Shown here: positions 1-64,000 of the stretch, in pieces
Numbering within the stretch: position 1 is the first letter of the stretch
Layout of the letters: each line of letters opens with the position of its first letter
NCBI RefSeq assembly: GCF_000702425.1
Contig: NZ_JNIE01000002.1
Location: forward strand, 405,023-469,022
Direction: 5' to 3'
Length of the DNA: 64,000 nt
Source: Thermocrinis jamiesonii
GTDB taxonomy: Bacteria > Aquificota > Aquificia > Aquificales > Aquificaceae
Position numbers and translations under genes: made by a program
Notes under the pieces: generated by a model
Told to the model about the DNA's origin: nothing
Seen by the model: only the letters and a program-made list of their open reading frames with translations
The model's database searches: none

Positions 1-51
1 AGAAGGGGAAAACCTAAGACTTTCAAAAAGGGGTTGGCTTTTGATAAATGA
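1..51 (+). CDS. 3' end of an unidentified gene (partial)
   Basis: Frame 1 is open from the window edge to a TGA at 49-51 and reads as a basic tail ending GLAFDK. Only 16 residues are visible, so the product cannot be named, and the reading could be chance. The next 60 bases up to the following gene contain no ORF. Confidence 0.25.
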   Translation, partial: RRGKPKTFKKGLAFDK

Positions 52-101
52 AATATGGAGCATACTTTCAAAACAATTTTCTACATCCCGGCGGATGGGA
101 A

Positions 102-107
102 TATAAT
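102..107 (+). promoter_or_regulatory. TATAAT -10 box of the zinc-ribbon gene
   Basis: A perfect TATAAT lies 8 bases before ATG 116, with no ribosome binding site in between. The same TATAAT-to-ATG arrangement recurs before other first genes in this window, so the transcript may be leaderless or nearly so. No convincing -35 box is visible. Confidence 0.45.
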
Positions 108-115
108 TTTTGATT

Positions 116-685
116 ATGATATGCTTGACCCACTTAGAACTTTGTCCCTACTGTAGGAGAATAGCCTTAAAGGTTTGCGAGTATGACGAGCCTTATCCAA
201 GGGTAGAGGCCGAATGCCAATGCTGTGGCTATAAAGTTAAGGATAGACCTATGACCTTAGGAAAGGAGGACTTCAAAGCTATCTTGGATAAGCTTGGGAA
301 TAAGATGGTAGGAAACATCTGCATAGATGATAGGTGCGGTTCAAAGAGAGTTATAAAGCTTTTGAGTGAAGGCAATTATGCTGAGTTTAGATGCTTGGAT
401 TGCGGTGCGGAATGGAATACCGATGAGCTAAGGAAAGCAATACAGAGGGTAAAGGATGCCCAAAATGCCATAAAAAACGGCAACAGACTGCTGAGCGTTT
501 TAAAGGCTGGCGAAGGAGAATGTCCCCTGTGCGGATGGGATATAGGACACCTGCACTCTGGATATGCGGTTGTGGTTGAATGTTTTGTGTGTGGATATCA
601 CAACATAGTGGAGGAACACATACCCGAGGTGGATTTAACAACTCTAAACTGTCCTGACTACGAATACTCGGAGGAGCCCGGTTGA
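116..685 (+). CDS. Multi-zinc-ribbon protein of unknown function
   Basis: About 189 residues, built from paired Cys-x2-Cys knuckles: CPYC and CQCC near the N-terminus, a CxDRC...CLDC pair in the middle, and CPLC and CFVC near the C-terminus. The spacing suggests two or three zinc ribbons, separated by a helical segment around residues 105-130. I do not recognise a named family; a nucleic-acid- or protein-binding role is inference from the ribbons. ATG 116 is preferred over TTG 110 because of the TATAAT box just upstream. The stop codon overlaps the TTG start of the next gene (TTGA), so the two are probably co-translated. Confidence 0.6.
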   Translation: MICLTHLELCPYCRRIALKVCEYDEPYPRVEAECQCCGYKVKDRPMTLGKEDFKAILDKLGNKMVGNICIDDRCGSKRVIKLLSEGNYAEFRCLDCGAEWNTDELRKAIQRVKDAQNAIKNGNRLLSVLKAGEGECPLCGWDIGHLHSGYAVVVECFVCGYHNIVEEHIPEVDLTTLNCPDYEYSEEPG

Positions 686-1155
686 AAACTCCTTTTCGGG
701 AGTTTTTTAGGTATGCAGAGTGGAAAGAGCGTTTTCTAAAAGAATACGAAGCTATACGATCTAAGGATTATTCCATATACGAAAGTGAAATAAAAAAGCT
801 CTATCCGGAGGCAGAGGAAAGGTCTTTAAGGGCCTTGGTGTGTATGTATGTAGGGGGCTACGAAAAGAGGTTGGAGGACGAAGATGTGCGCTTTTGGGCT
901 AATTGGGCTTTTGTGAAAACTTATAAAACCTTTGGTGGTTTGCGACAGCTTTCTGAAAAGGAACTTTGCTTTTTGTTTTACTCTATGGGTAAGCTCTTTG
1001 TTCCACTTCTACTACACGAAAAAGGGGTTAAGTCCGAAAGTTTTAAAGCTCTCAGCCGGGAAGAACAAGAAAGGGCGGTTTCAGACGTATTGGAAACGGT
1101 TTGGGAAAACCACTTTATAAGAATTTTGCAAATACTACCCTCCTTGTTTGAATAG
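682..1155 (+). CDS. Hypothetical helical protein
   Basis: 157 residues, predicted almost entirely helical, rich in Glu, Lys and aromatic residues, with no signal peptide, membrane segment or motif I recognise. It starts at TTG 682, overlapping the stop of the zinc-ribbon gene. No other in-frame start is close. The first codons sit inside a terminator-like hairpin (685-708), so expression may be attenuated. The 3' end overlaps the end of the convergent histidine kinase gene by 21 bases. It is probably lineage-specific; the evidence that it is real is its protein-like composition and its coupling to the upstream gene. Confidence 0.5.
   Translation: MKTPFREFFRYAEWKERFLKEYEAIRSKDYSIYESEIKKLYPEAEERSLRALVCMYVGGYEKRLEDEDVRFWANWAFVKTYKTFGGLRQLSEKELCFLFYSMGKLFVPLLLHEKGVKSESFKALSREEQERAVSDVLETVWENHFIRILQILPSLFE
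685..708 (+). terminator. Terminator-like hairpin at a gene junction
   Basis: AAAACTCC (685-692) pairs perfectly with GGAGTTTT (699-706) around a 6-base loop, and the T run continues to 708. This has the shape of a Rho-independent terminator, although half of the stem is A-T. It sits on the stop codon of the zinc-ribbon gene and covers the first codons of the next ORF, so it could act as an attenuator or as partial termination between the two. Confidence 0.45.
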
Positions 1156-2868
1156 AACCTGCGCATAAAAACCTTTTTCCCTTGGAATTACCTTTATTTC
1201 CCAACCGTGCATTTGAAAGATGTGCTTGACTACCGAAAGGCCTAATCCCATACCTTGTGGGTTAGAGGAACGATAAGGTAAAAATATGCTCTCCTCTTCC
1301 CCTTTTTTTAGTCCCTTTCCGTCATCTTCGTAAGTAAATCCCTTCTCTGTTAAAAATATCCTTACACTCTTTGCGCCCCACTCCAAACTGTTGTTAAAAA
1401 GATTAAAGAAACACTCCTTTATCATGCTTTTGTCTGCTCTGACAACGCTATTTCCTACAACTTCCAAATTTAAGGTAGGATAAAGTTTTCCCATCTCCCT
1501 TATCAGATCTCCCAGGTCAAAGCTCTCTATCTTTATTTCCCTGCTGTAAGATATGTCTCTAAAGTAATTTACCGCAGACTTTATTCTTTCTATCTCCTCA
1601 AGTAGCATTTGACATACCCTTATAACCTCCTCTTGGGTTAGCTTGCCTTTTTGGGCAAGGGACTGCAACCTTTCTAAGTTTAGCTTTATGGGAGTTAGTG
1701 GGTTTTTTATCTCGTGTGCCAATCTTTTTACCGCATCTTGCCAGGTTTTAAACCTTTCAGCCATAACAACTGGCCTTAGGTCTTCGTATATGTGTATGAT
1801 TCCGTAAGAAGTTTCAAGCTTAGTGTGTTTAATCTGAGGGTCCTCTGTATCTATCTGGTGGTAAGCCCTGTTTTCCAAAACCTCCCCCTCTTTGCTTATA
1901 AACTTTATACCCACCGGCAAGTTCTCCACCAGGGCTTTAAAAAATTCCTTTTCCTTTTCCAAACGCTGATAAAAGGCTTTTAGTTCATCCTTCATAGAAG
2001 AAAAGGATTGGGCTAACTGAGATATTTCGTCCCCCGTGCTATAGACCTTCAAGCTTACGTCAAAATTACCTTTTGCAATTTCTTTTGCCTTTGAAGAAAG
2101 CTCCTCCAAAGGTATGCTTATGTATCTTGCTACTAAGTTGCCAAACCAAAAAGAGGCAATCAGGGCAACAAAGGACAAAAGCACAAGGAAGTATAGATAT
2201 ATACCCCCTATTATGTCCCTTGACTTAACAAGGCTTCTCAAATCCCTTGAAACCTCATAAAGGGAATTTATGCTTTCTCTTAAGGCTCTATCTTTAAAAA
2301 CCTCTATTCTGTATTCAGCAACGCAAAGCACAAAAAAATCTGCAGTTTCCTGCTCTACGCACCCTTCTACCTTTGAGACACTTTTTACCTGTTTTAAATT
2401 TCTCAAATAATCCTCCAAACTCTCTCCCCTTTTAAGAACCGAGCTAAAAAAAGCTCTGTAAATTTCTACTCTTTCCCTTTCCTGATTTTCAATGCTTTCT
2501 TTTAAGTTTTCCGTTTTCTTTACCACGTCCTTTAGCTGGGAGCTTACAAAGGTTTTTGTTGATTGCAATAGCACCACAGAGGATGCTAAGTTCAGAAAAA
2601 GGACAGGCAAGAACATGTAAAGGAAAAGCATACTGGAAAGTCTCTTTCTTAGTTTTCCTTTTTGAGCCTGGAGGTAGGTTTTTATAAACTTTCTAAGGAA
2701 CAGAAAAAAGGCTAAGATCAAAACTAACAGATCCAAGTTTATTACCAGGAGTATTAGAGGAAAGCCTACCGTCCATATCTTGCGTAAGTTATCCAAAAAG
2801 GCTATGTTTATGCCGATGAAAAAAGCAAGAAAAACAAGAAAGAGGATAAAGAGCCTGATCCTTCCCAT
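1135..2868 (-). CDS. NtrY-like membrane sensor histidine kinase
   Basis: 577 residues. Three hydrophobic helices in the first ~105 residues and another near 220-245 frame an extracytoplasmic stretch. A HAMP linker, a PAS-like segment (~310-370), a HisKA domain and an HATPase domain follow. The H-box reads LAHEIKNPLTPIKLNLERL, the NtrY signature. The N-box (FFNLFNNSLEW), G1 (DDGKG) and G2 (GMGLGLSVV) are intact, so it should bind ATP and autophosphorylate. It starts directly after mqnE (TAATG overlap). The NtrX-like regulator at 6706-8025 is the obvious candidate partner although three genes intervene. The ligand is unknown. Confidence 0.85.
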   Translation of the reverse strand: MGRIRLFILFLVFLAFFIGINIAFLDNLRKIWTVGFPLILLVINLDLLVLILAFFLFLRKFIKTYLQAQKGKLRKRLSSMLFLYMFLPVLFLNLASSVVLLQSTKTFVSSQLKDVVKKTENLKESIENQERERVEIYRAFFSSVLKRGESLEDYLRNLKQVKSVSKVEGCVEQETADFFVLCVAEYRIEVFKDRALRESINSLYEVSRDLRSLVKSRDIIGGIYLYFLVLLSFVALIASFWFGNLVARYISIPLEELSSKAKEIAKGNFDVSLKVYSTGDEISQLAQSFSSMKDELKAFYQRLEKEKEFFKALVENLPVGIKFISKEGEVLENRAYHQIDTEDPQIKHTKLETSYGIIHIYEDLRPVVMAERFKTWQDAVKRLAHEIKNPLTPIKLNLERLQSLAQKGKLTQEEVIRVCQMLLEEIERIKSAVNYFRDISYSREIKIESFDLGDLIREMGKLYPTLNLEVVGNSVVRADKSMIKECFFNLFNNSLEWGAKSVRIFLTEKGFTYEDDGKGLKKGEEESIFLPYRSSNPQGMGLGLSVVKHIFQMHGWEIKVIPREKGFYAQVLFKQGG

Positions 2869-3977
2869 TAAGAATAGATCGCTACCGAATTGTAAAAGGT
2901 ATCCCTCTCTACCGGTATTTTTCCTGCCTCTTTGATAAGTTTTATAAGTTTTTCTTTGGTTTGTTTGTAAGGACTTTTGGTGCCTGCGGCGTGGACTATC
3001 CTTTCCTCCTCTATGGTCCCGTCTAAGTCATCTGCTCCCATGTTGAGGGCTATCTGTGCGACTCTTTCTCCCAACGTTATCCAATAAGCCTTTATGTGAG
3101 CAAAGTTGTCTAAGAAAAGCCTTGATATGGCTATGGTTTTTAGGTCATCCACCGAAGAAGTGCGCTTTCCTCCAAGTCTCGTGCCTTCGGGCCAATAGGC
3201 TAAGGGAATGAAAACTTGAAAGCCTCCCGTTTCGTCCTGAAGTTCCCGAAGCCTTAGCATGTGTTCCACCCTTTCTTCGTAAGTTTCTACATGACCGTAA
3301 AGCATGGTGGCGTTTGATGGTATGCCAAGCTTGTGTGCTGTTCTGTGGATTTCTAAGTATTCCTCCGCATTGGCTTTATATGGAGCTATTATTTTTCTCA
3401 CTCTTTCGGAGAAGATCTCCGCACCACCTCCGGGAATGGCAGAAAGGCCCGCTTCCTTAAGCTCAAGGAGAATATCCTCATAGCTTCTTTTTGAGATCTT
3501 TGCCATGTGATGTATTTCTACAGCGGTCCAAGCCTTCACTACAACCTCTGGAAACCTCTCTTTTATTTTTCTCACTAAAGAGACGTAGTCCTCCACCCTC
3601 CAATGGGGTGGCACACCACCCACTATGTGCACTTCCCTTCCTCCCTGCAAGTAGGTTTGCTTAACTTTTTCAAGGATCTCTTCCACGCTCATTTCGTAAG
3701 CCTTAGGGTCAGACTTTACCACTCCAAAAGCGCAAAAATCACACTGATAGACGCATATGTTAGTAGGGTTTATCTGACGATTAACTATAAAGTAGGCAAA
3801 CATTCCGTTTTTCTTTCTGTTTACCCATTCTGCAAGGGCACCTATGTAAGCCAACTGGTTTGAATAAAAAAGCTCTATAGCATCTTCTGGGCTTAACCTT
3901 CGGTCTTCCAAAACCTTCTGTCCTATTTCTCTTAGCTTCCTATTCTTTTGATTTTTTACCAATACTTCTAATTCCAT
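2868..3977 (-). CDS. mqnE: Aminofutalosine synthase (radical SAM)
   Basis: 369 residues. MqnE joins SAM to an enolpyruvyl benzoate in the futalosine route to menaquinone-type quinones. The radical-SAM cluster motif is C75-x3-C79-x2-C82 (CVYQCDFC). PGGGAEIF, TGGFQVFIPLAYWPE, HIKAYW and GADDLDGT are family motifs; DDLDGT and ERDTFYN favour MqnE over the related cyclase MqnC. The length is typical. It is first in a short operon with the NtrY-like kinase. Aquificales quinones are made through this pathway, which fits. The MqnC alternative is unlikely but not excluded without a tree. Confidence 0.85.
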   Translation of the reverse strand: MELEVLVKNQKNRKLREIGQKVLEDRRLSPEDAIELFYSNQLAYIGALAEWVNRKKNGMFAYFIVNRQINPTNICVYQCDFCAFGVVKSDPKAYEMSVEEILEKVKQTYLQGGREVHIVGGVPPHWRVEDYVSLVRKIKERFPEVVVKAWTAVEIHHMAKISKRSYEDILLELKEAGLSAIPGGGAEIFSERVRKIIAPYKANAEEYLEIHRTAHKLGIPSNATMLYGHVETYEERVEHMLRLRELQDETGGFQVFIPLAYWPEGTRLGGKRTSSVDDLKTIAISRLFLDNFAHIKAYWITLGERVAQIALNMGADDLDGTIEEERIVHAAGTKSPYKQTKEKLIKLIKEAGKIPVERDTFYNSVAIYS

Positions 3978-4086
3978 ACCGCTTTCTCCAATTATTTAAA
4001 TTTAAGTGAAAGAAGTTTCTAACAAAAGAGTTCTCCTCTGCATAGACAAACAATCCATAGAGAGCACTCCAACACCTTTAGCTCTC

Positions 4087-5355
4087 TCAAGATACCGCAT
4101 TATAAACCATCTTCCCTTCCCAAAAGGTCATCACCACCATTCCCTTCAAAACCTTTCCCCAAAGTGGAGTATTCTGAGACTTTGAAAGGTTGGTTTTTTC
4201 GTCCAATATCCATTCCCTTTCGGGGTCAAAAACCACCAAATTGGCAGGTTTTCCTACCTTTATACCTCTTTCTACTCCCAAGAGCCTTGCAGAATTCAAA
4301 GAAAGAAGATAAACCAGCTTTTCAAGGCTTATTATACCCCTTCTTACCAGCTCTAAACACATGGGAAGTGCGGTTTGCAGTCCTATCATACCCGGCATGG
4401 CACTTTCTAAGCTTGCTTTTTCTCTTTTTGTGTGAGGTGCATGGTCCGTCGCTATGCAATCTATTGTTCCGTCCTTTATGCCTTCCAGCAAAGCTTGTTT
4501 GTCTTCCTCCTTTCTAAGGGGCGGATTAACTTTTGCGTTAGCACCAGATTCTAAAAGCTCTAATTCGTCAAAGAGAAGATGATAAGGATTGACTTCGCAA
4601 GAAACGGGTGCACCCTTTTCTTTAAAAAACCTGATGATATCCACAGAAAGTTTGGAAGACAGATGCTGGATGTGTATTCTTCCTTTCGTGTAGTAAGACA
4701 GTATGCAATCTCTTGCTACCAAGATATCTTCCGCAGAAGGACTTCTGTAGGCTATACCCAAAAGGGAACTAACATATCCCTCGTTTATGTGTCCCTTTGA
4801 TAGATTGTCATCTTCGCAGTGGTTCATCACAAGAAGGTCCAACTGTTTTGCAAGCCTTAAAGCCCTTTCCATAAGCCCTGAGTCCATAAGGGGAGAGCCA
4901 TCGTCCGTTAGAGCGGGACAGCCAGCCTTTTTGAGCGCATAAAAATCCGTCAGCTCCTTTCCCCGTCTGCCCTTTGTGATAGCACCCGCAGGGAGCACCT
5001 GACAGAGTCCTACCTCTTTGGACTTTCTTATAACATACTCCGCTACTTCCGGAGAATCTATAGGTGGTTTTGTGTTGGGCATGCAAAGAATTGTGGTAAA
5101 ACCTCCCGCCACTGCGCATTTGCTACCGCTTTCTATGTCCTCTTTGTATGTCTGTCCAGGATCCCTAAGATGCACGTGCATATCCACAAAGGAAGGACAG
5201 ATCAGCAAACCATTAGCGTCAAAAACCTTTGCATAAGAAACCTCTATTCTCTTGTCTATACCCGCTATTTTTCCGTCTTCTATGAGCAAGTCCCCCACAA
5301 GGTCCAAGTTTTGGGACGGATCCAGTATTCTACCACCCTTTATAAGAATTCTCAT
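4087..5355 (-). CDS. pyrC: Dihydroorotase
   Basis: 422 residues, class I dihydroorotase, which cyclises carbamoyl aspartate to dihydroorotate in pyrimidine synthesis. The zinc-binding DMHVHLRDPG motif is near residue 58 and the late ATDHAPHT motif is present, as in the amidohydrolase fold. The length matches the Aquifex-type enzyme. The start ATG overlaps the bioA stop (ATGA), so the two unrelated genes are translationally coupled, typical of scattered operons in this lineage. About 110 bases without a gene separate it from mqnE downstream; nothing notable is seen there. Confidence 0.95.
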   Translation of the reverse strand: MRILIKGGRILDPSQNLDLVGDLLIEDGKIAGIDKRIEVSYAKVFDANGLLICPSFVDMHVHLRDPGQTYKEDIESGSKCAVAGGFTTILCMPNTKPPIDSPEVAEYVIRKSKEVGLCQVLPAGAITKGRRGKELTDFYALKKAGCPALTDDGSPLMDSGLMERALRLAKQLDLLVMNHCEDDNLSKGHINEGYVSSLLGIAYRSPSAEDILVARDCILSYYTKGRIHIQHLSSKLSVDIIRFFKEKGAPVSCEVNPYHLLFDELELLESGANAKVNPPLRKEEDKQALLEGIKDGTIDCIATDHAPHTKREKASLESAMPGMIGLQTALPMCLELVRRGIISLEKLVYLLSLNSARLLGVERGIKVGKPANLVVFDPEREWILDEKTNLSKSQNTPLWGKVLKGMVVMTFWEGKMVYNAVS

Positions 5356-6695
5356 CCTTTCAAGCTTTCAATAGCCCACTTTAAGGCATCAACCACCTGG
5401 TCTATGTGTTCTTTTTCTACCACCAAAGGCATCATTAGAACCATCACATCCCCCAAGGGCCTTAAAAATACCCCCTTTTCTCTGCACTTGTAAGCAACCT
5501 TAAAGCCCATTCTTTCACCATATGGGAAAGGAATGCCCTTTTCCTTGTCTTTAACTAACTCTATGCCTGCCATAAACCCAAGCTGACGCACATCTCCCAC
5601 AAAGTCAAGATGCCAAAACTCCTTCAGTCTTTCTGAAAGGTATTCTATCTTAGGTTTTAGTTTTTCTAAGGTCTTTTCCTCCTCAAAAACTTCAAGGTTT
5701 GCCAACGCTACCGCACAGGCTAAGTTGTTTCCTGTGTAGGTGTGTCCGTGGTAAAAGTGCTTCATCTCCCCAAACTCTCCCAAAAAGGCGTTAAAAACCT
5801 CCTCTGTGGTCAAGGTGACTGCCAAGGGAAGATATCCTCCGGTTATACCTTTACCCAAACACATAAAGTCTGGACAAACTTGCTCTTGCTCACAGTAAAA
5901 CATAGTCCCCGTCCTTCCAAAACCGGTGGCAACCTCGTCCACGATCATCAAAACATCGTATTTTTTTGTAAGTTCTCTAACTCCTTTCAAAAAGCCCTTT
6001 GGAAAGGGAAGCATACCCGCCGCAGCTTGTATCCCTGCCTCCAAGCTCACAGCGACTATGTCATCCCTTTTTTTCAGTATATCCTCCAAAAGTGACAAAA
6101 GCTCTTCCTTGCATTCCTCCGTAAGCTTTCCGTATCTTTCTTTACAAAAAAGATAAGGAGAAGGAAGCTTTATGGTTTCAAAGATTATATCCTTGTATGC
6201 TCCGTGAAATAGGTCTATTCCTCCAAGGCTGACCGCTCCTAATGTGTCTCCGTGATAAGCCTGAGAAAGGGTTATGAATATCCTTCTTTTTTGCCCTTTG
6301 TTTCTCCAATACTGATAAGCAAGCTTTATGGCTATTTCTACCGCTTCCGCTCCATCCTCTGAGTAAAAGACCTTTGTCAAACAGGGTGGTGTTATATCCA
6401 CCAACCTTTTAGCAAGGACTATGGCCGGCACGTTTGAACTTCCAAGGGTTGTTGTATGAGCAACTTTTTTAAGTTGGTCTATAATGGCTTGATTTAGCTT
6501 TGGATGGTTGTGTCCATGGACATTGCACCAAAGGGAAGATATGGCATCTATGAACTTTCTTCCCTTTACATCATACAGATAGACCCCTTCTCCCCTTTCA
6601 AATATTAGGTTCTCTTCTTCTCTATAAACCTTCATCTGGGTAAAGGGATGCCAAAAGTATTCTTTGTCCCAGCTTTCTAAGGTTCGGTAGTCCAT
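5352..6695 (-). CDS. bioA: Adenosylmethionine-8-amino-7-oxononanoate aminotransferase
   Basis: 447 residues. A PLP-dependent class III aminotransferase that makes 7,8-diaminopelargonate in biotin synthesis. The N-terminal WHPFTQM and SLWCNVHGHNHP segments are BioA-specific. IVDEVATGFGRTG holds the PLP-contacting Asp, and the Schiff-base Lys lies in CLGKGITGG. HGHTYTGN is also conserved. The length is typical. Its stop overlaps the pyrC start, and the ntrX-like gene ends 10 bases upstream, so it may be the middle gene of a thiL-ntrX-bioA-pyrC transcript. Confidence 0.93.
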   Translation of the reverse strand: MDYRTLESWDKEYFWHPFTQMKVYREEENLIFERGEGVYLYDVKGRKFIDAISSLWCNVHGHNHPKLNQAIIDQLKKVAHTTTLGSSNVPAIVLAKRLVDITPPCLTKVFYSEDGAEAVEIAIKLAYQYWRNKGQKRRIFITLSQAYHGDTLGAVSLGGIDLFHGAYKDIIFETIKLPSPYLFCKERYGKLTEECKEELLSLLEDILKKRDDIVAVSLEAGIQAAAGMLPFPKGFLKGVRELTKKYDVLMIVDEVATGFGRTGTMFYCEQEQVCPDFMCLGKGITGGYLPLAVTLTTEEVFNAFLGEFGEMKHFYHGHTYTGNNLACAVALANLEVFEEEKTLEKLKPKIEYLSERLKEFWHLDFVGDVRQLGFMAGIELVKDKEKGIPFPYGERMGFKVAYKCREKGVFLRPLGDVMVLMMPLVVEKEHIDQVVDALKWAIESLKG

Positions 6696-6705
6696 GAAGT
6701 AAATT

Positions 6706-8025
6706 TTAAACTTCTATTCCGTAGAGTTTTATTTTTCTGTAAAGGTTGGACAGGTCTATGCCTATAACCTGGGCTACTTTTTTCACGTCGTTGTTGTATT
6801 CTTTAAGCTTTCTTTGGATGAATAGCTTTTCAAAGGCTTGCTTGGCGGTGCGCAGGTCCTTTTCCGCAAACAAAAAACTGATGTCTTCTTCATAAGGAAC
6901 ACCGAGAAACTTTTCCACATCGGTTTTGGAAACCTGTTCCCCCTCGTGAAGAATACAGAGCTTTTCTACGAAGTTTTTCAGTTCCCTTACGTTCCCCTTC
7001 CACCGATAACTTTTTAACATGTTTAAAGCTCCCTCGGTGAATGTTTTTCTGCAAGCATACCTTTTGAGGAAGTGTTCAATCAAGATGGGTATATCTTCCG
7101 TCCTTTCCCTAAGAGGTGGCACGTGTATGACTATGGTTGCTATTCTGTGATACAGGTCCTCCCTAAACGTGCCTTTCTCCACCATGTTCCTTATGTCCTT
7201 GTTGGATGCGCTTATCAACCTAAAGTTTGAAGTTATTATCTGATTACCACCAAGTCTGCTAAACTGCTTTGTTTCCAAAACCCTTAAAAGCTTTGCCTGA
7301 GCTTTGGGACTGAGGTCCCCTATTTCGTCCAAAAACAGTGTCCCATCGTGGGCAAGCTCCAACTTTCCCTGTTTCCTTGAAACTGCAGAGGTAAAAGCGC
7401 CTTTTTCGTAACCAAAAAGCTCTGACTCAAACAGATCGTCAGAAATGTTAGCACAGTTTAGATCTACAAAATTTTTTCTTTGAGAAAGCTTGTGAATACG
7501 CCTTGCAACCAACTCTTTACCCACGCCACTTTCTCCAAGAATCAGAACGCTTGCATTACTTTTGGCTACCTTGTTTATCAACTCTTTGAGTGCCATTATG
7601 GACTTGCTTATCCCCACTATGTCCTCTTCGTCCTTCTGAGGCACATAGGAAAGCTCAAGGGCTTTTTTCAGCGTTAGCAATAGCTTTTCCATAGAAAAGG
7701 GCTTTTCCAAAAAGTCAAAGGCTCCCTCTTTTATAGACCTTACCGCATGCTCTGTCTTTCCGTGTCCGGTTATTACGATTATGGGAGACATGGGAAGGTA
7801 TTCTTTTAGCTCCTTTATAAAGTCAAGGCCGTTGCCGTCGGGAAGCCAAAGGTCCAAAAGAACTGCGTGAAAGTATTCCCTTTGGGCTATCTCTCTTGCC
7901 TTACTCATACAATCTACTAACTCCACATCATAGCCCTCTTCTTCCAGTATAGTCCTTAGGGTTGTACCTACCCCTTTGTCGTCCTCCACTATAAGCACCT
8001 TTGTTTTAACTTCTGAAGTGATCAA
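6706..8025 (-). CDS. NtrX-like response regulator with altered GAFTGA loop
   Basis: 439 residues: receiver domain (phosphoacceptor Asp58 in LLDLWLPDG), AAA+ domain with Walker A GESGVGKE and Walker B LFLDEIGD, and a C-terminal Fis-type helix-turn-helix ([10 protein letters not shown]). The loop that contacts sigma-54 reads GAFTSA instead of the usual GAFTGA, so activation of sigma-54 RNA polymerase may be weakened or lost; some NtrX proteins are known to have diverged here. TTG 8025 is supported by GGAGGAG seven bases upstream. The 5' end overlaps thiL by 20 bases. The NtrY-like kinase at 1135-2868 is the likely partner. Confidence 0.85.
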
Positions 8026-8929
8026 AGCCGTACTCCTCCAAGGGTTTGTTATCTACAAAAACCCCTTCCCCATCCTGCACATAACCTATTTGAGTCATGT
8101 CCAAAAAGGGGTTTATTTTCTCCGGTGGATGGGTAAAAAGAAGCTGGTAATCCTCGCCACCCTTCAGCGCATATTGGTATGGGTCCTTTCCGTGTTTTTT
8201 TGCAAACTCGTAAAGCTCCCTTGAAAGGGGCAGTTTCTCTTTGATGATGTTAAATCTTAGACCGCTTCTTTTTGCCATGTGTCTGATGTCTGAAGCAAGC
8301 CCGTCGCTTATGTCCATACTGGCGTTGGCATACTTTGATATGTGTCCCACATAATCTATCCTTGCGGTAGGCCTTAGGTGTCTTTCTATCAGGCTAAGTT
8401 CAAAGTCCTCATAGCTCTTTTTTTCCATAAGCAAAAGTTCCAACCCTGCCAAAGAATCGCCCAAAGTTCCACTAACAAAGACCCCATCTCCCACCTTTGC
8501 GGAACCCCTACCCACAAACCTCCTTGTCTGCCCTATAGCAAAAAGGTCTAACCCAAGTTTTTCTGACTTTACTATATTGCCCCCCACTATCTTAGTTCCG
8601 TAAAACTCACATGCCCTTGTCATACCTTCGTAAAGCTCTTCCACTTTCTTTAGCTCTAAATCTGGAAGAAGAAGGGTTACAAGCAAATAAAGGGGCCTTC
8701 CACCATTGGCTATTATGTCGCTGATTGTAGCACTAACACTCTTCCAACCTACCGCAGACATCGGATAAAAGGGCAAAAAATGCCTTCCTTCCAAAAGACT
8801 ATCACAGGTAAGAAGGATTTTTTCTCCTCCAAGCTCTATGCAAGCGGTATCGTCCCCCACTTCCGCCAAAGAAAACTTGTCTTTAAGATGTTCTATCAGT
8901 CCAAACTCTCCGAGGTCTGAGACCGTCAT
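8006..8929 (-). CDS. thiL: Thiamine-monophosphate kinase
   Basis: 307 residues. It phosphorylates thiamine phosphate to the active cofactor thiamine diphosphate. The N-terminal GDDTACIE and TCDSLLEGRHF segments, the MDISDGLASD motif and GGEDYQLLFT are the standard ThiL/PurM-fold signatures. The length is normal. Its ATG overlaps the stop of the NIL-domain gene upstream, and its 3' end overlaps the ntrX-like start, so the three are probably co-transcribed. No TPP riboswitch-like structure is seen upstream. Confidence 0.95.
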   Translation of the reverse strand: MTVSDLGEFGLIEHLKDKFSLAEVGDDTACIELGGEKILLTCDSLLEGRHFLPFYPMSAVGWKSVSATISDIIANGGRPLYLLVTLLLPDLELKKVEELYEGMTRACEFYGTKIVGGNIVKSEKLGLDLFAIGQTRRFVGRGSAKVGDGVFVSGTLGDSLAGLELLLMEKKSYEDFELSLIERHLRPTARIDYVGHISKYANASMDISDGLASDIRHMAKRSGLRFNIIKEKLPLSRELYEFAKKHGKDPYQYALKGGEDYQLLFTHPPEKINPFLDMTQIGYVQDGEGVFVDNKPLEEYGFDHFRS

Positions 8930-9168
8930 TCCGTAAATATCTGTCCTTCTATAGGCTGAACTATTATTCCTTTCTCTTCTAAGAACCTTATAGCCCTGTC
9001 TATCTCCTCTGCCTCCCCGTCAATCTCAACAGTCAAAATACCAGCGTCCTTGGACACCTTAGCGGTCCTTATGTTTACCACAACGTCAAAGTTTTTACAA
9101 AGGGCACAGAGCAAAGGTTCCTTTACCTTATCTTCCGGATAGATCAATTGTACCCTGATGAAGTTCAT
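8926..9168 (-). CDS. NIL-domain protein
   Basis: About 80 residues with the beta-alpha-beta pattern of the NIL domain (as found at the C-terminus of methionine ABC ATPases and in small ferredoxin-linked proteins), standing alone here. Ligand binding, perhaps of an amino acid or sulfur compound, is inference. ATG 9168 is chosen over TTG 9174 because TATAAT lies exactly six bases before the ATG, which fits a leaderless transcript. It overlaps thiL at the 3' end. Confidence 0.7.
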   Translation of the reverse strand: MNFIRVQLIYPEDKVKEPLLCALCKNFDVVVNIRTAKVSKDAGILTVEIDGEAEEIDRAIRFLEEKGIIVQPIEGQIFTE

Positions 9169-9174
9169 AATCAA

Positions 9175-9180
9175 ATTATA
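9175..9180 (-). promoter_or_regulatory. TATAAT -10 box of the NIL-thiL-ntrX operon
   Basis: On the minus strand TATAAT is followed by six bases (TTGATT) and then ATG 9168. Transcription would begin at or next to the start codon, leaving no room for a ribosome binding site. The box abuts the 3' end of the upstream kinase gene (stop at 9176). Confidence 0.5.
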
Positions 9181-10156
9181 CCTTAAACTCTCTAAAGCAA
9201 ACGTGCAAGTTGTATTTTTCCTTTACCCTAATTGTTAGCTCTCCATCCAATCTTTTGATGTGTTTTTCAAGGAGCCTAAGGCCAAGGCCTATGCCCTTTC
9301 CACCGGTGTTTAAAAAATCGTTGCGGATGGTTAGAATTAGTCTATTTTTGTAAATCATAGCTTTTACGTAGATAAAACTGATTGAATACTTTATGGCATT
9401 GCTCAGAAGATTGTAAAGAATGTCATCCAGCTCCCTCTCATCAACAAAGACGTATATGTTTTCTTCACACCTTAACAAAAGCTTTTTACCTTCAAGGTCC
9501 TCTTTAAGAAAACTTACGGTATTTTCCAAACTTCGCCTTAGGTTGGTCCAAACTCTGTGGGGATTTACCTCTTCCTGTGAAAGTCTCAAAATTAAACCTA
9601 TGTCCTTTTCAAGTAGTTCTACGCTCCTTTGCATTCTATCTAAGGCTTGCGCTGAGTATTTCTTTCTTAGAAGGCTTAAGTTTGTCTTTTGAACTGATAT
9701 GAAGTTTCCAAGCTTGTGGGTCAAAGACTGAATTAAAGCTTTGCTAAAATCTCTACCCTCTTCCACCCTCTTCCACAAAACCTCCAAAACCATCTGGTAG
9801 AGCGCTACCAATGAAAAAATCAACAAAAACTGCATAGCAAGGATCCTTTTTATACTGGGTTTTATGTTTTCCGTAAAATACCCCTCTCTAACCACCACGT
9901 AAACGTTTTTAAGCTGATCTTTTGGATCCCTGAAGGTATATGCAAAACCTGTAGGCATCTGTTCCGACAGTGCAAAATTTTCATCCCCTCTGTGGTTTGG
10001 ATTGATTGAATACAGCAAGTAATGGGCATAAGCTTTGTAGTATATGATTTCCTCCACATGCTTTTTTAATTCAAAGAAAAGGAGCGTATTCAGTGCTAAA
10101 AAACCTACAGTTAAAAGCAGAGCAAAGGCAAGTGTGAGTTTTGTTTTTTCAGCCAA
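9176..10156 (-). CDS. Small membrane sensor histidine kinase
   Basis: 326 residues. One N-terminal membrane helix (~7-27), a short outside domain of about 70 residues, and a second helix (~103-125) lead into a HisKA domain with H-box LTHKLGNF and an HATPase domain (NLLSNAIKYS; GKGIGLGL). The start is TTG 10156, with AGAGG about ten bases upstream. It overlaps the OmpR-type regulator by 8 bases and is certainly its partner. The signal sensed is unknown. Confidence 0.82.
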   Translation of the reverse strand: MAEKTKLTLAFALLLTVGFLALNTLLFFELKKHVEEIIYYKAYAHYLLYSINPNHRGDENFALSEQMPTGFAYTFRDPKDQLKNVYVVVREGYFTENIKPSIKRILAMQFLLIFSLVALYQMVLEVLWKRVEEGRDFSKALIQSLTHKLGNFISVQKTNLSLLRKKYSAQALDRMQRSVELLEKDIGLILRLSQEEVNPHRVWTNLRRSLENTVSFLKEDLEGKKLLLRCEENIYVFVDERELDDILYNLLSNAIKYSISFIYVKAMIYKNRLILTIRNDFLNTGGKGIGLGLRLLEKHIKRLDGELTIRVKEKYNLHVCFREFKV

Positions 10157-10793
10157 CTTTGTATCCTCTTCCCCTCATGGTTTGTATGAATCCCTTGGGA
10201 AAAAGCTTTCTGAGACTTTTTATGTGAGCCCTGACTACATCTTCTCCCACAGGCTCGTCGCCCCAAACATAGTTGAGTATTTTTTCTTGGGACACATAAG
10301 TGCCCCTGTTTTCTACCAAAAGCTTAACGATAAGCCAGTCTTTTTTACTCAGTGGGACAATCTTTCCATCCACCTTTACCACTTCCTTGCTCAAGCAAAC
10401 CTCCACATTTCCTATTACCACCACATCGTAAGGATTTCTCCTTCTGTAGAGTGCTTTTATTCTAAGGATCAGCTCCTCCATCTCAAAGGGCTTGCTCAGA
10501 TAATCGTCTGCTCCGAGTTCAAAGCAGGTGCGCTTGTCTTCAATTCTGCGTTTTGCGGTTAAAACCAGTATGGGTGTTTCTTTGTCTCTTTCTCTGATCC
10601 TCTTTATCAGGTCCTCTCCCCTTACGTGTGGCATCATAAGGTCAAGCACGATAACATCGTAAGCTTTCACCTCCAATAGGTCCAAAACCTCCCTTGGGTC
10701 CCACACCCAATCTGTAATAAAACCTTCTGACTCTAAAAATTCCTTTAAACTTTTTCCAAGCAATTTGTCGTCCTCTACGAGTAAAACCTTCAT
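10149..10793 (-). CDS. OmpR/PhoB-family response regulator
   Basis: 214 residues: an N-terminal receiver (acidic EDD pocket, phosphoacceptor Asp in VLDLMMPHV, Lys in SKPFEMEEL) and a C-terminal winged helix (RAHIKSLRKLF ... TMRGRGYKVG). It is a DNA-binding transcription factor controlled by the kinase encoded just downstream with an 8-base overlap. Its start overlaps the end of radA, so the order of transcription is moaA-radA-regulator-kinase. Targets are unknown. Confidence 0.88.
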   Translation of the reverse strand: MKVLLVEDDKLLGKSLKEFLESEGFITDWVWDPREVLDLLEVKAYDVIVLDLMMPHVRGEDLIKRIRERDKETPILVLTAKRRIEDKRTCFELGADDYLSKPFEMEELILRIKALYRRRNPYDVVVIGNVEVCLSKEVVKVDGKIVPLSKKDWLIVKLLVENRGTYVSQEKILNYVWGDEPVGEDVVRAHIKSLRKLFPKGFIQTMRGRGYKVG

Positions 10794-12118
10794 AGTAGAA
10801 GGTCTATGGCTTCCCTTATATGGGATACCCCGTATATCTCCATACCATCCGCTTCAAACACACAGCTTTTTGGCAAAACTACTTTTCTGAAGCCAAACCT
10901 TTTGCCTTCCTGTAGTCTTAGCTCTGGAAAATGAACCGCCCTGACCTCTCCCCCAAGTCCCAGCTCTCCAAAAACCATCACGTCTCCAAGAGACTTACCC
11001 TTTATGGAGGAGCAAACCGCCAAGGCTACCGCCAAATCCCCCGCCGGCTCCACTATTTGCATACCCCCCACCACATTTACAAACACGTCCTTGTCTCTGG
11101 TAAATATTTTAGCTTCCTTCTCAAGAACCGCCAATATTAGGGCAAGTCTGTTTAGGTCAAAGCCCTGAGACCTTCTTTGGGGTGTAGTGTAAATGGCATC
11201 TATGGTTAGGGCTTGAACTTCCAAAAGAACTGGCCTGCTTCCTTCTGCGTGTGGAAAGACTACACTTCCGGGACTTCCCGTTCTTTCCTGAAGAAAAAGA
11301 GCCGAAGGCTCTGGCACCTCTTCCAAACCCTTGTCCGTCATTTTAAATACCGCTACCTCTCCACTGGCACCAAAGCGGTTTTTTATAACTTTCAATACCC
11401 TATAAAAACTAAATCTTTCCCCCTCAAAGTAAAGCACAGTATCCACCAAATGTTCCAAAACCTTAGGACCCGCAATAGCCCCTTCCTTTGTAATCTGACC
11501 TACTATGAATATTGGTATGTCTTTTTTCTTGCACACCTGCGTAAGCTTGTAAGCACATTCCCTAACTTGGGAGACAGAACCGGGGGCAGATTCTAATTCG
11601 GTGGAGTAAATCGTTTGGATGGAATCTACTATCAACAAACTGGGTTTCACATAATCTAAAGCTTCCAGTATGTTTTCTAAATTGGTTTCCGCAAGCACAT
11701 ATAGCCCATCTCCCGTTAGGTTTAACCTTTTTGCCCTTGTTGCTATCTGAGAACCAGACTCTTCGCCAGAAACATAAAGCACCTTCCCGTAGTTCCTTGA
11801 GTATCTTTCCGCCAACTGCAAAAGTAAAGTGGACTTTCCTATGCCTGGCTCACCTGCTATGAGCACTACTTGACCTTTTACTATACCCCCACCGAGGGCT
11901 CTGTTAAGCTGGCTAAAGCCTGTAAAAAGCCTCTCACCCTCCTCCGTATCCCACAAAGGTAAGGGTTTGCAGGACTCCACGTAATTTGTGTGTTTCAAGT
12001 TAATTCTTTCTCTTTCTTCCACCATACTGTTCCAAGCACCACAGGATGGACACTTTCCAAACCACTTTTGAGAAACATATCCACATTCCTGACAAACAAA
12101 CACCGTTTTGTTTTTCAT
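10790..12118 (-). CDS. radA: DNA repair protein RadA/Sms
   Basis: 442 residues. A RecA-like ATPase that helps process recombination intermediates. An N-terminal zinc finger (CQEC ... CPSC), Walker A (GEPGIGKST), the RadA-specific KNRFG motif and a C-terminal Lon-like domain are visible. ATG 12118 is preferred over the longer frame because it directly follows the moaA stop with GGGGGAT in front and begins with the conserved zinc-finger leader. The gene sits between moaA and a two-component pair in one apparent transcript. Confidence 0.94.
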   Translation of the reverse strand: MKNKTVFVCQECGYVSQKWFGKCPSCGAWNSMVEERERINLKHTNYVESCKPLPLWDTEEGERLFTGFSQLNRALGGGIVKGQVVLIAGEPGIGKSTLLLQLAERYSRNYGKVLYVSGEESGSQIATRAKRLNLTGDGLYVLAETNLENILEALDYVKPSLLIVDSIQTIYSTELESAPGSVSQVRECAYKLTQVCKKKDIPIFIVGQITKEGAIAGPKVLEHLVDTVLYFEGERFSFYRVLKVIKNRFGASGEVAVFKMTDKGLEEVPEPSALFLQERTGSPGSVVFPHAEGSRPVLLEVQALTIDAIYTTPQRRSQGFDLNRLALILAVLEKEAKIFTRDKDVFVNVVGGMQIVEPAGDLAVALAVCSSIKGKSLGDVMVFGELGLGGEVRAVHFPELRLQEGKRFGFRKVVLPKSCVFEADGMEIYGVSHIREAIDLLL

Positions 12119-12119
12119 C

Positions 12120-13115
12120 TTATCCCCCAATCTTGAACATCTCAATCTTCTTAGGCTTTATACCTTTCTTTAACAGCTCAAGTCTCTCCTCTGAATATTT
12201 ATCGCTCCTATTTTCCCAAACTGTCCTTATAAAATTCTCTATTTGACTGTCTTCCACTCCAGCTCTGAGAAGGCTTTTGAGATCGTATCCTTTGGAAGCA
12301 AACAGACAGGTCAGAAGCTTTCCATCTGCAGTCAGTCTAAGGCGATTGCACTCGCCACAAAAGGGCTCAGTTACAGACGCTATTATGCCAAAGGTGTAGC
12401 CATCTTCCAAAGAGAACCTATTCGCTGTCTCACCCTTTTTTGACCTTCCCAAAGGCTGAACTTTGTAATGGCTTGATATAGTTTGCAGTATATCTTTTGC
12501 GGAAAAAACCCTCTCCAAAGACCAACCGTTAAGATTTCCCACATCCATAAACTCAATAAACCTCACCTCCACTCTCAACGGTCTGAAAAACTCCACAAAG
12601 TCCAAGATCTCATCCTCATTAACACCCTTCACCACACACATATTTACCTTTACTAAAACCCCAATCTCAATAGACTTGTATATACCTTCTAGTATCTGAC
12701 CTACCTTTACATTCCTACTCACTATGCGAGACAGTCTTTCATCCCTGAGTGAAGGAAGACTTACCGTAACCCTTTTCAAACCAGCAAAGAAAAGATCTTT
12801 TATTTTTTCTTTCAAAAGAAGACCATTGGTTGTAAGGGCTATATCCTCCACCTCTTCCCTTATCATACCTACGAGTTTTTCTAAGTGTCTTCTAAGTAAA
12901 GGCTCACCTCCAGTGAGTCTTACCTTTTTTACTCCAAGGTTCTTCACTATACGCACAACCCTTGCTATCTCTTCAAAGCTCAGTATTTCTTCCCTTTTAA
13001 GAAACTCGTATTCTTGCCCTTCGGGCATACAAAAAAAGCACCTAAGATTACACCTGTCGGTTAGGGATATTCTCAGATCCCTAAGCTCTCTTCCAAGTTT
13101 GTCGGAGGGTGTCAT
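12120..13115 (-). CDS. moaA: GTP 3',8-cyclase (molybdenum cofactor synthesis)
   Basis: 331 residues. A radical SAM enzyme that starts molybdopterin synthesis from GTP. The N-terminal cluster motif CNLRCFFC, the RLTGGEPLLR motif, the C-terminal cluster Cys set (FCGECNRLRLTADG ... LLTCLF) and the terminal Gly-Gly needed for activity are all present. The length is typical. It appears to be the first gene of moaA-radA-regulator-kinase. The ~145 bases upstream are AT-rich and divergent from the glycosyltransferase; no clear operator is visible. Confidence 0.95.
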   Translation of the reverse strand: MTPSDKLGRELRDLRISLTDRCNLRCFFCMPEGQEYEFLKREEILSFEEIARVVRIVKNLGVKKVRLTGGEPLLRRHLEKLVGMIREEVEDIALTTNGLLLKEKIKDLFFAGLKRVTVSLPSLRDERLSRIVSRNVKVGQILEGIYKSIEIGVLVKVNMCVVKGVNEDEILDFVEFFRPLRVEVRFIEFMDVGNLNGWSLERVFSAKDILQTISSHYKVQPLGRSKKGETANRFSLEDGYTFGIIASVTEPFCGECNRLRLTADGKLLTCLFASKGYDLKSLLRAGVEDSQIENFIRTVWENRSDKYSEERLELLKKGIKPKKIEMFKIGG

Positions 13116-13260
13116 ATCATTAAAAATATAAAGTTCATTAAGAAAAAGGCTATTTTATTATTTCACAAATCCTCCATAGTATTCTTAGCAAGGAAATATG
13201 GTAAAATTATTGGATAAAACTGTTTATAGTGTTCGAAGATTAGGATGATTTGATTATATA

Positions 13261-14325
13261 ATGCTAAAAGTAGCACACGTAGTTAATACTTTATCTTGCG
13301 GTGGAGCAGAAAGAGTAGCAATAAACATATACAACTGTCTTAAGGATAAATATGAAAATGATTTTATAATAGCAAAAAATATTATAAAACTAAGCATTGA
13401 TTTTATACCAAAGGTAATTTTTAACAAAAAACCACCTCTTCCATCATTTTTATACGAAAAACTGCTGCTATACAGGCTTAAAGAAACCTTAAAAGATTAC
13501 GACATTATAATATCTCACCTAAGAGATATGAATACAAGGCTTTCTTATTTAAAATCAAAGAATTTGATAAAATCTAACTTAATCCTTGTTGAACATGTTA
13601 CTATTGAATGCTATTCAAAAAAGGAGAGAAGAATTATAAAAAATTTTTACAAGTATGCTGATTTAATAATAGCGGTTTCAGATAAAGTTAAAGATGGTTT
13701 GGTAAAATTTTTTGAATTAGATCCTAGCAAAATAAAGGTAATTTATAATGGTATTGATATAAAAACAATCAATAAACTGTCTGAAGAATATCAACCTGAG
13801 TTAAAAAAGCCTTGTATAGTATCAGCGGGAAGATTAAGTGATGATAAAGATTTTGAAACGTTGATAAAAGGTGTCTATTATTCTAAAACAAAACCATATC
13901 TTTACATACTTGGAGAAGGCAGTAAAAAAAGCGAGTTAGAAAATCTAATCAGAAATCTAAAAATAGAAGATAAAGTTTTTTTGGTAGGTTTTGTAAAGAA
14001 TCCATTCCCGTATATTAAAAATTGTGATTTGTATATAACATCTTCTATAAGAGAAGCATTTCCAATGTCAAGTTTGGAAGCCATGGCTTTAAAAAAGCCT
14101 ATCATCAGCACAGATGTTGTTCCGTTTGCAAAACATAATTTTAACAGTTTTGTTTTTAAGCCAAAAGATTACATTTCTCTTGCAAATTATATAGATAAGC
14201 TTCTATCCAGTGAAGAGTTAAGAAGTTTTCTGTCAAAAAATGCTTATGAAACAGCAAAGGAATTTTCCATTGAAAGTATGTGTATGCAGTATAGAAATTT
14301 GATACAAAAAATAGCTATACAATAA
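13261..14325 (+). CDS. GT4-type glycosyltransferase, AT-rich and probably acquired
   Basis: 354 residues with a two-Rossmann GT-B fold. The N-terminal GGAERVAINI loop, the central VIYNGID motif, SAGRLSDDKDFETLI and the C-terminal SSIREAFPMSSLEAMA donor-binding region (E-x7-E) mark family GT4. It would add a sugar to a surface polysaccharide or lipid carrier; the substrate is unknown. The gene is strikingly richer in A and T than its neighbours, has lysine- and isoleucine-heavy codon use, and stands alone between gene-poor flanks with no other sugar genes. All of this suggests horizontal transfer. Confidence 0.85.
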   Translation: MLKVAHVVNTLSCGGAERVAINIYNCLKDKYENDFIIAKNIIKLSIDFIPKVIFNKKPPLPSFLYEKLLLYRLKETLKDYDIIISHLRDMNTRLSYLKSKNLIKSNLILVEHVTIECYSKKERRIIKNFYKYADLIIAVSDKVKDGLVKFFELDPSKIKVIYNGIDIKTINKLSEEYQPELKKPCIVSAGRLSDDKDFETLIKGVYYSKTKPYLYILGEGSKKSELENLIRNLKIEDKVFLVGFVKNPFPYIKNCDLYITSSIREAFPMSSLEAMALKKPIISTDVVPFAKHNFNSFVFKPKDYISLANYIDKLLSSEELRSFLSKNAYETAKEFSIESMCMQYRNLIQKIAIQ

Positions 14326-14495
14326 AATCTTTTTTTATCAGACTATATCTATTTACTGCCAAACTGTCTTATCTGCAAAAGTATGTGCTTAGGTAATTTC
14401 TCACACAGCGTATTAAATAGCAAACTGAAAAATTTTCAAAAATTAATGTAAGTGCAGGACTCATCGGAAAAAGCTTCTACAGTCTCCTTAATTTG
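14326..14495. other. AT-rich gap downstream of the glycosyltransferase
   Basis: 170 bases between two convergent genes. I see no ORF, tRNA, strong hairpin or target-site duplication. It shares the AT-rich character of the glycosyltransferase and is probably the edge of the acquired segment. Confidence 0.4.
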
Positions 14496-16184
14496 CTACT
14501 GTTTGTGGTGGAACTTATCGGGTTCTAACCTCTCGTAAAAGGCTACCCTTTCAACCAGTTCTTTAAAATACGGTGCAGCTGCAGTTCCACCAAATGCTCT
14601 TCCCTTTGGTTCATCTACCATTATGCCAGCCACAAACTTTGGATTGGTAGCAGGAAAGTATCCCACGAAGTAGGCAACAACCTTCTCCATGGAGTATTTC
14701 CCTGTTTTTGTATCAAACTTCTGAGCAGTACCTGTTTTGCCCGCTATGGTAAAGTAGTCCGATTTAGCATTTACTGCGGTTCCTTCCTCCACAACTCTAA
14801 TCATATTTTTTTGTAACCAACTTAACACTTTCTCGGAAAAAAGTTTATCGGTGAGGACAGTTTTTGGTTTATCTGGTTCGTATATTATGCGTGGCTTTAC
14901 GATCTGGTTGGTGGCAAGTCCTCCAAAGGCTACGCATAAATTAAGAAGGTTGACAGCCAAACCCTGTCCAATGCTGGCGTATATTATGTTGGCAGGATAG
15001 TTAAAGTCAGGAAGCCTTGGCTTTGCTTCTCCTGGCAAAATACCAAAGGAGGAATTAAAGTGGATACTTTTAAAGAGTTCTTCCACGTCTTTCTTTGACA
15101 AAAACCTTGCTATCTTTGCAGTTCCTATGTTGGAAGATTTTATAATTACTTGATCAATTGAAAGACGGTCGTAAGGACGAACGTCTCTTATTGTTCTACC
15201 GAAGAATTCCGCTTTTCCGTTTTCTGTATCCACAACGTAGTTAAAGCTTACATATCCTTTATCTAAGGCAAGTCCTACAAAAAAGGGTTTCATTACCGAA
15301 CCAGGTTCAAAAAGGTCCGTAACCGCATAGTTTCGCCTATTCTGAATAGGATATTTTTTAAAGTTATTTGGGTCATAATGGGGATAGTTGGCTATGCCGA
15401 GAATATCTCCAGTGTTTAGGTCTATTACGATTAAAGCAACCCTTTTAGGTTTCCAATCCTTTACTATCTTCTGTTTAATGTCCTCAAGGATAACCTGAAT
15501 ACCAAAATCTATAGTCAGCTGAACATCCCTTGTTGTGAAATCCTTTTCTTCCTCTTCAAGGTTCAAAGCCATCCTTCCCACCCTTGGTGAGTAGAGGAAA
15601 ACCTTCTTTACCTCCCTTGAGTAAAGCCTATCATTTAGCATATACTCTATGCCCTCCAAACCTTTTCCTTCTGCCCCAACAAAACCTATAAGATTACTGG
15701 CTAAATAACCATGAGGATAAACCCTTTTGTAATCTTCTTGCAAGCCAACCGCACTTTGATTTCCAGTGTCTTTTATGACTCCCTTTATGTAGTTTAAAAA
15801 CTCCCTATCAACCTGTCTTGCCAGCCACACAAACTTCCTATCAGAGTTAAGCTTTTTTAATATTTCCTCTTCCTTTTGATTTAGCACTGCAGAAAGCCTT
15901 CTTGCCAATTCCTCTTTATTTTTAACGGCTTGTGGAAAAGCAAATACCGAAAAAGTTGGTAAGCTAATAGCCAACTCTACGCCCTTTCTGTCTTTTATAG
16001 CTCCTCTGTATACCGGCACCCTTTCTACAGTTGCCTTTGGAAACTTCTCCACGACCCTTTCTATGTATTCAGTTCTCCCATAGAGTTGGATGTAAATCAG
16101 CCTGAGAATTATTACCAAGAATCCTACGGAGACGAGGAAAACCATAAGGTATATCTTCGTGTTGCTTAATTTTTGTAAGCGCAT
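14496..16184 (-). CDS. ftsI: Penicillin-binding protein (FtsI/PBP2 class B transpeptidase)
   Basis: 562 residues. A septal peptidoglycan transpeptidase anchored by one N-terminal membrane helix (~12-32). A dimerisation region follows, then the catalytic domain with the three active-site motifs in order: SxxK (GSVMKPF), SxN (SSN) and KTGT (AGKTGTAQ). There are no PASTA repeats. It overlaps carA by 19 bases at its start, an unusual partner for a division gene. FtsI is more likely than the rod-shape PBP2 from length and motif context, but without the usual mra/mur cluster this is not certain. Confidence 0.85.
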   Translation of the reverse strand: MRLQKLSNTKIYLMVFLVSVGFLVIILRLIYIQLYGRTEYIERVVEKFPKATVERVPVYRGAIKDRKGVELAISLPTFSVFAFPQAVKNKEELARRLSAVLNQKEEEILKKLNSDRKFVWLARQVDREFLNYIKGVIKDTGNQSAVGLQEDYKRVYPHGYLASNLIGFVGAEGKGLEGIEYMLNDRLYSREVKKVFLYSPRVGRMALNLEEEEKDFTTRDVQLTIDFGIQVILEDIKQKIVKDWKPKRVALIVIDLNTGDILGIANYPHYDPNNFKKYPIQNRRNYAVTDLFEPGSVMKPFFVGLALDKGYVSFNYVVDTENGKAEFFGRTIRDVRPYDRLSIDQVIIKSSNIGTAKIARFLSKKDVEELFKSIHFNSSFGILPGEAKPRLPDFNYPANIIYASIGQGLAVNLLNLCVAFGGLATNQIVKPRIIYEPDKPKTVLTDKLFSEKVLSWLQKNMIRVVEEGTAVNAKSDYFTIAGKTGTAQKFDTKTGKYSMEKVVAYFVGYFPATNPKFVAGIMVDEPKGRAFGGTAAAPYFKELVERVAFYERLEPDKFHHKQ

Positions 16185-17284
16185 GAAAGTTGGATGAACT
16201 CTTTGAAAACATCAAAGGCGTCATGTGGTCCCGGGGAAGCCTCAGGATGAAACTGAACACAATAGATTGGCAAGCTTTCGTGCTTAAAACCTTCTAAGGT
16301 TTGATCAAGAAGGTTTATATGGGTAATTTGCACTTCCTTTAATGTGTCTGGATCTACCGCAAAATTGTGATTTTGAGCGGTTATATGTATTCTGCCTGTT
16401 CGTAGGTCCTTCACAGGATGATTCCCGCCGTGATGGCCAAACTTGAGCTTGAAAGTTTTCCCTCCCAGCGCCAACCCTATTATTTGAAGCCCAAGGCATA
16501 TACCCATTATAGGCAACTTTTCCATATAAGCCCTCACAAGCCTTATACCTTCCACCACCCTTTGTGGATCTCCCGGACCATTGGATAAAAAGATCGCATC
16601 TGGCTGAAGTTTTTCTATATTTTTGTGAGCATCTTCTGGTGGTATTACTACCACACGCGCTCCTTCTTGCACAAGCCTTCTTAGTATGTTTCTTTTAACG
16701 CCAAAATCTATTACAGCTATGACGGGTTTTTCCCTCTCAAATCTAAGGTATCCTTTGTATAAATCCCAGTCTCCATCTCTCCAGTGATATATCTCCCTTG
16801 TTGATACTTCTTTTACCAAGTCCAACTCAGAGATGTCTGCATAGTTCTTGGCTTTTTCAACTAAGCTTTTTGGGTTTAGGTCCACCGTAGATATTATCCC
16901 CTTTATTGCTCCCTTTTCTCTTATCCTCTTTACTAAAGCTCTTGTATCTATGCCCCATATACCAACCACTCCGTATTCCTTAAGATATTCATCCAATCCT
17001 TTTGTAGCCCTCCAGTTGCTGTAAATACCCGAAAGTTCTTTTATTACTAAGCCGTTTACCTGAATCCTATCAGATTCTACGTCCTCTGGGTTTACGCCGT
17101 AGTTCCCTATTTGGGTGTAAGTTAAGACAACAATCTGACCCTTGTAGGATGGGTCTGTAATTATTTCTTGATAGCCAGTCATGGAGGTATTAAATACCAC
17201 CTCCCCCAAGCTTTCTCCTTCAGCTCCAAAGGAGTATCCTACAAAGTAGGTTCCATCTTCAAGTGCTAAAATTGCTCTTTTCAT
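16166..17284 (-). CDS. carA: Carbamoyl-phosphate synthase small subunit
   Basis: 372 residues. The glutaminase subunit that hands ammonia to CarB for arginine and pyrimidine synthesis. The N-terminal small domain (FNTSMTGYQEIITDPSY) is followed by a class I amidotransferase with nucleophile Cys in GICLGLQ and catalytic His/Glu in HPEASPGPHD. Typical length. carB is not in the window. It begins just downstream of the tRNA-Ser gene on the same strand. Confidence 0.95.
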   Translation of the reverse strand: MKRAILALEDGTYFVGYSFGAEGESLGEVVFNTSMTGYQEIITDPSYKGQIVVLTYTQIGNYGVNPEDVESDRIQVNGLVIKELSGIYSNWRATKGLDEYLKEYGVVGIWGIDTRALVKRIREKGAIKGIISTVDLNPKSLVEKAKNYADISELDLVKEVSTREIYHWRDGDWDLYKGYLRFEREKPVIAVIDFGVKRNILRRLVQEGARVVVIPPEDAHKNIEKLQPDAIFLSNGPGDPQRVVEGIRLVRAYMEKLPIMGICLGLQIIGLALGGKTFKLKFGHHGGNHPVKDLRTGRIHITAQNHNFAVDPDTLKEVQITHINLLDQTLEGFKHESLPIYCVQFHPEASPGPHDAFDVFKEFIQLSCAYKN

Positions 17285-17290
17285 AGTGCT

Positions 17291-17384
<94 letters not shown>

Positions 17385-17430
17385 TCAATATATAAATTAT
17401 AAGCGATTCAGAACTTTGGAGAAAAGCGTA

Positions 17431-17436
17431 TATAAT
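17431..17436 (+). promoter_or_regulatory. TATAAT -10 box of queF
   Basis: TATAAT is separated from ATG 17444 by seven bases (TTCTTTT). There is no ribosome binding site between box and start, so the queF mRNA is probably leaderless. Confidence 0.5.
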
Positions 17437-17443
17437 TTCTTTT

Positions 17444-17821
17444 ATGGAAAAAAAGTATGGAGAAATAGCCATAGAACAAGCTGAGTTGGAAACGTGGGAA
17501 AACCCCTCAAAGGAGAGGGACTATCTTATAGAGATAACCTTTCCTGAGTTTTCCTGTCTGTGTCCAAGGTCTGGCTATCCAGATTATGCTACCATAAAAA
17601 TCAGATACATACCCGATCAATACATAATAGAGCTAAGATCCTTAAAGCTTTGGCTAAACAAGTTCAGAAACAGATACATATCCCACGAGCAGGCTACAAA
17701 CGAAATATACCAAGCTTTAGAAGAAAAACTAAAACCTAAGTTCTTGGAGGTTATCGGGGACTTCAATCCAAGGGGAAATGTGCATACTGTAATCAAGGTT
17801 AGGAGTGATCAGCGTTACTGA
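17444..17821 (+). CDS. queF: NADPH-dependent 7-cyano-7-deazaguanine reductase
   Basis: 125 residues, the short type I QueF with a single tunnelling-fold domain. It reduces preQ0 to preQ1 in queuosine synthesis. The catalytic Cys lies in [37 protein letters not shown] and the [12 protein letters not shown] segment are the QueF motif set. It is a single gene with its own TATAAT box. The 3' end overlaps the convergent transglutaminase-like gene by 23 bases, so the two mRNAs share complementary ends. Confidence 0.94.
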
Positions 17822-19727
17822 GTTTATTCTTTATCTCCTTTAAAGCCCTGTAGCCCCTTTCTACTTCATCGGGATAAACCCTATAATTAGAATACTTGTG
17901 CCTTTGGTAAAGTCTAACTATGTATTCTACGTAATGGTAAAAGTCCCTTCCTTTGAACTTTTCCAGCAGTCTTTCTGGCTCTTCCTTCGACTCTAAGACT
18001 TGCACAAGCCTTTTATACAGGTTATCCGGCGTCTTTCTAAGCTCTGTATAGTACAAGAAAACCAAGTAAAAGAATGTGGTCATCAAAAGAACTAAAAGGA
18101 TATACTTAAATACCACTTTTAGATTTTCCTTCTTTACACTCCACTTAAGCCCCTTTCCAAAGGTTCTAAAAACACTTATCTGCTTTTCTACGGAAAAACC
18201 CACTACGTTGGTATACCAAAAAGAAACAATAGCATCCTTTAGCAATGCAAGACTTGATATACGTTTAATTGCTGGAGATTGATAACTTGGGGTAGTGTCT
18301 ATTCTGACCCATCTGCCATCTATGTATGCTTCTACCCAAACATGTGCCATTGAATTGGTTACAATGTGATAGTTTCCATAGTTGTTCCACATAGCTCCTT
18401 TAAAACCTCCCACCACCCTTGAAGGTATGCCCATGATCCTAAGTATAAGGGCGGTGGCGCTTGCGTAATACTCGCAGTTACCCTTCTTAGACACAAAAAT
18501 AAAGTATTCAAGAGGATCCCCTTCGTAGCTTTCTAACTTTAAGCTATAGCTGTATCCTCCTTCCCTGAAGTGTTTTATCACCCTTTGGACTTTTTCCTCT
18601 TCATCCATCACCCCTTTACTTAACTCCATTGCCAGCCTCTTTATGCTTTCTGGCACATCCTCCGGCACTTCAGTATATGCATCGTAAAGAGTTTCATAAC
18701 TCAAAACAGGTTCAGAAATAGAGGTTGCGGTATACCTTATAGTCCTGTTTATGTTAGTGGATAACCTAAAAGCCCCGCCGGGACGGACAAAAACCTGTCC
18801 CTTTATGCCTTCTAAGGATCCTATACTGTAAGGATAATCTAGCATTGGTAAGTGGTCCTCGTAATGTGGCTCCAAAATAATCGTATAACTGATATCTCCC
18901 ATACCTTTTAGAGGAGAAAAGCTTTCTTTAAGCGTGCTAATCCACCTGTTTCCTTCGTAAGTGTCAAACACCTGCACCCTCCAGTAAGGTTCCTTTATGT
19001 CCTGCGACAGACCAAAAACCCTAAAGGCTACTGTGTTGTCCTGTTGTATCTCACCTACCTTTCCAAGAGATACCTCGCTTGCTATACCAGTCTTTAGCCC
19101 ATCACTTCTGCCGAAGACATCGAAGAGAGGAAAATGGCTCCTTGGGAGGAAAACAAAGAAGGGAACGGATAGAAACAAAACCGCTACAAAAAGAGATAAA
19201 GAAATTACTGAGTAATATTTAAAAACTTCTAAAGGTTGAAAGTTTTTGGGATTTTGCTTGTAGGCATTTATAAACACAAGGGAGGTGATACCCAAAAGGC
19301 TAAAGAACGTAAGCATTATCAAAAAGCTGATGGATAGGTTGTAAAGGGTAGCTAAGGAAAGGCATAGCAAGCTAAGGAGCAGGATCTGATACATGTCCCT
19401 TGGCTTTTTTTCTTCAAGAAACTTAATCCCAAGGAGCGTAAGAAGCAGATTAGAAAGGGGTTCAACAAGATTGTCAAGGCTAATTTGGAAGGCAAAGTAA
19501 AAAGTAAGTGCTATTCCCAAAAGGTTCAAAAGTATGCGCTTTATAGGATAAGAGTTTTTGTAATCCATAATGGCACCAAGGAGAATGAAGAGGATACACA
19601 GGGAAAGATAAAGAGTGTCCGCTATTTCCGCTAAGGAAAACACGCCTACACCTGTGGAAAGGTATATCCAAATTAGAGTGGCACCCTTTGGACTTTCAAG
19701 AAGCTTTTTTAAGATACTGTAATGCAT
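17799..19727 (-). CDS. Membrane protein with transglutaminase-like domain (TgpA/DUF3488 type)
   Basis: 642 residues. Six or more membrane helices in the first ~190 residues, then a large outside region ending in a transglutaminase-like core: Cys in [11 protein letters not shown], His in [12 protein letters not shown] and Asp in RIDTTP. One more membrane helix (~545-567) and a basic cytoplasmic tail follow. This matches TgpA-type proteins. The biological substrate is unknown and is often assumed to be cell-envelope protein. Its ATG lies inside the 3' end of the HD-phosphohydrolase gene (32-base overlap), so the two are coupled. Confidence 0.8.
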
Positions 19728-20817
19728 GGCTTTTTAACCGGGGCTCTACGTATATTCTGTATATCCTTATTTTTTGCAAGTTTTTCATAAGCGGGGATAC
19801 TTCTTTTAGCCCTTTCAAAACACCATCGTAGTTAAGGTAAAACTCTTCGTCCATCACGTTCTTTTCTGCTTCATCAAATCTTAGCTCCCTTTCGTCCAAC
19901 TTCTCTTTCAGGAATTCTTTAACTTGCCTGTATTCATCCCAATTATTCGTGCTAAAAACCTCCCTAAAGTGTTCCCTTAAAAAGAGCCTTCTTACCAAAG
20001 GGTTATTCTTTTCCTTCAAAGCCAATCCTATTAGGTCCGCATCCGTTAGCTGATGAAACTTTTCTTTGGAAAAAAGCCCCTTTTCCATGTAATCCTTTAT
20101 AAGCTCCAGCAAATGTATGCTTAGAATGCGAACAACCTTATGAAAATAAACCTGCGTATACATGAAAAATCTCCCTAAGAAAAAACTCTCCAAAGCTCTT
20201 ATGGCGCTTTTATTTACGCATTCTTTACCATTTATTCTTTCCAAATGACCAAGTATTCTACCGTAATCAAAAAAACCGTAAGAGGTACCACAAAAATAAG
20301 CATCCCTTCTGAGATAATCCATCCTATCCGCTCCTAACTCTCCTGTTATAATGTGGGATAGGACCCTTTCTTCTTCGTCCTTTGGTTCCTTAAATGCAAG
20401 CCTAACGAGAAGTTCTATATCTTCCTGAGAAAAACCAACTTTTTTCAATCTTTCGTTTAGCTCACCCGACAGTACAAGCTCCTTTCCTACTTTTTCATGG
20501 CTTTTATCCCCCAGAAGTACTTCTGTAGTATGGGAAAAGGGTGGATGGCCCACATCGTGCAACAAACCAGCCAATCTTATAACTTTCATAAGTTTTTTAT
20601 CCTTATAACCAAGTCCCACGTATATGCTCTCCGCTAAATTCATCACACCCAAGGAATGCTCAAACCTTGTGTGCTGTGCGGAAGGGAAAACCATGTATGT
20701 AACACCCAGTTGTTTTACATACCTCAACCTTTGAAAAGTAAAGGTATCCAGAATTTCTAACTCATCAGGATAGACCCTTATGAATTGATGGATTGGGTCC
20801 GATATTTCTTTAAACAT
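19696..20817 (-). CDS. HD-domain phosphohydrolase (COG1078, dGTPase-like)
   Basis: 373 residues. The metal-binding HD signature is complete: HTRFEHSLGV, LLHDVGHPPFSH and the late Asp in GELGADRMDYL, the arrangement seen in dGTPase/SAMHD1-like enzymes. It probably hydrolyses a nucleotide such as dNTP; the exact substrate cannot be told from sequence. It starts inside the end of the hypothetical gene upstream (8-base overlap) and overlaps the transglutaminase-like gene downstream. Confidence 0.8.
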   Translation of the reverse strand: MFKEISDPIHQFIRVYPDELEILDTFTFQRLRYVKQLGVTYMVFPSAQHTRFEHSLGVMNLAESIYVGLGYKDKKLMKVIRLAGLLHDVGHPPFSHTTEVLLGDKSHEKVGKELVLSGELNERLKKVGFSQEDIELLVRLAFKEPKDEEERVLSHIITGELGADRMDYLRRDAYFCGTSYGFFDYGRILGHLERINGKECVNKSAIRALESFFLGRFFMYTQVYFHKVVRILSIHLLELIKDYMEKGLFSKEKFHQLTDADLIGLALKEKNNPLVRRLFLREHFREVFSTNNWDEYRQVKEFLKEKLDERELRFDEAEKNVMDEEFYLNYDGVLKGLKEVSPLMKNLQKIRIYRIYVEPRLKSHALQYLKKAS

Positions 20818-21676
20818 TCACGCACTCTTCTTCAGGTTTGGATCTTACATTCTTTACGTGAATGTTCCAGGGTCTTTCATACACAAAACGTCTGTATATT
20901 CTCAAAAAACTTTCTTTTAAACGTTGCCAAAAACTACTCTTCTTTGATGGTTTTATAAAATCCACCTTTATCTTCTCCACCTTTTTTCCCTTCTGCGCCC
21001 TTTTCCAGTTGTTCTCAACATCCTTTTTAAGCTTTCCTACGTTAATGCCATAGTATATATCCGGTAGTTTTTTTAACAATTCCATAGCTTTCAACCAATG
21101 AAGAAGGTTTTTTTCGCTCTTAGCAGTTAGGCCTTTGATGATCTCCTCAAGCGCTTCAAAAAACACAGCTTCCTTTCTGAATCTTTCTTTTTGAATTTCA
21201 GCATAATCCATGTACTCTTCGTATAGTTCTTCATTAAAAATATAAACACCTAAGTTAATAGCATCTTGCACGTTCCAAAGCTTACCGTATTCCAATTTAT
21301 GGACTATTCCCCAGTATTTAACAAGCTTGTTGGAAATCAGATAAAAATCTTCTGCGTAAGCAGGATCTAAGCTTATAAACAAAAGGGAGTCCTCTTGGAT
21401 CTTGTATATATCCTTTCCAGAATAAACCGAACCGTATATGTCTGTTATTTTCAGCAGGTTCAACTCCACAAGCACATCCTTCCACTGATGCCTGTTGGAC
21501 CTAAAACTTCTGTAAGCGCACCTTAGGAATTCATCCAGACTAACGGAAAAACTTCCTTCCTTTTTAACTAATTGCACATAGCATAGTAAATACAAAAGAA
21601 GTTCCCTTTTGTTTTGATCTTCCAATACCTCCAAAAACAAGCTCTGTAATCGGTTCCTTTCCTTAAGCTTTAGCAC
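20810..21676 (-). CDS. Hypothetical protein
   Basis: 288 residues, soluble, helix-rich and basic in the last third; no motif I recognise. The N-terminal half, with its SLDEFLRCAYRSFRSN stretch, could be a winged-helix-like fold, but that is a guess. It starts at GTG 21676 and is the first gene of a three-gene minus-strand unit with the HD phosphohydrolase and the transglutaminase-like protein, which suggests a shared though unknown job. It is divergent from the esterase/hemL unit across a 138-base region with inverted repeats. Confidence 0.5.
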   Translation of the reverse strand: MLKLKERNRLQSLFLEVLEDQNKRELLLYLLCYVQLVKKEGSFSVSLDEFLRCAYRSFRSNRHQWKDVLVELNLLKITDIYGSVYSGKDIYKIQEDSLLFISLDPAYAEDFYLISNKLVKYWGIVHKLEYGKLWNVQDAINLGVYIFNEELYEEYMDYAEIQKERFRKEAVFFEALEEIIKGLTAKSEKNLLHWLKAMELLKKLPDIYYGINVGKLKKDVENNWKRAQKGKKVEKIKVDFIKPSKKSSFWQRLKESFLRIYRRFVYERPWNIHVKNVRSKPEEECVNV

Positions 21677-21701
21677 AGCACCGTGTCCAATTGTTCATCC
21701 G

Positions 21702-21727
21702 TAGTCTCTCAAACCAAAGAGAGACTA
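21702..21727. repeat. Perfect inverted repeat in a divergent promoter region
   Basis: TAGTCTCTC (21702-21710) and GAGAGACTA (21719-21727) form a perfect 9-base inverted repeat around an 8-base spacer. It lies between two divergent genes and has no T tail, so an operator or structured leader for the minus-strand unit is more likely than a terminator. Confidence 0.5.
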
Positions 21728-21758
21728 ACCTTCTTGCCTGCCCCTGACAAAGGCAAGG

Positions 21759-21773
21759 CAAGGGCAACCCTTG
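21759..21773. promoter_or_regulatory. Operator-like inverted repeat upstream of the esterase/hemL promoter
   Basis: CAAGGG-CAA-CCCTTG is a 6-base perfect inverted repeat starting 23 bases before the -10 box at 21782. It therefore overlaps the expected -35 position. A CTTGCCT at 21733-21739 can also pair with AGGCAAG copies at 21751-21757 and 21756-21762. It may be a repressor or activator site for the esterase/hemL unit. Confidence 0.4.
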
Positions 21774-21781
21774 TGTTAAAT

Positions 21782-21787
21782 TATAAT
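21782..21787 (+). promoter_or_regulatory. TATAAT -10 box of the esterase/hemL unit
   Basis: TATAAT touches the in-frame ATG at 21788, so that ATG cannot be in the message. Transcription should begin near 21794. The start then falls at ATG 21815, which is preceded by GGGAAAGGACC as a ribosome binding site. Confidence 0.5.
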
Positions 21788-21814
21788 ATGAGTAGCTCAA
21801 TTGGGAAAGGACCA

Positions 21815-22522
21815 ATGTTTATTTACGAAAAAATAAACGAAGAGGTACTGCTTATTCACCTTCACGGTTTTGCTTCCAATGTTGGAAGTTCAAAGGTTTT
21901 AGCCATAAGGGATGTGTCTTTAAGCACTGGCAAATTCTCCTTCTTTGCTATGGACATGGACTATCAGAGCACTACCACCAGCAAAGTTTTGGAAGTGTTG
22001 GATGCTTTAGTTAAAGGTTTTTGCAAAAAATTTAGAAAACTTATACTTTCGGGAAGTTCCCACGGTGGATACGTGAGCCTAAATTATCTGAGATTCTACA
22101 GCCCAGAGTGCATAGATAGAGTTTTTCTATTTGCTCCCTCTTACAGTTCTTTGAGACTAACTTTGGAGGAAGTTGGGTATAAGGGTGTGGAAAGCTGGCT
22201 AAAGGGAGAAAGCGAATTAACCTTTAAGGAGTGTAATACGGGGCTTGAGATAACCATTCACAAAGACTTTGCGGTGGATATACTGCAAAAGGGATATGAA
22301 ATATTAGAAGAAGACAGGATAAACTTTCCAGAAACTCCGCCAGTGGATATCTACATTGCCCATGGAACAAAGGACGAAGTAGTTCCAGTAGAACACTCAA
22401 GGAAGTTTGTAAGTAAAGTGAAGGTTTCGGCCTACAAAGAAGTGGAGGACGATCATAGATTAACAAATACCTTTAGATCCCTTTTGGAGGAGTTCTGCGA
22501 TGACAAACAGGGATCTTTTTGA
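21815..22522 (+). CDS. YqiA-like alpha/beta-hydrolase (esterase)
   Basis: 235 residues from ATG 21815. The nucleophile elbow is GSSHGG (G-x-S-x-G type), with an oxyanion-side HLHGF near the N-terminus and late Asp (GTKDEVVP) and His (DDHRL) completing a catalytic triad. The size and layout fit the UPF0227/YqiA group of small esterases; the natural substrate is unknown. The start follows the TATAAT box and GGGAAAGG site; the longer open frame upstream is not in the mRNA. It overlaps hemL by 23 bases. Confidence 0.75.
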   Translation: MFIYEKINEEVLLIHLHGFASNVGSSKVLAIRDVSLSTGKFSFFAMDMDYQSTTTSKVLEVLDALVKGFCKKFRKLILSGSSHGGYVSLNYLRFYSPECIDRVFLFAPSYSSLRLTLEEVGYKGVESWLKGESELTFKECNTGLEITIHKDFAVDILQKGYEILEEDRINFPETPPVDIYIAHGTKDEVVPVEHSRKFVSKVKVSAYKEVEDDHRLTNTFRSLLEEFCDDKQGSF

Positions 22523-23774
22523 AAAGGCAAAAGAGCTGATGCCCGGAGGTGTAAGTTCTCCAGTTAGAGCTTTTAAAGCGGTTGGTGGAGAGCCCATAAT
22601 AGTGAGCCATGCTCAAGGCTGTAGGTTATGGGACGTGGAAGGTAAAGAATACATAGACTTTTTGATGTCTTGGGGACCGCTGATTTTAGGACACTCTCAC
22701 CCAAGGGTAGTAAAAGCACTTGAGGAACAACTTAGGAAGGGTCTTTCCTACGGGCTTACCAACGCCCACGAGATAACCTTAGCACAGATGATAGTATCCG
22801 CCATGCCTTCGGTAGAGATGGTAAGGTTTGTCTCTTCTGGCACAGAAGCCACCATGTCCGCCATAAGGTTAGCCAGAGGTTATACAGGAAGAAAATACGT
22901 GGTTAAGTTTGAAGGTTGCTATCATGGACACTACGATGGGCTTTTAGTTAGCGCAGGTTCCGGTGTGGCAACCTTAGGAATTCCGGGAACACCGGGAGTG
23001 CCAGAAGAAATAGCCAACCTTACCATTGTTTTGCCATACAACGATGTGCAAGCCTTAGAAGAAACCTTTAAAAAGTATGGAGAAAGTATAGCCTGTGTGA
23101 TAGTAGAACCCATAGCGGGCAATATGGGCACTGTTTTGCCAAAGGATGGCTTTCTTCAAGCCTTAAGGAAGCTAACTAAAGAATACTCAGCTTTGCTAAT
23201 ATTTGACGAAGTTATAACCAACTTCAGGGTTTCAAAGGGCGGAGCTCAGGAAATGTATTCTGTAGATCCAGACCTTACTTGTATGGGGAAAGTAATAGGC
23301 GGTGGCATGCCACTTGGCGCTTACGGTGGAAAGAAAGAGATAATGAAAAAAGTTGCCCCTGAGGGACCGATCTACCAAGCTGGCACCCTTTCTGGAAATC
23401 CTATGGCTATGATCTCTGGCATCGCTACCCTTTCTGAACTCTTTGAAACAAACCCCTACCCTTACTTAGAACAGATTAGCCAGCAGTTGTGCGATGGAAT
23501 AAGTCAGATCCTTTCAGACAAGGGAATAACCCATAGGATAAACAGGGTGGGTTCAATGTTTACTGTGTTCTTCACAGAAAAAGAAGTCTTTGATTATTCT
23601 ACAGCAAAAACTTCAAACCTTGAGCTTTTTGGCAAGTTCTTCAGAGCCCTGTTGAAAGAAGGAGTGCTTATACCACCCTCTCAGTTTGAAGCTTGGTTTT
23701 TGAGCACAGCCCACACCAAAGAAGACATAGACGAAGCACTAAACAGAATTGACAGGGCGGTTAGATCAATCTAA
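22500..23774 (+). CDS. hemL: Glutamate-1-semialdehyde 2,1-aminomutase
   Basis: 424 residues. A PLP enzyme that makes 5-aminolevulinate in the C5 route to heme and other tetrapyrroles. MPGGVSSPVRAF at the N-terminus, YHGHYDGLL, FDEVITNFR and the Schiff-base Lys in CMGKVIGGGMPLGAYGG are HemL-specific. ATG 22500 has GGAGGAG in front and lies within the esterase 3' end, indicating translational coupling. The last 9 bases overlap the convergent transglycosylase gene. Confidence 0.95.
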   Translation: MTNRDLFEKAKELMPGGVSSPVRAFKAVGGEPIIVSHAQGCRLWDVEGKEYIDFLMSWGPLILGHSHPRVVKALEEQLRKGLSYGLTNAHEITLAQMIVSAMPSVEMVRFVSSGTEATMSAIRLARGYTGRKYVVKFEGCYHGHYDGLLVSAGSGVATLGIPGTPGVPEEIANLTIVLPYNDVQALEETFKKYGESIACVIVEPIAGNMGTVLPKDGFLQALRKLTKEYSALLIFDEVITNFRVSKGGAQEMYSVDPDLTCMGKVIGGGMPLGAYGGKKEIMKKVAPEGPIYQAGTLSGNPMAMISGIATLSELFETNPYPYLEQISQQLCDGISQILSDKGITHRINRVGSMFTVFFTEKEVFDYSTAKTSNLELFGKFFRALLKEGVLIPPSQFEAWFLSTAHTKEDIDEALNRIDRAVRSI

Positions 23775-25415
23775 GGCTTGGTAGATATAGTAGTTATTTA
23801 ACACCTGCTTTACGTAATTCCTAGTTTCTGCTATGGGAATAGTTTCTATGAATACGTAGGGATCTTTATGCTGAATAAAACTTTTTACTCTGTTTGGTCC
23901 TGCATTGTAGCTGGCTATAGCCCTTATAAGATCCCCGTTCCAAAGTTCAAGCATTTCCCGCAAATAGGCTGTGCCCATCAGTATGTTTTCCCTTGGACTG
24001 AACACCTGGTTGGGTATTCTATACTTTGAAGAGACTTCCCTTGCGGTAAAGTCCATTAACTGCATGAGACCTTTTGCACTGCTTGGAGAGACCGCTTCTG
24101 GGTCAAAGAGACTTTCCTGTCGCATCACAGCCCATATAAGGTTTTTATCAACATTGAACCTTTGGGAGGCTTCTTCAACGAATTCTGCGTATGGCTTTGG
24201 ATAAGCGACCAAGTTGTATATTTCAGAGTTTATGCCAAACTTTCTGACAGCTAACCTGATGGCTAAAAAATTGTCAAACTTTTGAATGATCAGAATATCC
24301 GATGAGGTTATTTTGTTTATGTTTTTAAAAGCCTCTAAGCGAGCATAGTATGGAAAGCCTGCTTGAAATATACTCCTTATAGTTCTTGCTGTTGATGTAT
24401 CTTCTGCATCTACCAAAAAGACCTTCATAAACTTACTTACCACAGGCTCTCCTAATAGGACCTTTGACGCAATGGAGTAAAAGCCAAAACCCTTGGATGC
24501 TTGCAGAAGATGATAGCTTGCCCTTGAAAAATCTTTTAGCTCTTTGTGACTTTTGTAAAGCCAAAAATGGCTTTCCGAAATTTCTATTTGGTTTGATGCA
24601 AATCTTAGAGCTTTCTGAAAAGCATCTAAAGCCTTTTTGTAATCACCAAGTATATAGTGAGTTAAACCCAATTGAAAAAACTTTTGGTATGAGTCCTCCA
24701 TCATAACAAACCATCGTAGAGCTTCTTGAAAGTTTCCTGCGTAGAGGGACACTCTACCTGCGTAAAAGAGGGCTTGATTGTATGCTGGTTTTCCCTTCAA
24801 AAGTTCCAAAGCTTTTATAAACTGGTCCTTAGAAAGATTAAAAGCAATCCTTGCCCGGATTAAGAGAGCGTCCTCTGTGTTGCAATCCTTTAGCACTAAA
24901 AAAGCTTCTTTTTGCATCTCCAACCTTTCGTAGGCTCTGCCCAACAGATGGCAGGCTTGTGGTATATCAGATAAAACAGACACTGCGTGTCTGTATTGTC
25001 TTCTCTTTATCAACTCCTCACCTACCTTGATCCTTTCCTCCTCCGTAAGATCCACCTCCCTTAGATAATCCGTAAAAAGGTGTGGGAGGTTTATCAACGC
25101 TGTTTTTTTGTCAAGATTTAGCTCTCTCCAAAGCTTTGCGTATCTGCTTAGATAATCTGGTTTTAAAGCCCTCGGATTTATGCTTTTTATCAACTCCGCA
25201 GACCTTTCCCTTTTTCCCACCTGATAGTATTTTTCCGCCATCAAAAGTTTCAGGTCCTCTATGAACACTGCGTTAGGATAGTCTTTTAAAATCTGCTCTC
25301 CTGCATGTATGTCATCCTGACTTTTGAACCTGATCAATAGGGCATACTCTTCAGGTAGTTGGGCAAAAGAAGAATTAACAAGGAGAAACAACAATACGAA
25401 AATTAGGCGATCCAC
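23766..25415 (-). CDS. slt: Soluble lytic murein transglycosylase
   Basis: 549 residues. A Sec signal peptide (~1-18, ending SFAQ) is followed by a long TPR-like helical solenoid and a C-terminal GH23 (SLT) domain. The catalytic Glu is in AVMRQESLFDPEAVS; SSAKGLMQL and IASYNAGPNRV are the other GH23 motifs. It cleaves peptidoglycan between MurNAc and GlcNAc in the periplasm. The start is GTG 25415, inside the end of the small membrane gene upstream. It is last in the alaS-gmk-rpoZ direction of transcription. Confidence 0.88.
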   Translation of the reverse strand: MDRLIFVLLFLLVNSSFAQLPEEYALLIRFKSQDDIHAGEQILKDYPNAVFIEDLKLLMAEKYYQVGKRERSAELIKSINPRALKPDYLSRYAKLWRELNLDKKTALINLPHLFTDYLREVDLTEEERIKVGEELIKRRQYRHAVSVLSDIPQACHLLGRAYERLEMQKEAFLVLKDCNTEDALLIRARIAFNLSKDQFIKALELLKGKPAYNQALFYAGRVSLYAGNFQEALRWFVMMEDSYQKFFQLGLTHYILGDYKKALDAFQKALRFASNQIEISESHFWLYKSHKELKDFSRASYHLLQASKGFGFYSIASKVLLGEPVVSKFMKVFLVDAEDTSTARTIRSIFQAGFPYYARLEAFKNINKITSSDILIIQKFDNFLAIRLAVRKFGINSEIYNLVAYPKPYAEFVEEASQRFNVDKNLIWAVMRQESLFDPEAVSPSSAKGLMQLMDFTAREVSSKYRIPNQVFSPRENILMGTAYLREMLELWNGDLIRAIASYNAGPNRVKSFIQHKDPYVFIETIPIAETRNYVKQVLNNYYIYQALD

Positions 25416-25807
25416 GAAATGATGATGTAAATGAGGATAGATATTAAAAAGTTTATTGCGACTAAGCTTGGGATGGCAGATAGTTTATTTTTTCTGTATA
25501 GGAAAAAGTAGATGTAGGCAAAGTTTAAGACCATTATGGCAAAGAGGAATAGTTTTAGGTGAAATAAAAAGTTTGTGGAAAAATCCTTCCTGTAGCCGTG
25601 CCAAAGAGCCATACCTGTCAGAAAAATGACAAGTATGGACAACCACACCGCCAAGAAGAACCTACCGTAAACACCCTTTATAAAGCCAAGCCTATGATTG
25701 TCAGGTATATCACTTAAGGAAGGTCTAAGAAAGAGTAAGGTATAGGCCATTCCGCCAACCCAAAGGGTAACAAAGAAAAGGTGCAGAAAAAGCAGGCTTT
25801 TTATCAT
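25403..25807 (-). CDS. Small four-helix membrane protein (CopD-like)
   Basis: 134 residues with four membrane helices (~5-25, 50-70, 82-103, 112-133). The first helix carries LHLFFVTLWVGG and the second ends near WHGY. The His residues in helices 1 and 2 could bind heme or copper, as in CopD-like proteins. That assignment rests on topology and the HLFFVTLWVGG start only. It overlaps both rpoZ (4 bases) and slt (13 bases). Confidence 0.5.
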   Translation of the reverse strand: MIKSLLFLHLFFVTLWVGGMAYTLLFLRPSLSDIPDNHRLGFIKGVYGRFFLAVWLSILVIFLTGMALWHGYRKDFSTNFLFHLKLFLFAIMVLNFAYIYFFLYRKNKLSAIPSLVAINFLISILIYIIISWIA

Positions 25808-26025
25808 AGCTCTACGTTTAGCTTTTTAACCTTGACCTTTCCTTCTGCCAATTCTTCTATGGCATAAAAGGTTTTCTTAATTAACTCCTTCTTCACTTTG
25901 TCCCTAACGAATATATCCTCTCCCTCTTGCAAAAGCTGTTCCACACGCTTGACAGCAGCATGCACCAATTCATACCTACTACTCACTTGCTTTAAAGCCT
26001 TTTCTATGTTAGGTCTTTTGCTCAT
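25804..26025 (-). CDS. rpoZ: RNA polymerase omega subunit
   Basis: 73 residues. It stabilises the beta' subunit and helps assembly of RNA polymerase. The N-terminal helices SKRPNIEKALKQVSSRYELV and the A-x2-R-x2-Q motif are recognisable, and the position next to gmk is the classic bacterial gmk-rpoZ order, which strengthens an otherwise short match. Only 4 bases separate it from the gmk stop. Confidence 0.85.
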   Translation of the reverse strand: MSKRPNIEKALKQVSSRYELVHAAVKRVEQLLQEGEDIFVRDKVKKELIKKTFYAIEELAEGKVKVKKLNVEL

Positions 26026-26029
26026 AGCT

Positions 26030-26662
26030 TTACCTCCAATGGCACTCTTGCCTAAGATAGGTTATAATTTTATCATCGCTTACGCGTTTTTCCAAGTCCC
26101 TAAAAAAGTTTTTGGTCGTATGTCTGGCTGAAAGTATTATATTCTTAAGCGCTTGCAATGTTTCATCCAGAAACTCATTAACCACTATGTAATCAAAATA
26201 TTTGGCACAAGAAATTTCCCACTGGGCAGTTTTTATACGTTCTTCCAGATTTTCGTCCCTAAAGCCCCTCGTTAAAAGCCTTCTATTTAGCTCCTCCATA
26301 GACGGCGGAAGAAGAAAAATAAGTATGCTCTCTGGATAGTTCTTCTTTACAGTCTTTGCTCCCTGCACGTCTATAACCAGTATGGAGTCAAATCCCTCTT
26401 CTTCGTTCTTTAAAACTTGATCCTTTGGTGTTCCGTAGTAGTTTCCATAGACCTTTGCGTATTCCAAAAATTTTCCTTCCCTTATACCTCTTTCAAACTC
26501 CTCCACGCTGAGAAATATATAATCCACTCCTTCTACCTCTCCTTCCCTCTTTTGCCTGGTGGTAGCAGTTACCACTCGCCTTACTCTTTCAACCTCTTTT
26601 AGGATCATATTTACAACCGTTGTTTTTCCAGTTCCAGAAGGAGCTGAAAACACAAAAAGCAT
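26030..26662 (-). CDS. gmk: Guanylate kinase
   Basis: 210 residues. It converts GMP to GDP with ATP. The P-loop is FSAPSGTGKTTV at the very N-terminus, and TTRQKREGEVEGVDYIF is the GMP-binding segment. The frame stays open 45 codons upstream, but that part has no homologous character. ATG 26662 gives the normal family length and is exactly six bases after a TATAAT box, so a leaderless message is likely. Next to rpoZ. Confidence 0.95.
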   Translation of the reverse strand: MLFVFSAPSGTGKTTVVNMILKEVERVRRVVTATTRQKREGEVEGVDYIFLSVEEFERGIREGKFLEYAKVYGNYYGTPKDQVLKNEEEGFDSILVIDVQGAKTVKKNYPESILIFLLPPSMEELNRRLLTRGFRDENLEERIKTAQWEISCAKYFDYIVVNEFLDETLQALKNIILSARHTTKNFFRDLEKRVSDDKIITYLRQECHWR

Positions 26663-26668
26663 ATAGAA

Positions 26669-26674
26669 ATTATA
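26669..26674 (-). promoter_or_regulatory. TATAAT -10 box of gmk-rpoZ
   Basis: On the minus strand TATAAT, six bases (TTCTAT), then ATG 26662. The spacing puts the transcription start on the start codon itself. This fixes the gmk start and gives the gmk-rpoZ-slt unit its own promoter within the ~145-base gap after alaS. Confidence 0.55.
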
Positions 26675-26807
26675 AAACACTGAGGATAAGTAGGCATACT
26701 TATGCGACTTAAAAACAACTCTGTTTAGGATTTCTTCTATTGCTTTTGGTGTTTTGAGAAATTTTGAGAAAGAGATACGGTTTAAGCAAAAAATCAAAGA
26801 ACAGCTA

Positions 26808-29405
<2,598 letters not shown>

Positions 29406-29503
29406 TTATTTTAATTTAATCGCTTGGCATACAAAACAGCGAAAACAAGAAGTTTATAGTGATGATCTTTTTATCGGAAAGATATAATGCAAGAATTCTT
29501 CTA

Positions 29504-30628
29504 TTAAAACTCGCAAATGTCGTATTCCACCTTCTGTCCATCCCAGCTTAAAAAGGTGTGCTTTGTTCCATCGCTGTCTATCAGGTATCTGGGTAGTAAA
29601 GGCACCTTACCTTTCCCACCTGGTAGATCCACTGCATAGGTGGGTATAGCATAGCCAGATATTCTTCCCCTCAGGTATTTCATAATTTCCAAACCCTTCT
29701 CCAAGGTTGTTCTAAAGTGGATAACACCCTTAATGGGATCACAGTGAAAAAGATACTGTGGTTTGACCTTTATTTTTATTAGCTTTCTCATAAGCTCAAG
29801 CATAATCTCTGGGTTATCATTAACGCCCTTTAGCAGGACCGTCTGATTAAGGACCGGTATGCCCCTTCTTAGAAGATTTTCCACCGCTTCTTGAGCCTCT
29901 GGAGTTATTTCCTTTGGATGGTTAAAGTGAGTGCTTATCCAAATGGGAGAATGCTTTTCAAGTATTTTCAGCACATCTTCGTCAAAGAACCTTTGAGGTG
30001 CTAACACAGGAAGTCTTGTCCCTATGCGTATAACTTCTATGTGGGGAATTTTCCTGAACTCCGAAAGTATAATGTCAAGCTTTTCAGGGTTTAGCGTCAA
30101 CGGATCTCCTCCCGAAAGTAAAACTTCTCTGATTTCTGAGTGTTTCTTCACATATTCAACTATGAGTTTTAGCTGTTGCTCACCTATAGCTCTTTCGCCC
30201 TGAGAGAATATTCTCTTTCTCATACAGTGTCTGCAATAAACTGCACAAAAGGTGGTAGTTTGCACCAAAACCCTGTCTGGGTATCTGTGGGTAAGTCCTG
30301 GAATAGGTCCATCTTCCTTTAGAGCGTCCGGCTCTCCATACCTTTGCACAGACTCATCCACTTCTACCACCCTTGGAATTGCCTGCAGTCTTATAGGATC
30401 CATGGGATCTTCTGGATCCATCAACGAAAGGTAGTAGGGCGTTATAGCCATAGGGTATAAGCCTTTTGTTCTCTCTATTCCTTCTATCTCTTCGGGCAAA
30501 AGTTTTATGTATTTTTCAAGCTGTTCTTTGGTCCTTATCCTGTTCTGAATTTGCCAGTGATAATCTCTCCAGAGTTTCTCTGGGATATTTGCTTTTATCC
30601 AAAGCCTTTGTTCAGGGGTTTTCTCCAT
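29504..30628 (-). CDS. kamA: Lysine 2,3-aminomutase family radical SAM enzyme
   Basis: 374 residues. The radical SAM cluster motif CAVYCRHCMRK, the PLP-binding region with GGDPLTL and the late DLPGGKGKVPL motif are those of lysine 2,3-aminomutase, which makes beta-lysine. It lacks the extra C-terminal stretch of clostridial KamA, as thermophile homologues often do. An alternative is the EpmB enzyme that modifies elongation factor P; its length and N-terminus (WRDYHWQIQNRI) favour KamA. The gap to alaS holds nothing obvious. Confidence 0.8.
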   Translation of the reverse strand: MEKTPEQRLWIKANIPEKLWRDYHWQIQNRIRTKEQLEKYIKLLPEEIEGIERTKGLYPMAITPYYLSLMDPEDPMDPIRLQAIPRVVEVDESVQRYGEPDALKEDGPIPGLTHRYPDRVLVQTTTFCAVYCRHCMRKRIFSQGERAIGEQQLKLIVEYVKKHSEIREVLLSGGDPLTLNPEKLDIILSEFRKIPHIEVIRIGTRLPVLAPQRFFDEDVLKILEKHSPIWISTHFNHPKEITPEAQEAVENLLRRGIPVLNQTVLLKGVNDNPEIMLELMRKLIKIKVKPQYLFHCDPIKGVIHFRTTLEKGLEIMKYLRGRISGYAIPTYAVDLPGGKGKVPLLPRYLIDSDGTKHTFLSWDGQKVEYDICEF

Positions 30629-30652
30629 CTTTTCCGCTCCTAAAGCTTAAAG

Positions 30653-32506
30653 TTACTCCAAAAATCTCGTGTGGAAGAGGTCCCTTAGCAGTTCTTGAAA
30701 GTTTTCAACGACCCTGAAGGCATCCTTTAACAGTCCCCTTTCCTGTCTTGAGAGTTTTTCTGGGTTTATGTAATTATCCGGCTCTTTTCCGTTCATTATA
30801 CTTTCTGCCTGGGATCTAAATCGTAGCATATTTAGGAATTTATAAGTTTCCAAAAGGTCCTTCCCAAAGTTCTTTTCTATAATGCCCTTCTCTATCAGCT
30901 TTCTTATTCGGTCGTAGGTGTTTCTCTCTTGCACCCCGTTAGCAATACTAATGCACCTGATACCGTGGGTTATGGGAAATATTCCACCTTTTTTTATATC
31001 AAGCTCCCCTTTGTGCTCTCCAGTCCTCTCAACCACAAAACCTCTGAGGAAAGTTATGGGTGGTCTGAACTTTAGGCCCTCCCCCACAAGATAACTCATG
31101 AAAAGACTTTGCCCCTTTATTTTTCTCTCCACAAATTCTTGAAGGTTATCTGCCAAGGTTTTGTCTCCAAAAACATTTCTGAAATCAAAGAATATGGCAG
31201 AATTTAGAACATTCTCCGGTTTTGGTGTATCTATCCACGAGCTTATTTTTTTCTGCCACTCCCTTTCTGAACCTCTCCATTCTGGGTTTGATATCATCAC
31301 ATTACCAGGACATGGAGGAAAGCCTACCTTTAGCAAAACCTTTATGTATTCTTCGGAAAACCTTCTAAAATAGTCCTTAGAATCAAAGTCTATAATGGGA
31401 ACTTCTTTGTAAATCAGGGCATTATCTTGATCTGTTTTTAGGCTTTGCTCTTGTCTTCCTTCACTTCCAAGGACAAGTAAAGAGAAGGGAACCAACGGCT
31501 CTTCTCCGAGGTTTTTCATCGCCAAAAATACTGCCCTTTTCATAAAACGGTCGTTCAGCTCGGATACATATTTACCCACCCTCTCTGGGTCTGCCCCTTC
31601 CAAAATCAACTCCACAACCGCCTTTGTTGTCTGCTTGAATAAAAAGGCTAAATCCTCCTCTTCTTTTGCTTTTTCTATTTCTTTAAAAAGAAAAACAAAG
31701 TTTCTATTTTCGTATAAAATTATGTCCCTATCCTCTAAAACTCCCACAGGTTTTTGATCGGAAAAAACCACAACTCTCCTTATAGCATGTTTGGACATAA
31801 GAGTTAGAACATCTATTAAGTAATCATCCTCTTTCACACCATATACAGGAAAGGATGCTATTTCGGAGGCTAAGGTTTGCTTTGGGTCTTTTCCTTCTGC
31901 CAAAAGCCGTTTTATGATATCCCTCTCTGTGATTATGCCGTATCCTTTCGGGAGTTTAACTAAAACCGCCCTGTGATCCTCCTTTGCCATTAAACTGATA
32001 ACCATATCTAAGCTGGTATTGGCTTCCACCTCAGGTATCTTTTTAGGACTTAGGTCCCTTACTTGGACCCTGGCTAACCTTTCTAAAATGGTGTTCCCTT
32101 CCTCTTTTTTTCTTTCAAATCTGCCTGCCAACTTTCTCAGAAAGTATTGGTTAAAGGCTTCGTGCTCTTTGCAGAGTTTCTTAAAAACTTTTTCAGGAAG
32201 CAAAAACAAAATGCAGTCGTCGTAAGCTACAGCGGTAGAGTAGGGACCTTTCCCTGTTAGAAGGGAAACAAAACCAAAGCTTTCTCCCTCTTGGAGATAA
32301 TCCAAAATCTCTGATCCTTTTTTGAGAAGGACTACCCCTTTCCTGACTATGTAAAGGTTACTTAAAGGTGCACTTTCTTCTTGAAATATAACCTCATCCT
32401 TCTTGTAATGTAGAACCTGCAGGTTATAAACTACACTTTTAAGCACTTCCGAGGGAAGATAGTTAAAAGGTTCGTGCTCTTTTAAGAACCTCTGTGCGTC
32501 AAGCAT
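30653..32506 (-). CDS. cNMP-binding/CBS-pair/DUF294 nucleotidyltransferase-like regulator
   Basis: 617 residues. Domains in order: a cyclic-nucleotide-binding beta-barrel (~10-125), two CBS domains (~155-265, which may bind adenine nucleotides), a DUF294 nucleotidyltransferase-like domain with LGSEGRQEQ and TDQDNAL (~345-375), and a DUF294 C-terminal helical domain. Proteins of this design resemble GlnD-like sensors. In other bacteria they often sit next to acetate or solute symporters, and here the DUF4212/symporter pair is directly upstream, so control of that transporter is a fair inference. Confidence 0.82.
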   Translation of the reverse strand: MLDAQRFLKEHEPFNYLPSEVLKSVVYNLQVLHYKKDEVIFQEESAPLSNLYIVRKGVVLLKKGSEILDYLQEGESFGFVSLLTGKGPYSTAVAYDDCILFLLPEKVFKKLCKEHEAFNQYFLRKLAGRFERKKEEGNTILERLARVQVRDLSPKKIPEVEANTSLDMVISLMAKEDHRAVLVKLPKGYGIITERDIIKRLLAEGKDPKQTLASEIASFPVYGVKEDDYLIDVLTLMSKHAIRRVVVFSDQKPVGVLEDRDIILYENRNFVFLFKEIEKAKEEEDLAFLFKQTTKAVVELILEGADPERVGKYVSELNDRFMKRAVFLAMKNLGEEPLVPFSLLVLGSEGRQEQSLKTDQDNALIYKEVPIIDFDSKDYFRRFSEEYIKVLLKVGFPPCPGNVMISNPEWRGSEREWQKKISSWIDTPKPENVLNSAIFFDFRNVFGDKTLADNLQEFVERKIKGQSLFMSYLVGEGLKFRPPITFLRGFVVERTGEHKGELDIKKGGIFPITHGIRCISIANGVQERNTYDRIRKLIEKGIIEKNFGKDLLETYKFLNMLRFRSQAESIMNGKEPDNYINPEKLSRQERGLLKDAFRVVENFQELLRDLFHTRFLE

Positions 32507-32512
32507 AACGCA

Positions 32513-32746
32513 TCAAAGAAGCTTTATCACTAAAAATCTAAGCAAAAGTAAAGTGGTTAGCAACAAAATGGTATGACAGCAAGGAAAGACTACTCTGTAT
32601 GGTTTGTATAGAGGCTCGGTAAATTTATAAAAAAACCTGTAAAAGAAGTTGTTCAAGTCTTGGGTGAAGAATTCAAGAGTGGCCCGCCCGAGGACGAGCC
32701 ACATAAAGAAGGCAAGGGTGTAGTTCAAAAACTGCTCTAAGGTCAT
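32513..32746 (-). CDS. Small two-helix membrane protein (YggT-like?)
   Basis: 77 residues with hydrophobic helices at ~5-20 and ~55-75 and an amphipathic aromatic stretch between them (FYKFTEPLYKPYRVVFP), somewhat like YggT proteins. The match is weak. The ATG overlaps the symporter stop by 4 bases and the CBS/DUF294 gene starts 6 bases later, so it belongs to the same unit and may be an accessory to the symporter. Confidence 0.45.
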   Translation of the reverse strand: MTLEQFLNYTLAFFMWLVLGRATLEFFTQDLNNFFYRFFYKFTEPLYKPYRVVFPCCHTILLLTTLLLLRFLVIKLL

Positions 32747-34743
32747 TCTTCGGCACCAGCTTTGACAGCGCCTTTGGGATACCTGATATTATCCACAAAT
32801 TCCTGAATTTCCTTGGGAGGTGGAGGTGTTAAACGAGAAACTACGAAGGTAACTATAAAGTTAAGCGGCATACCAAAAATACCAGCGGCGATGGTCTTTA
32901 TACCAAAGAGCTCAAATCCATAGAATCTGCTGGCTATTAGGTAGGCTATGGTGACACCAAGTCCCACAATCATACCAGCCATGGCACCGTATTTGTTAGT
33001 TCTTTTGTCCCATATTCCCAACACTAAGGCTGGGAAGAGAGAAGAAGCAGCTAAAGAAAACGCCCAAGCGACCAACTCAACGATTATAGCGAGCCTAAAG
33101 GAAGCTACGTAAGCACCGATCAAGGCGACCACCAAAAGCAAAGCCTTTCCGATCTTAACCCTTGTGGAAGGAGAAAGATTTGGGTTAATGATCTTGTAAT
33201 ACAGGTCGTGGGATATGGCGTTGGATATGGTAATCAAAAGCCCGTCTGCGGTAGAGAGCGCTGCAGCAAGACCTCCAGCTGCTACAAAGCCAGCTATAAC
33301 GTAAGGAAGACCTGCAATTTCAGGTGTAGCAAGGACTACCATGTCGGGATGGATCTTTATCTCTGCAAATTGGATAATGCCATCGCCGTTGAGGTCATTT
33401 ATGGTGATAAGACCCACCTGTGCCCACTTTTCTACCCAAGAGGGCATCTCAGAGAAGGCTTTTCCTACCAAGTTTAGCATCTCATACCTTCCAAAGGCTG
33501 CATAAGCAGGGGCGGTAAGGTAAAGAAGTAATATAAAGAACAAAGCCCATGCCGCAGAGCTTCTGGCTTCTCTAACGGTGGGTGTGGTGTAGAACCTCAT
33601 TATGACGTGAGGCAATCCTGCGGTTCCCAACATCAACATAAGGGTTAACGCAAGGAAGTTTATCATGCCTTTTGCGTCGGATGGTGGTGCAACGTAGGAC
33701 TTGGGAGGCTTTGAGGCAGCTTCTGCTTCCTTCATAGCCTTAGTCCATTTTTCCTTTGCCTCCTGTGGAGACTTAGGATATTCTTTCAGCTTTTTCTCAA
33801 GTTCTGCCCTACTTGGATCATCCGGAGGCAAAGATGCAAGCTTTGCTTCAAGCTCTTTCTTTCCTTCTTCCCAGCTTTGGGGCAGTGCGGCAATCTTGGC
33901 TTTTAGTTCCTCTGCCTTCTTTTTGTGAATTTCTCTAACTTCCTTCTCCTTTGGGTCTTCCCTCAGCTGAGCAAACTTTTGCTCAATTCCCTGCAGGGCA
34001 AAGCCATAAGAGATCTGGGATATGGGATTACCGGTGTATTTGAAAGAAAGAACTGTAACCGGAATCAGGTAAGCAATTATCAATACTATATACTGTGCGA
34101 CCTGCGTCCAAGTGACCGCCCTCATTCCTCCCAAGAAAGAGCAAACGAGTATGCCTATCAAACCCAAGAAAACTCCCACTTCAAAGGGCAGTCCCAAAAG
34201 CCTGCTGGCTATGATACCTACGCCTGTTATCTGACCGACTAAGTAAGTAAAAGAAACGATGATGGTAGCTATTATACCTATAAAACGGGGAAATTTCCCT
34301 CCATACCTTGCATCCAAAAAGTCAGGAACTGTATATGCCCCAAACTTTCTAAGATAGGGAGCTATTAAAACACCCAACAGAACATATCCACCAGTCCATC
34401 CCATGATAAAGGCAAGCCCATTGTAACCTTGCAAAGCCAAAGCACCAGCCATTCCGATGAAGGACGCTGCAGACATCCAGTCCGCCGCAGTAGCCATTCC
34501 ATTAAAGACCGCTGGAACTCTTCTTCCTGCTACATAATACTCAGCAACTTTTCCAGTCCTTGAAATAATTCCTATAGCTGCATAAACCGCAATGGTTCCA
34601 AAGAGAAAGACATAACCTATAAAGGCTGGAGACAATCCAAAGAGCTTTTCTCCTATTCCCAATAGGATAAGAAGAAGTATAAGGCCACCTGTGTAAATAG
34701 AATAGACCTTTTTTAATCTGCTTACAAAAGCCTCCTGCGTCAT
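32743..34743 (-). CDS. Sodium:solute symporter, acetate-permease-like
   Basis: 666 residues, a solute:sodium symporter (SSS) protein with about 13 membrane helices. GRRVPAVFNGMATAADWMSAASFIG is the family signature early in the chain. A charged, helical insertion of about 100 residues (~245-355) interrupts the membrane core and is rich in Lys, Glu and Ala, as in the VC_2705 subfamily. It is paired with the DUF4212 small subunit one base upstream and divergent from acs, so uptake of acetate or a similar short acid is the best guess. Confidence 0.85.
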   Translation of the reverse strand: MTQEAFVSRLKKVYSIYTGGLILLLILLGIGEKLFGLSPAFIGYVFLFGTIAVYAAIGIISRTGKVAEYYVAGRRVPAVFNGMATAADWMSAASFIGMAGALALQGYNGLAFIMGWTGGYVLLGVLIAPYLRKFGAYTVPDFLDARYGGKFPRFIGIIATIIVSFTYLVGQITGVGIIASRLLGLPFEVGVFLGLIGILVCSFLGGMRAVTWTQVAQYIVLIIAYLIPVTVLSFKYTGNPISQISYGFALQGIEQKFAQLREDPKEKEVREIHKKKAEELKAKIAALPQSWEEGKKELEAKLASLPPDDPSRAELEKKLKEYPKSPQEAKEKWTKAMKEAEAASKPPKSYVAPPSDAKGMINFLALTLMLMLGTAGLPHVIMRFYTTPTVREARSSAAWALFFILLLYLTAPAYAAFGRYEMLNLVGKAFSEMPSWVEKWAQVGLITINDLNGDGIIQFAEIKIHPDMVVLATPEIAGLPYVIAGFVAAGGLAAALSTADGLLITISNAISHDLYYKIINPNLSPSTRVKIGKALLLVVALIGAYVASFRLAIIVELVAWAFSLAASSLFPALVLGIWDKRTNKYGAMAGMIVGLGVTIAYLIASRFYGFELFGIKTIAAGIFGMPLNFIVTFVVSRLTPPPPKEIQEFVDNIRYPKGAVKAGAEE

Positions 34744-34744
34744 G

Positions 34745-35002
34745 TCACTCCTCCTCTACACCGTATTTTTTATCAATTTCATTCATCTTCTTGGAGTAAA
34801 AAATGATAAGTAGTAGAAATACTATCAGTGAACCCTGAGCGCCCATATAATAACCCAAGGGAAAACCAAAAATAACTATCTTGTTAAGCCAACCAGATAT
34901 AAGAGCGGCTCCATAGGAGACCAAAGCCCAAATAACAAGAACTAAATACATAAGATTGCGGTTTTCCCGCCAATAGCTTTGCAATTGCTCTTTTGATAGC
35001 AT
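34745..35002 (-). CDS. DUF4212 symporter small subunit
   Basis: 85 residues with two membrane helices (~17-37 and ~48-68). YWRENRNLMYLVLVIWALVS and GFPLGYYMGAQGSL are the DUF4212 signature. These proteins accompany VC_2705-type symporters, as here. GGAGG sits seven bases before the ATG (minus strand), and the symporter gene starts immediately after its stop. Confidence 0.88.
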   Translation of the reverse strand: MLSKEQLQSYWRENRNLMYLVLVIWALVSYGAALISGWLNKIVIFGFPLGYYMGAQGSLIVFLLLIIFYSKKMNEIDKKYGVEEE

Positions 35003-35202
35003 GCTACCACCTCCTTTTTATAAGTTTTTGATTTATTTAGTTTATCAATTTTTGGAATATAGTCAAGTTTATAAGGTTATTTGCATAATTTTAATTTCAA
35101 AAATATACGATTTTAATCATACACTTTTGAATTTTGCAAGCAAAGGGGTAGTTTTTCTAAAAAATCTTTTATAATTTTTAAACAAAAAACAGGAGGTTTA
35201 AC
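35003..35202. promoter_or_regulatory. Divergent regulatory region, acs versus symporter unit
   Basis: About 200 AT-rich bases. For acs, TATAAT lies at 35170-35175 and AGGAGG at 35191-35196, six bases before ATG 35203; no good -35 is seen. For the symporter, only the ribosome binding site next to 35002 is clear. No sigma-54 GG-N10-GC pair or clear operator was recognised. The shared region suggests joint control of acetate uptake and activation. Confidence 0.5.
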
Positions 35203-37098
35203 ATGGAGGCAAAAGATGAAGTTCTCCTAAAGGTGGAGGGTAAATACTACCCACCCAAGCAAATTGTAGATAGGGCTTGGATCAAGGACTATGAAAGCCT
35301 ATACCAAGAGTCAATAAGGGACAGAGAGGGTTTTTGGGCCAAGGTGGCAGAAGAGCTTCATTGGTTTAAAAAATGGGACAAGGTTTTGGATTGGCAGTTT
35401 CCTTACGCCCAGTGGTTCGTAGGAGCTCAGACAAATATTACCTACAACTGTTTGGACAGGCACATAAACAATGGCAGAAGGAACAAAGTAGCCTACATAT
35501 GGCTTGACGAGGAAAACAACGAAAAGAAAATAACCTATGGGGAACTCTTAGAACTGGTTAGCAGAATAGCTAACGGTCTAAAATCTTTGGGTGTAAAGAA
35601 AGGAGACAGAGTTTCTATATACATGCCAAATACCATAGAAGCTATTGCGTGTATGTTGGCTTGTGCAAGGATCGGTGCAATTCACAGTGTAGTGTTTGCA
35701 GGTTTTAGTGAGGGGGCACTAAGAACAAGGATAGAAGATGCAAAGGCAAAGGTAGTTATAACCGCTACATATACCAAAAGGAGGGGCAAAAAGATAGACC
35801 TACTTTCAACCACCTTAAGAGCCATAGATGGACTTTCTTTTGTGGATAAGGTGGTAGTTTGGGACAGAGATGGGGATGTGTTGAACGGAGAGAATCCACT
35901 TTTGGTGAGCTTAGATAAGCTTATAAAGGAATCTTCTCCTGTTTGCGAGCCCGAGGTTATGGACGCAGAGGACCCTCTTTTCATCCTCTACACTTCCGGA
36001 ACTACTGGAAAGCCAAAGGGTGTTCTTCATACCACCGGTGGTTATATGGTGGGAACTTACTATACCACAAAGATAAACTTTGACGCTCATGAAGATGATA
36101 TCTACTGGTGCACCGCGGATATTGGATGGATCACAGGACACTCCTACATAGTTTATGGACCCCTTACCAACGGGCTAACTTCCTTAGTAGTGGAAGGGGC
36201 ACCAGATTATCCAGACCCAGGCAGATGGTGGAGCTATGTGGAAAGGTATAGGGTTAATACCTTTTACACTGCACCAACCGCTATAAGGATGTTTATGAGA
36301 TACGGAGAGGAGTGGCCTGCCAAATACGACCTTTCTTCTTTAAGAATCTTGGGCAGTGTAGGAGAACCCATAAATCCGGAAGCTTGGGAGTGGTATTACA
36401 AAAACATAGGAAGGGAGAAATGCGTAATAGTGGATACTTGGTGGCAAACGGAAACAGGCGCACATATGATAACCACCATCCCATCCTATCCTGCAAAGCC
36501 TGGAAAGGCAGGAAAGCCCTTCTTTACCATAGAACCAGCGGTGGTAGATAATCAAGGAAACCCTCTTCCACCTAACACAGTAGGAAACTTGGTGATAAAA
36601 AGCCCTTGGCCCTCTATGCTTAGAACTTGTTGGGGAGAGCCAGAAAGGTATGAAAAATACTGGACTGCTATTCCCGGAAATGTATACTTCACTGGAGACT
36701 TGGCAACTTACGACGAAGAAGGTTACATAATGATCCTCGGAAGGGCAGATGATGTGCTAAACGTAGCAGGACACAGGATAGGGACCATGGAGGTTGAATC
36801 TGCTTTGGTGGATCACCCTGCGGTTGCGGAGGCAGCAGTCATAGGAAAACCCCACGAAATAAAGGGAGAATCTATAAAAGCTTTTGTGATCCTAAAGAAA
36901 GGTGTAGAACCCTCCGATAGACTAAAGGAAGACATAAAACAACACGTAAGACAGGTGCTTGGTGCCATTGCGGTGCCCGATGAAATAGAGTTCGTGGAAA
37001 AACTCCCTAAAACAAGAAGCGGGAAGATAATGAGAAGGGTTCTAAAAGCGCAAGAGCTTGGTTTGCCAGTAGGTGATGTGTCCACGCTGGAAGACTGA
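35203..37098 (+). CDS. acs: Acetyl-CoA synthetase
   Basis: 631 residues. It activates acetate with ATP and CoA. The P-loop-like YTSGTTGKPKGVLHTTGG, the WWQTETG motif and the C-terminal catalytic Lys in RSGKIMRR (also the usual acetylation site) are all present. Full length. It is divergent from the acetate-permease-like symporter, which supports a joint role in acetate use. The rlpA-like gene follows 8 bases later. Confidence 0.96.
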   Translation: MEAKDEVLLKVEGKYYPPKQIVDRAWIKDYESLYQESIRDREGFWAKVAEELHWFKKWDKVLDWQFPYAQWFVGAQTNITYNCLDRHINNGRRNKVAYIWLDEENNEKKITYGELLELVSRIANGLKSLGVKKGDRVSIYMPNTIEAIACMLACARIGAIHSVVFAGFSEGALRTRIEDAKAKVVITATYTKRRGKKIDLLSTTLRAIDGLSFVDKVVVWDRDGDVLNGENPLLVSLDKLIKESSPVCEPEVMDAEDPLFILYTSGTTGKPKGVLHTTGGYMVGTYYTTKINFDAHEDDIYWCTADIGWITGHSYIVYGPLTNGLTSLVVEGAPDYPDPGRWWSYVERYRVNTFYTAPTAIRMFMRYGEEWPAKYDLSSLRILGSVGEPINPEAWEWYYKNIGREKCVIVDTWWQTETGAHMITTIPSYPAKPGKAGKPFFTIEPAVVDNQGNPLPPNTVGNLVIKSPWPSMLRTCWGEPERYEKYWTAIPGNVYFTGDLATYDEEGYIMILGRADDVLNVAGHRIGTMEVESALVDHPAVAEAAVIGKPHEIKGESIKAFVILKKGVEPSDRLKEDIKQHVRQVLGAIAVPDEIEFVEKLPKTRSGKIMRRVLKAQELGLPVGDVSTLED

Positions 37099-37106
37099 TT
37101 AAGTGT

Positions 37107-37505
37107 ATGTGGGCATTGAGCTTTTTGCTGGCAATAGGCTTTGTTATGGCTGATGAATGTAAGGTGCTGGGAGGGTATGCTTCTTGGTATGGAGGTAAGT
37201 TTCATGGAAGAAAAACATCCAGCGGTGAGGCATTTGACAAATATAAGTATACCGCTGCATCAAAACACTTTAAAATGCATTCCTACGTGCTGGTCAGAAA
37301 TCTTGAAAACGGCAAGGAAGTGGTGGTCAGGATAAACGACAAAGGGCCTTACAAAAAAGGGAGAATAATAGACCTTTCAAAATCTGCGGCGGAAAAACTT
37401 GGGATGCTCACAAAGGGCGTGGTTAAGGTCCAAGTTTTACCCCTTGCTTGTGCTGCAAAGGAAGACACAGAGGAGATAATCGCAGACCTCATGAAGACCG
37501 ATTGA
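37107..37505 (+). CDS. rlpA: RlpA-like double-psi beta-barrel protein
   Basis: 132 residues. A signal peptide (~1-16) without a lipobox is followed by a single RlpA domain: GYASWYGGKFHGRKTSSGE, then INDKGPY with the conserved Asp, and IIDLSKSAAEKLG. RlpA proteins bind or cleave peptide-free septal glycan. There is no SPOR domain. It is short and possibly co-transcribed with acs. Its 3' end overlaps the convergent RlmN-like gene by 17 bases. Confidence 0.82.
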   Translation: MWALSFLLAIGFVMADECKVLGGYASWYGGKFHGRKTSSGEAFDKYKYTAASKHFKMHSYVLVRNLENGKEVVVRINDKGPYKKGRIIDLSKSAAEKLGMLTKGVVKVQVLPLACAAKEDTEEIIADLMKTD

Positions 37506-38289
37506 CCATCAGAGTTCCACACCCTCCCAGCTTATCCTTCCTGTACCTCGTAGATAGCGTAACTCTTATGTTCTGAGATTTTAAAATCAGAAAACATCTT
37601 TCGTATTCTTCCGATGACATTTGGGCATATTGGGGATTGGTAGAGTTGTAATAAAGCAAAACCGCATTTACTCCTAAGGTCTTTACGAGTTTTGCAAATT
37701 CTAAAAGCTCTTCCTGGGAGTCATTTACACCCTTTAAAAGCAAGTAAGCCAGGCTAATCTTTTTTCTTTTACGCTTGCTTAAAGTTTTCAGATGGGTTTC
37801 CAAGGTTTCTAAAAGATCTTTGAGGCTTCCTGCGTGTGGCAGTAAGTGCTTTCTTTTTTTCTCGTCCAACGTATGGATGGATACAGTTATGCCGTTGTGC
37901 GGAAGGTCTAAAAGGCTTAAAAGCTTGTCTGTTGGAAAGCCTGTAGTGTAAAAGGAAACCTTCAGGCCTTCCCTTTTGAACATCCAAAAGGCCCTTTCTA
38001 CGTTTTGATAGTTCATAAGAGGCTCACCTATTCCTGCAACCGCTATTCTTTTTATGGGAAGCTTATCCTTTAGCAGTCTGTATTGGGAATAAATCTCCTC
38101 ATCGCTGAGGTTTCTAAAAAGTCCCTTTGAGCCAGAAAGACAAAAGGGACAACCTATGGCACAACCTACCTGAGAAGAAACACAAAGGGTGTCTCCTCTA
38201 TAAAAGACTGCCTCCACTCTTAAGCGGTCTTCCAACTCAAAAAGGTAAAGGCGGTTTAACTCACTCCTGATTTCCTGTAAAAGCCTCAT
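37489..38289 (-). CDS. Short RlmN/Cfr-like radical SAM methyltransferase
   Basis: 266 residues, about 80 fewer than normal RlmN. It lacks the N-terminal accessory domain but keeps every mechanistic Cys: C36 in TLCVSSQ, cluster C43/C47/C50 (CAIGCPFC) and C257 in GGCGTL, plus GEPLMN and the VNDS segment. This is enough for the RlmN-type two-Cys methyl transfer. The missing domain helps RlmN bind RNA, so the target may not be 23S A2503 or tRNA. The start ATG lies within the ricT 3' end (29-base overlap). Confidence 0.7.
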   Translation of the reverse strand: MRLLQEIRSELNRLYLFELEDRLRVEAVFYRGDTLCVSSQVGCAIGCPFCLSGSKGLFRNLSDEEIYSQYRLLKDKLPIKRIAVAGIGEPLMNYQNVERAFWMFKREGLKVSFYTTGFPTDKLLSLLDLPHNGITVSIHTLDEKKRKHLLPHAGSLKDLLETLETHLKTLSKRKRKKISLAYLLLKGVNDSQEELLEFAKLVKTLGVNAVLLYYNSTNPQYAQMSSEEYERCFLILKSQNIRVTLSTRYRKDKLGGCGTLMVNRSS

Positions 38290-39127
38290 GCTCTACGTTT
38301 ATTTTTCTGCAACAAGTGGGACAATTTTTGCAGTGTTCCAAAGCCTTTTTATAACCAAAGGGCAAAAGTTCCTCTAATGGTACATGAACTTTTTTGCCCT
38401 CAGCCTCTAATACTGCATACCCTTGAAGAGGTTCCACAAAAACAAGGTTAAACTCTTTACCTTGATAACAAAGAGGTGTTCCAATCTCCGGCAGGATCTC
38501 CTTTATTAAATAGTTCTCCCTTTCGTATACCAAACAGCACAAAAGCCTTCCACATGGACCTGTAAACTTGGAAGGGGAGAGGGGGAGGTTTTGGGTATGT
38601 ATGTCATAGACATAGACGGATTCAAACTGTTCTATAAATTTTGCACAGCAAACTTCATTACCACAGTTCCCAATCCAACCCATCATCTGAACCGCATCCC
38701 TTACTCCCACTTGGCGCATCTCTATGCGCTTCTTTATTACCCTTGCAAGATCCCTTACCAAAGCCCTAAAATCAACCCTCTGTTCTGCGGTGTAATAAAA
38801 GAAAACCTTAGAACTATCAAGTGGTATGTATGTTTTCAAAAGCTTCATACCGAGGTTGTATTGCTTGATTTTATTTTTGCACAATTCATGCAATTCTTGC
38901 GCTTTTTTTTCGTTTTCCTCTAATTTAGCTATGTCCTCTTGGTTGGCTTTCCTTATAAAATACACGCTTGAGGGCGAACTTTCCTTTGAATAACCCAAAA
39001 CTTCTACAATTTCCTCACCCTTTTCTGAATTAACCACTATAAGGTCCGACTTATTCAATCTTTCACTAACGCCATTAACTTGCGTAATCTTCCTCGTATC
39101 CTTGAAGCGAGCCTTTATGTAAAGCAA
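38261..39127 (-). CDS. ricT: RicT/PSP1-domain protein
   Basis: About 288 residues. The PSP1 domain carries the Cys-rich MGWIGNCGNEVCCAKF and GPCGRLLCCLVYE segments; in Bacillus this protein (YaaT) is part of the RicAFT iron-sulfur complex that affects RNA processing. It sits next to holB, as in many bacteria. GTG 39136 directly touches GGAGG, leaving no spacing; TTG 39127 has eight bases from it and is the better start. Either way the gene overlaps holB by more than 50 bases. Confidence 0.82.
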   Translation of the reverse strand: MLYIKARFKDTRKITQVNGVSERLNKSDLIVVNSEKGEEIVEVLGYSKESSPSSVYFIRKANQEDIAKLEENEKKAQELHELCKNKIKQYNLGMKLLKTYIPLDSSKVFFYYTAEQRVDFRALVRDLARVIKKRIEMRQVGVRDAVQMMGWIGNCGNEVCCAKFIEQFESVYVYDIHTQNLPLSPSKFTGPCGRLLCCLVYERENYLIKEILPEIGTPLCYQGKEFNLVFVEPLQGYAVLEAEGKKVHVPLEELLPFGYKKALEHCKNCPTCCRKINVEHEAFTGNQE

Positions 39128-40046
39128 GGTTTTCACCTCCTTCTAAGTAAATGTAAAACATCAGCAGTGCAAGGTTCAATCCTCTTCCCAAATACTCCAT
39201 AGTAGAGTAAAGTCTATCCAATATTAGTTTATAACTTTCGTTTTTTTCTGCTAAATACTTTTTGTGCACAAAGTGAGCCAAAATTCTGAGAAATAACCTT
39301 TGATCTTCTTCGTCTAGATCTTCCAGTTTGTTCGCTATATTGTACACAGTTAGCACGTCTCCCTTTAAAAAACTTAACGCATTTTCTATAAGATCTTTCT
39401 TTTCTTTTATCTGATTTAAGAGCTTTAGGCTTCCGTCTGCAAGCTCTAAAAGTGTGGGATCATTTATTCCTGTTTTTTTGGCTAACTCTTCTGTTGTCAA
39501 AGGAGGAACCTCCAGCAGAAAACACCTTGATTTTATAGTTGGTAGGATCTTGTATAGGTTATTGCTAACTAACATAAAGAAAGTATCTTCCGGTGGCTCT
39601 TCTAACACTTTAAGCAAGGCGTTCTGTGCGTAAGGATTCATAGTTTGTGCATCCTGAATTAGTATTACCTTTCTATCAGAAAGGGCTGGTCTAATATAGA
39701 CAAAATCCTTTACTGCTCTTATTTGATCTACCTTTATTTCGGTTTTTTCGGGTTTGACGCATATAAAGTCCGGATGGTCTCCTTGAAGATAAACAAAGAC
39801 CTCCTTACCGGAGGAAGATTCTCCAAAAACTTTCAGCTTTTCCTCAGGTATTAAAAAAAAGTCCTTGATCAGTTTGCAGGAATGGCAGTTATCGCAGGCT
39901 GGATATTGTTTTTTTAAGCACAGCATAGCTTTGGCAAGTTCAAAGGCCATTTCCCTTTTGCCCACACCTTCTTTGCCATAAAAGAGAATGGCCTGAGGTA
40001 TGCGCCCTTGCCTATACATCTTTTCCAAAAAAAGCTTTACTTTCAT
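39075..40046 (-). CDS. holB: DNA polymerase III delta'-type clamp-loader subunit
   Basis: 323 residues. AAA+ fold with a modified P-loop (GKEGVGKRE), a zinc knuckle (CLKK ... CDNCHSC) and the sensor region [17 protein letters not shown]. It resembles the gamma/tau and delta' subunits; the size and adjacency to the PSP1 gene point to delta'. The poor C-terminal third is typical of HolB. It starts 4 bases inside the folE stop. Confidence 0.82.
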
Positions 40047-40603
40047 GATCTAGCCTTTGCTATCAATTTTAAGAATTCCTCCCTTGTCCGTATATCCGAT
40101 AGGAAAACACCCCTCAAGGCTGAAGTCGTTGTTATATGACCAGGAGACATTACCCCTCTCATGGACATACAAAGATGCTCCATCTCCAAGACAACCGCCA
40201 CACCCTTAGGTTTTAGCTGTTCCATAAGAAAGTCTGCAATTTGATTTGTAAGCCTTTCTTGAACCTGTGGCCTGAGGGCAAAGGCTCTGACGCTCCTTAC
40301 TAACTTAGACAATCCACAAACTATGCCATCAGGTATATAGGCTATGTGGGCTTTTCCGAAAAAAGGCAAAAGATGATGCTCACAAAGGCTGTATATGTTT
40401 ATGTCTTTTACCAAAACCATCTCGTTGTAATCTCCAAACTCCTCAAAAAGCTTAAAGTCAAAGTTTCTTTGTCTGTCAAACTCTTCCCACATGCGTGCTA
40501 CTCTGCTGGGCGTTTCCCTTAAGCCTTCTCTGTCCGGATCTTCTCCTATGCCCTCCAAAAACAGCCTTATGGCTCTTTCTATCTTTTCTTTATCTATAGC
40601 CAT
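40043..40603 (-). CDS. folE: GTP cyclohydrolase I
   Basis: 186 residues. It makes dihydroneopterin triphosphate from GTP, for folate and, in bacteria with queF, for queuosine. The zinc site is built from CEHH and the later Cys in [24 protein letters not shown] and QVQERLT are family motifs. Typical length for the zinc-dependent FolE1 type. It overlaps both tkt and holB by a few bases. The queF gene at 17444 uses a product of the same pathway. Confidence 0.95.
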
Positions 40604-42582
40604 TCCTTTATCCTCCTTGCTATGTGCTCTGCGGTAAAGCCAAAGTGCTCCATAAGTTTTTCTCCTGGCGCAGACTTGCCAAACTCTTCCATACTTATTA
40701 TTAATCCATCCATTCCCACAAATTTATGCCAAAGTAGTCCTCTTCCCGCTTCCACTGCTACCCTCTTTTTTACCTCCCGCATAAGGACTTTCCTTTTATA
40801 CTCCTGCGGTTGGTTTTCAAAGAGCTCAAAGGAAAACACATTCACCACGCTAACCTTTATACCTTCCTCTTCCAAGATCTCCTTAGCCCTTAGAGCGGGA
40901 TGCACCTCAGAACCAGAGGCAAAAATTATCACCTGAGTTTCTTCTCCTTCGTCCGCCAGCAGATAGGCACCTTTTAGACATTCCCAATGGGAAGCATACT
41001 TTTGCCTATCTATGAGAGGGACTTTTTGTCTTGTTAAAACAATGGCTGTAGGTCCTTCTTTCCTCTCTATTGCTATATGCCAAGCTATGGAAACTTCATT
41101 GGCATCTGCCGGTCTGAGAACAAAAAGGTTGGGAATGAGTCTAAGGGAGGAAAGCTGTTCTATTGGCTGATGGGTTGGTCCATCCTCTCCTAAGCCTATG
41201 GAGTCGTGAGTGAAAATGTATATTACCTGTAGCTTAGAAAGGGACGCCATCCTTATGGCAGGTCTCATGTAGTCAGAAAATACCAAAAAGGTTCCGCCGT
41301 AAGGTAGAATGCCTCCATGATAAGCCATACCGTTCAGAATAGTTCCCATAGCGTGTTCTCTAACACCAAAGTGTATATTTCTACCGTTGGGAAAATCTCC
41401 TTCTCCGTGGATGTAAGTGTTGTTGGACTCAGAAAGGTCTGCAGAACCTCCAAAGAGGGTAGGAATGGTTTTACAGATTTGAGCTAAAACCTTTCCACTT
41501 GCTTGCCTTGTAGCCATAGGCTCTTTAAATTCTGGAAGGACCTTTTTGTAATCCTGTCCCCAGTCCCTTCTGAAAATCCTTTGCAAAAGCTCTGCCTCTT
41601 CTGGATACCTTTTGGCATACTCTTGGAACATCTCCTGCCATTGTCTTTCTAAAAGCTCTCCCTTCTTTATTTTTTCAGACCTGTAAGCCCAAACATCCTC
41701 CGGCACAAAGAACTCCTCTTGCGCCCATCCAAAGTTCTTTTTTGTTTGTAAGGCAAGATCTTTGCCTAAGGGGGCACCGTGGGCGCTGGCATCATCTTGC
41801 TTGGGACTACCGTAAGCCAAGTGGGTTTTTACCGATATAAAGGACGGTTTTTCTTTTTGCTCCAAAGCATTCTTTATTGCTTTTTCCAGTTTTTCCAAGT
41901 CATAGCCATCTTCCACCTCCTGCACAAACCAACCAAAGGCATCAAATCTTTTTAGAACGTCCTCTGACCAAGCTAAGGAGGTGGGCCCGTCTATGGAAAC
42001 CCCGTTGTTGTCCCAGATGACTACGAGCTTGTTTAGTTTCCAATGTCCTGCCAGCTGGGCAACTTCACAGGATACTCCTTCCATAAGGTCTCCATCGCTC
42101 ACTAAGGCAAAGGTATAGTGGTCTATTATGGGGAAACCCTCTCTGTTAAACTTGTCCGAAAGAAACTTCTCTGCAAGAGCCATTCCCACCGCATTGCCTA
42201 TGCCCTGTCCCAAAGGTCCAGTAGTTGCCTCCACGCCGGGAGTTAAAAAGCTTTCTGGGTGTCCGGGTGTTTTGCTGTTTAGTTGCCTGAACTGTTTTAG
42301 GTCCTCAAGCTCCAAATCGTATCCCATAACAAAAAGAATGGAGTATAGCATTGCGCTGGCATGACCCGCAGAAAGCACAAACCTATCCCTGTTTATCCAG
42401 CTTGGATTTTTGGGATTAAACCTGAGAAACCTATCGTAGATCAAATATGGAATATGGCTCGCACCCAGTGGCATCCCCGGATGCCCAGACTTTGCCCTTT
42501 CCACTTGATCAAGACTCAAAAACCTTACCGTGTTTATAATCAACAGGTCTTTTTCTGTAGCGTTCTTAAACCATGTTCCCAT
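40594..42582 (-). CDS. tkt: Transketolase
   Basis: 662 residues. A thiamine-diphosphate enzyme of the pentose phosphate pathway. [10 protein letters not shown] near the N-terminus, the ThDP motif [14 protein letters not shown] segment (VSDGDLMEG) with NN downstream, and the C-terminal [15 protein letters not shown] are diagnostic. Full length. It is the first gene of a tkt-folE-holB-ricT-rlmN-like chain in which each start overlaps the previous stop. Confidence 0.96.
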
Positions 42583-42639
42583 AATTGAAAATATTATAAG
42601 ATTCTGGGGTGAGAGCGCTTTTCAAAATCTCTATTTAAT

Positions 42640-43293
42640 TTACCAAAAAAAATCTTCCAACATAGGATTTACTGGAAGAGTGCCATATACCGCTCCTTCC
42701 ACTATTACCTTCCTGCCTTCTACCTTTACTCGCCCTTCCGAGATCCACTTTACTGCCTGAGGGAGGATCCTGTGTTCAAACTTGAGGATCTTCTCTGAAA
42801 GGCTTTCCTCTGTGTCCTCTGGCAATATTGGAACACAGGCTTGGATTATAACTGGCCCATTGTCAAGCTCCTCTGAAACAAAATGAACAGTACAGCCAGT
42901 AATTTTTGCTCCATATTCTATGGCTTGCCTTTGGGCGTTTAACCCCTGAAAGGCTGGGATCAGTGAAGGATGGATGTTTATAACCTTCATGGGAAAAGCG
43001 CTTAAAAACTCCTCAGAAAGAATTCTCATAAACCCCGCCAGGACTACCAGCTCCACTTCCCTCTCCTTTAAAAGCCTTACCATTTCCCTTTCAAAGTCCC
43101 TTTTAGTTGGGAAGTTCTTTCTCAAAACCACCTCATAGGGTATTTGGTGTTTTTTGCACCTCTCTATGGCATAAGCGTTGGGATTGTCTGAAATGACAAG
43201 GGCTATGTTCCCTTTTATCTTTCCCAACTGGTATGCATCTATAAGCGCCTGAAGATTACTACCTCTACCTGAAACCAAAACACCTATTTTCAT
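42640..43293 (-). CDS. purN: Phosphoribosylglycinamide formyltransferase
   Basis: 217 residues. It formylates GAR with 10-formyl-THF in purine synthesis. The N-terminal [10 protein letters not shown] phosphate loop, the catalytic [11 protein letters not shown] with His, and the late [15 protein letters not shown] with Asp are in place. A little longer than usual at the C-terminus. It is divergent from dxr; its TATAAT box (43303-43308) overlaps dxr-strand TATAAT sequence. Confidence 0.94.
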
Positions 43294-43302
43294 ACCGTTT
43301 TT

Positions 43303-43329
43303 ATTATAATCATGCGCCTTTGTTATAAT
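43303..43329. promoter_or_regulatory. Back-to-back -10 boxes for purN and dxr
   Basis: On the minus strand TATAAT (43308-43303) lies nine bases before purN ATG 43293. On the plus strand TATAAT at 43324-43329 lies 12 bases before dxr ATG 43342; a second plus copy at 43305-43310 overlaps the purN box. All of this is within about 50 bases, so the two promoters are likely to interfere. Confidence 0.5.
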
Positions 43330-43341
43330 TTACAACGACCA

Positions 43342-44478
43342 ATGATAAAGCTGGGCATAATTGGTTCTACTGGGTCAGTGGGAAGTCAAACCCTTGATGT
43401 AATTAGGGCTTACAGGAACGAGTTTGAATTGGTAGGTATTGTAGCAAAGAGGGCATCTGAAAAGCTTTTAGAACAAGCAAAAGAATTTAAGCCAAAGTTT
43501 GTTGTTTCCTATGAAGAACCTTCAAAGGATTGGCTCTTAAGTTTGCCCAAAGAATGTAAGTATCTAAAGCAAGAAGAGGGTCTTTTGGCTGTAATAGAGG
43601 AGTCGGAGAGAGTTTTAAATGCGGTAGCTGGCATAGATGGACTTTTACCCACTTTTTATACACTTTCTAAGGACAAAATCCTTCTTGCAAGTAACAAAGA
43701 ATCCATAGTCTGTTTAGAAAGTTTGGTAAAAGAAAAGTCCGAAAAGGTTATACCGGTAGATAGCGAACATAACGCAATCTTTCAACTTCTTTCTATGGTA
43801 AAAAGGGAAGATATAACCAAGATCTATCTAACCGCTTCTGGAGGACCATTCAAGGACACACCTGTTGAAGAGCTATCAAAGGTAAAGCCAGAGCAAGCCC
43901 TTCGCCATCCAAGGTGGAACATGGGAAAAAAGATCACCGTAGATTCTGCAACGCTTATGAATAAAGGCATAGAACTTTTGGAAGCAAAGGTCCTTTTCAA
44001 CATAGATCCAGACCTTATAGAGATAGTTATACATCCCCAAAGTGTGGTGCATGGTGCCATAAAGCTGAAGGATGGTAGTTTTATATTTCAAGTTTCCCAG
44101 ACGGACATGAGAATACCCATAATGAACGCCCTTTTCTATCCAAAAAGACCTTTTAATCCTTTCAATCAGGCAGATATCCTTGAACTCTCTCCGATTACCT
44201 TTGAAAGGATAGATAGAAACAAGTTTGAGGCTATAGAGCTTTGTGAATGGGTCGCAAGAGTAGGTGGTGTTTATGTTCCAGTGCTTCTTGGTGCGGACGA
44301 AAGAGCTGTGGAGCTTTTCTTAGAAGAAAAGATAACTTTTGATGCAATTGTGCCTTTGATTAGAGAGGTGCTCTCCAGCGTAAGCATACAAGACCCGAAA
44401 ACTTTGGAGGAGATAAAATACGCAGTGGAGTGGGGCTACAGAAAGGTAGATGAGCTTGTGTTAAAAAGGGTGCTATGA
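43342..44478 (+). CDS. dxr: 1-deoxy-D-xylulose-5-phosphate reductoisomerase
   Basis: 378 residues. The second step of the MEP isoprenoid pathway. NADPH-binding GSTGSVGSQTLD is right at the N-terminus from ATG 43342, which fits the family; the ATG at 43312 would add ten foreign residues and lies upstream of the likely -10 box. PVDSEHNAIFQ and ATLMNKG (metal and substrate site) and the MRIPI segment are present. The stop overlaps the start of the solute-binding protein gene (ATGA). Confidence 0.95.
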   Translation: MIKLGIIGSTGSVGSQTLDVIRAYRNEFELVGIVAKRASEKLLEQAKEFKPKFVVSYEEPSKDWLLSLPKECKYLKQEEGLLAVIEESERVLNAVAGIDGLLPTFYTLSKDKILLASNKESIVCLESLVKEKSEKVIPVDSEHNAIFQLLSMVKREDITKIYLTASGGPFKDTPVEELSKVKPEQALRHPRWNMGKKITVDSATLMNKGIELLEAKVLFNIDPDLIEIVIHPQSVVHGAIKLKDGSFIFQVSQTDMRIPIMNALFYPKRPFNPFNQADILELSPITFERIDRNKFEAIELCEWVARVGGVYVPVLLGADERAVELFLEEKITFDAIVPLIREVLSSVSIQDPKTLEEIKYAVEWGYRKVDELVLKRVL

Positions 44479-46214
44479 AGGAGGTTTTGTATGCAATCGT
44501 ATTTTTGTTTATAGTATTTCTACCATTTCATATGCTCTCTTCTCCAAAAGGTCAAGCTATAAGCATGAAATTCTCCGATCCAAATACCTTTGAAACTTTG
44601 GTAGGCAAAGAGGGAGGGACGCTTTACTTTATTCTGAACGGCGATCCCAAAACCCTTAATCCAGTCTTAGCTCAAGAAACCACATCCACCGCAGTCATAT
44701 CGGACGTCTTCAGCGGTCTAACTAAGATAAACCTCAAAACCATGGAATATGAACCGGACCTTGCGGAAAGTATAGAAGTTCTTGAAGGGGGAAGAAAGTA
44801 TATAGTGAAACTGAAAAAAAACGTCAAGTGGAACGACGGAAAAGATTTTGACGCAGAGGATGTGATCTTTACCTACAAAAGCGTTTATCTTAACAAAGAC
44901 ATACCCAACTCCACCGCAGACATGCTAAGGGGTGTTTTAAAAGATGAAAAGGATGTGGAAAACTTTGTAAGGCTCATAGACAGATACACCGTTGAGTTCA
45001 ACCTTCCAAAAGCTTTTGCACCCTTCCTTGGTGTTCTTTCTGCTCCAATCCTCCCAAAGCACAAGCTGGAAGTCTTTGTCAAAGAAGGTAGTTTCATGCA
45101 AGCCTGGAACGTAAATACAAAGCCAGAAGAGATAGTGGGGACAGGACCATACAGAATAAAAAGATACGTAAAAGGGCAATTGGTAGAATACGAAGCAAAC
45201 CCTTACTATTATGAGAAGGACCCAGAGGGTAAAAGATTACCTTACATAAAAAGAAAGGTAGGATACATAGTCCAAGATCCGGACACCGCCCTGCTTATGT
45301 TCTCCACCGAAAAGGTAGATTACATAGGAGTTAGACCAACTGATCTGCTGACCCTATCCAAGCTAAGGAATACCACCCTGTTTGACCTTGGACCAACGCC
45401 ATCTACAACCTTTTTAGTTTTTAATCAAAATCCGCAGGCGGACATAGCAAAGCATAAACTGGAATGGTTTAAAAACTCCGAATTCCGAAGGGCAGTATCC
45501 ATGGCTATAGATAGATTTGGTATAAGCGTGCTTGTTTACAACGGATTGGCTCAGCCTCTGTATGGACCAATAACTCCTGCCAGCAAACCTTACTATACAG
45601 AAGAACTCTTTCCAGAAATCCCTTACGACCTAAGAAAGGCAAGGGAAATTCTTGAAAGCATTGGCTTTAAAGACAGGAACGGAGATGGATGGTTAGAGGA
45701 CAAAAACGGAAACACTTTAGAGATCGTTCTTCTCACAAATGCGGGCAACAAAGAAAGGGAAGCTATGGGAAACATGATAAAGCAGGATTTAGAAAAGATA
45801 GGCATAAAGGTCCTATTCAGACCTATAGACTTCAACGCCTTAGTGCAAAGGCTAACCACACCACCCTATCAGTGGGAAGCGGTGATAATAGGTCTAACCG
45901 GTTCCTTAGACCCACACTTTGGTAGGAACGTGTGGCACTCTTCCGGAACTCTTCATATGTGGAATCCAAGACAGAAAAGCCCTGCTACCGATTGGGAAAA
46001 AAGGGTTGATGAACTCTTTGATTTAGCATCTTCCACTACAGACAAGGAAGAGAGAATAAAACTATACAGAGAAGCATACAAAATTATAGCCCAAGAACAA
46101 CCGCTTATCTTCTTAGTTACTCCCAAAAGCATGCTTTCGGTTCGCAACAAGTTCGAAAATTTTTTCCCCACAGTTTGGGGACAATACAAGGAAGAATACA
46201 TGTTTGTTAAGTAA
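44475..46214 (+). CDS. ABC transporter solute-binding protein, family 5 (peptide/nickel type)
   Basis: 579 residues. An N-terminal hydrophobic signal/anchor (~6-22) without a lipobox Cys, then the family 5 fold: DVFSGLTKINLKTMEYEPDLAE, VKWNDGKDFDAEDVIFTYK and the late KIGIKVLFRPIDFNALVQRL. It delivers oligopeptides or a similar ligand in the periplasm. No permease or ATPase gene is next to it in the window. Coupled to dxr by a 4-base overlap, an unexpected partner. Confidence 0.85.
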   Translation: MKEVLYAIVFLFIVFLPFHMLSSPKGQAISMKFSDPNTFETLVGKEGGTLYFILNGDPKTLNPVLAQETTSTAVISDVFSGLTKINLKTMEYEPDLAESIEVLEGGRKYIVKLKKNVKWNDGKDFDAEDVIFTYKSVYLNKDIPNSTADMLRGVLKDEKDVENFVRLIDRYTVEFNLPKAFAPFLGVLSAPILPKHKLEVFVKEGSFMQAWNVNTKPEEIVGTGPYRIKRYVKGQLVEYEANPYYYEKDPEGKRLPYIKRKVGYIVQDPDTALLMFSTEKVDYIGVRPTDLLTLSKLRNTTLFDLGPTPSTTFLVFNQNPQADIAKHKLEWFKNSEFRRAVSMAIDRFGISVLVYNGLAQPLYGPITPASKPYYTEELFPEIPYDLRKAREILESIGFKDRNGDGWLEDKNGNTLEIVLLTNAGNKEREAMGNMIKQDLEKIGIKVLFRPIDFNALVQRLTTPPYQWEAVIIGLTGSLDPHFGRNVWHSSGTLHMWNPRQKSPATDWEKRVDELFDLASSTTDKEERIKLYREAYKIIAQEQPLIFLVTPKSMLSVRNKFENFFPTVWGQYKEEYMFVK

Positions 46215-47535
46215 TCAGTTCTCTTAGCCTTTCTTGAAGAACCTTATAAGTTACCTCTTTGATTATAGCCTCTAAAGGAACAGACTTGATCAATTCAGTC
46301 AGCTTTTCTTCGACAGCCTGACGGATTGCCTCCCTGAGGATGTTTTCTTGAAGGGCAGATTCTATGGTCCTTCTTACTTCTTCTTTAATGGCAACTTCCA
46401 GACTTTCTGCGCTTATTTTTTCCCTCAAAGCGCTTTTAACGATTTCATCAATTGGGCCAATATCTGCTCTATATGTCGTTTCTTCTATTTTTTTACCTTC
46501 GATGGGAATGATCGCTTGGTTTTGGACAGATGAAACAGGCTCATATCCCTCCAGTGCAGAAGGAATTTCCTCCAATTGTATTTCTTCCTTTTCCCAAGGA
46601 GGTATAGTTTCTTCAAGGTTTTCTTCCACTGAGCTTACACTTTCTTCAACCTTCAATGTTTCGAAACTTTCCCATATCCTTTCCAGAGGTTCTGGCTCTT
46701 CTTCTTTAAGCACGGGACCCAAATCCGAAGTTAGCACCTCCATTATCTTCTGAGATATTTTTTCTGGACTATCTGCCCTAAGGACCGCATATTTTCTGGC
46801 AAGTGGGATATCTTCTACATCTATGCTAAACAACTCATCTACCAGAATTATAAATGGCTTAGAGGATAGGTTCGGATCCTTTGATAGTTCCATCAACCGT
46901 CTTTTAGCGGTGAGTCCAGATATGGCATCAAACACTACAAGATCCTGATCTTTTAAAACTTCCTCTAAATTCCTGAAAGATCTTACAGGATACACCTCTA
47001 AATCCTTAGGAAGTAAAGAAGTAATACTATCAATAAGCGTGCTATCAAAGGAGACTATGGATATTCTTCTCTTTGGCGCGATGGTCCTTTCTTGATTTAG
47101 CCATTGCTCCTGCAAAGGAGAAGGACCTTCTTCTATTAGCGTGTGCCTTTCAATCTCAAGTTCAGGAAGTAAAGGCAGGAGCATTTCTGTGCTTTCTTCT
47201 AAGGGTTTTTCAATAGCATCTAGGATCTTATTTACTGCATGTTCTCTTGTTATCAATAACTTCTTATCAGGCTTAAGATTTTTTTCGTTCACAGGGAAAA
47301 GATCATCCACCAATACTATAAATTTTGCGTCTTTAAACCTTTGCTCGTACATGTTATTTATGTCCTCTTCAGAAATTGCTCCAGAAATAGCATCGTAAAT
47401 AATCACATCAAAATCCTGAGAAGTAAGGTTAAGGGCTTCTTCACCATTTCTAACATCTATTACTTCATGATCCTCTAATACCTTTTTTAGCTGCTTTGTC
47501 AGGTTTTTATCAAAGGACACTATCAAGATTTTCAT
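46207..47535 (-). CDS. Protein with two degenerate receiver-like domains
   Basis: 442 residues. Two similar segments of about 110 residues (~1-115 and ~155-270) each begin I-(L/S)-IVSFD, contain (Y/F)DAISG at the phosphoacceptor position and end in F-I-(V/I)-LVD-(D/E)-LF. This is a tandem receiver fold in which the usual Lys is missing. An acidic linker (~275-345) and a C-terminal run of amphipathic helices (~360-442) follow. No DNA-binding domain or enzyme is seen. It overlaps the small membrane gene and tldE unit, and may be a scaffold or localisation protein. Confidence 0.6.
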   Translation of the reverse strand: MKILIVSFDKNLTKQLKKVLEDHEVIDVRNGEEALNLTSQDFDVIIYDAISGAISEEDINNMYEQRFKDAKFIVLVDDLFPVNEKNLKPDKKLLITREHAVNKILDAIEKPLEESTEMLLPLLPELEIERHTLIEEGPSPLQEQWLNQERTIAPKRRISIVSFDSTLIDSITSLLPKDLEVYPVRSFRNLEEVLKDQDLVVFDAISGLTAKRRLMELSKDPNLSSKPFIILVDELFSIDVEDIPLARKYAVLRADSPEKISQKIMEVLTSDLGPVLKEEEPEPLERIWESFETLKVEESVSSVEENLEETIPPWEKEEIQLEEIPSALEGYEPVSSVQNQAIIPIEGKKIEETTYRADIGPIDEIVKSALREKISAESLEVAIKEEVRRTIESALQENILREAIRQAVEEKLTELIKSVPLEAIIKEVTYKVLQERLRELIT

Positions 47536-48140
47536 TTTTGTGCCTCCATCTCTTTAAGTATATCATCAAGTATCTTTTTCGCCTCTTCACTGCTTTCCTG
47601 CGGTATTATTTTATGGGTTGCAAGGACCAATCTAAGTGCCTTTAACTTGTTTTCTAAGCTAGATTGATGCTCTTTCCTTCCTTGTTTTGCTACATAGACG
47701 GGCTTTTGAATGAGCATATAGAGAACACCTGTCAAGAAAAGTATTATTCCCGATAAGCTTATGCCTAAGGAGATAGGGTTTCTAATCAACTCTTCCACAA
47801 ACTCACCAAGGTTGTATTTTTTGATATAAACAAACACTTCGTTGTTATAAAGGTCTTTCTTGGAATAGGACAGATATGCATTTGGGTCTATAGGTTTTTG
47901 CAAGACTCCACCAACTGTAAACACTTTTCCCTCTGAAGGTTTGAGTATAAAAAATCCTTGCTCAGGATAGTCTAATCTCTTTAGCTCTTCGCCTTTGAAC
48001 ACAGATAAGACAAAGCTTGCAAAATTTGTGCTTATCTTCTCCTGTTTTTTTGTTGCGTAAATTTCAAAGGAGGTATAAATTCCCCATCCAAAGAGAATAA
48101 AGCCCAAAAGCATAAGCACAAAAGATACAAGGTTTCTCAT
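47532..48140 (-). CDS. Hypothetical membrane protein with two helices
   Basis: 202 residues: membrane helices at ~6-28 and ~122-143 with an outside domain between them (KPSEGKVFTVGGVL ...) and a charged cytoplasmic tail. I recognise no family. It lies 2 bases after tldE and overlaps the receiver-like protein gene by 4 bases, so these three are one unit. A sensing or anchoring role for the receiver-like protein is a guess. Confidence 0.5.
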   Translation of the reverse strand: MRNLVSFVLMLLGFILFGWGIYTSFEIYATKKQEKISTNFASFVLSVFKGEELKRLDYPEQGFFILKPSEGKVFTVGGVLQKPIDPNAYLSYSKKDLYNNEVFVYIKKYNLGEFVEELIRNPISLGISLSGIILFLTGVLYMLIQKPVYVAKQGRKEHQSSLENKLKALRLVLATHKIIPQESSEEAKKILDDILKEMEAQK

Positions 48141-48142
48141 CT

Positions 48143-49465
48143 TTAGCTCCCAACTGTTATACCTTCAATCAGTAAAGAGGGCGAGCCAACATGCCCATAC
48201 ATTCTAAGATCATCTCCTAATCCAATCAATTTAGTCCAAAGGTCCATAACATTCCCCCCAATAACTACCCCTCTTACCGCTTTTTCCTTTTTACCCCTCT
48301 TTAAGATTATACCAGAAGCTCCTAAGGAAAAGTCTCCAGAAATTGGATCAACCGTGTGCAATCCCATAAGATCTAATACCAAAAAAGTCTCATCATATGC
48401 ATTCAACAAATCGTCCAAAGAGTATGTTCCTTTTTCTATGTATAGGTTTCTTATTCCAGAGGTGGGCAAGCTTTTAAAACTGTTCCTTACAGAATTTCCT
48501 GTAGGTTCCACACCACATTTAACCGCAGTATATAAACTATGCAAAAACCCCTTAAAAACCCCCTTCTCTATCACCAGATTTCTACGGGAAGGAATACCTT
48601 CTGCGTCTAACTCTAAGGATCCTAAACCGTTTTCTAACAAACCATCATCTATTATGGTTAGCATTGGACTTCCTACTGTCGTATTTTCCTTACCTTTGAG
48701 CATAGTCTTATCCTTTACCAATGAATCTCCAAGAAACATGGGGCTGAAAGCTTCCAAAAGTAAAGCAGCCGAGTCTCTAAAGAATACCACAGGGATTACT
48801 TTTGTTTCGTAAGAGGACGCTCCAAGCTGAGAAACCGCCTTGAAGGAAACATCTTTTGCCATTTCTTCAAAGTCTATGTCCTTTATGAATCTTCCAGCTC
48901 TGTACTCGTAAGAGATTGTCTCCTCTCCATTCTCCACCGCCAAAGCAGACGTAAAACACGAAAAATAGGTAGTTTTGTAACTGTATTCAAGACCGTAAGA
49001 ATTCAAACAATACACCTCCACCTTCAGCTCCTTTAGACTACTCTTTCTTGAACCAACTATCCTCCTGTCAAATCTCTTGGCTAATCTTTCAAGATTTATT
49101 AACATTTCTATCCTATCATCCACACTGATTGAGGTGCCTTCGCTATCGTAAATTGTCTTTAGCTCAATCTTTGATGGATTTTTGTTCAATACAAAGCCTT
49201 CATCCTTTGGAGTCAGTTCTAAGGATTCCACAGCCTTTTTCACACACTTTATTACGGAATCTTGAGATACTTCCGTCGTATAGGCAAAACCTTGCTTGAA
49301 ATCTTTTATAACTCTAATACCTAAACCTAACTCTTTTGACTTAGAAAGATTTTCCGGTTGCTCATTTGAAGTTTCAACCAACAGCTTTTCTGTGCTTTCT
49401 AAATACACCTCATATTCGTATCCGCTCCCTAAGGCTGTCTCTACCCACTTTCTAAAGTTTTCCAC
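48143..49465 (-). CDS. tldE: TldE/PmbA-family metalloprotease
   Basis: 440 residues. TldE pairs with TldD in a zinc protease heterodimer that processes peptides such as antibiotics and degraded antitoxins. The conserved C-terminal GNVMDLW and the earlier SGIRNLYIEKG and LGASGI segments fit TldE/PmbA; no HExxxH, as expected for the non-catalytic partner. tldD is not in the window. It starts at GTG 49465, nine bases after a TATAAA-like box, divergent from fliL. Confidence 0.88.
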   Translation of the reverse strand: MENFRKWVETALGSGYEYEVYLESTEKLLVETSNEQPENLSKSKELGLGIRVIKDFKQGFAYTTEVSQDSVIKCVKKAVESLELTPKDEGFVLNKNPSKIELKTIYDSEGTSISVDDRIEMLINLERLAKRFDRRIVGSRKSSLKELKVEVYCLNSYGLEYSYKTTYFSCFTSALAVENGEETISYEYRAGRFIKDIDFEEMAKDVSFKAVSQLGASSYETKVIPVVFFRDSAALLLEAFSPMFLGDSLVKDKTMLKGKENTTVGSPMLTIIDDGLLENGLGSLELDAEGIPSRRNLVIEKGVFKGFLHSLYTAVKCGVEPTGNSVRNSFKSLPTSGIRNLYIEKGTYSLDDLLNAYDETFLVLDLMGLHTVDPISGDFSLGASGIILKRGKKEKAVRGVVIGGNVMDLWTKLIGLGDDLRMYGHVGSPSLLIEGITVGS

Positions 49466-49476
49466 AGAAAAAATTT

Positions 49477-49482
49477 TATAAT
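49477..49482 (+). promoter_or_regulatory. TATAAT -10 box of the fliL operon
   Basis: TATAAT is separated from ATG 49491 by eight bases (AGATTTTG) with no ribosome binding site, again a probable leaderless or near-leaderless message. The overlapping sequence also gives the minus-strand tldE gene a TATAAA-like box. Confidence 0.5.
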
Positions 49483-49490
49483 AGATTTTG

Positions 49491-49955
49491 ATGGCTGAAG
49501 AAAGAGTAGAGGAAAAGAAGGGAGGTAAAAAGAAAGTCTTACTTATTCTACCGGTTTTTGTATTGCTTTTAGCTGGTGCTGGGGCTTACGTGTTTTTGTT
49601 CAAAAAATTAGACAAAGGGAAGGAGGATAAGGTTGGTTTATCTCAAGTAGGCGTTATGTATGATTTAGGCGCATTTACGGTAAATCTTGCGGACACCAAT
49701 ACAGATGCGTATGCAAGGATAGCAATAACCTTAGAGTTATCCAATGAAAAGGTAAGACAGGAGGTAGATAAGAGATTACCTATTATTAAGGATACAGTAA
49801 TAGATGTGATCAGCAGTAAAACTTCAGATTTTGTGAAAACTCCAGAGGGTAGAGAATCTCTGAGGTTTGAACTCATAAAAAGGTTAAACATAATACTGGT
49901 AGAAGGTGGCGTCAGGAATATATACTTTACTGAATTTGTTGTTCAGACTTCGTAA
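49491..49955 (+). CDS. fliL: Flagellar basal body protein FliL
   Basis: 154 residues. A basic cytoplasmic start (EKKGGKKK), one membrane helix (~17-37) and a periplasmic domain with FTVNLADTNTDAYARIAITLELS, the FliL signature; it supports the stator. ATG 49491 is chosen over TTG 49488 because of the TATAAT spacing. First of fliL-O-P-Q; its stop and the fliO start share a base. Confidence 0.9.
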   Translation: MAEERVEEKKGGKKKVLLILPVFVLLLAGAGAYVFLFKKLDKGKEDKVGLSQVGVMYDLGAFTVNLADTNTDAYARIAITLELSNEKVRQEVDKRLPIIKDTVIDVISSKTSDFVKTPEGRESLRFELIKRLNIILVEGGVRNIYFTEFVVQTS

Positions 49956-50221
49956 TGGACTTACTCTATAGCTTTTTAAAGGTCCTTTTGTCGCTGGCAA
50001 TAGTAATAGTTATTATCCTGATAGTCTTACCCTATACTCATCAGCTACTGCTTAAGCTTAGCCTGAAAGGAAGGTCAAAAGGTCAGGTAAAGATTATAAG
50101 CATACAACCTCTCCTAAGGGGTGCCTTCATAGTGGAATTAGAGATAAAAGGGATTTATATAGTTATTCTTGTTACTGAAAGAGGGGCAGATGTTATACAC
50201 AGGGATAGTGCTAATACTTAG
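49955..50221 (+). CDS. fliO: FliO-like flagellar export protein
   Basis: 88 residues, one membrane helix (~8-28) and a short cytoplasmic beta-rich domain (KVKIISIQPL-type segment). FliO is poorly conserved; the assignment rests on this layout and on its place between fliL and fliP. It helps assemble FliP in the export gate. Overlaps fliP by about 30 bases. Confidence 0.7.
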   Translation: MDLLYSFLKVLLSLAIVIVIILIVLPYTHQLLLKLSLKGRSKGQVKIISIQPLLRGAFIVELEIKGIYIVILVTERGADVIHRDSANT

Positions 50222-50936
50222 CCTTTTGTTAGGGGACGTAAGCCATGCTCAGAATCAGCTGTTGCCAAATGTAGAGATAAAGGTAGGCACCGGGCAATTA
50301 GACACATCCATAAGACTTTTAATCCTTCTGACTATTCTCTCACTTGCCCCATCCATTCTTATAATGACCACATCTTTTGTGAGAATAGTGATAGTGCTAT
50401 CTTTAATAAGGCAAGCCTTAGGTGTTCCCACAGTTCCACCAAATCAGGTGATAGTATCCCTTGCCTTATTTTTAACCTTCTTTGTTATGAAACCTGTCTT
50501 TGAAAGGATCAACCAAGAAGCTTTACAACCTCTACTTAGGAACGAAATAACTGACCAAGTGTTTTTTGAGAGAACATCCCTAATCTTAAAAGAGTTTATG
50601 GCCAAGCATACAAAAAAAGAAAGCCTCAAGGTTTTGTTAGACATATCTGATATGAAAGAGGAAGAAAAAAAGAACATCAAGTCATACCAAGATATACCCC
50701 TAAGTGTGCTAATACCTGCCTTTATGATAAGTGAAATAAGTATAGCCTTTCAGATAGTTTTTTTGCTTTATTTACCCTTTCTTATAATAGACCTCGTAGT
50801 GGCTTCTATACTTATATCTATGGGTATTCTTATGATACCACCCCAAATCATATCCTTACCCTTTAAGCTCATGCTTTTCGTTCTTGCCAACGGTTGGGAA
50901 CTTGTTATACTTTCTTTGGTAAGGAGCTACCAATGA
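50190..50936 (+). CDS. fliP: Flagellar export gate protein FliP
   Basis: 248 residues. A signal-like N-terminus and four membrane helices; MTTSFVRIVIVLSLIRQALGVPTVPPNQV and PAFMISEISIAFQIVFLLYLPFLIIDLVV are the FliP signatures. ATG 50190 follows GAGGGGCAG, a good ribosome binding site, so the upstream TTG at 50169 is rejected. Core of the type III flagellar export gate. Confidence 0.95.
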   Translation: MLYTGIVLILSLLLGDVSHAQNQLLPNVEIKVGTGQLDTSIRLLILLTILSLAPSILIMTTSFVRIVIVLSLIRQALGVPTVPPNQVIVSLALFLTFFVMKPVFERINQEALQPLLRNEITDQVFFERTSLILKEFMAKHTKKESLKVLLDISDMKEEEKKNIKSYQDIPLSVLIPAFMISEISIAFQIVFLLYLPFLIIDLVVASILISMGILMIPPQIISLPFKLMLFVLANGWELVILSLVRSYQ

Positions 50937-51202
50937 GCCCTGATCTTATTCTGTCTATGGGACAGAGAATGTTAGAAATGGCTTTTATACTAGCTGCTCC
51001 AGTCCTGCTTGTGACTTTTTTAGTGGGTTTAGTCATTAGCATACTTCAGTCCGCTACTCAAATACAAGAGATGACCCTCAGTTACATTCCAAAGCTAATA
51101 GCAGCTTACATTACGGTTCTCGTTCTTGGTGCGTGGATGTTGAATAAGCTTTTAGATTTTACCAGAGAGCTTATTGTAAACATACCCGTCTGGTTGAAAT
51201 GA
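50933..51202 (+). CDS. fliQ: Flagellar export gate protein FliQ
   Basis: 89 residues, two membrane helices, with APVLLVTFLVGLVISILQSATQIQE, the FliQ motif. ATG 50933 overlaps the fliP stop (ATGA), which fixes the start. It joins FliP and FliR in the export gate; fliR is not in the window. Confidence 0.95.
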   Translation: MSPDLILSMGQRMLEMAFILAAPVLLVTFLVGLVISILQSATQIQEMTLSYIPKLIAAYITVLVLGAWMLNKLLDFTRELIVNIPVWLK

Positions 51203-51240
51203 AAAACTGTCCAAATATAATAAAAGTAGGAGGTGGGAAA

Positions 51241-51633
51241 ATGTGGAAAAAACTTAGGAATCCTATCTTAGCCATTGGCCTAGCTTGTTGGCTTTTATTC
51301 TTGAACTCTGTTCCCGCAGTGGGTGGTCTTGTAGAGTCTAAGCCAGCGACGGAGGAGATAAAGAATATAAATAGGGAAGAGGAGATTAAAAAGATCCAAA
51401 GGGCTTTGGAGTCTAAGATAGTTCAAGAAAAACTAAAGGCTTATGGGCTTAGCAAAGAGGAAGTGGAAAAAAAGCTTTCGGAGATGGACGATCAGCAGAT
51501 CCACATGTTGGCAAAAGCTTCGGAGAAAGTTTTAGCCGGTGGAGACTTGGGCTTAGTGATAGGAGTTTTGCTCGTAGCCATACTTTTGGTGATCCTTCTG
51601 AAGCTCCTCAACAAGGAGATAATCATAAGGTAA
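51241..51633 (+). CDS. PA2779-like small membrane protein
   Basis: 130 residues from ATG 51241: an N-terminal signal/membrane helix (~5-25), a charged coiled-coil-like stretch (REEEIKKIQRALESKI), and a C-terminal membrane helix (~102-123). The layout and the partner C39 peptidase gene match the PA2779/PA2778 pair; function unknown. GGAGGTGGGAAA precedes the ATG, and a TATAAT at about 51213 may give an extra promoter. It contains a slippery A AAA AAG (51468-51474). Confidence 0.7.
   Translation: MWKKLRNPILAIGLACWLLFLNSVPAVGGLVESKPATEEIKNINREEEIKKIQRALESKIVQEKLKAYGLSKEEVEKKLSEMDDQQIHMLAKASEKVLAGGDLGLVIGVLLVAILLVILLKLLNKEIIIR
51468..51474 (+). other. A AAA AAG slippery heptamer, dnaX-like, in the PA2779-like gene
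   Basis: In the reading frame GTG GAA AAA AAG CTT this is A AAA AAG, the same phase as the -1 frameshift site of E. coli dnaX. AGAGGA lies a few bases upstream. The -1 frame is open from 51453 through the whole C39 domain to 52064. No strong stem directly follows, so efficiency is uncertain. Confidence 0.3.
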
Positions 51634-52064
51634 TACTTTCGGTTCCTTTTGTAAAACAGCGGGATCAGTTTTGTGGTCCCGCTTCCTTAAGCAGTGTTCT
51701 TAGCTATTACGGTCTTAGCATAGACCAAGACACCATAGCAAAGGATGTTTATATTCCCAAGTTGAAGGGAGCTTTGATTACGGACCTTGAAAACTACGCA
51801 AAAAAACTTGGCTTTAAAACGGAACTTTTTAAGGGAGATAAAAACACTTTGAAAAACTATATCAGCAAAGGGGTCCCGGTTATAATCCTGGTAGATTTTG
51901 GATTTCTGTTTGCAAGTGTGCCACACTATTTGGTGGTGTTTGGCTTTGACGAAATGGGCTTTTATGCTCACACCGGATACGAAGCTGAGAAGTTTTATTC
52001 CTTTGAGGAGTTGGACAGAATTTGGCGCAGGATGGGAAGGGTTGGATTGGCAATTTACCGCTGA
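51633..52064 (+). CDS. C39-like cysteine peptidase (PA2778 type) without a normal start codon
   Basis: About 143 residues if read from 51633. The catalytic Cys is in QFCGPASL and the His in PHYLVVFGFD, the bacteriocin-processing (C39) fold. The frame has no ATG, GTG or TTG upstream of the Cys: from 51453 to the first TTG (51762) none occurs, and starting at 51762 would lose the nucleophile. Options are an ATA start at 51633 overlapping the upstream stop, -1 frameshifting from the PA2779-like gene, or a sequencing error. Its 3' end overlaps purC by 10 bases. Confidence 0.6.
   Translation: MLSVPFVKQRDQFCGPASLSSVLSYYGLSIDQDTIAKDVYIPKLKGALITDLENYAKKLGFKTELFKGDKNTLKNYISKGVPVIILVDFGFLFASVPHYLVVFGFDEMGFYAHTGYEAEKFYSFEELDRIWRRMGRVGLAIYR
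51658..51683 (+). other. Strong stem-loop at the 5' end of the C39 coding region
   Basis: AGCGGGATCA (51658-51667) can pair over ten positions with TGGTCCCGCT (51674-51683), one of them a G-U, around a GTTTTG loop. It begins 24 bases after the upstream stop codon and covers the codons for the catalytic QFCGPA. It has no T tail. It may affect initiation of the C39 frame. Confidence 0.35.
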
Positions 52065-52753
52065 ATTTTCTCTAAGATTTTCCTGTATCCCTCCATCAGG
52101 TCTCCCAAGTCAAACCTGAACCTGTCTTTGTCTAACTTCTCTTTTGTTTTTGCATCCCAAAGCCTACAAGTGTCGGGTGATATTTCATCTATAACAGCTA
52201 TACTTCCATCGGGCAGTATGCCAAATTCTAGCTTGAAATCAACCAGGATAAGACCACAGGAGTGGAAAAAGTCTTTTAATACCTCATTTACCTGAAGGGC
52301 TATCCTTTCCATCTCTTCTATTTGTTCTTCTGTAGCCAAAGAAAGCATCAAGGCATGGGACTTACAGATCAATGGATCATGAAGCTCGTCGTTTTTGTAA
52401 AAAAACTCCACCAAAGGTTTCTTAAGCTCTATACCTTCCGCAAGCCCAAGCCTTTTGCATATACTTCCTGCGGTTATGTTCCTAACCACCACCTCAAGCT
52501 CAAACCTCTTTGCCTTCCAAACGAGCATTTCTCTATCGGACAGTTTTTTTATGAAGTGGGTTTTTATGTTGTGCTTTTCAAGAAGTTCAAAAAGTATGCT
52601 GGATATGGTATTGTTTATAGCTCCCTTTCCTTCCACTTGAGCTTTTTTTGTTGCATCAAAAGCGGTGGCGCTATCTTTGAAAAAAACAATCAATTTTTGC
52701 TCGTCTTCCGAAGCATAAACTATCTTAGCTTTTCCTTCGTATAGTTTGTTCAT
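52055..52753 (-). CDS. purC: Phosphoribosylaminoimidazole-succinocarboxamide synthase
   Basis: 232 residues. It adds aspartate to CAIR in purine synthesis. YEGKAKIVY at the N-terminus, SRSGSICK-like NITAGSICKRLG, and the metal site in LVDFKLEFG ... IDEISPDTCR are diagnostic. ATG 52753 gives the family length and sits six bases after TATTAT; the 36-codon upstream extension is not protein-like. It is divergent from the CRISPR cassette, with only 31 bases between start codons. Confidence 0.95.
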   Translation of the reverse strand: MNKLYEGKAKIVYASEDEQKLIVFFKDSATAFDATKKAQVEGKGAINNTISSILFELLEKHNIKTHFIKKLSDREMLVWKAKRFELEVVVRNITAGSICKRLGLAEGIELKKPLVEFFYKNDELHDPLICKSHALMLSLATEEQIEEMERIALQVNEVLKDFFHSCGLILVDFKLEFGILPDGSIAVIDEISPDTCRLWDAKTKEKLDKDRFRFDLGDLMEGYRKILEKIQR

Positions 52754-52784
52754 AGTGTTATAATAACACAGCGGAGGGAGAGTT
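52754..52784. promoter_or_regulatory. Overlapping divergent promoters, purC and the CRISPR/Calp unit
   Basis: In 31 bases the plus strand has TATAAT (52759-52764) and GGAGGG, followed by the TTG start at 52785. The minus strand has TATTAT (52765-52760) six bases before purC ATG 52753. The two -10 boxes share almost all of their bases, so RNA polymerase can occupy only one at a time. Confidence 0.5.
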
Positions 52785-53195
52785 TTGCTGGGGTCTTTGA
52801 TAAAGAGTTTGATTTTAGAGAGAAAGGAGTTTGAGGGGAGAAGGTTCTTGGGGATCTTCAATCAGAATCATCTAAGAATCCTTGAGGAGTATCTGAAAAC
52901 AGACTTTGGCTCTCATAAAAGGAAAAGCAGACCTTTCGTAGGTTACTACTTTGGAAAATGGTTCTATGTATGTCTTTTGACAACGTTAGAAAGGGATCAA
53001 ACTAAGAGAGTAGATCTAAATCTTTGCGATAAAAAAGGGTGTAATTTTAACTTCCAAAAAACGTCCTACATCTTTTATGACAGAAAAAATAAAGGCTTTT
53101 ATCTGTATCAACTTCCAAAGGACCTTATAAAAGGGTATTCCTTTTGTGGTTATTGTAAAGATTTAGAACACATAGACAAACTGCAGGCGATATAA
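52785..53195 (+). CDS. Small Cys-rich, possibly MazF-like protein heading the Calp cassette
   Basis: 136 residues. I know no named family for it. The segment RPFVGYYFGKWFYVCLLTT (50-68) resembles the RPA(L/V)V...VCCPxTT strand pattern of MazF/PemK toxins. C81-x4-C86 and C121-x2-C124 could bind zinc. TTG 52785 has GGAGGG seven bases upstream and follows a TATAAT box. Its stop is 3 bases before the sigma-factor gene, so it is the first gene of the CalpS-CalpT-CalpL-Cmr unit. The MazF link is a visual impression, not a search result; the function is open. Confidence 0.55.
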   Translation: MLGSLIKSLILERKEFEGRRFLGIFNQNHLRILEEYLKTDFGSHKRKSRPFVGYYFGKWFYVCLLTTLERDQTKRVDLNLCDKKGCNFNFQKTSYIFYDRKNKGFYLYQLPKDLIKGYSFCGYCKDLEHIDKLQAI

Positions 53196-53198
53196 GCT

Positions 53199-53855
53199 AT
53201 GGATTACAAAGAGCTTTTGATTAAGTTTGCGGAAGGAAAAGGAACACCTAAGGAGAGGGAATTTTTAAAAAACACCATTGCAAAGTTTGTAAGACAGATA
53301 GGAAAGGAAGAAAGCTTTAAGAAACGTTGGGGTGACGATTATGTGGAAGAGCTTCTTTCAAAACTAAGTGTAAAAGTTATTTCCCAAAAAGACCTTATAA
53401 AAGAAAAGAGTTTTGTAAGTTGGAAGTATTTTTTAAGCATAATCAAGTCTTGTGTAATAGAATTTTACCAAGAGTTGAGAAGCCTGCAAGAGTTTCCTTA
53501 TGAGGAAGCAAAAAATCCTAAAACGGAAGAGAACAATAGAAGCGTAGAAGAAACTGGTATATTTGCCTATGAAGAAAAGGTAGAAGAAAAGATTGAAGCT
53601 GAAGAGTTTTATGAGTATATGTTAAACTTCTTGGAAGAAAAGGATTATCCCATCCTTTGCTATTATCTTTGTAAAGAGTTTCAAAAAGATTGTAAAAAAC
53701 CGGAGGGCCTTTCTGAGACAAACCTATACAAACGCTGGGAAAGGTTGAAGAAAAAGCTAAGAGACCATTTAACCTACGAGCCTTCTGCTGAAGCGATGAA
53801 ATACTTCATTGACAAATTCCTGTCAGAAATATGTAAAAAGCTTGGTTATATATAG
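53199..53855 (+). CDS. calpS: ECF-like sigma factor, CalpS homologue
   Basis: 218 residues. Residues ~20-92 have the region-2 pattern (WGDDYVEELLSKL ... SWKYFLSIIKSCVIEFYQEL) and ~135-191 a region-4-like helix-turn-helix (LSETNLYKRWERLKKKLRDHL). It lies between the MazF-like gene and the CalpT-like gene, 3 bases after the former. In the described Calp system the sigma factor CalpS is held inactive by CalpT until CalpL cuts it. The identification rests on fold and gene order, and its promoters are unknown. Confidence 0.72.
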   Translation: MDYKELLIKFAEGKGTPKEREFLKNTIAKFVRQIGKEESFKKRWGDDYVEELLSKLSVKVISQKDLIKEKSFVSWKYFLSIIKSCVIEFYQELRSLQEFPYEEAKNPKTEENNRSVEETGIFAYEEKVEEKIEAEEFYEYMLNFLEEKDYPILCYYLCKEFQKDCKKPEGLSETNLYKRWERLKKKLRDHLTYEPSAEAMKYFIDKFLSEICKKLGYI

Positions 53856-53873
53856 ACTAAGAGGTGAATGATC

Positions 53874-54704
53874 ATGGTGGATCTTGAGGAACTTAAAACT
53901 CTTTTAAAGTTTTATAAGAGCTCTTTAGGTGACGAAAAATATACGGTAAAGGAAGAAAAGAGAGTGCCCGTAGAAGTGGGCCAGGTGCGTGTGCTCTTTT
54001 GGCAACCTGAAGAATATGTGCTCATTTTCCATATAGAAGAAGAGGGGCTGGTGCATGCTGTTCCGCTTACAATCTGGACAGACCTCACAACATGCTTACT
54101 GAAGATTCACCTGATAAGCGGGCTTGACAAAACTCGCAAAATACTTGCTCCCTTACCTTTCTATGTCTATCTAAGAAAAGAGGTTTTGGAAGAAGAAAGC
54201 TTTCCAATCTACATAGTAAGGCAGGACACAATAGAAAAGGTCCTAAAGGTGGTAGAACGGGCTCCCACTTGGTCTTCTATAAAACCAAAAAGAGAGTTTA
54301 TAAAATTAGTCTGGAAGCGCTATAGCGAACTGACTTTGGGAAGTATTTTAGCTACTCATATACAAAGAGAGCTACAGGCAGAGGAAGAAGAACAAAAAGC
54401 CATAATAATTTCTTATCCTGTCTTCTTATATCAAAAACACTACAACATACTACAAGCATACCAACGAGCCGCAAGTACAAACGCTTTAAAGGGGGAAAAT
54501 TGGCTTGGTATAGCTGAGGAAAACAAAATTGTCATATACTTGCCTCAAGAGTGCGAGGGAAAGAGGATAAAGGTAAAACTCTTTGATAGCGTAATCTACG
54601 AAGGAAAAGGAGCGGATAAGCTGATTATTGAGAACCTTCCTAAGGAGCTGAAATCCCACGAATATTTGGAGGAACACTTACATGTGGAAGTTTTGGAAGA
54701 TTGA
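53874..54704 (+). CDS. calpT: CalpT-like anti-sigma / protease substrate
   Basis: About 276 residues. An N-terminal beta-rich SH3/MazF-like domain (~30-70, RVPVEVGQVRVLFW ...), a helical middle, an Ala/Ser-rich segment (RAASTNALKG, ~200-209) and a C-terminal beta domain (~210-278). The size and position match CalpT, the MazF-related protein cleaved by CalpL to release CalpS. The starting ATG at 53874 has AGAGG nine bases upstream; ATG 53868 is too close. The 3' end overlaps the protease gene by 23 bases. Assignment is by context as much as by sequence. Confidence 0.65.
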   Translation: MVDLEELKTLLKFYKSSLGDEKYTVKEEKRVPVEVGQVRVLFWQPEEYVLIFHIEEEGLVHAVPLTIWTDLTTCLLKIHLISGLDKTRKILAPLPFYVYLRKEVLEEESFPIYIVRQDTIEKVLKVVERAPTWSSIKPKREFIKLVWKRYSELTLGSILATHIQRELQAEEEEQKAIIISYPVFLYQKHYNILQAYQRAASTNALKGENWLGIAEENKIVIYLPQECEGKRIKVKLFDSVIYEGKGADKLIIENLPKELKSHEYLEEHLHVEVLED

Positions 54705-56118
54705 ATTACCACACTTTCAAATCTTTCTAAAAAGTGGAAAGTTTGATGACAAAGTGGATGAGCTATACAACCAATTTTGGGATCTTCCATACTCTCATCA
54801 ATATGAACTCATCACATACTCAAAGGAAAAGGGTGTATTCCCGTCTGTGGAGACCTTTAAAAAGGTTTTCAAAGTTTCTGAGGAGAGCGTAAAGGAATTT
54901 TTCAGGGCAGAGCACAGAACTTTTAGATTTCCTGTGGTTTCCAGCGAAGGTAAAGGGGAGCTTGTGAATGCAATAATCATAAAAAATCTCAAGGAAGTTA
55001 TAACAAATCTAAAACAAATAAAAAGACATCTAAGTCCTATAAAAGAGTTTCTTAACAGTGGTTTTGCGGTGTTTTTTGACAGAGAATTTGCAGGAGCAAG
55101 CTTTCAACTTCCCACAGTCTTGAACCTTTATGTGGAAAACTTACCAGAGGATGCCCTCTTTACAGGAGCAGTAGATAAAAAGGGGAATATAAAATCTGTG
55201 GATGGCATTGAAGAAAAGAAAAAGTTGGCAAAGGAATTAGGTTTAAGGCTTGTGGAACCTTACCACTTCAACACCGTTGATGAAATAAAAGAACTGCTTG
55301 ACGCAGAGATTTATCAAATGCCCATATACATCACAAAAACCCAAGATAGATGGGAAGGAGAGTTTAAAAGCTTTTTAAAGGCAACAGGCATTTCGGAACA
55401 TTACCTTAAAAAGCTTGAGGTGTTGATAGGTTTGGAAACAAAGCCTATAATAACCGGACAGCTTACAGGAAAAGTTTGGGAAGAGGTCCTTAGGGAATTC
55501 TGGAGAAGGTTTAAGGAAACTGAGAAAAAACTCCATAGCAAAGAAGAATGGCACATAGCCATAAACGGTCCTTCTGCCCTTGCCTTTGCCTTAGGCGTGC
55601 TCTTTGGTAGTCAAAAGCCCTTTGTGTTTTATCACTACCAAAATAACTCCTACTATCCAATAGTGGTAGAAAATGTTAGACAGCTAAAAGAAAGAAACAA
55701 GCAGTTACAAAAGGTTAGATTTAAGTTTGAAAAGGGGGGTAAAAACTTGGTAGTTATGTTCTCCTTTGCCCATCACGACATGGAAAGCAAAGTGAAGGAG
55801 TATATCTCACAAAGATTAGAAAATCCGTCCTATTTACTGATTGAATCGGAAAGTTCAGGGAACATATCGGTTGAAGACATGAAGGATGTAGCCAAAGAGT
55901 GTGCAAGCCTTATACAGGACATAAAAAAAGAACAGAGCTTTGATGAGTTTCACTTTTTCTTTTCTACTCCCGTGCCTATAGCCTTTATGGTGGGTTTGGC
56001 CTTTGGTCACTACGAGGAAGGTTGGATATACAACTACAGCGGTGGTTATGAGCCGGTTTTGTCCATCTCTTTCCTTAGAAAACTAAGGGAGGGAAGGCAT
56101 GAAAAAGCTTACCTTTGA
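54682..56118 (+). CDS. calpL: SAVED-Lon protease, CalpL homologue
   Basis: 478 residues. A Lon-type protease domain (~80-215): nucleophile Ser140 in EFAGASFQLP and general-base Lys179 in SVDGIEEKKKL, aligned with the Lon P-S-A-G and GGLKEK motifs, plus FTGAVDKKGNIK before the Lys. The second half (~230-478) is a SAVED sensor with NGPSALAFALGVLFG and STPVPIAFMVGLAFG, two repeats of the SAVED pattern. In the described system cA4 binding to SAVED makes filaments that activate Lon and cut CalpT. GGAGG precedes ATG 54682. Overlaps cmr1 by 20 bases. Confidence 0.85.
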   Translation: MWKFWKIELPHFQIFLKSGKFDDKVDELYNQFWDLPYSHQYELITYSKEKGVFPSVETFKKVFKVSEESVKEFFRAEHRTFRFPVVSSEGKGELVNAIIIKNLKEVITNLKQIKRHLSPIKEFLNSGFAVFFDREFAGASFQLPTVLNLYVENLPEDALFTGAVDKKGNIKSVDGIEEKKKLAKELGLRLVEPYHFNTVDEIKELLDAEIYQMPIYITKTQDRWEGEFKSFLKATGISEHYLKKLEVLIGLETKPIITGQLTGKVWEEVLREFWRRFKETEKKLHSKEEWHIAINGPSALAFALGVLFGSQKPFVFYHYQNNSYYPIVVENVRQLKERNKQLQKVRFKFEKGGKNLVVMFSFAHHDMESKVKEYISQRLENPSYLLIESESSGNISVEDMKDVAKECASLIQDIKKEQSFDEFHFFFSTPVPIAFMVGLAFGHYEEGWIYNYSGGYEPVLSISFLRKLREGRHEKAYL

Positions 56119-57073
56119 GCTTGAGTTTATAACGCCAGCCTTTTTGGGTGGTGCGGACCCCCTAAAGCCCGAGCTAAGGCCTGCCAGTTTTGTAGGTCTT
56201 TTGCGCTTTTGGTGGAGAGCCCTAAAAAGTGAATGCAATATAGAAAAGTTAAAGGAAGAGGAAACAAAGATTTTTGGCGGTAATGGTAAGTATGCATCTA
56301 AGGTAGCAATTAGAGTTTGGGGAGAGGTAGTACCAAAAAATGAGGAGTTTTTCTTTTTTGTTTCCAACAAACGAAAGAGACTATCCATTGGAGCAGGTTC
56401 AAGATTTAACTTAACACTTATTGGTGAAGAGAAATATTTAAACCATTACATTGCATCTTTGTGGGCCTTGATCTTCTTGGGTGGTGTAGGCTCAAAAAGC
56501 AGAAGGGGTGGAGGGAATTTGGCTATAGTTAAGGCTCCAGAAGGGCTACCTATATCTTTTACGCCCGCAGAAGATCTCTTTAATTGGTATAAAGAGAATC
56601 TTCAAAAAGCTAAAGCCTTTGTTGGAGGGGTTCTACAACCCTGTGAAAAGTATTCAAATATCCAGGATACTATGAATATAAAAATAGGAAGCACTCTTCA
56701 CGATAGCTGGCATAAAGCATTAGAAGAGATAGAAGGGCTATATATACAGTATAGACGCTCTATAGGTGTTCTAAATCAAGAGGAAAAGAAAGAGGAAAAG
56801 ATAAAGATATTAAAACTTGCCAATTTTGGTTTGCCCGTTTTTGGAAAAAAGGTAGAAGCTGTTCTAAAAGAAGGGAAAGCTTTAAAAAGGAGAGCCAGTC
56901 CGCTTATAGTAAAGGTAGTAAAACATCAAGAAAAGTACAGGTGGGTTTTGATACTGTTATCAGGTAATATATTGCCTGATGGAGCAAAGTTTCGCTTCGA
57001 AGATAGTTTAGAAAACCCTGATCTACAAATATTGAAAGGAATGCTAAAAAATTTAGGGAGGAGGTCAAGATGA
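56099..57073 (+). CDS. cmr1: CRISPR type III-B subunit Cmr1
   Basis: 324 residues, RAMP fold. TFELEFITPAFLGGADP and RPASFVGLLRFWWRALK are the Cmr1 signature; SRRGGG is the glycine-rich loop. It caps the 3' side of the crRNA-target duplex in the Cmr complex. Begins inside the calpL 3' end with GGGAGGGAAGG upstream and overlaps cas10 by 4 bases. Confidence 0.92.
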   Translation: MKKLTFELEFITPAFLGGADPLKPELRPASFVGLLRFWWRALKSECNIEKLKEEETKIFGGNGKYASKVAIRVWGEVVPKNEEFFFFVSNKRKRLSIGAGSRFNLTLIGEEKYLNHYIASLWALIFLGGVGSKSRRGGGNLAIVKAPEGLPISFTPAEDLFNWYKENLQKAKAFVGGVLQPCEKYSNIQDTMNIKIGSTLHDSWHKALEEIEGLYIQYRRSIGVLNQEEKKEEKIKILKLANFGLPVFGKKVEAVLKEGKALKRRASPLIVKVVKHQEKYRWVLILLSGNILPDGAKFRFEDSLENPDLQILKGMLKNLGRRSR

Positions 57074-58890
57074 TTCTCCACATCTTCACCTTCTCACCCG
57101 TTCAGGGTTTTATATCAAGCTCCCGGAGGCTTTCAGATCTTTACCATTCAAGCTTACTGCTTTCTACAATTACAGAGAAAATCATTGAGAATTTGATAAA
57201 GGATTCAGAGGTTGAAGTTATCTATCCAATCCTTGTGGAAGGAGGAGAGGGATTAGCCAATTATCCAAACAGAGTGGTTTTCTTGGCAAAGGATTGCGTC
57301 TGCAAAGAAGTGGTGGATAAATTCCATCAAGTTTGGAAAGAGGTCCATCAGAAAGTTCTAAGGGAAGTGTTAGATAGGTCTGATATTGAAAAGGACGTCA
57401 TAGAACAACAGGCTAAACTTCACCTTGAAACCTACTTTAGAGCCTACTGTGAATGCTCCACTGCTGAAGAAACTAAAAGATGGAAAGAAAAACTAAAACA
57501 AAATCTAAGTGAAGACTTTGACAATTATGCGGTTGCTTATGATTGGACCGGGAGAAAGCTTGGAACTAAAAAGTCCCAAAAACCTTATGAGCCTTTGATA
57601 GACCACTACACATACAACGGTGGTAAGTATCCTGACGGTTGCACTCTTTGTGGAGAGAGGGCTCATTTGGCAGTTGATTGGGAAAAGTTCAGAAAAAGTC
57701 TTCGAAAGGACATAAGACATTACCTTAAGGAAGGGGAAAAGCTATGCGGTGTCTGTCTTGTGAAAAGGTTTGCCTTTTTCTATCTTGGAAGGCGGACTTT
57801 TCCGTCGGTCCATGACATAGCCAATGCGGAGTTTAAAGAGAAACTGAAAAAATTTGAGCAGGAACATAAGGAAGTTGCGGAGGAGCTAAGGTCTTTGCTT
57901 GAGCAGTATGTGGGGGTTGAGGAAAGCAGAAGGCACCTTTGGGACTACAACGCAGAGCTTTTTGAAATAAAGGAACTTGAGAGGATAAAAAAGGAAGATA
58001 AAGACTTGGAGTTGTTGATTGACGACCTTGTCGGAAAACTCCGTTGGATATACAGCCACCAACTTTTAAGCCCACCTTCTAAAAACTACTATGCTATTAT
58101 TCTCTCTGACGGAGACAGCATAGGAGAATGGCTTGGACTAAAAAGTAGGAAAAGACAGGAACCGCTGACGGAAAAGTTCCACCGGGAGTTTTCCGAAAGA
58201 CTTTCCGAGTATGCGAAAAAGATAAGAAGTTTGGAAAAGAAAGACAAATTCGGTCTGAGAATTGTTTATGCTGGTGGTGATGATGTGCTGGCGATGGCAG
58301 ACCTAAAGGAATTTTTGGACTTTGCAGAAAAGTTAAATCCTCTCTTCAAACAAAGTGTAAGAGAAAACGCCTCTGTCAGCGCAGGAATAGTCATAGGGCA
58401 TCAAAAAGATGAGCTTTCTTACTTGTTAAGGGAAGTAAGAAAGGCAGAAAAGAGGGCAAAAAGTATAAAAGAAAAGTCTGCCTTTTGTATAACCGTCATT
58501 CCAAGGGGAGGAGCGCCTGTTAGCTTTTGTGCCAAGTGGGAGTTTTTGAATCTCCTCAAAGACACCATTTCATACTTTGAGGAAGACATCATAGGAGACA
58601 GAACCGCTTATGACCTAAGACATATAGTGAGTAAATTTGAAGATAAAAGCGAGAACGTGCAGGTAATTTTGGCCCTTCTTAAGGGAATGTTGAAAAAAAG
58701 GGTGAATAAAAGTAAGCTGAAAGGGGAAAACGAGCAAGCATTTATTGAAAATTACTTAGAAAGACTTAGATCCTTTTTAGAAGCTTCGGACTTTGACATT
58801 AAGAACTTTGCTAACCTGTTTTATGTCGCCCGCTTTGTCGCAAAAGAGAGGAGGGAAAAAAGTTATGAAGTTGTTGGAGCTAACACCTGA
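57070..58890 (+). CDS. cmr2: Cas10/Cmr2 without HD domain
   Basis: 606 residues. It starts directly with the first palm segment (FSPVQGFISSSRRLSDLYHSS), has a zinc finger (C191/C194 and C226/C229) and the cyclase palm GGDD at ~402-405. The N-terminal HD nuclease is absent, so this Cas10 probably makes cyclic oligoadenylate but does not cut DNA. That fits the two cyclic-oligoadenylate-type effectors in the operon. GGAGG precedes ATG 57070; cmr3 starts 26 bases before its end. Confidence 0.92.
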   Translation: MILHIFTFSPVQGFISSSRRLSDLYHSSLLLSTITEKIIENLIKDSEVEVIYPILVEGGEGLANYPNRVVFLAKDCVCKEVVDKFHQVWKEVHQKVLREVLDRSDIEKDVIEQQAKLHLETYFRAYCECSTAEETKRWKEKLKQNLSEDFDNYAVAYDWTGRKLGTKKSQKPYEPLIDHYTYNGGKYPDGCTLCGERAHLAVDWEKFRKSLRKDIRHYLKEGEKLCGVCLVKRFAFFYLGRRTFPSVHDIANAEFKEKLKKFEQEHKEVAEELRSLLEQYVGVEESRRHLWDYNAELFEIKELERIKKEDKDLELLIDDLVGKLRWIYSHQLLSPPSKNYYAIILSDGDSIGEWLGLKSRKRQEPLTEKFHREFSERLSEYAKKIRSLEKKDKFGLRIVYAGGDDVLAMADLKEFLDFAEKLNPLFKQSVRENASVSAGIVIGHQKDELSYLLREVRKAEKRAKSIKEKSAFCITVIPRGGAPVSFCAKWEFLNLLKDTISYFEEDIIGDRTAYDLRHIVSKFEDKSENVQVILALLKGMLKKRVNKSKLKGENEQAFIENYLERLRSFLEASDFDIKNFANLFYVARFVAKERREKSYEVVGANT

Positions 58891-59821
58891 AGACGCACTA
58901 ACCTTTGGAAGTCTTAAAAACTTTACCGCAGGGGAGTCTCACTATCAGCACTCTACCTTCCCACCACCCATAATGAGGTTTTTCTCTTTGGGTAATGGGA
59001 CCGCTCTAAAGATAATGGGAGTTTTCTTAAAACACAGAAATGAACTATTTCTCCCAATGCCTGCGGATTGTTTAAAGAAAAGAAAGCAAGAGGAAGAAGA
59101 GGTCTATGTTCCAAAGTGGAATGAAGAGCTCAAAAGTCCTTTTGTGGAGCCTTTTGAAAAAGGAGAGCTTTTAAACCTTGAACAGGCAGAAGGTTTTTGC
59201 AGTTTTTCCGATTTTGCAGAAAGCTATGCCAAAGGGAAGAGCTTTAGCGCAAAAAAGGAAACTCTATTCCAAGAGGAAGAAAGGGTCGGGGTAAAGCTAA
59301 ACTATGACAAAAGAGTATCCCAAGAAGGTTATCTTTACTCAAGGATTTATTTGAGGTTTGAAAACTCTCGCATAGTGCTTTTGGTGGATCAAGATGTGCA
59401 AAAGCCATTTTTTGCTACGGTGGGTGGAGAAAGAAGGTATGCCAAGGTTAAGCCTGTTAAAGACAGATTTTTAGATTTCCTAAATGAAACTGTCAGCATA
59501 GAAAAGGATAGGCTATACAAGTTTTACTCTACAACTCACCTTTATGCGGATTTAAAGGGGGAGGTAAAGATTAACGGAGACATAAAGTTTAAGGTGGAGT
59601 GGGTCTTTTCCTTAGAACCTGAATGGGTTTCGGGCTTTGCAAAACCTTTCCTTTACATGCTAAGACCGGGCACAGTGCTTTGGCTCAGGGCACTGGAAAG
59701 TGGATTGTGCAAAAGGCTATGTCAGATTTCTTCCCGCAAGGAAGTTATTAAATACGGTAATGAGTCAAAAGATCTGCTCAAGAGAGGTTGGAATAGTGGA
59801 ATCCTTTTGGAGGTAACATAG
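58865..59821 (+). CDS. cmr3: CRISPR type III-B subunit Cmr3
   Basis: 319 residues from ATG 58865, with LLELTPEDALTFGSLKNF at the start, the Cmr3 5'-handle-binding beta-alpha fold. LYSRIYLRFEN and LRPGTVLWLRA are further family-like segments. It binds the crRNA 5' tag next to Cas10. The longer frame from 58793 lies within cmr2 and is rejected. It overlaps cmr2 by 26 bases and ends directly before csx1. Confidence 0.88.
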   Translation: MKLLELTPEDALTFGSLKNFTAGESHYQHSTFPPPIMRFFSLGNGTALKIMGVFLKHRNELFLPMPADCLKKRKQEEEEVYVPKWNEELKSPFVEPFEKGELLNLEQAEGFCSFSDFAESYAKGKSFSAKKETLFQEEERVGVKLNYDKRVSQEGYLYSRIYLRFENSRIVLLVDQDVQKPFFATVGGERRYAKVKPVKDRFLDFLNETVSIEKDRLYKFYSTTHLYADLKGEVKINGDIKFKVEWVFSLEPEWVSGFAKPFLYMLRPGTVLWLRALESGLCKRLCQISSRKEVIKYGNESKDLLKRGWNSGILLEVT

Positions 59822-60991
59822 ATGGAAAAGAGTCTTTTAGTAAGCTTTATAGGTGGCTCTAAGGGGAAAAGAGCCTATGAGAAGACAAAGTATAGGTTTT
59901 CCGAAGAGGAAGTTAGAGAAAGTTACCTTTTTGGTATAGCCCTTTTTGAACACCTGCGCCAAAAAGGGGAAAATTTAGAACTTCTCTTTGTGGGAACTAC
60001 AGGCTCTGGCTGGTCTGAACTTATCAATGTGAAGCAATCGCAAGATCAGGAGATAGATGAACTTTTTGACAGGATAACAAAGCTGGAAGAAGAGCAAAAA
60101 GTTAGCGACGATGTGTTATCTGAGTGGATAGACAAGGTAAAAGAAAGCGTGGGTGCAGAAATTCACTACGTATTGCTTGAAAATCCACCGGAGCTTGAAA
60201 ATATATCCAAAAGCGTTATACAAAAAGTTTTGAGCTTGGGAGACTATAAAAAGATAATCCTTGATATTACGCACGCTTATAGGTTTGTGCCATACGTGGT
60301 GTTCCTTGACCTTATGATAATCAAAAAGCTAAAGGGTTTTGAGTTGGAAATATACTACGGCTTTTTGGAATTTACCTTAGAGGACGGCTCAAAACCGGTA
60401 AAACGGCTAAGCCATTTGGAAGAGTTGGTAAAACTAAATGAAGCCTTGAGCCTTTTTGAAAACGCAGGGGACTTTAGAAGATATTTTCAACTGGCGGGGG
60501 TTGATGAAAGCTTTGCACGCAAAACTTACTTTGAGGTAGAAATAAACAGGCCTGCCACAAAACCGTTAAGAAATCTTATAAATCTCAAAGCACAAAAGGA
60601 ATACTTAGAACCGGTCCATCAGAAAGTTATAGAAAAATACATCTCTGGCTTGTTGGATGACCGTCTGGAAAACAGGATGAGAAACAGAGCCAAGTTCTTC
60701 TACGAAAGAGGTCAGTATTTGAAGGCAATAACTTTGCTTTACGAAGCTATACTGGTAAAAGGTATAAGGATTTTAGGCTTGGGAGGTGAGCAAAACTACA
60801 AAAATAGGGAATATGTAAAAGCCTTTCTGGATAGAAGAGGTGATGAAAGGTGGCTCAAGTTTAGAAATCTTAGGAATACCTGCGTCCACGGGTCTGACCC
60901 TGAAGCTAATGTTCGCAGTGCTACCAGTTCAGAAGATGAATTCAAGAAAATCTTTGAACTGGGTTTTGAAATCTTTGAAAACTTAACTTAA
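59822..60991 (+). CDS. csx1: Csx1-family CARF-HEPN ribonuclease
   Basis: 389 residues. An N-terminal CARF domain (~1-170; LVSFIGGSKGKRAYEKTKY, FVGTTGSGWSE, ILDITHAYRFVPY) and a C-terminal HEPN domain with the R-x4-H catalytic motif R351-NTCV-H356 (LRNTCVHGSD). It belongs to the group sometimes called Csx2/TIGR02221. Cyclic oligoadenylate should activate RNA cutting. It sits between cmr3 and cmr4, with GGAGGT eight bases before its ATG and no gap after cmr3. Its cOA size preference is not visible. Confidence 0.85.
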   Translation: MEKSLLVSFIGGSKGKRAYEKTKYRFSEEEVRESYLFGIALFEHLRQKGENLELLFVGTTGSGWSELINVKQSQDQEIDELFDRITKLEEEQKVSDDVLSEWIDKVKESVGAEIHYVLLENPPELENISKSVIQKVLSLGDYKKIILDITHAYRFVPYVVFLDLMIIKKLKGFELEIYYGFLEFTLEDGSKPVKRLSHLEELVKLNEALSLFENAGDFRRYFQLAGVDESFARKTYFEVEINRPATKPLRNLINLKAQKEYLEPVHQKVIEKYISGLLDDRLENRMRNRAKFFYERGQYLKAITLLYEAILVKGIRILGLGGEQNYKNREYVKAFLDRRGDERWLKFRNLRNTCVHGSDPEANVRSATSSEDEFKKIFELGFEIFENLT

Positions 60992-61002
60992 GGAGGGTGG
61001 AA

Positions 61003-61887
61003 ATGCAAAAAGAGATCTACCTTCTTAAAACCATCACACCACTTCACATAGGCGCAGGTCAAGGGTTGGGGCATGTTGATCTGCCTGTGGTGCGCGAAGT
61101 GCATACCAACTTTCCCTATATTCCCGGAACGAGCTTGAAGGGAGCGCTGAGAAACTGGGAAATAAACCAAGTTGCAATGACAATTGGAGAAAAGCCTTCG
61201 CAGGTAGAGGAAAAGCTAACCAAAGGTGAGCTAAAAGACGAGAGTATGCTAAGGCTTGCAAAGATCTTTGGCGTTGCGGGAGAGGGAGCGGAAGAAGGAG
61301 GAGAGGTGGGAGCGGGAAAAGTTTTGTTTTCCGATGGCTTTATCTTACTTTTCCCTGTAAAATCTGCAAAGGGAATATTTTCCCTAACTACATGCCCCTA
61401 TGCCATAAACAGGTTCTTTGAGTTTGTAGGACTTGACCAAAGGATAAAAGAAGTGCAAGAGGGTAAGGTAAAGGTTTTGGATACAAAGGATCACAAAAAT
61501 TTAATAAATGGTAAGCTTTTGCTTGAGGAGTTTATTTTTGAAGCGGAAGATTCACAAGAGCTAAAAGGCTTTGTTGAACTTTTAAAGGGTTTTTTGGGAG
61601 AAGAAAACATAAAAAGGCTCGTGTGCGTAAGCGATACGGACTTTACAGACTTTGTAAGCAACTACACAGAAGTTCAAACGCACATAAAGATAGATCTGGA
61701 TACGGGCACCGTCAAAGAAAAAGCCCTATGGACAGAAGAATACGTTCCCGCTGAATCTGTTTTTGTGTTTGGCTTGACCTTCTTAGAGGATATAGAATAC
61801 TCTCCGCCTTCTACCTTTCACCTTGGTGGAGACATAACTACGGGTAAAGGCTTTGTTAAGGTTCAAAGGTTGGAGGTGCAAAGATGA
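61003..61887 (+). CDS. cmr4: CRISPR type III-B backbone subunit Cmr4
   Basis: 294 residues. The backbone RAMP that cuts target RNA every six bases. LLKTITPLHIGAGQG and the active-site Asp26 in GHVDLPVVRE are right at the expected place, followed by PYIPGTSLKGALR. ATG 61003 after GGAGGG is better than GTG 60997, which lies inside the ribosome binding site. Overlaps cmr5 by 4 bases. Confidence 0.94.
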   Translation: MQKEIYLLKTITPLHIGAGQGLGHVDLPVVREVHTNFPYIPGTSLKGALRNWEINQVAMTIGEKPSQVEEKLTKGELKDESMLRLAKIFGVAGEGAEEGGEVGAGKVLFSDGFILLFPVKSAKGIFSLTTCPYAINRFFEFVGLDQRIKEVQEGKVKVLDTKDHKNLINGKLLLEEFIFEAEDSQELKGFVELLKGFLGEENIKRLVCVSDTDFTDFVSNYTEVQTHIKIDLDTGTVKEKALWTEEYVPAESVFVFGLTFLEDIEYSPPSTFHLGGDITTGKGFVKVQRLEVQR

Positions 61888-62255
61888 AAAGTAAGGTTCA
61901 GGAGGTTGCAAAGTTGGCTTATGAGTGTGTAATGCAAGTAAAAGACAAAGATTTTGCGTCAAAATACTTATCTTATGCAAGAAAATTACCTTCTATGATA
62001 ACTCACAACGGCCTTTTAGTCACGGTTGCTTTTGCGAAAGCTAAAAAAGAGCAAGCTTGGAAAACACTTTTGGAACACATAGAAAGCTTTTTGAGGAAAG
62101 AAGGGATAAAAAAGGATAAAAAGGACCTAATAGAGTTCCTTTCCGATTGCGAAGTTCAGGAATACAGGTTGATAACCAAAAGGGTTTTGGGCTTTTCTAT
62201 TTGGTTAAAACGAATAGCAGAAGGGGAGATAAAGGATGAAGGTAAAGGAGATTAA
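61884..62255 (+). CDS. cmr5: CRISPR type III-B small subunit Cmr5
   Basis: 123 residues, all helical. The segment KYLSYARKLPSMITHNGLLVTVAFAKAKK is the Cmr5 signature. It forms the protein stalk that lines the target strand beside Cmr4. Overlaps cmr4 by 4 and cmr6 by 20 bases. Confidence 0.92.
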   Translation: MKSKVQEVAKLAYECVMQVKDKDFASKYLSYARKLPSMITHNGLLVTVAFAKAKKEQAWKTLLEHIESFLRKEGIKKDKKDLIEFLSDCEVQEYRLITKRVLGFSIWLKRIAEGEIKDEGKGD

Positions 62256-63087
62256 ACAACTATTAAGTCAAACCGACAATCCCGCATTGCTTTTCAACAA
62301 ACTTTTACTTTTCAAATATGCAGAACAGATCTCTAAGGGTCAGGAGATAAAAAAGAAAGATTACATAGAGAGTTTTTTGGAGAGTCTCAGAGGAAAAGGA
62401 GTATTAAAGCAATCAAAGCTGGAGGGTATCAGTAAAGAAAGCTTTAAGCTAAAAACTGCCTACAGGTTGGTTATTGGGGCTGGCTATCCATCTTTTGTTG
62501 AAAACGGTTTTTTGTTTCACCACATATACGGCATTCCCTACATTCCCGGAGAAACACTAAAGGGCCTTGCAAGGTTTGTATTTATGCTTTCAATAGCGGA
62601 ATCTCTAAGAGAAGAAGTTAAACTCTCCAAGTTGGAGGAAGACCTGTCTGAAGAGAAAGCTATAGATGTGGTGCCACAAAAAATTAAAATACTCTTTGAC
62701 GATTACGAAATAGAAAATCCTGTGGGAACATTCTTAAAGATCTTTGGCTCCAAAAAGAGAAGGGGGCAGATAATATTTTTTGACGCATACCCTGTTAGCT
62801 TTAACCCTTCAAGGGACTTTGAGATAGATATTATGAACCCGCACTATGGAGAGTATTACCAACAAAACAAGGCACCCGCAGATTGGTTGAACCCTACTCC
62901 CATACACTTTTTAGCTCTAAGGGAAGGCATAGAGTTTGAATTTAGCTTGGGAGTTGCACCCCTTGAACCCCTAAGGGAAGAGGAGGAAAGCATACTTTTG
63001 GAAACCGCAAAGAGACTGCTTGAGATAGGCCTTAAAAACTTTGGAGTTGGAAGTAAAAAGCTTAAGGGGTATGGGTGGTTTAAGTGA
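62236..63087 (+). CDS. cmr6: CRISPR type III-B subunit Cmr6
   Basis: 283 residues, a RAMP protein. TAYRLVIGAGYPSFVENGFLFHHIYGIPYIPGETLKGLAR is seen at ~76-115 (quoted in parts: LVIGAGYP, IPYIPGETLKGL), and GVGSKKLKGYGWF at the end. It caps the 3' end of the complex with Cmr1. Last of the cmr set; its TGA shares bases with the ATG of the microprotein (TGATG). Confidence 0.9.
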   Translation: MKVKEIKQLLSQTDNPALLFNKLLLFKYAEQISKGQEIKKKDYIESFLESLRGKGVLKQSKLEGISKESFKLKTAYRLVIGAGYPSFVENGFLFHHIYGIPYIPGETLKGLARFVFMLSIAESLREEVKLSKLEEDLSEEKAIDVVPQKIKILFDDYEIENPVGTFLKIFGSKKRRGQIIFFDAYPVSFNPSRDFEIDIMNPHYGEYYQQNKAPADWLNPTPIHFLALREGIEFEFSLGVAPLEPLREEEESILLETAKRLLEIGLKNFGVGSKKLKGYGWFK

Positions 63088-63158
63088 TGGAGTGGATAAT
63101 CTTACTCATCTTTAGCTTGATACTTCTTGGATGGAAGATAAACAAAGATAGGAATTAA
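63087..63158 (+). CDS. 23-residue membrane microprotein coupled to cmr6
   Basis: ATG 63087 overlaps the cmr6 stop by one base (TGATG), the classic termination-reinitiation arrangement. The product is 23 residues: MEW, a hydrophobic run of about 13 (IILLIFSLILLGW), and the basic tail KINKDRN, i.e. one short helix with positive-inside orientation. It fills the space to the TnpB-like gene, which starts 3 bases after its stop. I know no named family. It could tether a Cmr or Calp component to the membrane, or be a small toxin-like peptide; both are guesses. Confidence 0.45.
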   Translation: MEWIILLIFSLILLGWKINKDRN

Positions 63159-63161
63159 AAA

Positions 63162-64000
63162 ATGAAAGAACAAATTCTTAGCTATGAGCTAACTCTTCCA
63201 CAGAGAATTTATCCACACCTTGACAGGCTTTTCTCCGTCTTTAAAAACCAAGTTAATTCCTACATCCCAAAACTTTGGAACGAACAAGGTTTTAAGCTTT
63301 TGTCCCAAAAGGGCTCTGCTGTGGGAATTTTGAAAAAAGAATTCCCTACTCCTGAAGGTCTCCCTTCAAGAGTTTTTAGAAACGTCCTTGAGCTAACAGG
63401 ACAAATCATCAGAAGTCAGATAGAAAGAAAAGAAGTGTTTGAAAAGTTGTTAAAGGGAGAAGAAGTCAAGGGCTATAACAAAAACTTTGTTTTGAATGTC
63501 CAAAGACAGATAGAAAACCTTAGAAAAAAAGGAAAAGAAGTTAATTGCTATTTTAACTTTCCCCATCCAGAGTTTGACGGTCAGATAGTTATTACTTCTG
63601 CAGATGACAACCTTGAAAAAGGACAGTTTAGAAGGTTAAAAATTTCAGGAAACTTTTTAGAGTTCAGCATAAAGGTTCCTACACAAAAAGGTTGGGATTG
63701 GATAAGTGTTAAAAAGCTTATTCCAGAAAGACTTAGAAGAGCTTTAACGAAAGCTAAGGAAGTTAAAGCGGTGTTGATAAAAAAGGTTTTACTAAAAAGT
63801 GGATACAGCATCTACAGGCTTGTTATTCCTTTAAGTTTTGAAGTAAAAGAACCTGAAAACGTAGAGAGAGTGTTAGCCTTAGACCTTTCACCTTCAGAAA
63901 AAAGACTTGGAACTGCAGTATTGGTAGAAGGAGAGAAAGTCTCCAAACCTTTGTTTTTTAAAACGCAAATGTTAAGAAAAGTAGAGAGACTACACTTTGA
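63162..64000 (+). CDS. TnpB/IS605 OrfB-like RuvC protein (partial, runs off the window)
   Basis: ATG 63162, 279 codons visible and no stop before the window end. A wedge/REC-like first part of about 230 residues leads to a RuvC-I motif ALDLSPSEKRLGTAV with catalytic Asp241. This is the TnpB/OrfB family, the RNA-guided nuclease of IS605-type elements and relative of Cas12. It starts 3 bases after the microprotein stop, in the same direction as the Cmr operon; no tnpA or left end precedes it. The RuvC-II, RuvC-III and zinc-finger parts lie beyond the window, so activity cannot be judged. Confidence 0.75.
   Translation, partial: MKEQILSYELTLPQRIYPHLDRLFSVFKNQVNSYIPKLWNEQGFKLLSQKGSAVGILKKEFPTPEGLPSRVFRNVLELTGQIIRSQIERKEVFEKLLKGEEVKGYNKNFVLNVQRQIENLRKKGKEVNCYFNFPHPEFDGQIVITSADDNLEKGQFRRLKISGNFLEFSIKVPTQKGWDWISVKKLIPERLRRALTKAKEVKAVLIKKVLLKSGYSIYRLVIPLSFEVKEPENVERVLALDLSPSEKRLGTAVLVEGEKVSKPLFFKTQMLRKVERLHF

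Follow-up and report, generated by a model that had tools for sequence, protein, structure and literature searches.

The first-pass annotation of this DNA from Thermocrinis jamiesonii described a CalpS-CalpT-CalpL cassette fused to a type III-B (Cmr) operon with Csx1. Which part of this locus is new? As a whole it belongs to a known kind of locus, and the CalpL that it encodes has probably already been named in print. What is new is a fourth Calp gene, MazF-like by the predicted fold of its product, for which we coined the label calpX. Here we analyse the window, the whole stretch of 64,000 nucleotides, which is the end of contig C2 in a genome of 1,315,625 bases in 10 contigs.

Organization of the operon

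Cassette and operon are both present at the locus, and the gene matches agree with the assignment given to them. They form a single plus-strand operon (52785-63087), read from calpX to cmr6, whose genes overlap or are spaced by at most 12 nt (Table 1). The type III-B set is complete, with Cmr1, Cas10/Cmr2, Cmr3, Cmr4, Cmr5 and Cmr6 all matched; a Pfam search found no HD domain in the window's Cas10. The thirteen genes counted previously reduce to 11 and one doubtful ORF. The end then placed at 63158 takes in this 23-codon hydrophobic ORF (63087-63158), which overlaps the cmr6 stop and has no counterpart behind cmr6 in seven relatives.

Table 1 Features of the T. jamiesonii Calp and type III-B operon, in positions of the window.
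Feature	Position	Strand	Description
Tentative -10 box and ribosome site	52759..52777	+	TATAAT 52759-52764 and GGAGG 52773-52777, 5' of calpX, by eye
calpX	52785..53195	+	136 aa from a TTG start; fourth Calp gene, conserved; fold predicted to be MazF-like; R49-P50, T66, Cys81/121/124
calpS	53199..53855	+	ECF-like sigma factor; conserved C-terminal tail (LSEICKK)
calpT	53868..54704	+	anti-sigma substrate; MazF-like part 30-135 and CalpT10-like part 201-277; predicted cut between A202 and S203 (alignment)
calpL	54682..56118	+	Lon-SAVED protease with S140/K179 dyad; retains the ring-nuclease residues H318, R333, K336, H365
cmr1	56099..57073	+	
cas10/cmr2	57070..58890	+	606 aa; palm 2 domain, GGDD by eye
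cmr3	58862..59821	+	
csx1	59822..60991	+	CARF-HEPN
cmr4	60997..61887	+	
cmr5	61884..62255	+	
cmr6	62236..63087	+	

Behind the operon, an open frame (63162-64000) is cut off by the contig end. By eye it resembles the start of a TnpB-type protein, with a RuvC-like ALDLSPSEKRLG; Pfam and NCBIfam gave no family match of note for it.

In several relatives, TATAAT-like boxes are seen by eye at comparable places 5' of calpX. A promoter scan lists no site 5' of calpX, and the 19 promoter-like sites that it finds across the region compare with a chance expectation of 17.7. Autoregulation by CalpS was considered and set aside: by eye, the boxes of several loci share no ECF-type motif, and the scan gives no excess. 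Target promoters of CalpS were looked for and not found.

Elsewhere in the genome (L206, G000:C3:1-20000) there are CRISPR repeats, with a 22-mer in 16 exact copies, a Cas6 match and what appears by eye to be a second type III locus, whose Cas10 carries an HD domain. Cas1 has no match in the T. jamiesonii genome sequence searched. The window operon has no CRISPR array of its own and may therefore depend on the repeats, the Cas6 and the second type III locus of L206.

The CalpS, CalpT and CalpL proteins

The window's CalpL matches SAVED and Lon-SAVED models. Its S140/K179 dyad, whose conservation had been proposed as a check, is retained in 24/24 sequences and aligns with S152/K193. The closest solved relative of its SAVED part is AcrIII-2, a viral SAVED of TGBSV (PDB 9r8s). 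CalpT is made of a MazF-like part and a CalpT10-like part, both found in the window protein, and from the alignment its scissile place is expected between A202 and S203. CalpS matches the PADLOC 'HTH' model with an E-value of 1e-115; its match to TIGR02937 (E-value 2e-5) falls short of the cut-off, and 17/30 CalpS members match. Past the sigma match, a tail at about residues 192-218 is conserved, with a nearly invariant Cys. It contains LSEICKK in the window and is SEIC-like in most sequences read across three phyla, a candidate binding part.

A T. jamiesonii III-B CalpL is named in section 5 of PMC12751052 and is probably the product of the window's calpL. According to the consulted parts of that paper, it is common for CalpL to stand next to another cA4 effector, for example Csx1; CalpL on its own is seldom seen, according to those of PMC11229360. 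For the studied relative, the consulted literature sections describe a course in which cA4 leads to a CalpL oligomer, CalpT is cut and CalpS is released. By analogy, cA4 activation, CalpT cleavage and CalpS release are likely in the window system too.

Distribution of calpX and its pairing with calpS

The window's locus had been called a second lineage example. SAVED-domain matches occur in 56/136 Aquificota genomes, and calpS in 50 of the genomes whose loci were read, which does not fit that description. Among the 56, G040, G042, G072, G074 and G087 were left out, as were some second SAVED hits in G071, G081 and G082.

A search for the same block in other Aquificales had also been proposed. 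The gene calpX lies directly 5' of calpS in 38/38 calpS loci of a first set and 12/12 of a second, thus in 50/50 Aquificota genomes, or 49/49 excluding G119, which was chosen through calpX alone. The second set counts the calpX of G076 (L142), which the profile missed and which was recognised by eye; the calpS of G037 (L092) and the calpX of G093 (L150) are each split across two frames. A calpX search of the 136 Aquificota genomes gave matches in 31. In the loci read these adjoin calpS; the exceptions are G029, where the match is a fragment, and G064, G067 and G046, where stops interrupt low-scoring frames.

The pairing extends to other phyla. Among the named loci, calpX is present in Thermodesulfobacterium, Thermosipho and Hydrogenothermus. 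With CalpS as bait, 103 genomes of the Thermosipho phylum yielded 14 clear CalpS-CalpT loci, 12 of them with calpX; around the two Thermotogota loci without it (L167, L168), 1.5 kb per side was read. Among 395 genomes of the Thermodesulfobacterium phylum there are four clear loci, all four with calpX. Not counted as CalpS were 32 loci below 46 bits (L169-L179, L184-L204) without an adjoining CalpT match; further weak bait hits lie outside the counted loci, and a Cloacimonas Calp locus outside the sample. In Thermodesulfatator (L115), calpX is absent at the locus and has no match in the whole genome. With L115 counted, calpX accompanies calpS in 66/69 genomes of three phyla. The two genes lie -61 to +3 nt apart in 58 loci, some genomes being counted twice. 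The calpX dN/dS is 0.09-0.28 in seven comparisons, with dS above 1 in some, and indicates purifying selection.

The converse was also seen. Three CalpL loci lack calpS while lying clear of a contig edge, one each in G015, G123 (its second locus) and G130, and 0/3 have calpX; this count omits G003, G026, G041, G050 and G103, where CalpL without calpS is at a contig edge. Only one calpX, itself a broken fragment (L105), was seen without calpS.

Several loci depart from the usual layout. The L105 remnant (5604-5846) keeps a TATAAT-like box upstream and has no calpS behind it, in a decayed locus. CalpT-CalpL pairs without calpS and calpX are found at L152 (G123:C1), which adjoins Cas10, and at L110/L139 (G015); there the Calp protease may have other outputs. 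At L167, the CalpS-CalpT pair adjoins a CalpL-like frame in divergent orientation. In G055 (L071/L116), a frame that fuses CalpT to CalpL was disregarded because the sequence there contains undetermined bases.

Predicted fold and conserved residues of CalpX

At E <= 1, searches of Pfam, PADLOC and NCBIfam returned nothing for the window's CalpX. The best structural neighbours of its predicted fold are MazF/PemK proteins, with scores for the MazF/Kid/CcdB fold under the tool's safe level; Foldseek against the PDB returned weak, unrelated rows. The Arg of the invariant R49-P50 pair is found in 105/105 members, and position T66 is Thr in 86 and Ser in 19 of them; the invariant residues hold down to about 20% identity. 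We take R49 and T66 to be the counterparts of the catalytic Arg and Thr of MazF, an equivalence drawn from sequence and strand order and not from superposed coordinates. Cys81, Cys121 and Cys124 form a further conserved set.

We do not file CalpX as a PemK member, because PF02452 (PemK) has no match at E <= 1 in 33/33 CalpX members and hhalign against 10 PemK sequences is not significant. Nor are the profile comparisons CalpT-PemK and CalpX-CalpT significant. Distance-matrix correlations are too similar to single out a partner of CalpX.

Proposed role of CalpX

We give roughly even chances to an explanation of the whole in which a type III-B system and CalpS-CalpT-CalpL work with CalpX, a predicted MazF-like, RNA-cutting partner of the sigma factor. 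Following the studied relative, Cas10 would bind viral RNA and make cA4, upon which CalpL would polymerise and cut CalpT near A202 and S203, and CalpS would move to RNA polymerase; Csx1 would respond to cA4 in parallel, as a further output. For CalpX we infer an RNase activity, a partner and a release step: it would be silenced by CalpS or the CalpS/CalpT complex, like MazF by MazE, and the cut freeing CalpS would free it also, coupling new transcription to RNA cleavage.

Three points suggest that two proteins of MazF fold, of which one has a decayed active site and the other a kept one, share CalpS as their partner: the constant place of calpX before calpS, the absence of calpX without calpS, and the MazF fold of CalpT, which likewise holds CalpS. 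Taken to its full extent, Calp would be a four-part system with a sigma factor as antitoxin. CalpS would hold the MazF-type RNase CalpX, and cutting CalpT would free both, so that a single protease step both starts new transcription and destroys mRNA, be it old or viral. Two proteins of MazF fold would then surround a single sigma factor, CalpT having the decayed active site and CalpX the live one. We regard this full version as rather unlikely.

CalpX may instead use its MazF fold as an adaptor and have no RNase activity. It would then be a second regulator, binding CalpS, RNA polymerase or, in a mixed dimer, CalpT, and tuning sigma release. CalpT, from the same operon, is a MazF-fold protein in regulatory use, calpX accompanies calpS, and the conserved Cys set would suit a metal site; to our knowledge MazF has no Cys set of this type. 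However, Arg-Pro and Thr/Ser are retained in 105/105 CalpX members while the corresponding Arg drifts in CalpT, which points to a kept active site. An adaptor is a possible reading, though a doubtful one, and weaker than an RNase.

Four genomes in the same genus as the window (G052, G053, G055, G056) carry calpX as two tandem copies. These copies and the MazF-like predicted fold would also suit a toxin-like addiction gene that heads the operon and guards the locus against loss, outside the signal path. Yet calpS is the only adjoining candidate, with no other antitoxin gene, the position 5' of calpS is constant across three phyla, and in the loci read no intact calpX was found away from calpS, the L105 copy being a fragment; we consider such a gene improbable. 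Least probable of all is the reading that a Calp III-B operon of the known sort begins with a leader gene that plays no part in the Calp response. All remaining parts do match the published system, and PADLOC already has an entry, C3a162, for the Sulfurihydrogenibium form, but the co-occurrence in 66/69 genomes, the residues invariant down to about 20% identity and the purifying selection speak against it. Should CalpX be an RNase, the Calp system would gain a second output beside the transcription response; the consulted parts of the literature describe the outcome of CalpS release solely as transcriptional.

Comparison with known systems

Scanning viral contigs for CalpS and CalpL confirmed no virus-encoded Calp parts, nor did tblastn of CalpL and the CalpX relative P0009 match phage records. 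The known viral SAVED escaped these same searches, which may therefore have missed virus-encoded Calp genes. AcrIII-2, described as an anti-CRISPR in the consulted parts of PMC12751052, differs from the window's CalpL in being a stand-alone SAVED without Lon.

In PADLOC, C3a162 (PDLC01080, listed as of unknown function) matches the prototype calpX with an E-value of 2e-60; it matches 5/50 CalpX members and not that of the window. PDC-M11B is matched by one other CalpX member, with an E-value of 4e-5, and PDC-S02 by one, with 0.0065. CalpX shares with the MazF/PemK mRNA interferases the Arg-Pro and Thr/Ser at like places of the sequence. It differs from them by a helix between strands 1 and 2, by its conserved Cys set and by its context: calpX was always read adjoining a sigma gene, and a MazE gene is absent.

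The prototype is the locus L133 of G099, whose CalpL is identical to PDB 7qda over residues 2-496 and whose CalpT end matches the CalpT10 of 8b0u; the consulted parts of PMC11417357 give Sulfurihydrogenibium sp. YO3AOP1 as the source of CalpL. The window and the Sulfurihydrogenibium CalpL/T/S (PDB 7qda, 8b0r, 8b0u) are alike in gene order, catalytic and ring-nuclease residues, the CalpT10-like end and the cmr operon behind. The order in L133 is calpX-calpS-calpT-calpL-cmr1-cas10-cmr3-cmr4-cmr5-cmr6; it has nothing between cmr3 and cmr4, where the window has Csx1. The first-pass annotation had seen in the window an extended version of the system. We reject this reading because the prototype shares the layout, with an upstream gene and the cmr genes directly behind calpL. 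The gene at 52785, taken for one of the extra genes, is indeed present and is not extra.

The Calp literature searched, a selection that lies outside the founding papers and the 2019 accessory survey and was consulted in part, holds no mention of a fourth Calp gene. Where it describes the Calp system of Sulfurihydrogenibium, this has three parts, whereas the L133 sequence holds calpX as a fourth. A fourth gene that precedes calpS in three phyla, and in the prototype as well, and that shows signs of an active site of MazF type would alter the Calp model.
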